In this document: piece after piece, positions 1 to 27,128 of the stretch
How the letters are laid out: each line of letters starts with the position of its first letter
Numbering within the stretch: the first letter of the stretch is position 1
From: a virus
Length of the DNA: 27,128 bases
Reading direction: 5' to 3' (one strand)
Virus record (IMG/VR): IMGVR_UViG_3300036985_004266
Span: 1 to 27,128 of that record
Position numbers and translations under genes: made by a program
The notes under the pieces: model-generated
Database searches by the model: none
Seen by the model: only the letters and a program-made list of their open reading frames with translations
What the model was told of the DNA's origin: nothing

Positions 1-764
1 TAGAGCATACTGCAAGAACTAGAAGCAGGGCCAACAACTTTTTAAACAAGAAGTTAGCGCCAGCTGCCATCTACGGGGCGGCAAGTCAGACTTATGCTGC
101 ATATATAGAAAACAGAGCAGAACAACAGTCTGCCTATATGGGAAGCAGTGAATATAGTGCCCGGTATGGTAACTCAGCACAAAATGCAGCCAGTGTAGTT
201 CGCGGTGTGGGTACTGGTATGGCTGCTGGAAGACTTCTTGGTATTACTGGGGCGGGAATGGGCAGGGCAGCTGTTAATAAGGTAGTTAGAACTGCTAAGA
301 AGTTTAATAAAACCGGAGACATAATTGGCAGAAGTAAAAATCGTATTCGAGCCTCCAGAGCTGCGGGCAGGCCTGCTCCTCAAAGAGAAGTTGACAGAAT
401 AAAGTCTATGAACCGGACAAAGTTTGGGGCCGCGGCAAGCCTAGGCTACAGCGCAGTCCCAGCTTTGGCAGGACTCGGTGCCTTAGCTACCCTATGGTCT
501 CCAGAGACGTCAATTGGAATTACTGCTGGAGCTGCTGCACTTACTACAGGAAGGCCCGTGCTTAAATACATGTGGGCTAGAAAAGCAGCCGCTCTAACAA
601 CAATGGGAACTATAGGTGCAGGAGCAGGTCTAGGTATGTCTAAAGAACCATACCCGGCCGCAGAAGGTAATATAGAAGACATTCAATACAATCAGAGATC
701 TACTGTGGATAGATTAAATTACTCTACGGCTGGCCTGGTTCAATCCTTACATAGGAGACGGTAA
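1..764 (+). CDS. Unknown virion-type protein, 3' part only
   Basis: The reading frame is open from base 3 (bases 1-2 finish a codon) to the TAA at 762-764, so this is the last 253 residues of a gene that starts upstream. The first ATG, at 138, has no ribosome binding site and coding continues through it, so I do not take it as the start. The protein is rich in Gly, Ala and Arg. It has two long hydrophobic, small-residue stretches, coded at about 440-500 and 505-640, that could be membrane-like or buried helices, and a basic stretch between them and the N-terminal part. No family is recognised. It overlaps the next gene by one base (TAATG), so the two are probably translated together. Its position just before the packaging genes and its composition fit a structural or internal virion protein, but that is inference. 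Confidence 0.75.
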   Translation, partial: EHTARTRSRANNFLNKKLAPAAIYGAASQTYAAYIENRAEQQSAYMGSSEYSARYGNSAQNAASVVRGVGTGMAAGRLLGITGAGMGRAAVNKVVRTAKKFNKTGDIIGRSKNRIRASRAAGRPAPQREVDRIKSMNRTKFGAAASLGYSAVPALAGLGALATLWSPETSIGITAGAAALTTGRPVLKYMWARKAAALTTMGTIGAGAGLGMSKEPYPAAEGNIEDIQYNQRSTVDRLNYSTAGLVQSLHRRR

Positions 765-1411
765 TGCCTAATATAGACGCACTATTTTCACCATCAGGTG
801 GCTATGACTATGAGACTACACTCAACTCAGGCATAACAGGCCTCCTGCTTGGCTTTGGCATGGACCCAAAGGTACATAAGTGGCTTATAGAGGACCCCGC
901 CACCAGATATTACGAGAGACACAGCCCAACTGGTCGCACCGCATTGGGAAGGCCCTACGAGTTTTTTCCAAGCTATAAACAAAGGATAAGAGACCCACGG
1001 CTCCGTAAACAAGCAAGTCACCTCAACATACTCGCATACAAACGACCGTCCTATAGCCAGGATGAATGGGACAGAGGAGTTAAGAGCAGGTTTAAAAAAT
1101 GGGATAGGCCAGACATAGTAAAGTCTAGAAAAAGTTTTTCTGATGGGGTTAAATCGGGAAGAGGTCTGTTTCGGGCTACCGGCTGGATGATGTTAATGTC
1201 TTTGGGAGTAGAGGTTGCTGAACAAGCTGCTACTCCTGGTATCAGTAAGGCAGGGCTCAGAGCAGAACAAAATATGATGGCAGCGGAAGAGAGACCACTA
1301 GATTCTGCACAGGCTTATACAATGAGGCAGCGGGCAGTTAACGCTATACATGATTCCTTACTCAATACTCGGCAGGTAATTGGTAATGAGTCTAATTTCA
1401 TGCATAGATAG
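764..1411 (+). CDS. Unknown protein, 215 aa, possibly virion-associated
   Basis: The start ATG at 764 shares its A with the stop of the previous gene, and an AGGAGA ribosome binding site lies at 753-758. The protein is basic, with many Arg, Lys and Tyr residues in its first 135 residues. One hydrophobic segment follows (about residues 142-155, including the run GWMMLMSLGV), then an Ala/Gln-rich helical tail. I recognise no domain. Coupling to the upstream gene suggests a shared role. A 44-base spacer follows, with a weak inverted repeat (GCGGGC at 1411-1416 against GCCCGT) but no T-run, so it is not called a terminator. Confidence 0.75.
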   Translation: MPNIDALFSPSGGYDYETTLNSGITGLLLGFGMDPKVHKWLIEDPATRYYERHSPTGRTALGRPYEFFPSYKQRIRDPRLRKQASHLNILAYKRPSYSQDEWDRGVKSRFKKWDRPDIVKSRKSFSDGVKSGRGLFRATGWMMLMSLGVEVAEQAATPGISKAGLRAEQNMMAAEERPLDSAQAYTMRQRAVNAIHDSLLNTRQVIGNESNFMHR

Positions 1412-1455
1412 CGGGCGATGACGTATTATTCGAAAGGCCCGTTAATAGGTAGCAA

Positions 1456-2190
1456 ATGAGTGACAATAAACTAAAAGTCTTACTGTTTGACATAGAGACA
1501 GCCCCATCACTGGGTTGGGTATGGGGAAAGTATGAGCAGGATGTTATATCCTTTGAGCAACACTGGTATATGCTATCATTTGCCGCTAAGTGGCTAGGCA
1601 CCAACAAAGTAATTTCGTACTCTCTACCTGATTTCAAAGGCTATAGTAAAGACAAAGAAAATGACAAGGAGCTGGTAAAAAAACTCTGGGAACTGCTAGA
1701 TGAGGCTGACATTATCATAGCGCACAACGGAGACGAATTTGATCTTAAGAAGTGTAACACTAGATTTGTGGTTCACGGCATGAATCCTCCTAGTCCATAC
1801 AAAACCATAGACACCTTAAAGCTAGCCCGTCGGTATTTTGCTTTTGAGTCCAATAAGTTGGATGATCTAGGTAAAATGCTAGGACTAGGTCAGAAAATGG
1901 CGACAGGAGGCTTTGGTCTTTGGTTAAAGTGCATGGAAGGCGATGCCACTGCTTGGGCTACAATGAAGAAGTATAACAAGCAGGACGTTGTGCTACTAGA
2001 AAAGGTTTATATGAAGATCCGTGCCTGGAATAAGAGTGCTCCTAGGATTAGCGAGATTGCACACCAGTGCCTCTGCTGTGGCTCTTCAAACATACAACGC
2101 CGTGGATATAACTATACCAAGGTCACTATGTATCATCGTCATTTCTGCAAAGACTGTGGATCCTGGACACAAGACACTGTAGTTAAATGA
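1456..2190 (+). CDS. DnaQ-like 3'-5' exonuclease with C-terminal zinc ribbon
   Basis: This is a 244-residue RNase H-fold exonuclease of the DEDDy group, related to the proofreading domain of family B polymerases. Exo I is FDIET (D12, E14), Exo II is HNGDEFD (D96) and Exo III is YNKQD (Y173, D177), so all metal-binding residues are present. The C-terminal 45 residues hold two cysteine pairs (C205/C208 and C231/C234, each followed by Gly) that look like a zinc ribbon for DNA binding. There is no polymerase domain. The stop overlaps the terminase start by four bases (ATGA), so the two are likely translationally coupled. A role in DNA end processing during packaging, or in host DNA degradation, is inference. 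AGGT just upstream of 1456 is a weak ribosome binding site. The gene is unusually rich in CTAG (ten sites). Confidence 0.85.
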   Translation: MSDNKLKVLLFDIETAPSLGWVWGKYEQDVISFEQHWYMLSFAAKWLGTNKVISYSLPDFKGYSKDKENDKELVKKLWELLDEADIIIAHNGDEFDLKKCNTRFVVHGMNPPSPYKTIDTLKLARRYFAFESNKLDDLGKMLGLGQKMATGGFGLWLKCMEGDATAWATMKKYNKQDVVLLEKVYMKIRAWNKSAPRISEIAHQCLCCGSSNIQRRGYNYTKVTMYHRHFCKDCGSWTQDTVVK

Positions 2191-4031
2191 GTAGCTCTGA
2201 GTATATCCCTGAAATAGACTACAAGGCTCGCGATTACGCGCCTTTTGGGGATGCTCCGCCAGGTGACCTTTGTGGTAATTGCCTGGCTTACTATGATATG
2301 ATCTACAAAAAGGGAATGACCAAGAGCCCATTCCCACCTAACTGCAAAAAGCACGTGTCTAACATTGCGGCTAGTCTCCAGGCTGGCGACTTCAGAGACG
2401 TTCAAGAATTTGAGTTTGCCAAAATTATCTCTGACCCTATTAGTTGGGCCTACTCGGAGTTTGAGTGGGAGCCTAGATGGTATCAGGAAAGTATCCTCTC
2501 CTGCACCTCTGATAAAAAACTTATAAGGGGCGGAAGACGTGCTGGTAAGTCCGAGGCGATGATTATAGAGATCCTCTTCGAGATATGCACCAACAACGAT
2601 CACACAGTGCTAGTTATTGCCCCTAGTGAGCGACTAGTTGGTAGGTTCTTTGACGAGATGAGAAAGTTCATCAAAAAGAGCCAGAATATTACCAACTCTA
2701 TAGCTAGATCCACTAAAGGCCCTAACCTAATAGAGCTTAAGAACGGATCTAAGGCAATGGGCTTCTCCGCTGGCCCTGCCAGCTCCCATGGTGCAGATAA
2801 GATCCGTGGACAGGACGCTCACTTAATTATCCTAGACGAGCTTGACTTTATCAAAGAAAAAGACGTCGATGCGATCATGGCTATCTTAGCTTCACATCCA
2901 GAAGCTAGAATCATTGCCGCTTCAACCCCACAAGGCTGGCGCAAGAAGTTTTATTCCTATGTAGTCTCTAAGGATATAGGCTATAAAGAGTTTTGGTTTG
3001 TCTCAGCAGAAAGCCCTACTTGGACTAAGACACAGGAGCAGTACTTTAAGGATTCCTACTCAGAGTCCGCTTACACCCATGAGTTCTTAGCTGACTTCGC
3101 TGAGCTCACAGAAGGTGTGTTTAAGAAAAAGCACATTGACAAGTCTATACAGGATTACGAGTTCTTAGAATTTCCAGAGCCAGACACCCGCTATGTTCTT
3201 GGCATAGATTGGAATAAGAGTGCTGGCACCCACATGGCTATCGTTGGAGCTAAAGATGGTCAACTTAAATTGGCTAACAAAGTCATTATATCTGATTCTG
3301 AGTACATGCAAACAGACTCAGTAGAAAAGATCATAGCACTCCACAAGATATGGAATTTTAAGCATATATTTGCTGATGCAGGATATGGAACTACCCAAAT
3401 AGAATTACTAAAGAAATACGGGCTTCAAAACCCTAGTACTAGGCTAAGCACCATAGTACAAGGCATCCATATGAACCAGCATTTAGATATTCTCGACCCC
3501 ATCACTGGCGGGCCTGTAAAGAAGTTTGCTAAGCAGTACATAGTACAGCAAACAGTCAAATTGATGGAGGATGGGGCTCTTATCATCCCTAAGTCGGAAG
3601 ACACGATCACTACAGTGATGAGTACCCAGATGGGACTCATACAACAGATGAGAAACTACCGAGTAGAAAACTACTCTATATATGGGCTTGCAAGATTCTC
3701 CCAAGGACAGGACCACACCCTGACTGCTTACCTTCTAGCGTGTGCCGGGTATGTCCTAGAGGAAGGCGATCTAAAGCAGGTCGAATATTCTACTAGAATG
3801 ATTGGAGTTCCTATGTCTTCAACTAAGGAAGTAACTTTGTCGCAGACACAAGCAGAAAGATTAGAAGACGCAAAGAAATGGCGACTGGAAAGGACAACTG
3901 GTAAAGCTAACACTAGCTCTAAGCCCCCAAGTGTTAGGGACCTCGACGCCCTCATCAAAAAGAGTGGCAGATTTGGTGGACCGCCCGGAGGTAGAGGTAA
4001 CATAGGTGGCTCTGGTAGGAGTAGCTTCTAA
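2187..4031 (+). CDS. terL: Terminase large subunit (packaging ATPase-nuclease)
   Basis: This is the motor that pumps phage DNA through the portal into the prohead and cuts it. It has 614 residues, in the usual range. The ATPase domain shows Walker A GGRRAGKS (115-122), Walker B LIILDE (213-218, catalytic E218) and the coupling motif AASTP (244-248). The C-terminal RNase H-like nuclease shows GIDWNKS (D341), FADAGYG (D397) and GQDHTLTAY (D509), the expected acidic triad. Residues 29-56 carry CxxC (C29, C32) and CxxH (C53, H56), a likely zinc site, which I do not know as a standard part of this family. The last 30 residues are Gly/Arg/Ser-rich and probably disordered. ATGA overlap joins it to the exonuclease, and TAATG overlap joins it to the next gene. 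I recognised no small terminase in the window. Confidence 0.96.
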   Translation: MSSSEYIPEIDYKARDYAPFGDAPPGDLCGNCLAYYDMIYKKGMTKSPFPPNCKKHVSNIAASLQAGDFRDVQEFEFAKIISDPISWAYSEFEWEPRWYQESILSCTSDKKLIRGGRRAGKSEAMIIEILFEICTNNDHTVLVIAPSERLVGRFFDEMRKFIKKSQNITNSIARSTKGPNLIELKNGSKAMGFSAGPASSHGADKIRGQDAHLIILDELDFIKEKDVDAIMAILASHPEARIIAASTPQGWRKKFYSYVVSKDIGYKEFWFVSAESPTWTKTQEQYFKDSYSESAYTHEFLADFAELTEGVFKKKHIDKSIQDYEFLEFPEPDTRYVLGIDWNKSAGTHMAIVGAKDGQLKLANKVIISDSEYMQTDSVEKIIALHKIWNFKHIFADAGYGTTQIELLKKYGLQNPSTRLSTIVQGIHMNQHLDILDPITGGPVKKFAKQYIVQQTVKLMEDGALIIPKSEDTITTVMSTQMGLIQQMRNYRVENYSIYGLARFSQGQDHTLTAYLLACAGYVLEEGDLKQVEYSTRMIGVPMSSTKEVTLSQTQAERLEDAKKWRLERTTGKANTSSKPPSVRDLDALIKKSGRFGGPPGGRGNIGGSGRSSF

Positions 4032-5968
4032 TGTCAACAAAGATTGGATACAATGGCGTACCAGAACCTAACAAGCCTAGGAAACTAGAGGAGGTCCTGG
4101 GATTTTTACCATCAGACAGTCAAGTAACAGATAATAAGCCACCTGAGGTATTAGAAAGGCAAGCTGCCACCGATGATTTGTTTAAAAGCGTGGCAAGCAC
4201 ATACCTAAAGGGAAGGATTTTACAAAAAGGCCTAGCCGGTATGGAGCCTGGAGCATTTATCACCATAGACACGGAGTCCGGTGATGTCATAGCAGCAGCT
4301 AAGAGGTTATTTCCAGAAGAGTCTGGACTTGGGAAAATAATAACATATTCTATGTTCCAGAAGTCAGTAGACTTCATTTATAATGAAAAATGGGAAGTCA
4401 GGCGAAAATACTTTAACACTGATATCCCTATAACTGGTGTAAGCAACCCTAGGCTGATAAGCTCAGACTCCAGTACCACCAAAAAGAAGGGCCTATTCCT
4501 TGAATTTCTAGAAGGTAATGGCATGGTCGGGGCGTTGTTTGCTGCACTTGCCATGAGCCCGTTCATGGCTGATGTTTTTCAAACGCTATCGAGTGAGGAG
4601 ACTCCAACTAAGGCAGTCCAGCTGGTTAAGGTAGTTGGTGGTCTGGCACTCCTTCTGGAAATAGGAATAAAGGCAGTAAGGATTATAGATCTACTAAAAA
4701 GCCTGAATGTCAATATACCAAACGCGGAACAGATAGTTAGAACTTTAGATTCTGATCCAAGTGCCAGAGCTAAGGCTCTAAAAGCAGTCGGGGTCGACCC
4801 AGATGACCTTAAGGGGTCTATGGAGGCCTCAGATCACAGAAAGCTTATAGACTATACCAGTGAGCACTACGCCAGATACGGCGGCTTGGTTGAACCTGGC
4901 GGCTTCTTGACCATAGACCATTGGATAGCCTATCTCAACGTTGCACACAACCAATTGCTACTAAGGGGTGCATTAAACATAGCGGACTCTTACTCTGAGA
5001 GATTTTCTGAGATAAGAGAATCTACAAACAGTCCCCTTATAACCTCTTCGACCCAGACAGAACGTGTCATACCTAAGTTTCAACTGTCTGTAAACCTAGC
5101 CAGTGTAACTAAGTCTCTGAGAGAGAACAGCGACACTGTGTATGATGAGATACTGAATTCTTTTATGCAACAGATTACCGACCAGGACATATGCTGCCTA
5201 GTGTCCCTATTTGGTGCTTTTAAAGATACTGAAGTACTTACCACAATGGGTGCCATACTCAGAATTTTGGCTATGGACCTATCTGGCGAGATAAATGACA
5301 TACTAGGCTCTCTTAAGATGTATGTAAGTAACTTATTAATGGGTGCACTCTTTGAGTTAGTAAATAAAATAGACAAGACTATGCAAGAGGCCCTGCTAAA
5401 GATTACTAAGATGTTTACCGTAGACATAGACGGTCTTGAACACTGCATTGGTTTGCTTTCTATCGGCTGGGGAGTGCTCAACGGAGTCCAGGTCATATAT
5501 AAAATGATAAAGGACCTTCTGAAAGAGATTAGTAACATAATCAACGACTTTGGCAGGTCAACCAGTATCGGCTGGTCAGTCGGAGCAGATAGACGTTACC
5601 TCCTAGGTATAGCTAGGATCCTTGAAGTACTTGCCGCAAGGTTAGACATGGCAAAGGTGTGTGATTCTAAAGAGTCCAGCACTGGGGCTTCTCTTGGGGA
5701 CGTAGAGATCAAAGATATCACAGCCGGCGATGCTGTAATAACTATTTTAGGCAAGATGCCTCCAAACCTCAATATAACTAATCAAGAAATTGAGAAGTAC
5801 TTTCCGGGGCCCCATACGCGGACTAGCGAGCGCCTTAAGATGAAATACGGAATATTGGACATGCAAAATTCTAAGAGAGCCGCAGGCACAGATTGTGTCG
5901 AACCCCTTCCAAAATCGGCACTTGAAGAGATCATCAATAAATTCAAGTCAGTTTTGGCTGAAGAATAA
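4031..5968 (+). CDS. Unassigned 645-aa protein between terminase and portal
   Basis: The start is the ATG sharing its A with the terminase stop, with AGGAG at 4017-4021. The protein is mainly helical. It has hydrophobic stretches near residues 165-185 and 197-215, and another pair near residues 390-445 and 470-500, in a D/E/K-rich background. Two similar phrases, EPGAFITID (about residue 75) and EPGGFLTIDHW (about residue 296), hint at an internal duplication of a small element. I recognise no enzyme motif. Terminase and portal are usually adjacent, so a large gene here is unusual. It is followed by TAA-CAA-ATG into the portal, in the same frame. It could be a head-associated structural or ejected protein, but its function is unknown. 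Confidence 0.85.
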   Translation: MSTKIGYNGVPEPNKPRKLEEVLGFLPSDSQVTDNKPPEVLERQAATDDLFKSVASTYLKGRILQKGLAGMEPGAFITIDTESGDVIAAAKRLFPEESGLGKIITYSMFQKSVDFIYNEKWEVRRKYFNTDIPITGVSNPRLISSDSSTTKKKGLFLEFLEGNGMVGALFAALAMSPFMADVFQTLSSEETPTKAVQLVKVVGGLALLLEIGIKAVRIIDLLKSLNVNIPNAEQIVRTLDSDPSARAKALKAVGVDPDDLKGSMEASDHRKLIDYTSEHYARYGGLVEPGGFLTIDHWIAYLNVAHNQLLLRGALNIADSYSERFSEIRESTNSPLITSSTQTERVIPKFQLSVNLASVTKSLRENSDTVYDEILNSFMQQITDQDICCLVSLFGAFKDTEVLTTMGAILRILAMDLSGEINDILGSLKMYVSNLLMGALFELVNKIDKTMQEALLKITKMFTVDIDGLEHCIGLLSIGWGVLNGVQVIYKMIKDLLKEISNIINDFGRSTSIGWSVGADRRYLLGIARILEVLAARLDMAKVCDSKESSTGASLGDVEIKDITAGDAVITILGKMPPNLNITNQEIEKYFPGPHTRTSERLKMKYGILDMQNSKRAAGTDCVEPLPKSALEEIINKFKSVLAEE

Positions 5969-5971
5969 CAA

Positions 5972-8071
5972 ATGACTGATATCAAATTAAAAGACATAAA
6001 GCTAGCCCTCAGTCAGGCTACGCTAACTAATATACAGAAGGCAATTGAGAAAAGAACTAAGATATTAGGCAGAGTCAAGACTTACGAGAGTGCCGCTAGC
6101 TCTTCTCAGTTTGCGAGAAACTCTGTATTCAACGCTCCTATTTATGACTTGTCTGAAGTAGCTAGGGCGGCGGATGTCGAGCCCTACATCATGAATTCTA
6201 TAAGAAAGCATAGAACTAATATACTAAAAGAGGGTTATGAGATCAAAGGCGACGATCAGCGCACTGTAGACTATATTAATAATCGACTGTACGAGATTGC
6301 TATGGTAACGGGCATTCCTACCCAGACATGGGTGAGAGACTTTATAACAAATGTCATAATGTACCACAATGGGTACCTGGTTTTCCGCAGAGATGCAGAT
6401 AGATCCTCTGGTAAACAGATAAAGATGTATGGTAAGACCCTGGATCCTATAGCAGGGATATTTGTGATGGATCCTGTTACTGTAGAGGTAGAAGTAGATA
6501 AGTATGGCACCCCTCAGACCTGGCGCCAAGCTCTGTACGGAAGATACAGTGAAGGTAAGGTAGAAAAGCTATTCGGCCCAGAGGATGTCTTGCACGTTGC
6601 AGTAGACAGGAAGACCGGCTTTACCTTTGGTACTCCCTATTTGATAAGTGTTTTAGATGACATTAGAGCTCTTAGAAAGCTAGAAGAGCTTGCCTTAGTT
6701 TTAGCAGAAAGAGAGGCATTCCCTCTTTATCATTATAAGGTAGGTTCAGAGAATAGGCCAGCGCTCATATACGAGGACGGCTCTAACGAAGTTGACACTG
6801 TCTTATCCCAGCTAAGTAGCATGCCCTCCCAGGGCTATATCATTACAAGCGAACGTCATGAGGTGTCTTTAATATCTAGAGATAAGTCCTCAATGGATCT
6901 CCAGCCATTGCTGGAATACTTTGAATCACGAGTTCTGGGTGGGTTGTCACTTTCTCCACTGGATCTAGGTAGAGCTGAGACCTCCAATAAAGGAACAGCC
7001 AGCAGCGTGAGTCAAAATCTTCAAGACTCGGCTAGGGATTATCAAGTAACAGTCTCGGCGCATCTAACCCATCAACTCCTAATTCCTCTCTTACTAGAAG
7101 GTGGTTTTGATGTTAACCTTGATAATATGGTATATTTTGGCTTCCCGCTTATCAGCAAAGACGAAGAAAGAGCGCAACAAAATCAAGGATTGCAGCTGAT
7201 GATGGGTAATGCCATCACGGTTGATGAGTTTAGACGCGAATACCTAAACAAGAAGCCTCTAGGAAACGAGGACCAGCCAGGACTGCTGATGAATAAGGAG
7301 CTAGAGGGCCAAGTGAAGCTAGCAAGAGTGGCGGCTAAGGCTAAGGCGGCATCATCGCCTACAATTAAGGCCACATCAAAGTTAGTAGCTAACAAGGCTA
7401 AGCCAGCAAACCAGTACGGGTCAAAGATAAAGAGTCGGTTTAAGAAAAATGACACCCTGTCTGTGGATGTTTATGTTGAGGCTTTTAAGAAGGCAGTGCT
7501 CTCTATATCCCACTCAGACTTGACTAGCGTAGAAGATGCAGTGAGCGTCACTATGGTGACACTCGTAAGAGACTGTACAATATCCACCTCCGACGAGATT
7601 CTAGACATGATAGACTCCGGATTTGCAGTTGCAAAAGAACAATACCAGGACATGCACCCATCCTTTAGTGACGAAGTTGAGCCTATAGGTGAAAGAAGCC
7701 TAAATAGATTTAAGGCTAACTTTATATCTGGCTCCTACTGGAAAGTTCTAAACCCGCATAAAAACACAATAGTTAATGCCCTAACGCCTGACGCGGATGG
7801 CAATACTAACTCATTTACATTAATCAAAAATATGGAGATTATAAAATCTTCAATCGCAAATTTGATAAAAGATCAAATAGATACTGCTTTTAGGTTCGGA
7901 TTTATAAGATTTGCAAAAAGAATGGGTTACAAAATTATTGAACTAGTAGATGAGACCAGCAAAGAACTTGTCGAGCAAATAGGTATAGAGGATGTAATCT
8001 ATAAGGAATTCATTCCTACCTCAATAAATGTAGATTGTGAACTTAGATTACCTTCTGGAGATTCCAAATAG
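5972..8071 (+). CDS. Portal protein with C-terminal extension
   Basis: The portal forms the dodecameric ring at one head vertex through which DNA enters and leaves. The core at about residues 60-445 has typical portal patterns: the clip/stem-like run DVLHVAVDRKTGFTFGTPYL (205-224), then a charged helix IRALRKLEELALVLAERE (231-248), then the long wing helix around 340-375 (SNKGTASSVSQNLQDSARDY). A K/A-rich linker (about 448-493) leads into a further 200 residues, including the stretch FRFGFIRFAKRMGYK near 644-658, which I cannot assign. At 699 residues it is longer than common HK97/SPP1-type portals because of this extension. The start ATG at 5972 follows the previous stop by one codon, and its ribosome binding site is weak. 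It overlaps the next gene by one base. Confidence 0.9.
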   Translation: MTDIKLKDIKLALSQATLTNIQKAIEKRTKILGRVKTYESAASSSQFARNSVFNAPIYDLSEVARAADVEPYIMNSIRKHRTNILKEGYEIKGDDQRTVDYINNRLYEIAMVTGIPTQTWVRDFITNVIMYHNGYLVFRRDADRSSGKQIKMYGKTLDPIAGIFVMDPVTVEVEVDKYGTPQTWRQALYGRYSEGKVEKLFGPEDVLHVAVDRKTGFTFGTPYLISVLDDIRALRKLEELALVLAEREAFPLYHYKVGSENRPALIYEDGSNEVDTVLSQLSSMPSQGYIITSERHEVSLISRDKSSMDLQPLLEYFESRVLGGLSLSPLDLGRAETSNKGTASSVSQNLQDSARDYQVTVSAHLTHQLLIPLLLEGGFDVNLDNMVYFGFPLISKDEERAQQNQGLQLMMGNAITVDEFRREYLNKKPLGNEDQPGLLMNKELEGQVKLARVAAKAKAASSPTIKATSKLVANKAKPANQYGSKIKSRFKKNDTLSVDVYVEAFKKAVLSISHSDLTSVEDAVSVTMVTLVRDCTISTSDEILDMIDSGFAVAKEQYQDMHPSFSDEVEPIGERSLNRFKANFISGSYWKVLNPHKNTIVNALTPDADGNTNSFTLIKNMEIIKSSIANLIKDQIDTAFRFGFIRFAKRMGYKIIELVDETSKELVEQIGIEDVIYKEFIPTSINVDCELRLPSGDSK

Positions 8072-9621
8072 TGAAGCCATTCAAGCTTGTAGACTCAGTT
8101 GTTGTTGATCAACCTACCCTCCCGTCTATCAGGAGTCAAGCAATTGATCAGGTAGCTGGGGACAAAAATCCACGACTTCGCATTACCATGGACGCGACGC
8201 ACTCCGGTGTTATTACTAACAAAAGAGTTTACCCGGGTGTGAAAGTGAGAGACGGGTACAAGAGCTTCTTTAGCAAGAAGAACGGAGGAGATTCTGAGTA
8301 CGACAAGCCGGTACTTAGACACCACTCTAGCTACGAAGATCCCATAGGTCGCATATTTGGCGCTACTTTTACTCAACTTAGACAAGGTCAAGATTTTGAG
8401 TATGACTATAAGATGCCAGATGACGAGGGCGGCAGAGGATCAGGAGTTGTGACCGTAGAAGCTTTAATATCTGATCCAGATTCCATTCAAAAGATAATAG
8501 ACGGCAGATATCTAAGTGTTTCTGTCGGCCATAGTACTGACACTATGGATTGCTCTGTATGTGACAAAAATATATGGAAATGTGCCCACATGCCCGGTGG
8601 CTGGTATGACAAAGAGGGCGAAGAGTGTTCTAAAGATGACGAGGGCAGTAAGCTCTGTTATTACATAACAGGCACAATGACCTACAATGAGGCCTCTTTC
8701 GTCAATATGCCCGCACAACCTCCCGCAAAGCTAATAAACTTCAAGTGGGAAGACTGTAATAAAGAAGTAGTCTTCAAAAAAGACTCAATCCTCATAGAGT
8801 CTATGTCTAGAGGTAAGAAGGCCCTGGTTCGTGCCTTCGAACTAACAGATGACACAGGGGATTATAACCTTTTGAAAGGAACCTTTGCAAGCTCCAATCA
8901 AAAGACTGTTATAGATATGGCCGGTCCTGACGCTTCTCCTGCCTCGGGCTCAAAGACTTCTGACGAGACTAGACATGTCCATCAGACAAAAATTGACGCT
9001 CCCAAAAAGGACAGCTCTATGGATTCGGTGAAGACCGAAATCAAATCTACTAAGGAAGCTAACAAAATGGACAATGAAATACAGAACAAGGACGGCAAAC
9101 TCGATCCAGCCGTTCTATCTGCATCACTATCCGCACTGACTAAAGAGCGCGAGCAGATGCAGGCCGATATTGCCACGGCAACAGGCAAGATTTCTACACT
9201 AGAAAAGACCCTAGAGTCAAAGACATCAGAAATAGACAGACTGACCAAAGCTCAGTCTGACATGCAAGTAGAAATGTCTAAGGCCCTTGCTACAGCACTG
9301 GCATCAGTGCGAGTTCAGCTCAAAAAGCCGGATTCAGCTGGTCTGGATAGCGCAGAAAAGTTTACTGAATATTCAACCAACCTGTCTAAGCGCTCGGTAG
9401 AGTCTTTAAGAGACTCACTAAGTGACTTGATGCTTGAGCTATCTAATCAGAAGCCAGAGCTGACAGAAAAGAAGACTACTGATACTAAAGAAATTGTCGC
9501 AGACTCGAAGGTCTTAAACCCTTCTATACTCAGCGATAAGAATACAGTCCAAGCTGGAAGCAAGAAGCCTTCCAAGACTCAGGACACTAAAAAGCCTGTA
9601 GATCAGGCTTTCAAAGATTAA
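8071..9621 (+). CDS. Prohead protease fused to scaffold-like C-terminus
   Basis: The start is GTG at 8071, sharing its G with the portal stop (TAGTG), with GGAG upstream. Residues 35-225 match the HK97-type (S78) prohead serine protease pattern: an N-terminal strand with NKRVYPG, candidate catalytic His at H84/H85, Ser in RYLSVSVGHST (S149 or S151), and the acidic MTYNEASFVNMPAQP (E207). Directly after the serine is an insert with C161, C164, C171 and H173, a likely zinc knuckle. Residues 226-330 are a linker. Residues 333-516 are charged, Lys/Ser/Thr-rich, with a predicted coiled coil at about 350-415, as in scaffold proteins. The protease would cut scaffold and capsid arms during maturation. 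The assignment of individual catalytic residues is by pattern only. Confidence 0.87.
   Translation: MKPFKLVDSVVVDQPTLPSIRSQAIDQVAGDKNPRLRITMDATHSGVITNKRVYPGVKVRDGYKSFFSKKNGGDSEYDKPVLRHHSSYEDPIGRIFGATFTQLRQGQDFEYDYKMPDDEGGRGSGVVTVEALISDPDSIQKIIDGRYLSVSVGHSTDTMDCSVCDKNIWKCAHMPGGWYDKEGEECSKDDEGSKLCYYITGTMTYNEASFVNMPAQPPAKLINFKWEDCNKEVVFKKDSILIESMSRGKKALVRAFELTDDTGDYNLLKGTFASSNQKTVIDMAGPDASPASGSKTSDETRHVHQTKIDAPKKDSSMDSVKTEIKSTKEANKMDNEIQNKDGKLDPAVLSASLSALTKEREQMQADIATATGKISTLEKTLESKTSEIDRLTKAQSDMQVEMSKALATALASVRVQLKKPDSAGLDSAEKFTEYSTNLSKRSVESLRDSLSDLMLELSNQKPELTEKKTTDTKEIVADSKVLNPSILSDKNTVQAGSKKPSKTQDTKKPVDQAFKD
9067..9621 (+). CDS. Candidate nested scaffold protein from an internal start
   Basis: An in-frame ATG at 9067 (M333 of the protease-scaffold protein) is preceded by AAGGA at 9052-9056, ten bases away. 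Starting here would give a separate 184-residue protein made of just the coiled-coil scaffold part, ending at the same stop. This is the arrangement known for lambda C and Nu3. The sequence shows a plausible start exactly at the domain border. That it is used is inference. Confidence 0.4.
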   Translation: MDNEIQNKDGKLDPAVLSASLSALTKEREQMQADIATATGKISTLEKTLESKTSEIDRLTKAQSDMQVEMSKALATALASVRVQLKKPDSAGLDSAEKFTEYSTNLSKRSVESLRDSLSDLMLELSNQKPELTEKKTTDTKEIVADSKVLNPSILSDKNTVQAGSKKPSKTQDTKKPVDQAFKD

Positions 9622-9640
9622 TTGCTAACGGAGTTCAACT

Positions 9641-10564
9641 ATGGCAATTAGGATTCCACGTGGTTATGCGGTAAGTAGACCCTACTTCCGAGAGGTGTGT
9701 GAAGGTGTTAGACCTAACAGCCAGGCAGCTCCACGACTGCCGTTTACAGGGCTTGCCCACGTCAGAGTTGACGAGGTAGCCCACGATCCGATCGTTATCG
9801 ATTCAGGTACGATCGTAGGTGTCATTACTGGCTCTACAGGAGCTGGTGGCACGCTTTCAGTAAACAACGTTTCTGGCTCTTTCTGCCCAGCAATGATGGG
9901 CACTGCAGCAAATGCTATTTCTAGAACCCAAACGCTTATCAACATCGGCTCGGCTGACGCGACAACGACATGGGGTATGATTGGTGCGTCTGGCGCAGCT
10001 AGCTCGGTAGTCATTGGTGAAGTTAAGCCAATGGGCATTGTCTCGCAGCCAGTCTACAGTTCGTATCTGCAGACTGCGTTTACTAACTACAAGAGAACAC
10101 ACTCACTCGGGTTTGTTACTCAGTATGTTATCCAGGTACCTGCTACTAATGACGAAGAGGTCATTATAGAGGCTGGAGACTTGGTCATGCTTGGCAGCGG
10201 TTTCCATCACGGAATCGGCGTTACGTTTCCTTACGATGCTCAGAAACTGGCTGGCCGGTATGCCAAGTTCAGCTCATCGGCTTATGCAGCGCAGGAGCGC
10301 ACCGTTGGCCGCTGTCTTAAGAAGACATTCCTAGGACGCGGTGGTGCATCCACAACGGTTGGTGATTTACTGGCGACTGGTATCAGTGACTTCACGGCAT
10401 CGGCGGAACTTGACAACGAATTTGCAGGCCTCAGCAGAGTGAATACCGTCCCCGGTCTTTCACTTGCAGGTACTGAAACCAAGGGAGTCCCTGGTTTCCT
10501 TCTTGGCGCTCGTGCAGACGCCAACAAACGATATTGGGCTCTTACCATCCTCGTAAGGCTGTGA
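9641..10564 (+). CDS. Probable capsid decoration (cement) protein
   Basis: The start ATG at 9641 has CGGAG seven bases upstream. The 307-residue product is rich in Gly, Ala, Val, Ser and Thr and looks all-beta. It begins with a Pro/Arg-rich arm, and residues 50-85 hold a repeated beta pattern (SGTIVGVITG ... GTLSVNN). A later block reads FPYDAQKLAGRY and then TVGRCLKK, similar to the way decoration proteins place a VGR-type strand. It lies between the protease/scaffold and the major capsid gene, the usual place for a decoration gene. Like the capsid gene it uses more ACG, TCG and CGC codons than its neighbours, as expected for an abundant protein. Family membership is by pattern and position only. 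A second capsid-shell protein is the main alternative. Confidence 0.6.
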   Translation: MAIRIPRGYAVSRPYFREVCEGVRPNSQAAPRLPFTGLAHVRVDEVAHDPIVIDSGTIVGVITGSTGAGGTLSVNNVSGSFCPAMMGTAANAISRTQTLINIGSADATTTWGMIGASGAASSVVIGEVKPMGIVSQPVYSSYLQTAFTNYKRTHSLGFVTQYVIQVPATNDEEVIIEAGDLVMLGSGFHHGIGVTFPYDAQKLAGRYAKFSSSAYAAQERTVGRCLKKTFLGRGGASTTVGDLLATGISDFTASAELDNEFAGLSRVNTVPGLSLAGTETKGVPGFLLGARADANKRYWALTILVRL

Positions 10565-10580
10565 GGTTTAAGGAGTAACC

Positions 10581-11984
10581 ATGGAAGACATTAACATTGA
10601 CGCAACGTTTACAGAAGACCAGAAGAAAGTGTACCTAGCTCTGCACAAGCAGATAAAGGACGCAGTAAACGAAGGTATTGACAAAAAGCTTTCCTCGAAA
10701 GAGGGCGCAGACGATGAGTTTATAGACAACTCAGATACTGCCAAATTGGCAAGAAAAGATCGTAGACGCTTGGACCAGATGACAAAGATCTGGAAAAACA
10801 ACGGCTACGTGGACGGTGCTAGAGAGAAGATCAAGTTTGAGGATCTATTCCGCAAGGACATGGATCTCACAAACGAGATTCGCTCGTCTGGTAACGATAA
10901 CTTCAGCACGGATCATCCTTTGATGATACCGCGCACGATCTCCGTTCTGGCCAGAGAGGCAATTGAGCCAAACCTGGTCCTGACTAGCCTGCTCAATCGC
11001 ATTAACTACAGCCACGGCACGAGAATAGTATTCCCGTCTTGGGGTGGTGCAATGCAAGCTGCAGACCTAGCAGAGGGCGAAGAGTATCCAGAAGGCTCCA
11101 TGGAGCTGGCTGGCCAAGTAGAGGCAACGATCGGAAAGTCCGGTATCGCACTAAAGATAACGGAAGAGACGATCAGATACAGCCTTTACGACATCGTTTC
11201 GATGCAAGCCAGAGCAGCTGGTCGCGCAATGGCGAGACTAAAGGAGAAGAAGGTGGCAGACCTGATAACTGCTGATTACGGTACTACGGTCATTGACAAC
11301 ACAACGACAACGTACCGTTCATCGAGTGGTCGAGATGGGACTGGTGCTTACAACGGCACCCTGACCTTAGACGACCTTTACTACTGCTACGCAAAGATGG
11401 TTGATCGCGGATTCACCCCGAATACGTTGATCATGCATCCGTTTGCATGGCAGATATTTGCTCAAGAGGGTATCTCGAGAGCATTCGGCTTCCATAACGG
11501 CATAAGCCCACTAATGTGGCAGCTCCCTATGGGTTCGCCAGGTAACGCTCCTCAGTGGAGAGCAGGTGGTCTAAACCAGAACACCTATGTGTCCCAGCCT
11601 CAACAGCTGGCCACTACGATGACGAATGTGCCTTCGCCATTCCCAACTTCGTTCAGCATAGTCATCAGCCCTTACATGCCGTACAACGCTTCTACTGACC
11701 GCACGGACATAGTCCTATGCGATCGGAATGAGCTTGGACTGCTGATAGTTGATGAAGAGCTCACAACGGATGAGTGGATGGATCCAGCCCGCGACATCAA
11801 GAAGATCAAGATGCGCGAGCGTTATGGCCTTGCAGTGCAGAACGACGGCAAGGGCATAGGCCTATTGAAAGGTATCGAGATCGCCAAGTCCTTCGACTTT
11901 GCGAACAACTACACGGTCACCTACTCGGGTTCACAGCCTGCTGCAGTTGATCTCAGCACGGATAATGCAAACACCGTTCGCTGA
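10581..11984 (+). CDS. Major capsid protein, HK97 fold
   Basis: It has 467 residues with the layout of HK97-type capsid proteins. There is a charged helical N-arm (about 1-110) that may be cleaved or act as a scaffold domain, then IPRTISVLAREAIEPNLVL (117-134), where the folded core begins. The E-loop region reads AEGEEYPEGSMELAGQVEA (164-182), followed by the spine helix (about 195-230, ending in RLKEKKVADLI). A beta-rich P and A domain region follows. The start is fixed by AGGAG at 10571-10575, five bases before the ATG. Codon use is shifted to ACG, ATC and CGC, consistent with very high expression. A terminator-like hairpin lies just downstream at 12008-12042, so the capsid block probably forms the end of a transcript. 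Confidence 0.93.
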   Translation: MEDINIDATFTEDQKKVYLALHKQIKDAVNEGIDKKLSSKEGADDEFIDNSDTAKLARKDRRRLDQMTKIWKNNGYVDGAREKIKFEDLFRKDMDLTNEIRSSGNDNFSTDHPLMIPRTISVLAREAIEPNLVLTSLLNRINYSHGTRIVFPSWGGAMQAADLAEGEEYPEGSMELAGQVEATIGKSGIALKITEETIRYSLYDIVSMQARAAGRAMARLKEKKVADLITADYGTTVIDNTTTTYRSSSGRDGTGAYNGTLTLDDLYYCYAKMVDRGFTPNTLIMHPFAWQIFAQEGISRAFGFHNGISPLMWQLPMGSPGNAPQWRAGGLNQNTYVSQPQQLATTMTNVPSPFPTSFSIVISPYMPYNASTDRTDIVLCDRNELGLLIVDEELTTDEWMDPARDIKKIKMRERYGLAVQNDGKGIGLLKGIEIAKSFDFANNYTVTYSGSQPAAVDLSTDNANTVR

Positions 11985-12007
11985 TAAGTAGTGTGTAGAA
12001 ACTGATA

Positions 12008-12042
12008 GGGGCGGTCCTGGTAACCTGGGGCCGTCCCTTTCT
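12008..12042 (+). terminator. Terminator-like hairpin after the major capsid gene
   Basis: GGGGCGGTCC (12008-12017) pairs with GGGCCGTCCC (12028-12037), ten pairs with two G-T wobbles, over a ten-base loop. TTTCT follows. The stem is strong but the T-run is short, so termination may be partial, which would let some transcripts continue into the next gene. Confidence 0.65.
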
Positions 12043-12061
12043 CATAGGTGGAACTTCATAA

Positions 12062-15000
12062 ATGGCCAGAACAGTATATATCCTAAATACAACCACATCT
12101 AATAGAGTGGGTATGGTCACTCTGGGATTCCCTTTTGAGAGAGGTGAGGCCACCTCAACCAGTCAAAGAATTGTAGTAGAGGGCGCGACTAGCTATGTAC
12201 AAAAAGTGCAATGGGAACCTTTTGGTGCTAACTACATAGATGGCACAAATGGAAATTTCCATTCCTATAGATACGCAAAGATTTGCTTTAGAGCGGATGT
12301 TAATGCTTCTACAGAAAAAAGTGCAGAAGTGCACATTGGCGATATAGCCTATACACCGATACCCTACAGTTCTACAGTCTTAAATGCTTTTGTAGGAATA
12401 AATATAGAGTTTAGGATTAATGGGCAAACAATTGTCATACCTCTCAGTAATTTAACTCTTCTTCAAACTGCGGACACTGACGACCACATAAGACGATTTA
12501 AATACTGGGGCCGACCATTCCCTACTATGCCGTGGATATGGGTAGAGCTAATTACAGACGTCCCATCGCTGAGCCAGGCCAATGCCGCAGGTTTAGTGGT
12601 AAATACCAGTCCAGTTGAGGTGGCACAATTTTGGTTTAGATATGGCAACTCTTACGCCGCTAGAAACCTAGGAAGAGCTGCAGGGCCCTTTACTGCGCAG
12701 ACAAGGAACTTCTACTTAAACGAGCCAATATCTCTTTCTATTATAGGCTGTGATTCTGGGTTGAGATTCGAGAATCACGTCTACAGTATTAATAACGTAG
12801 GCAACGGTAAGCAGTACATCCTAGAAGACCCGGCATTTAATTTCTTTAACGGACAGTCTCTAAATAACAATAATTGCATGAAGTATTCTAACTGTAGGGT
12901 GTACAGAGGCTTCCTAGTTCTAGGAAATAACTCTACATCCTCAGTAGTAGCAGAACGGCAACGTGCCATGACTGCCATGGCGTCCGGGTGGAATAAATTC
13001 ATGCCGCCGTCGTTCTCAGATATAGCGTTGCCACCAAACGTCCCAAATGACAGAGAAAACCAAAAAGCTAAAATTGACACGATGATGACAGATGGCTTGG
13101 CAAGGCAGAATCCTTTGCCATTCCCTGCGGGCGTGTATAGCCTAAAACCATCGTCAAGTGGCGGTGGCGATCAAGGTGCCTACGGTGGAGCGTTCCATCA
13201 TCACCCACTTTACTATACTATGAAAGCAGCCTACGCTGCTGAGATCCCCTTTATACTCCATGGCATGGACTCTCATGGCTATAGACCAATGTGGATGTAT
13301 GAAGCCAATGGCACTAGATGGAAATATCAAAACTACCCAACAGCTAACATCTGGTGGTGTGAGCCTCATAAAGACGGCCGTGACCTCTGTGGAGTTCACA
13401 TTGAGGCCCCTTCTGCGCCTTCTGCTAAGGCTTCAACTCCTTATGAGGAGTATCAAGGACCTGATAGGCAGCACTGCTCTATACAGCTAGACGCTACCGC
13501 AGCTATTTTTACGGCAGACTATTTTGCTCTAGAGTTTTGTGAAATTGCAGCAGAACTCTATAGTGCTTCTGGATCTACAGACACAAATAGCCCGACCATC
13601 AATGGTTGGGAAGCTGATAGAGCTTCGGGTAGATTGCTACAGTCTTTAGTTAGTTTATTTTTTGCTACTGGGAACATGACTGCCTTTAAAGGCCTAGCAA
13701 CCAGAGCTTGGCTAGGCTATGTTATAAACGAATCTTGGCGATTTGGTGACTACGCTAGTGGCATAGAGCAATTAAAATTCATAGATGCCGTTGGAGTCTT
13801 CTCCAACTGGAGTTCATGCGACTATTCAAGATGGAACGTTGTACACAACTATCCAAATCTAATACCAGCAGCAGGCACACTCTTTAACCTATTTCCCAAG
13901 GAAACTCCGCACATAACGCCCTGGCAATTATCGTTTGCCGCAATTGCTTTGTACCAAGTAAGCATAGCCATAAAACAAATGTACACAGTTCCTGTGTTCT
14001 TAGTAAAGCCAGTAGTTAGCTCCAACTTTATCACAGACGGAGTTATACAGTTTACAGAACCCGCCGACCAGAACATACGTCTAATCGTAAGGAGTGACAT
14101 ATTTAGAACCCTTTCCAGGGATCTAGCAGGAAGTGTCCTTCAGCATAATACATTTAAGCTCGGACCTGGAAGTGAGCAGTCATGGTATAACATTGCTGTA
14201 AGGATCACGGCCAGACCAGGGCTTTTGTCTACTACTGCAGCTCGAGCAATTGAGTGCTTCCCCGTGGGAGCAACTATCACAGGTCTCACATCTGGCACAG
14301 TGGCTCAAGTTATAAGCCTAGAAGGGGGCATAGGGGATCAGCAGGGCAACGGCACCTTACCCAGGTTTGTAAACCTGTTTTTAAAAGTGCTGTCTGGTCC
14401 TGGTTTTACAGCTAACGGCAGTGTGCTACGCGAGAACGTATTATCCTCAACGGGATATAACACAGCTGAAGCCACTCCTGATCCAAGTCAGGGAACAGGA
14501 TTTGCAAACAATAAATGGGCTGGGTCATCGTCGTATTGCATGGACAGAAACGGTTCTAGTCACGGGCTACCTGGTACAGGCGCCAACTTTAGAAAGGCAC
14601 TAACTAATGCCCAGATGGAAGAGACTGATCGTAGAAGAATTTGGAACGTGCACACAAACGGTGGGCCTAACTGGTGTCAAATAGTTAGAGATTACGGAGA
14701 ATGGCAAACTGCGGTGACCCCGATAGTCTTGGGCGGACTGAACGACGGGTACTACTGGTCTAATAGTACCATCTATACCACAGCCAGACTGCGATCTAAG
14801 GTACAGGCCGTCCTTAACGACTCTTTAGCCTTAGCTGGGCAGGCTACGTCTATATGGGATATGAAAATATGGCCTTACATGGGGTATGTATTCAATTTTA
14901 TGAATACAGATTCTCCAGTATTGACTCCGTCTGTAGTATCTGCCATTGCTACAGTACCAAATGCGGTTACGCAGGCAGAAGTTATACGGGTAATTACTCT

Positions 15001-15490
15001 TGAGCCAGAATTGGTTACTGGACAGGGACTGATCCCTACACCTACTGTATTTGCTACTGCCCCAATATCTGCGGATGTAAGCATAAAGCCAGTTGCTGTC
15101 ACAAACCGCAAGCCCAATTTAGTAGAGCCACCTAGAGTCTTTACTGGGTCTGATAAGTCTGCAGACGTTTCAAGCGGAGCAGGGTCGGTACCCAATGTTA
15201 CACCAGTGGTCACGACAGTAGATGTTGGACCTAGAAGGAGTGTAGTAATAGATTTAAGTATGGACGGACCTAGTGAATCGTCAAGAAATAGAAATTTGAC
15301 CATTGACTCCGTTTATATTGCCCCGTCTGGCCCAGGCATACGAGGATTTACTGTAGCTACTGCAGAACTAGACTATATGACGCCCTACTACCCCCCGCAG
15401 GATCCACGAGATACACCGTACGATCCTGCAACAACCAGTCCTATAGACCTATCTTTAGTACCCACTACTTACAATTATAGAAGTCTATGA
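12062..15490 (+). CDS. Large lyase-like virion protein (candidate depolymerase)
   Basis: This is a 1142-residue protein. Its first 80 residues (GMVTLGFPFERGEA at 17-30, a later DGTNG at 60-64, then YRYAKICFRADV at 69-80) resemble the N-terminal beta barrel of the PcRGLX/YetA exo-polysaccharide lyase family, where a GxPfprG phrase is followed by DGS and a hydrophobic strand. Residues about 375-640 look like an alpha/alpha toroid rich in aromatic and His residues (HHHPLYY at 379-385, HGMDSHGYRP at 400-409, WWCEPHKDGRD at 431-441, then DRQHC and paired helices). The last 180 residues are Pro/Thr/Val-rich and probably form a linker or anchor. A role in degrading host surface or environmental polysaccharide is inference. 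It could also be a non-enzymatic fibre. It lies between head and neck genes, with terminators on both sides. AGGTGG precedes the ATG by about ten bases. Confidence 0.5.
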   Translation: MARTVYILNTTTSNRVGMVTLGFPFERGEATSTSQRIVVEGATSYVQKVQWEPFGANYIDGTNGNFHSYRYAKICFRADVNASTEKSAEVHIGDIAYTPIPYSSTVLNAFVGINIEFRINGQTIVIPLSNLTLLQTADTDDHIRRFKYWGRPFPTMPWIWVELITDVPSLSQANAAGLVVNTSPVEVAQFWFRYGNSYAARNLGRAAGPFTAQTRNFYLNEPISLSIIGCDSGLRFENHVYSINNVGNGKQYILEDPAFNFFNGQSLNNNNCMKYSNCRVYRGFLVLGNNSTSSVVAERQRAMTAMASGWNKFMPPSFSDIALPPNVPNDRENQKAKIDTMMTDGLARQNPLPFPAGVYSLKPSSSGGGDQGAYGGAFHHHPLYYTMKAAYAAEIPFILHGMDSHGYRPMWMYEANGTRWKYQNYPTANIWWCEPHKDGRDLCGVHIEAPSAPSAKASTPYEEYQGPDRQHCSIQLDATAAIFTADYFALEFCEIAAELYSASGSTDTNSPTINGWEADRASGRLLQSLVSLFFATGNMTAFKGLATRAWLGYVINESWRFGDYASGIEQLKFIDAVGVFSNWSSCDYSRWNVVHNYPNLIPAAGTLFNLFPKETPHITPWQLSFAAIALYQVSIAIKQMYTVPVFLVKPVVSSNFITDGVIQFTEPADQNIRLIVRSDIFRTLSRDLAGSVLQHNTFKLGPGSEQSWYNIAVRITARPGLLSTTAARAIECFPVGATITGLTSGTVAQVISLEGGIGDQQGNGTLPRFVNLFLKVLSGPGFTANGSVLRENVLSSTGYNTAEATPDPSQGTGFANNKWAGSSSYCMDRNGSSHGLPGTGANFRKALTNAQMEETDRRRIWNVHTNGGPNWCQIVRDYGEWQTAVTPIVLGGLNDGYYWSNSTIYTTARLRSKVQAVLNDSLALAGQATSIWDMKIWPYMGYVFNFMNTDSPVLTPSVVSAIATVPNAVTQAEVIRVITLEPELVTGQGLIPTPTVFATAPISADVSIKPVAVTNRKPNLVEPPRVFTGSDKSADVSSGAGSVPNVTPVVTTVDVGPRRSVVIDLSMDGPSESSRNRNLTIDSVYIAPSGPGIRGFTVATAELDYMTPYYPPQDPRDTPYDPATTSPIDLSLVPTTYNYRSL

Positions 15491-15606
15491 CTGTAGTGCA
15501 CGTAATAAATTTCAGCAAACTTAGGGTGTATGCAACACCCCGGGACCGCGTGATTTGTGGGCACTGCCCCTATCACCAAATCGACCAAGCCAGAAAAACG
15601 CTACCT

Positions 15607-15634
15607 TTGACTTGGCCTAGGGAGGACGTATAAA
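15607..15634 (+). promoter_or_regulatory. Possible sigma70-type promoter overlapping the terminator
   Basis: TTGACT (15607-15612) and TATAAA (15629-15634) are separated by 16 bases. The -10 box lies in the left arm end and loop of the terminator hairpin, so a transcript starting some seven bases later would contain only the right arm and would escape termination. It would drive the neck genes from 15673. This is pattern evidence only. Confidence 0.35.
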
Positions 15635-15658
15635 ACTATATGTCCTCCCGAATTTTTT
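15620..15658 (+). terminator. Strong intrinsic terminator
   Basis: GGGAGGACGTAT (15620-15631) pairs with ATATGTCCTCCC (15638-15649), twelve pairs with one G-T wobble, over the loop AAAACT. It is followed by GAA and six Ts (15653-15658). It would end transcripts coming from the 1142-residue gene. Confidence 0.85.
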
Positions 15659-15672
15659 AATAGAGGTTAGGT

Positions 15673-16425
15673 ATGTCTAAAAACAAAAAAACAAACGAGC
15701 AAGAGATTGCACAGATAGTAACAACAGTGGGTAGCAGCGTTCCTCAGCCTGGCGATGTCACACTGCCAGACAACGATAGCCCGCCGCAACAGGCTAAGGT
15801 TTTATCTTCTCTAGCTGGCCAGGATATATCAATAGATCTGACCCGTCGAGCCTATTTTGGTGTTGGCGATATCTGGCTTAGCCCAGATAATTACTGGTGC
15901 ACTGTTCCAGATAACATGACTTCGGCGCAGTACGCCATTATAGACTCTTGTCTACAGAATGGGTCTATCCACCTAGGAAAGACTTTTATACCGCCTATGA
16001 ATAAGGCCAGCGACGTGCCAGAAAAGTATTGGGTCTCAATAGAGCGAAACGGGTTTGATAATAAAAAGGCTAAAGCAGATTTTGCCCTTCTCCTCAGACG
16101 CGGTCACGATCAAGGATGGACTGCCCTGGAGATCGTCAATTTTTGTCTAGAAAAGGAAAGAGCGGGAAAGAATAGAAAGAATATTTTGGCCCTCCTTACG
16201 CAAACTTCTAAGTACTATGACGGCCCAATGACCTTGTGGGATCCGCCAGATACCAAGGAAGGCATCAAGAAAGTGATAATCAAGCCAGACGGCACTGTGG
16301 TTGCTACTACAAATTCGGGAGCCGAAGTCGCAAAGTCTTTGAATGAAGTTCCGCCTAAAGATCACAAGAGAGGCGGGAAGACTTCATCGGAAGCTGTAAA
16401 CGACATATTTGCCCCAATCAAATAA
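15673..16425 (+). CDS. Unknown 250-aa protein, head or neck region
   Basis: The start ATG at 15673 is preceded by AGAGGTTAGGT. The first 45 residues are polar, Gln/Pro/Asp-rich and likely disordered. The middle (about 50-180) holds aromatic-rich segments (GVGDIWLSPDNYWCTVP) and helices (FALLLRRGHDQGWTALEIVN). The C-terminal 60 residues are Lys-rich and polar. I recognise no family. It opens a run of genes all read in the same frame with one- or two-codon gaps (15673, 16429, 17785, 18265), between the head and sheath genes. That points to head completion or neck function, as inference. It is the first gene after the strong terminator and possible promoter. Confidence 0.75.
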   Translation: MSKNKKTNEQEIAQIVTTVGSSVPQPGDVTLPDNDSPPQQAKVLSSLAGQDISIDLTRRAYFGVGDIWLSPDNYWCTVPDNMTSAQYAIIDSCLQNGSIHLGKTFIPPMNKASDVPEKYWVSIERNGFDNKKAKADFALLLRRGHDQGWTALEIVNFCLEKERAGKNRKNILALLTQTSKYYDGPMTLWDPPDTKEGIKKVIIKPDGTVVATTNSGAEVAKSLNEVPPKDHKRGGKTSSEAVNDIFAPIK

Positions 16426-16428
16426 CCA

Positions 16429-17778
16429 ATGGCACTAACATTTGTCAGCTCAGATCCAGCTACCGCCACGGTAGACTTTTTTCTGAATAAGTCAATATCC
16501 TTGACGTTTAATGAGCCAGTCTCTTCTGGCTCGCTGACAGATAACATTGTCTATTTGGTAGATACTAGCAACAATGAAACAGTCCCGGCCACTGTAGCCC
16601 TGAAAGCTACAGACACTAAGGTCATAATAATTGACCCTTTAGTGGTTCTTAAAGAGAACACGAACTATAAGGTGTATGTCATAGGTACTGACCAAGGGGT
16701 GGGGTACTCCTTAGAGGCGACAAACGGTGACCTGCTCGTAGAAACCGTTCTTATTCTTATAAGTACCGGAGACTCTTTATATCAGATAGATGTTACCTTA
16801 GAGAAAGAGGCAGCCAATCTTACCCTAGAGGGCGACCTATTTCTACCGACTAACGTCAAGGCTTTAGGCTACAACTTTACTGTAGACAAAGTTCGTCCAA
16901 AAAACCACGGCCACGGGGTGGCTGTAGGGCTTACAGGCGACTACACCATCAGATTCACTTTTACAAAAGCACTACTAACTGGTCTCGCAAGTTACTCAGA
17001 CTGGGCGTCTGTAAATTGTTATCCTATAATTAATGATGCAAACTACCTAGCTTCTGGCGATTCCATGGGGGTCTATGACATCCCGGACCACACTATATCA
17101 ATAGCAGACACCGATCTGTTGGTAACATTCCAAAACGTCTTACCTCAGAACCTCTGTGTGTCTATAGATCTTAATACGGATATAAAGTCTATCGATAACG
17201 ACCAGTATGGTGGCAATTTGAGCTACCTTATAAACACTGACCTATCCGTTGATATATATGGCCCAGAAATGATAAAGAGAGAGCTAAGCTCTATATCAAG
17301 CCAATTGAATGATGATTATATCGGCGCACTTCTATTTAAGAATACTATATTCTTATGGGAAAAGACAGGCCGCGGCATAAGCCTCAGCCCACTATCGTTC
17401 CCGGCAAAAAAATACATTATGCTCTCCACTATGCTAGACATAATGGAAGACAAAGATTATCAAAAATTTGTTCTGGCTGGAACACGAAGGCAATTAGGAG
17501 ATCTAAACGTTTCAGTGGACAATATGGTTGGGCGACTTGCTCTAAAGATAGCAAGGGTCCAAAAAGAAAGAGAAGTGGCTCTGGAGACCTTGTACAAGGG
17601 TTGGCAATTTAAAGCTTTGGCAGGCTCAACCAGGTCATCAATGTTTAATGGTGATAGACTATGGTACGACGTCAACTCAAGATACACTGAGCCGTCCTAC
17701 AAGTTCTATCAAGCAGATGTCCCAGCCTCAAACATACATCTGAATAGACACGCTAAAACTAATAACCCAGTCTGGTAA
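16429..17778 (+). CDS. Neck-region protein with N-terminal Ig-like domain
   Basis: Residues 1-90 look like a bacterial Ig-like domain of the SbsA/Big_5 type: VSSDPATATV, then ISLTFNEPV, then TVPATVALKATDTKVIIIDP, then LKENTNYKVYVIG, a standard strand order. Residues 90-280 appear to be more beta sandwich. The rest (about 285-449) is helical, with a charged run DNMVGRLALKIARVQKERE near 365-385 that resembles phage structural connectors. Function is not recognised. Ig-like domains on phage virions often sit on outer surfaces and may bind carbohydrate. The ATG follows the previous stop by one codon (TAA-CCA-ATG) and lacks a clear ribosome binding site, so re-initiation is likely. Confidence 0.7.
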   Translation: MALTFVSSDPATATVDFFLNKSISLTFNEPVSSGSLTDNIVYLVDTSNNETVPATVALKATDTKVIIIDPLVVLKENTNYKVYVIGTDQGVGYSLEATNGDLLVETVLILISTGDSLYQIDVTLEKEAANLTLEGDLFLPTNVKALGYNFTVDKVRPKNHGHGVAVGLTGDYTIRFTFTKALLTGLASYSDWASVNCYPIINDANYLASGDSMGVYDIPDHTISIADTDLLVTFQNVLPQNLCVSIDLNTDIKSIDNDQYGGNLSYLINTDLSVDIYGPEMIKRELSSISSQLNDDYIGALLFKNTIFLWEKTGRGISLSPLSFPAKKYIMLSTMLDIMEDKDYQKFVLAGTRRQLGDLNVSVDNMVGRLALKIARVQKEREVALETLYKGWQFKALAGSTRSSMFNGDRLWYDVNSRYTEPSYKFYQADVPASNIHLNRHAKTNNPVW

Positions 17779-17784
17779 ATACAC

Positions 17785-18261
17785 ATGGCAAGTTTCCTTT
17801 ACACTCACTACAAGAAAGCAGCACTCTCCGGTGCCGTTAACCTACTTACAAATACCGTTAAGGTTATGTTGGTAAACAGTACCTATTCGCCCCAGGTTGA
17901 TGCAAGTAGCGAAACTACTCATGCCGTCACTGGCGACATCAAAGCCTATGAGGTAGCGGCAGGCGGCGGATACGCCCCAGGTGGCCTTGAGCTTACTTCT
18001 AGATCTTTAACTCAAGATAACGTAGACAAAGAAGGTGTCTTTGATGCAGCTGACGCAGTTTGGTCGTCAAGTACAATTACAGCCTCAGGCGCAGTTGTCT
18101 ACATATCCGGCGGCAGCTCGTACCCAGCTAACGGCAACACGGCCGGAAACATCGGGCAGAGCTACCTTGTGGCGTTCGTGGACTTTGGTGGTAACCAGTC
18201 CTCAAGCAACGGAACTTTCCAGATATCATGGAACTCAGAAGGTATCATAAACTTTACGTAA
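17785..18261 (+). CDS. Small beta-rich phage structural protein
   Basis: This is a 158-residue protein beginning FLYTHYKKAALSGAVNLLTN and then VKVMLVNSTYSP. After that come alternating polar and hydrophobic strands and a Gly/Ser-rich C-terminal half. This start pattern (a short helix, then a strand ending in LVN/LVD and a Tyr-Pro-like turn) is common in small phage virion proteins encoded near neck or fibre genes. I know the pattern but not a firm function. The upstream stop is two codons away in the same frame. The codon use is fairly GC-rich, which may mean a well-expressed product. A decoration, head-fibre or neck role is possible. Confidence 0.65.
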   Translation: MASFLYTHYKKAALSGAVNLLTNTVKVMLVNSTYSPQVDASSETTHAVTGDIKAYEVAAGGGYAPGGLELTSRSLTQDNVDKEGVFDAADAVWSSSTITASGAVVYISGGSSYPANGNTAGNIGQSYLVAFVDFGGNQSSSNGTFQISWNSEGIINFT

Positions 18262-18264
18262 TCC

Positions 18265-18873
18265 GTGAGAGACCCTCAAGTCAATCCTATAGATACCTAT
18301 ATCCTTGATTTAAGGAATCAGCTTAAAGAATTAGGCGAAATAGATCTAGACCTCAGTAATACACTGGACTCGTTCATGCAAGAGCTACTACAAAATGGTT
18401 TTCAGTGGTTTGGGCTTAGACAGCTTGACTACTCAAAACCTTGCTCCTGCAAGTCTCAAGCTATTAGTGAAAAGATAGGCTGTGTTAGGTGTTTTAGAAC
18501 TGGTTACGCTTTTACTGACTATCTAGTAAAAGGGTATCTCTGGATAAGCTCCTTGGGGTTTGAAACTAGAACTGCAGCTGGAGATATTTCAACTCAAAGA
18601 AAAAATCTAGTAGTTCGCCACGACCGCCTTGTAAATAAATTTGACCATATCCTAGAGCTTGATATTAATCACAGCACTGGGGAAATCATACAGCCCTTTA
18701 AGATAGTTAGAAGCTACTCTGTACAAGATTCGTTGGCTCTATACGGACTGGGTGGAAGGGTAGAATTTTGGCGATGTGCTATAGAAGAAAGAAACATTGA
18801 CGACGGTAGACATAACCAAACAGGTCCGGAATTTGTAAATAAAGGTAATAGATCCAATGCCGAACCTAAGTGA
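18265..18873 (+). CDS. Neck-region protein with a four-cysteine motif
   Basis: The start is GTG at 18265, one codon after the previous TAA and in the same frame. No clear ribosome binding site is seen, and the next in-frame ATG is at residue 38, inside a conserved-looking helix, so GTG is preferred. The 202-residue protein has C60, C62, C73 and C76 (CxC and CxxC pairs, followed by FRTGY), a likely zinc knuckle. Beta strands follow (YLWISSLGFE, then LVVRHDRLVNKFDHILEL). Proteins with such a Cys pattern plus a GTGY-like phrase occur near tail or neck genes of other phages, so a neck or tail-completion role is plausible but unproven. Its end overlaps the next gene by 17 bases. Confidence 0.7.
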   Translation: MRDPQVNPIDTYILDLRNQLKELGEIDLDLSNTLDSFMQELLQNGFQWFGLRQLDYSKPCSCKSQAISEKIGCVRCFRTGYAFTDYLVKGYLWISSLGFETRTAAGDISTQRKNLVVRHDRLVNKFDHILELDINHSTGEIIQPFKIVRSYSVQDSLALYGLGGRVEFWRCAIEERNIDDGRHNQTGPEFVNKGNRSNAEPK

Positions 18874-19921
18874 GTATCCAGAATTCGGCGAAAGCTATAT
18901 ACAATATTTTGATCCTTACCTGCAAAGTTTTGAGATAAGAAGGAAGGGCAGGGCTGATGGCAATATGTCATTGGCAGAAGTTTTAGAACTTATAGACGTT
19001 TTTTTATATAAATATCAAATGACTTACATCCCAAGTAAGTCTGACAATAGAATAATTCTTTTCCCCTACATGTATATTGAGCCCTCCAAAGGAGAAAAGA
19101 TTGTCAATAAATCTACTAAAGAGATTTATATTGTTGATCAAGTAATCAAGAATCCGCAAACTAATAAGTGGGAAGGGCTACTAAAATTAGATCTAGTATC
19201 TCCCCCGTCATTAGAGTTACTGCACAGCTTGCAGTACCAAGCGGACAACGATAAGATAGTCCGGTTCAGACACGAGCAGCCGGATGAAATCCCAAATTTG
19301 ATAGGTGCAAACTTAGAGAAGCTGCTAATACAGCCTCCACCCATCTTTCCAACCATAACCTGGACAATTAAATCTGTGGAACCCGGTAGCCTAGGGCGAT
19401 TTCAGGACTCTCGCAAAGAGTACAAACCCCGACTGAGGGAGTCAGTAAAAGACCCCTTTGTACAAGGTCACACCGTACAGATCAATGGTCAATTCTTTGA
19501 CAACATTGTTCAGTTTAATAGTTGGTCAAACGATCCGCGAACCAGCGACAGATTGATAAGATGGTTTGAACAGTTCATGCGGCTAAACATGGAAAACCTG
19601 AGAAGGTATGGCCTTAACCAAGGAATCTTCTACAAAAGAACAGAAGACGACTACAATAAGACATGGCGTCAGGCATTTTCCGTAAGAAGCACGCAGTACT
19701 TTTTCCGAACAGAGCAGCTAGAAGCTATTTACACCAGAGACTTGATGAGTATTAATATAGAAATAGGTGTAGAATCTACTGACCCTGTAAACAAAGAGCT
19801 CAATGCACCTCGTTGGGTGGCTGGCCAGTTAGTAACTGGAGAGCTAACTACCGACAATTATCGAGCTCTATTCTACCACAGTGGCCAATACCAATTTGGC
19901 TCTATAGACATCAGACAATAG
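18857..19921 (+). CDS. Probable tail terminator or neck protein
   Basis: The start ATG at 18857 lies inside the previous gene, with AAAGGT nine bases upstream. The 354-residue product has an N-terminal acidic part, a middle region with several strands and Pro-rich turns (QPPPIFPTITWTIKSVEPG, about 155-175), and a C-terminal part (about 200-310) with QFNSWSNDPRTSDRLIRWFE, then FYKRTEDDYN and RSTQYFFRTEQ. That last region, a strand carrying Q/W, then an amphipathic helix, then strands, resembles tail completion and tail terminator proteins that cap the tail tube. Its position directly before the sheath supports this. The identification is tentative. Confidence 0.6.
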   Translation: MPNLSEYPEFGESYIQYFDPYLQSFEIRRKGRADGNMSLAEVLELIDVFLYKYQMTYIPSKSDNRIILFPYMYIEPSKGEKIVNKSTKEIYIVDQVIKNPQTNKWEGLLKLDLVSPPSLELLHSLQYQADNDKIVRFRHEQPDEIPNLIGANLEKLLIQPPPIFPTITWTIKSVEPGSLGRFQDSRKEYKPRLRESVKDPFVQGHTVQINGQFFDNIVQFNSWSNDPRTSDRLIRWFEQFMRLNMENLRRYGLNQGIFYKRTEDDYNKTWRQAFSVRSTQYFFRTEQLEAIYTRDLMSINIEIGVESTDPVNKELNAPRWVAGQLVTGELTTDNYRALFYHSGQYQFGSIDIRQ

Positions 19922-19931
19922 GAGACAAAAA

Positions 19932-21563
19932 ATGAGCGAATACCTTCCAGGTTTCAATGTTGTACTAAATGACCAAGGGCTAAAGGTTGCACCTCCGCCA
20001 GCTGGTCCAAAGGTAACACTACTCGGTGTTACATCCAACACTGGCCTTAGAATCCGAGAGCCATACACAGTAGCATCAGTAGAAAAGGCTATGAACACGC
20101 TGTATTTCGATTTGCCATCGGCAATATTTACAGGGTCAATTGGAGGAGTAGCAGGCAGAGTCCCAGGAGAGCTGGCTCTTGCTATTGAAGAAGCAGTGAA
20201 TGCTGGTGCGCCTAACATAGAAGTAATGATCATCAATCACTTAAGTGGTGACGCACTAATGCACTACATTAGTCCAGGCACGTCACCCACAGGAAGGTTT
20301 CACGACCTTTCGGGTGCCTACGATGTATTAAGGAATAGGGATTTAGATGTTGTACTGCCTGTAAATGCTCCCATGGATGCGCAATTTACTGGTTCCCCTT
20401 CTAGTATGAACTTTGGTAAGCAGCTAGCAGACTTCTGCTATAGGGCTACATCGGAATCTAACTCAGCAATTGGTGTTTCTCCAGTAAGACATCCAGTACA
20501 TTGGGCGTTTGACAATAGAGCAACTTTAAGTATTAACGCCACGTTGAGTGGAGAGATCCAATCAATGTTTGGTTTGACTGGTACTAACCAGCACACCGGC
20601 CACTTTGTCCGCTTTACTGATGGTGTTAAGAAAACAATACTACAGGGAATTGAGTTTGCAACTCCTTCGGCTACACTGATAAATGAATGGCATGCCTATC
20701 ACACCTATCCGGGCGACGCTACAAAGTCATCAGTGGATATAGCCAATATAGCCAACTACTCAACCCCTTACCTGGGTTGGTTGTACGGCGCTGCCGACCA
20801 GGATGCTAACTTCCTAGCGGATACTACAGCTTCCGGCTCAAACAGTGTTAACGCTCTGTACTTTAGCTCGTGGCAAGCTCAGAACAGCGACGGCTATTTG
20901 GCTGTAGACGCAAGGTCTAACAAGGTCGACGCCGGTGCTTACCTAAGCGTGTTCTCGGCTCCTCTCAGGGCCCTAGGAACTTTAACAAAGCTAACGGCTC
21001 TTGGCCTTGGTGCGTCTCCTGCTAATAACAGCAGAAACACCAATGGTGGTGCTGCCTATGCTGGTAAGATAGTAAGCCTGGCTCCGCAGTCGTCAACTAC
21101 GAACAAGAGCATAGAAGGCGTTGTTCAGATGAGGCTGCTGTCTGCTAGACAGGCAAATGACATGAGCGGAATGAGACACGTCACGATGTACAACCGTACA
21201 AAAGGGCTCACTGTCGCAAGCGGTTCGACCGGTGCGTTTAACGTCACCAAGTACGTCAGATCAGACTACACGCGACTCACCACAATGAGAATCGTGGCGG
21301 CTGCAGCTGACCTCATAAGAGCAGTTGGTGATAAGTATATCGGCGAGCCAAACAATGCTCCGCAGATGAATGCTCTTGATGCAGAAATTGATCAGTTGTT
21401 GCTGTCCATGAAGGGCCAAGGAGCTCTTAACAGCTACGACTTCTCGATTTCTTCGACACCTGATCAAAGAGTGCTAGGACAGCTAGACATTAACTTGACT
21501 CTAGTACCAGCATTCGAGATTCAGCAAATTAATCTAGTAGTCTCTCTTAGTAAGGAACTGTGA
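19932..21563 (+). CDS. Contractile tail sheath protein
   Basis: The sheath surrounds the tail tube and contracts to drive it through the cell envelope. The protein has 543 residues. It starts MSEYLPGFNV, the usual short arm before the first strand. The C-terminal domain is typical: DYTRLTTMRIVAAAADLIRA, then GDKYIGEPNNAPQMNALDAE (about 462-481), then GALNSYDFSISSTPDQ, ending with LVPAFEIQQINLVVSLSKEL, the strand-exchange arm seen in sheath proteins. The ribosome binding site AGGAGA lies six bases before the ATG. The second half uses noticeably more ACG, TCG and GTC codons than the first. This gene establishes that the phage has a contractile tail. Confidence 0.93.
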   Translation: MSEYLPGFNVVLNDQGLKVAPPPAGPKVTLLGVTSNTGLRIREPYTVASVEKAMNTLYFDLPSAIFTGSIGGVAGRVPGELALAIEEAVNAGAPNIEVMIINHLSGDALMHYISPGTSPTGRFHDLSGAYDVLRNRDLDVVLPVNAPMDAQFTGSPSSMNFGKQLADFCYRATSESNSAIGVSPVRHPVHWAFDNRATLSINATLSGEIQSMFGLTGTNQHTGHFVRFTDGVKKTILQGIEFATPSATLINEWHAYHTYPGDATKSSVDIANIANYSTPYLGWLYGAADQDANFLADTTASGSNSVNALYFSSWQAQNSDGYLAVDARSNKVDAGAYLSVFSAPLRALGTLTKLTALGLGASPANNSRNTNGGAAYAGKIVSLAPQSSTTNKSIEGVVQMRLLSARQANDMSGMRHVTMYNRTKGLTVASGSTGAFNVTKYVRSDYTRLTTMRIVAAAADLIRAVGDKYIGEPNNAPQMNALDAEIDQLLLSMKGQGALNSYDFSISSTPDQRVLGQLDINLTLVPAFEIQQINLVVSLSKEL

Positions 21564-21569
21564 GGAGGT
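21562..21569 (+). promoter_or_regulatory. Very strong ribosome binding site for the tail tube
   Basis: GAGGAGGT, an almost full complement of the 16S 3' end, overlaps the sheath stop and lies eight bases before the tube ATG at 21578. It is the strongest such site in the window and fits a protein made in very many copies. Confidence 0.75.
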
Positions 21570-21577
21570 AATAAAGT

Positions 21578-22264
21578 ATGAGTAACAAAGGTTTAGCTCC
21601 ATCGGGCTCAGGAAAGTCTGGAGGCTCTTTCTCAAAGACTTATAATAGCTTTTCGGGTGTCGACATGATCGCTACCTTCGGAGGCAAAGTAATAGGAGAG
21701 CTGCAAGGTATCTCCTATACAATTCAGAGAGAAAAGGCACCAGTTTACACCATGGGAGACGCGGATCCTAGATCCTTCTCTCGTGGCAAGAGAGGCATTG
21801 CCGGCTCAATAGTGTTTACAGTATTTGATCGTTCTGCTCTACTAGAAGTCATGAAGGATAGACCGTATGTAGCTAATCGCTACTCTATTCCACAGGGCTT
21901 TGAGATAGCAGACGTCAATACTGACTCAATTGAGATCCTTCCAGGAATCATATCCCCGGTAGTAGGCGCGTCGTCTCCAACAATATCACGTATAGCTCTA
22001 GATAAGGTATTAGCTAAGCCAAACTATCTAGACCAGGTTCTACCATTCGATATCGTCCTCACTGCAAGCAATGAGTACGGCTCTGTGGCAAGAATGATGA
22101 TCCACGGTGTCGAAATTATGAACGTCGGTTCTTCGATGTCCATAGACGACATCACCACGGATGAAGCGTGTACTTTCATAGCGACTGCAATAACACCTTG
22201 GTCAAACCATGGATTCGTTAAGATAGGAAGCGATGGCAAGACAGCTACATTCCTCAACGGTTAA
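21578..22264 (+). CDS. Tail tube protein
   Basis: This is a 228-residue subunit of the inner tail tube. After a Gly/Ser-rich arm (1-27) it has FSGVDMIATFGGKVIGELQ (25-43), then the conserved block REKAPVYTMGDADPRSFSRG (51-70) with KRGIAGSIVFTVFDRSAL (71-88). This is a pattern I know from tube proteins of SPO1-like and other contractile-tailed phages. The C-terminal half holds DQVLPFDIVLTASNEYG (about 150-166) and a beta sheet (MMIHGVEIMNVGSSMSIDDI). It lies directly after the sheath, as usual, and is followed by a terminator. Confidence 0.88.
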   Translation: MSNKGLAPSGSGKSGGSFSKTYNSFSGVDMIATFGGKVIGELQGISYTIQREKAPVYTMGDADPRSFSRGKRGIAGSIVFTVFDRSALLEVMKDRPYVANRYSIPQGFEIADVNTDSIEILPGIISPVVGASSPTISRIALDKVLAKPNYLDQVLPFDIVLTASNEYGSVARMMIHGVEIMNVGSSMSIDDITTDEACTFIATAITPWSNHGFVKIGSDGKTATFLNG

Positions 22265-22284
22265 TCTTATAGAAACGTAGGTCT

Positions 22285-22320
22285 GGGGGAGTAGGAAATC
22301 CCTACTCCTCCTTATTTTTT
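22285..22320 (+). terminator. Intrinsic terminator after the tail tube gene
   Basis: GGGGGAGTAGG (22285-22295) pairs with CCTACTCCTCC (22301-22311), eleven pairs with one G-T wobble, over the loop AAATC. TTATTTTTT follows at 22312-22320. It would separate the abundant tube transcript from the genes below. Confidence 0.85.
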
Positions 22321-22332
22321 GACAGGAGCATT

Positions 22333-23061
22333 ATGGAAGAAAAGTACTACAACTACCTCTCTAAGATAGATCAAAGAGTGCTAAACACCAATAGAGCATC
22401 TAGCGAGGTTTATTCTGGAGCAGATATAGAAGCAATTATGTACCTTCCTCTACTTACCAAAGCTTCACTGAGCAATGGGGAAAGAAAGAAGTTCAAAAAA
22501 TTTGCTGATCTACAGACTATGTCTATCTCATCAACTAGATCTGTGTCCCCGGTTAGAGTATTGGGCAGATCAAGTGCCATCGGATATACACGCGGGGCAA
22601 GAACGTTCGCAGGCTCCCTAATATTTGCTACGGTATCCAAAGACCCTTTTATAGATGTGGCAGACTCAAGTGTATCGGAAGGCGCAGTAAACGCTTCTAC
22701 ATCCCTAATAGCTGACCAGCTTCCTCCGTTCTCCATAGTTATAACAGCTGGCAATGAGGCGGGTGCCGTTGGTGTGCAAGTGGTGCACGGTATAACCATA
22801 ACAAACTATGGTACAACGTATAGTATTAATGACCTTTACACTGAAACTACCTACACGTATGTGGCTACTGACGTGGTTCCCTTAAACGCTGGGGTGGCTG
22901 TTCTTAGTGATCCAACTAAGCTACCGTCTAACTACAACTACAACTCTATCTCCCATCTCCTGGAGGAGTCCCTGGGCAAAACTTATGGAACATTCGAAAG
23001 TGCTTTTGATAGATACCTTCGAACAAGTGCTTTTGATAGATACCACAGAATAAATCCATAA
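22333..23061 (+). CDS. Tail tube-family paralog 1
   Basis: The start ATG at 22333 has AGGAG five bases upstream, just after the terminator. The 242-residue protein shares the layout of the tube protein: SSTRSVSPVRVLGRSSAIGY (66-85) with TRGARTFAGSLIFATVSKDP (86-105) lines up with the tube block at 51-88 (V-x-x-x-G-R/D-x-x, then RG-x-R-x-x-AGS-x-x-F). Later, DQLPPFSIVITAGNEAG matches the tube's DQVLPFDIVLTASNEYG very closely. It lacks the tube's Gly/Ser arm and instead has a charged N-terminal helix. The C-terminus carries a nine-residue tandem repeat (223-240). A minor tube, tube-tip or tail-baseplate junction protein is likely. The exact role is unknown. Confidence 0.72.
   Translation: MEEKYYNYLSKIDQRVLNTNRASSEVYSGADIEAIMYLPLLTKASLSNGERKKFKKFADLQTMSISSTRSVSPVRVLGRSSAIGYTRGARTFAGSLIFATVSKDPFIDVADSSVSEGAVNASTSLIADQLPPFSIVITAGNEAGAVGVQVVHGITITNYGTTYSINDLYTETTYTYVATDVVPLNAGVAVLSDPTKLPSNYNYNSISHLLEESLGKTYGTFESAFDRYLRTSAFDRYHRINP
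22998..23044 (+). repeat. 27-base in-frame tandem repeat
   Basis: AAGTGCTTTTGATAGATACC occurs at 22998-23017 and again at 23025-23044, offset by 27 bases. It encodes SAFDRYLRT then SAFDRYHRI at the C-terminus of the tube paralog. The near identity at DNA level suggests a recent duplication. Confidence 0.9.
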
Positions 23062-23071
23062 AAGAGCAACG

Positions 23072-23848
23072 ATGATAAACCCAACCTATATCTATTCTAC
23101 TGCCTCCAACGTTGCGGCGTTCATTAATGGTTATCATATAGAGCAAGCCTACGGATTTAACTTCAAAGAGAGCGTGCCAAAAGTACCTATCTACGGGTAC
23201 AATGACTATAAATACAGTAAGGCGGTGACTGGAAAAGGTATAGTCCAAGGGATTCTAGTAGTCAATTTTATGTTCCCAGGATACCTAAATGGAGTAATAG
23301 AACAGAGCAAAGGTGCCTATGTTCCTAAGCTCTATAACTATAAAATAGGCCACGGAGCTAGTACTGAAAAAAGTCACCAGGAAAGCCTTTTTAATAAGTT
23401 GAAAACTGAGATACCACCAAACACTCCCGAGCTAAAGACTGCCAGAGCAGAGTACATAGTAGACACTATGTTCTCAAAGACAGGCAGAACTCTGGGCGAA
23501 TCTATGGCTTTGGAAGCCAAGCGGCAGATCCTTATAGCCGCAATCAAGAGTACATTCTCAGAGCTTTTACTTTCGTCTTTCTCTGACTTTGGTAACGGCG
23601 AATCTGCGTCTTTGCATGAAGTTATGAACAGCCCGCTAGACGCAAAGCAGCATGCCAGCGAAGGCTGTAGAATTGATCTCTATTACCAGGATCCAGATTT
23701 TGTGAACTGGTACGTAACATTTAACAACGTATACTTCACTGAAGTATCACAAAGCGCTAGCCAAGCTGGTGCAGAAGGCAGTTCAGAGCCACTATACGAA
23801 ATCTATCAATTTATAGCTAGCGACCGTAAGATTAAAATTCTAAGGTAA
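23072..23848 (+). CDS. Tail tube-family paralog 2
   Basis: This is a 258-residue protein. Residues 17-66 (FINGYHIEQAYGFNF, then KESVPKVPIYGYNDYKYSKA, then VTGKGIVQGILVVNF) follow the same order as the tube block: hydrophobic strand, R/K-E-x-x-P-x-x, a Y-G turn, a basic G-x-x-x-x-G, then a hydrophobic strand. A helical, charged insertion (about 95-165) is absent from the tube protein. The end returns to strands (YQDPDFVNWYVTFNNVYFTE). A junction or initiator protein of the tube, or a baseplate hub component, is plausible. It is followed by TAA-AAT-ATG into the first chaperone, in the same frame. The paralogy is weaker than for the preceding gene. Confidence 0.6.
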   Translation: MINPTYIYSTASNVAAFINGYHIEQAYGFNFKESVPKVPIYGYNDYKYSKAVTGKGIVQGILVVNFMFPGYLNGVIEQSKGAYVPKLYNYKIGHGASTEKSHQESLFNKLKTEIPPNTPELKTARAEYIVDTMFSKTGRTLGESMALEAKRQILIAAIKSTFSELLLSSFSDFGNGESASLHEVMNSPLDAKQHASEGCRIDLYYQDPDFVNWYVTFNNVYFTEVSQSASQAGAEGSSEPLYEIYQFIASDRKIKILR

Positions 23849-23851
23849 AAT

Positions 23852-24226
23852 ATGGAAGATCAAGAGATAATAGCGCTCATAGCGCAGGTAAAAAAGAACG
23901 GACAACGTGTCTTTAAGGCAAAGATCGCTGGCATAGAATGCATCTACAGATCTCTAGGACGAAAAGAGTTCAGAGACTTGCAGAAGCATCTAGCAGAAAA
24001 AACTGAAGCAATTAGACAAAATTCAGAGCCTGCCGTTTTAGAAACTAAGTTGGGACTTCTTAAAGAAGAAGGGGAAGAGGAATTGTTTATCAAAGCTATC
24101 CTATACCCGAAAGCGAAATCATCGCTAGACTTGGTATCCTTACCAGCCGGTATCATACCATCCGTAGCGGAACTAATAATGGGTGCTTCGGGATTCGGAG
24201 AGGACGTTACGCCGCAGGAAATATGA
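23852..24226 (+). CDS. Tail assembly chaperone 1
   Basis: This is a small protein (124 residues) in the slot between the tube genes and the long tail gene, where G-type tail assembly chaperones lie. Its features fit. FKAKIAGIECIYRSLGRKEF (21-40) is a short beta unit ending in a Y-R-x-L-x-R-x-E-F phrase, followed by a charged helix. Then come an EEELFIKAILYP segment (75-86) and SLPAGIIPSVAELIMGASGF (96-115). Chaperones of this kind coat the tape-measure protein during tube assembly and are not in the virion. AAGG precedes the ATG. The stop TGA (24224-24226) is followed by GAT and the GTG start of chaperone 2 in the same frame. Confidence 0.7.
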   Translation: MEDQEIIALIAQVKKNGQRVFKAKIAGIECIYRSLGRKEFRDLQKHLAEKTEAIRQNSEPAVLETKLGLLKEEGEEELFIKAILYPKAKSSLDLVSLPAGIIPSVAELIMGASGFGEDVTPQEI

Positions 24227-24229
24227 GAT

Positions 24230-24862
24230 GTGTCTGATCATATCGTAGGCTCAAATAACTTCAGTTTTCTGCTGCTCGACCTTCGAGAGGAGTTCGAGCA
24301 GCTTTTTTTATATACAGTACTAGGCAAGCGTCTGGTCTTTAGGCCCCTTTATCTATCTGAGCTAGAGTCCATAGCCGCCCTGATTGACAAGGTTCCTGAG
24401 TTTGAGCTTGATGAGTGGGTCGTCACTCGCACATTCCTAGGAGGTGAGACTGGACTCTCATTCTTATTAGATGACGCACCAGCGGGCTTTGTAGCCTCAA
24501 TAGCAGCATCCCTGATGGCAAAGTCTAAGCCTGGCGATATTAAGGCTGTGTCCGATAGGCTGACGCAGGAAAGGAGTAGGCTAGAAACTGACGGAGGTCT
24601 GTTTGAGAGCACTATGCTAATGGGGGTTGGCAATATCCTAGGAAAATCTTATAGAAAAATAACCGCTAGAGAGCAAAGTAGGTATCTAGCCTTAGCTGAG
24701 AAAGTACTAAAGACCGAGCTTACCGTAACAAAAGTCAAAGAAGTTACAGGCAAGACTAGTAAAAAGAGAGCAATAGATCCCGCTACAGCAGCAATGCTGT
24801 CAGCACAGGTAGCTGACAAACCAGATTTTGAGTCCGACAACAAGAACCTTAGAGCCCTCTAA
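24230..24862 (+). CDS. Tail assembly chaperone 2, paralog of chaperone 1
   Basis: The start is GTG at 24230, with AGGA at 24216-24219, one codon after the stop of chaperone 1. Upstream ATGs at 24223 and 24228 are in other frames and stop quickly. The protein has 210 residues. KRLVFRPLYLSELESIAALI (33-52) and WVVTRTFLGG (63-72), followed by APAGFVASIAASLMAKSKPG (83-102), match the order of chaperone 1 (YRSLGRKEF, then IKAILYP, then LPAGIIPSVAELIMGASGF), so the two appear to be diverged copies. The C-terminal 80 residues are Lys/Thr-rich and may contact the next gene's product. A strong terminator-like hairpin lies inside codons 14-27. It overlaps the following gene by one base or more (TAATG). 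Confidence 0.68.
   Translation: MSDHIVGSNNFSFLLLDLREEFEQLFLYTVLGKRLVFRPLYLSELESIAALIDKVPEFELDEWVVTRTFLGGETGLSFLLDDAPAGFVASIAASLMAKSKPGDIKAVSDRLTQERSRLETDGGLFESTMLMGVGNILGKSYRKITAREQSRYLALAEKVLKTELTVTKVKEVTGKTSKKRAIDPATAAMLSAQVADKPDFESDNKNLRAL
24271..24309 (+). terminator. Intrinsic terminator inside chaperone 2 coding sequence
   Basis: GCTGCTCGA (24271-24279) pairs perfectly with TCGAGCAGC (24294-24302). After one C-T mismatch, CTTC (24281-24284) pairs with GGAG (24289-24292, one wobble), closed by the loop GAGA, a GNRA-type tetraloop. Seven Ts (24303-24309) follow the stem directly. The hairpin lies 41 to 80 bases inside the gene. All parts of a classic terminator are present. Whether it works while ribosomes are translating this gene is not known. 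Confidence 0.7.
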
Positions 24863-27128
24863 TGGCGGAAGAAAACTACATTAACCAGCGCAGGGAGCAG
24901 GAAGCACAACAGCAAAGGCAAAGTAACCTTAGCTGGCTCCTTCCATGGGCCGCTGGTATTGGAGCTATAGCTGTAGGCGCTAAGCTACTTAAGAGTGGCT
25001 TATCTGAGCAGGGCAATCTTGTAGCTAATATGCTACACTTCTTAGGGCATCCTACAAGCCTTAAGACTCAAGTAGGTAAGCTAGCCAACACTGGCGCCTC
25101 AACCCCATCTAGCGGAACGCATGGCATTCGTCATTTATTTAATGCTTCTTACTCTGTAACTAGAAATGAGCTGCAGCTAGGGCCCATAGATCTTATCCGT
25201 GATGTTGCTAGCAGCATGGATATTCTTGGTAGAGTTTCTTCTAGAGGCGTGAGAGAGTCCCTGTCAGGCAAGCTAACAGAGTATATTAATAGAAAGCATG
25301 TCAACTTTGGTAACCATAGCAGCTTCTTCTCTAAGGATTTAGAGAGAGTTACAATTGGGGAAGTACTAGATAATCAAGAAACTTGGTACGAAGTTATAGG
25401 CAGGAACCAATGGAATTCCCTAAGGCAAGGCGTTGAAGCGGGCCTTGTTGGGAGATCCTCAGCGCTAGATAAGAACATCTACAAAAACAGTAGTGGCGTG
25501 ATCAAAGATACTAGACTTAGAAGTGTCTTTATGAAGCCTGTGCAAGACTTGAACTATGACTACGGTCTAGTTCCAAAAATTGACGTGTTCGGTCAGTTCA
25601 ATGTGTTCCAATCCTTATTCGGTGAAAGGGCTGGAGTTGGCGTTCTTGGCTCGTCCAGGACCTTCAAGGGTCCTAGGTTCTTTATTGATGGTAACATATT
25701 TGGGTACTCCAGGAATTCTGGTGGTGTGATAGAGGAAAAAACACTTGCTACAAATCAGAGGCTTAGAAGAATAGGAGACAAGCTCGAGCCCATCCGTGCT
25801 GCAAAAGAAGGAAGAATTGGTCTACAGCTTAAAGTTAGGACGGGCTGGCTTGGAAGATTAGTATCAGCGGCAGAAGGAGCTACTGGAGTTGGCACTAGCT
25901 TTTCCAGTAGAAGATCATTTATTAGTAAGTGGTTTGTGGATCCTGTAGCTAAGTTCAATGCGTTAAGGAAAGGACAAGCAGTAATAGCAGAGACAGGAGG
26001 AAGCAGTTCTGACTATGCTATGAAGCTGGTGGATCAGATCTCGGGTGCTGAGTTTCCAGAGTTTGTAACAGAGAGCCAGGCCACTAACACAATTACCAAC
26101 ATTGTCAATTTTGGCGATCTCAAGTGGCACCAGAAGTTATCTGCGCTTTTCCTAGAAAGCCCTAGGCACGCAGTTGTTAGAAACCAAGTAAGAGAAAGAT
26201 TTGAGATGTCGCCCGCTGGGGCAGCTAGGCTAGGCCCAGAGGATTTTATAGGATCCAAAAAGGGGTCTGGAGGGTTTACCATAGACAGAGGTAACTTACC
26301 CGACACAGTAAGTAACCGTACTAGAGGTGAGGCACTAGAGCGCCCAAGATACTATGCTGCGCCAGCCAGCCGTCTAATCCCTGGTGTAACATCTACTCGG
26401 GACTTTGCTAGTTACCTAGCTTTCAGAACTTCTCATCTAGCCAGTGACACGTTGCTTGGAGTCAGCTACGCTCCAGCGGCTTCCATGGTCGGAAACCTAG
26501 CCAGGGTGGCAGCTGTGCCAATGGTCTACGGGGCTATGCTTGAAGGCATAGAGTACGGAGACTACCTAACTGAGAAGCTAACGGGCATATCGCCCAAGAA
26601 AGCTGTAGCAAGCATATACGCAGATCTTAGAGTAGGGCAGCAGTTCTTACGTGAAGCTTTTGGTATTCAACAAGCCTTGGCAAGTTCTGAAGAAAGCTAC
26701 CCAGGTTCTGTAGACAGCGGCTTGGGTTTCTTAGCTAGAAACGTTGCAGCACCCGTAGGAGTGTTCTCATTTCTATCTAGAAGGACATCTATTGGAAAGG
26801 CTGCTGCAGCGGCTGGGGCTATCTTTGGATTAATAGGAGGAGTAGATCCTGGACAAACTTCTCAGGCTCTACAAGAGGAATATTCTGGAGAGAGAAAGGT
26901 AGCTGTTAGAAAAGGTAGGTTCTGGGGTATGGGTACGGCCCCATTTGAAGGTGGAGACGTTGCTAGGTATGACTATAGCTGGTATCACAAGCTTATGTCA
27001 GACTATCAATATAAATCAGTTTACGGGTCAAAGGATGAATACTTTAACTACCACTCTAACTTCTTTGGGGTGCCACTGCCCACACCCACTAACTTATTAG
27101 GCCTAAAGAATTTACTTAATCCTTATAG
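24862..27128 (+). CDS. Very large tail or virion protein in tape-measure position, 5' part
   Basis: The ATG at 24862 shares its A with the stop of chaperone 2 (TAATG), and the frame stays open to the window end: 755 codons plus two bases. The gene after the tail chaperones normally encodes the tape-measure protein, but no long coiled-coil or repeat pattern is seen here. Instead there is a polar, Gln-rich start, a hydrophobic helix (about 24-43), a mixed Gly/Arg/Ser-rich body, further hydrophobic helices (about 531-560 and 645-661), and then a distinctive block: VRKGRFWGMGTAPFEGGD (682-699), YDYSWYHKLMSDYQYKSVYG (703-722), FFGVPLPTP. I recognise no enzyme motif. A tape-measure protein, or a large internal or ejected virion protein, are the main options. 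The ribosome binding site is weak, so it is likely translated by coupling. Confidence 0.8.
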   Translation, partial: MAEENYINQRREQEAQQQRQSNLSWLLPWAAGIGAIAVGAKLLKSGLSEQGNLVANMLHFLGHPTSLKTQVGKLANTGASTPSSGTHGIRHLFNASYSVTRNELQLGPIDLIRDVASSMDILGRVSSRGVRESLSGKLTEYINRKHVNFGNHSSFFSKDLERVTIGEVLDNQETWYEVIGRNQWNSLRQGVEAGLVGRSSALDKNIYKNSSGVIKDTRLRSVFMKPVQDLNYDYGLVPKIDVFGQFNVFQSLFGERAGVGVLGSSRTFKGPRFFIDGNIFGYSRNSGGVIEEKTLATNQRLRRIGDKLEPIRAAKEGRIGLQLKVRTGWLGRLVSAAEGATGVGTSFSSRRSFISKWFVDPVAKFNALRKGQAVIAETGGSSSDYAMKLVDQISGAEFPEFVTESQATNTITNIVNFGDLKWHQKLSALFLESPRHAVVRNQVRERFEMSPAGAARLGPEDFIGSKKGSGGFTIDRGNLPDTVSNRTRGEALERPRYYAAPASRLIPGVTSTRDFASYLAFRTSHLASDTLLGVSYAPAASMVGNLARVAAVPMVYGAMLEGIEYGDYLTEKLTGISPKKAVASIYADLRVGQQFLREAFGIQQALASSEESYPGSVDSGLGFLARNVAAPVGVFSFLSRRTSIGKAAAAAGAIFGLIGGVDPGQTSQALQEEYSGERKVAVRKGRFWGMGTAPFEGGDVARYDYSWYHKLMSDYQYKSVYGSKDEYFNYHSNFFGVPLPTPTNLLGLKNLLNPY

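Follow-up and report, generated by a model that had tools for sequence, protein, structure and literature searches.

A conserved terminator-like hairpin in the early codons of the second of two chaperone-like genes in a phage tail operon

We analyzed a stretch of viral DNA of 27,128 bases (hereafter the window) and found a terminator-like hairpin inside the coding sequence of TAC2, the second of two small tail-chaperone-like genes. Judged by comparison with related phages, the hairpin is under selection beyond what the encoded protein requires. As far as sequence can tell, it probably acts as a partial intrinsic terminator, which would lower TAC2 and tape-measure mRNA relative to TAC1.

Results

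The window, from a virus record, carries genes for terminase, portal, major capsid, sheath, and tail tube, and belongs to an uncultured contractile-tailed phage. Three consecutive tail-tube-like genes (21578-22264, 22333-23061, and 23072-23848) are followed by TAC1 (23852-24226, plus strand, 124 aa, ATG start), TAC2 (24230-24862, plus strand, 210 aa, GTG start), and a long tape-measure-like ORF (24862-27126, plus strand) that is still open where it runs off the window end. The long ORF is syntenic with the large "structural protein" of phage KLEB27-3 and, where a relative has it closed, measures 1430-1448 aa. In the isolated phages KLEB27-3 (Bacillus) and MTATph1 (Moorella), the arrangement is similar: the sheath gene, tail-tube genes, a pair of small genes, and one very large gene. 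KLEB27-3 has three annotated tail-tube genes in series at the position equivalent to 21578-23848. In the window, the first two tail-tube-like genes match the same PHROG (9206), labelled "major head protein" though syntenic with tail-tube genes.

We gathered relatives through sheath and tube protein searches. A DNA-level search of phage records with the window, a TAC2 protein search of viral contigs and phage records, and a scan of genome contigs with the tail-tube alignment gave no match; searches with the TAC alignments added 0 contigs to clade A (defined below), and a literature search found no paper on KLEB27-3. In two relatives, L017 (8589-8888) and L019 (8602-8841), TAC1 and TAC2 are separated by an extra small ORF, which is not the same in the two phages. 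In L007, a homing-endonuclease-like ORF follows the sheath gene from 10596, where relatives have a tail-tube gene.

TAC1 sits between the tail-tube paralogues and the tape-measure-like gene and is conserved in relatives, and the TAC pair occupies the place between tail tube and tape measure in the window, the relatives, KLEB27-3, and MTATph1. The AF2 model of TAC1 (pLDDT 85) has the element order H-E-E-H-H, and the N-terminal part of the TAC2 model has the same order, followed by a C-terminal extension. Profile comparison of TAC1 with TAC2 (hhalign) gave an E value of 4e-4 but a probability of 34%. Neither protein had a Pfam match, TAC1 alone obtained one PHROGs match, weak and unnamed, and a PDB fold search returned nothing significant for either model (the best TAC2 match, 3fgx at E 2.9, is not evidence). 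From position, the G/GT-like layout, putative TAC1-TAC2 homology, and the similarity of the predicted folds, we infer that TAC1 and TAC2 are tail assembly chaperones. In all seven clade A phages, the deduced start codons are GTG for TAC2 and ATG for TAC1 (the GTG of L013 was read from the sequence). This difference appears to be a second sign, again at sequence level, of lower TAC2 expression.

The hairpin lies at 24271-24302 on the plus strand (dG -20.7, about -21 kcal/mol). Together with seven Ts, GCTGCTCGACCTTCGAGAGGAGTTCGAGCAGC spans 24271-24309, corresponding to TAC2 nt 42-80 and codons 14-27. The stem consists of nine pairs, one C-U mismatch, and four more pairs (one of them U-G), closed by a GAGA loop; a sequence-only reading had described this anatomy and its coordinates, and every detail of it was correct. 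The T-tract (24303-24309, plus strand), the predicted 3'-end zone, is formed by the codons CTT TTT TTA, the L-F-L of a conserved QLFLY motif. Thus, the window has what is looked for in an intrinsic terminator: a stable G+C-containing hairpin with a U-tract immediately 3' of the stem. The TAC2 N-terminus is conserved across the hairpin (LLDLRE..EQLFLY), so the region is translated, which places the hairpin within the gene and not upstream of a wrongly called start.

A 61-nt segment folded at -21.9 kcal/mol, versus -10.3 +/- 2.65 in dinucleotide shuffles (z -4.4, 0/200). With the protein held fixed, none of 200 whole-gene codon shuffles and none of 5000 codon-usage draws folded as well as the window hairpin. 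A scan of the window found 24271-24309 to be the sole intragenic plus-strand terminator-like site at dG <= -15; three other sites reach dG <= -20, each of them intergenic. A stock terminator scanner missed the hairpin because it allows no mismatch in the stem, and Rfam gave no match at E <= 1 for 23800-25000.

We looked for the hairpin in the relatives. Seven phages, which we call clade A (the window, L002, L003, L005, L006, L009, and L013), carry it at homologous codons. The stem uses the same 12 codons, colinear in 7/7, yet its sequence differs: it reads GCTGCTCGA... in three phages and AAGCTGTTCC... or AAGTTGTTCC... in four, with GAG replacing AAG in L013. We redrew the codons of each phage from its own usage, keeping the protein fixed. 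The number of redraws (of 5000) that folded as well was 0 for the window, L002, L003, and L009, 2 for L006, and 6 for L005 and L013. In L006, a C-G pair has become U-A through synonymous changes on both sides (CTG to TTG, CAG to CAA), and another stem pair varies as C-G, U-G, or U-A within the clade. Four clade A members had 100% of cells paired, versus 25-52% when the alignment was slid. Covariation shuffle tests on the clade A alignments were not significant, these alignments of 4-7 sequences having too little power. Comparison of related phages had been proposed as a check on the hairpin, and it bore the hairpin out: the stem is kept beyond protein need, with synonymous compensatory changes in clade A.

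A neighbouring clade B (L017, L018, L020, L022, and L068) has another TAC2 hairpin, placed some 35 nt deeper in the gene at codons for GL...RPL. Here, five covarying pairs showed double changes (7 cells; 0/500 shuffles reached this), 92% of cells were paired versus 22-62% when slid, and 0-6 of 5000 redraws with the protein fixed folded as well.

The U-tract is more variable than the stem. It is poor in L013 (d-score -10) and L009 (+2), and four phages (L009, L013, L018, and L022) have no more T than expected from their codons, since the QLFLF codons supply much of the T-tract. L018 retains the clade B hairpin (8943-8990) with compensatory changes although no T-tract follows, which may reflect another role or decay.

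We next consider where the hairpin lies relative to ribosomes. Work in E. coli (PMC4824070) showed that an upstream stop codon within about 27-30 nt represses a terminator. When the terminator was set 30 bp inside the next ORF, translation cost it only ~10% of its efficiency, since the newly started ribosome still lags behind. The window hairpin begins 44 nt after the TAC1 stop and 42 nt after the GTG. Clade A phages have spacers of 31-50 nt behind the TAC1 stop, and their hairpins begin at TAC2 nt 31-48; those of clade B begin at nt 76-79, so that starts in both clades fall within nt 31-79 (12/12). By analogy with E. coli, when genes are only 3 nt apart, early TAC2 would be the place past TAC1 that lets a terminator function; the tight packing of the genes would explain why the hairpin lies in early TAC2 codons.

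The same numbers bear on a translation-sensing attenuator, in which ribosomes starting at the TAC2 GTG block the hairpin and termination occurs only if TAC2 is poorly translated, much as at pyrL; read-through would then report on TAC2 initiation. The hairpin is wholly coding, it closely follows a GTG that trails the TAC1 stop by 3 nt, and pyrL-type terminators are repressed by ribosomes (PMC5021804). However, repression is only ~10% in the zone where all 12 hairpins start (PMC4824070), we recognised neither leader-peptide-like stall codons nor an alternative antiterminator pairing, and related phages place the element between genes. We therefore consider translation sensing unlikely. The idea that ribosomes on TAC2 prevent the hairpin from folding, raised when only this DNA had been read, lost ground: the hairpin starts farther past the TAC1 stop than the ~27 nt that a terminating ribosome reaches, and it lies within the first 100 nt of TAC2 (PMC4824070).

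Is the element specific to this part of the operon? We scored the interval from the TAC1 end to 130 nt into the tape-measure-like gene (TMP) in 52 related phages. A hairpin plus T-tract at dG <= -15 was present in 25/52, versus 4/52 and 5/52 in equal-length flanks and 5/52 on the minus strand; because the genomes are related, these counts are not independent events and overstate independence. The other 27 genomes had no element passing the cut in this interval. Strong hairpins with at least five T in eight occurred 10 times at the TAC2 start versus 0-1 in controls. Strong hairpins with T<=3 tails were not enriched there (18 versus 10-19).

Under whole-gene synonymous shuffles, the first 180 nt of TAC2 were significant in 11/31 cases. 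The other genes gave lower counts: 1 for TAC1, none for tube3 or sheath, and between 3 and 5 for TMP, tube1, and tube2, two of the tube2 cases being intergenic hairpins included because starts were miscalled. A further 24 loci, two of which duplicate earlier contigs, gave 5 for TAC2, 0 for TAC1, and 4 for TMP.

These counts also bear on the possibility that the hairpin is an RNA processing or stability element, a nuclease site or 3' barrier that would make TAC1 mRNA more stable while polymerase seldom terminates there. Retention of the hairpin despite a poor or absent U-tract (L013, L018) would fit such a role. Yet only hairpins with T-tracts are enriched at the TAC2 start, not those without, and the intergenic counterparts in relatives resemble classic terminators. 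This makes a processing or stability element rather improbable.

The position of the element differs among lineages. It lies inside TAC2 in clades A and B and L111 (and, beyond the 52, in L155), and between TAC1 and TAC2 in KLEB27-3, where an ordinary intergenic terminator-like hairpin at 11031-11059 of locus L055 separates the two genes, and in L124 (beyond the 52, also in L144, L148, L150, L151, and L154). In L086-L097 (e.g. L086 8135-8167), a strong element, often followed by a long T run, stands between TAC2 and the tape-measure gene. Shared function with drifting position is, on these sequences, the simplest reading of this placement. Because the element of L086-L097 directly precedes the tape-measure-like gene, TAC2 would there be on the high-expression side. 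Hairpins also occur early in the tape-measure-like gene, 50-130 nt in (L106 8003-8037, L136 8831-8860, L036 9537-9580), and these are unlikely under synonymous shuffling.

Other hairpins lie further upstream in the window. Strong intergenic terminator-like hairpins follow the first tail-tube gene (22279-22317, plus strand; also in L010, L012, L013, L015, L020, and others), the major capsid gene (12007-12038), and a 1142-aa ORF (15620-15649). With counterparts in several relatives, their sequences suggest a stepwise attenuation of the whole structural operon. The hairpin after the main tail-tube gene, often in the same genomes, fits an expression staircase down the operon.

TAC1 and TAC2 are separate genes, as had been noted for the window: they are two ORFs whose frame relation varies among relatives and which no frameshift links. 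In the window, the TAC1 stop and the TAC2 start share one frame (24224-24232, TGA GAT GTG), as they do in L002 and L003 (TGAGATGTG), so readthrough would fuse the two proteins there. We rejected such readthrough on the frames; the shared frame is not kept in L005, L006, and L009.

The frames likewise speak to transcriptional slippage or -1 frameshifting at U UUU UUA, stimulated by the hairpin and yielding a second product. A hairpin followed by T7 resembles the stem-loop slippage sites of Penno 2015 as cited in PMC5009743, and the heptamer is in frame in the window, L002, and L003; yet L005, L009, and L013 have lost it, the hairpin lies 5' of the slip site and not 3', and both other frames are closed after 2-21 codons in 7/7 phages (within 11 in the window) with no shared extension. 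With the alternative frames closed and nothing downstream shared, such products are very improbable. Hardly more credible is a mere by-product of the protein, in which the stem comes from chance pairing among the K/L-L...Q-L-F codons and the T-tract is simply QLFLF: this conserved motif explains most of the T-tract, but in none of the seven clade A phages did more than 6 of 5000 protein-preserving redraws fold as well, as few did so in clade B, and controls in other genes were negative.

Discussion

Taken together, these results point to partial termination within TAC2. We propose that polymerase coming from the tail-tube genes would transcribe TAC1 and then enter TAC2. At 24303-24309, a fraction of the transcription complexes would release, while the remaining polymerases would continue through TAC2 and the tape-measure-like gene, leaving TAC1 in excess over TAC2 and tape measure. 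With the TAC1 stop 44 nt upstream, a ribosome that terminates there would not reach the hairpin, and one starting on TAC2 would usually still be behind the polymerase when the hairpin is made. Termination at the T-tract, its efficiency, and its purpose are what we infer; the conservation of the hairpin beyond the protein, the combination of hairpin and U-tract specific to this part of the operon, and the terminator-like element of relatives in the same interval support partial termination. The sequence-only reading had already suggested partial termination giving more TAC1 than TAC2 and tape measure, and comparative evidence argues for this part of it; its proposal of ribosome blocking is less supported. 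The U-tract counts against the attenuator where it is weak (L009, L013) or missing (L018). Moreover, termination at maximum efficiency would deprive the tape-measure gene of transcription, which calls for read-through, antitermination, or an undetected promoter; a sigma-70 promoter scan of the plus strand found none in 24310-25888.

A broader reading would make the element one case of transcription attenuation between two duplicated chaperone genes that sets the chaperone ratio in this family of contractile-tailed phages, its site wandering by lineage and, in packed operons, falling in the first ~100 nt of a coding region, a blind spot of transcription-translation coupling, where synonymous changes compensate. 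The positions it would take up are the TAC1-TAC2 gap, early TAC2, the gap before the tape-measure gene, and the start of that gene. We hold the chances of this reading to be about even.

In many tailed phages, the chaperone ratio is set by ribosomal frameshifting (G and GT), a textbook case of recoding. The programmed frameshift of lambda yields a 30:1 ratio (PMC5009743). As in lambda, a short and a longer chaperone are encoded upstream of the tape-measure gene, and the short one is expected in excess. Unlike in lambda, the two are separate genes with no fixed frame relation and no open trans-frame, and the ratio would come from transcription (and the GTG start) rather than from recoding. The element also shares with the stem-loop slippage sites (Penno 2015, as cited in PMC5009743) a hairpin directly 5' of a T-tract in coding sequence, but it has no usable alternative frame downstream of the T-tract.

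Attenuation within structural operons has parallels. Archaeal operons contain internal termination sites, intra-operon partial terminators that set product ratios (PMC10450193), and RNA sequencing of the SPO1-related Listeria phage CKA15 mapped intrinsic termination sites downstream of both the tail-tube and the tail-assembly-chaperone genes (PMC12282133). The mapped sites of CKA15 lend credibility to the attenuation model (PMC12282133). In both cases, as here, a terminator-like element within a structural operon follows genes with products required in excess. The CKA15 site follows a gene, none being stated to lie inside one, whereas the TAC2 element is intragenic, shows compensatory synonymous changes, and is predicted from sequence. 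In construct W48 (PMC4824070), lambda tR2 sits 30 bp inside an ORF, which likewise puts a terminator in the first 100 bp of a gene that closely follows another. That construct was engineered, whereas the TAC2 arrangement is natural and conserved.

To our knowledge, conserved functional terminators within coding sequences have rarely been documented. The isolated relative KLEB27-3, a Bacillus phage, makes the element directly testable. If it works, the element would be a transcriptional answer to an assembly problem otherwise met by recoding, and these phages would provide natural examples of where in a gene terminators act despite translation.
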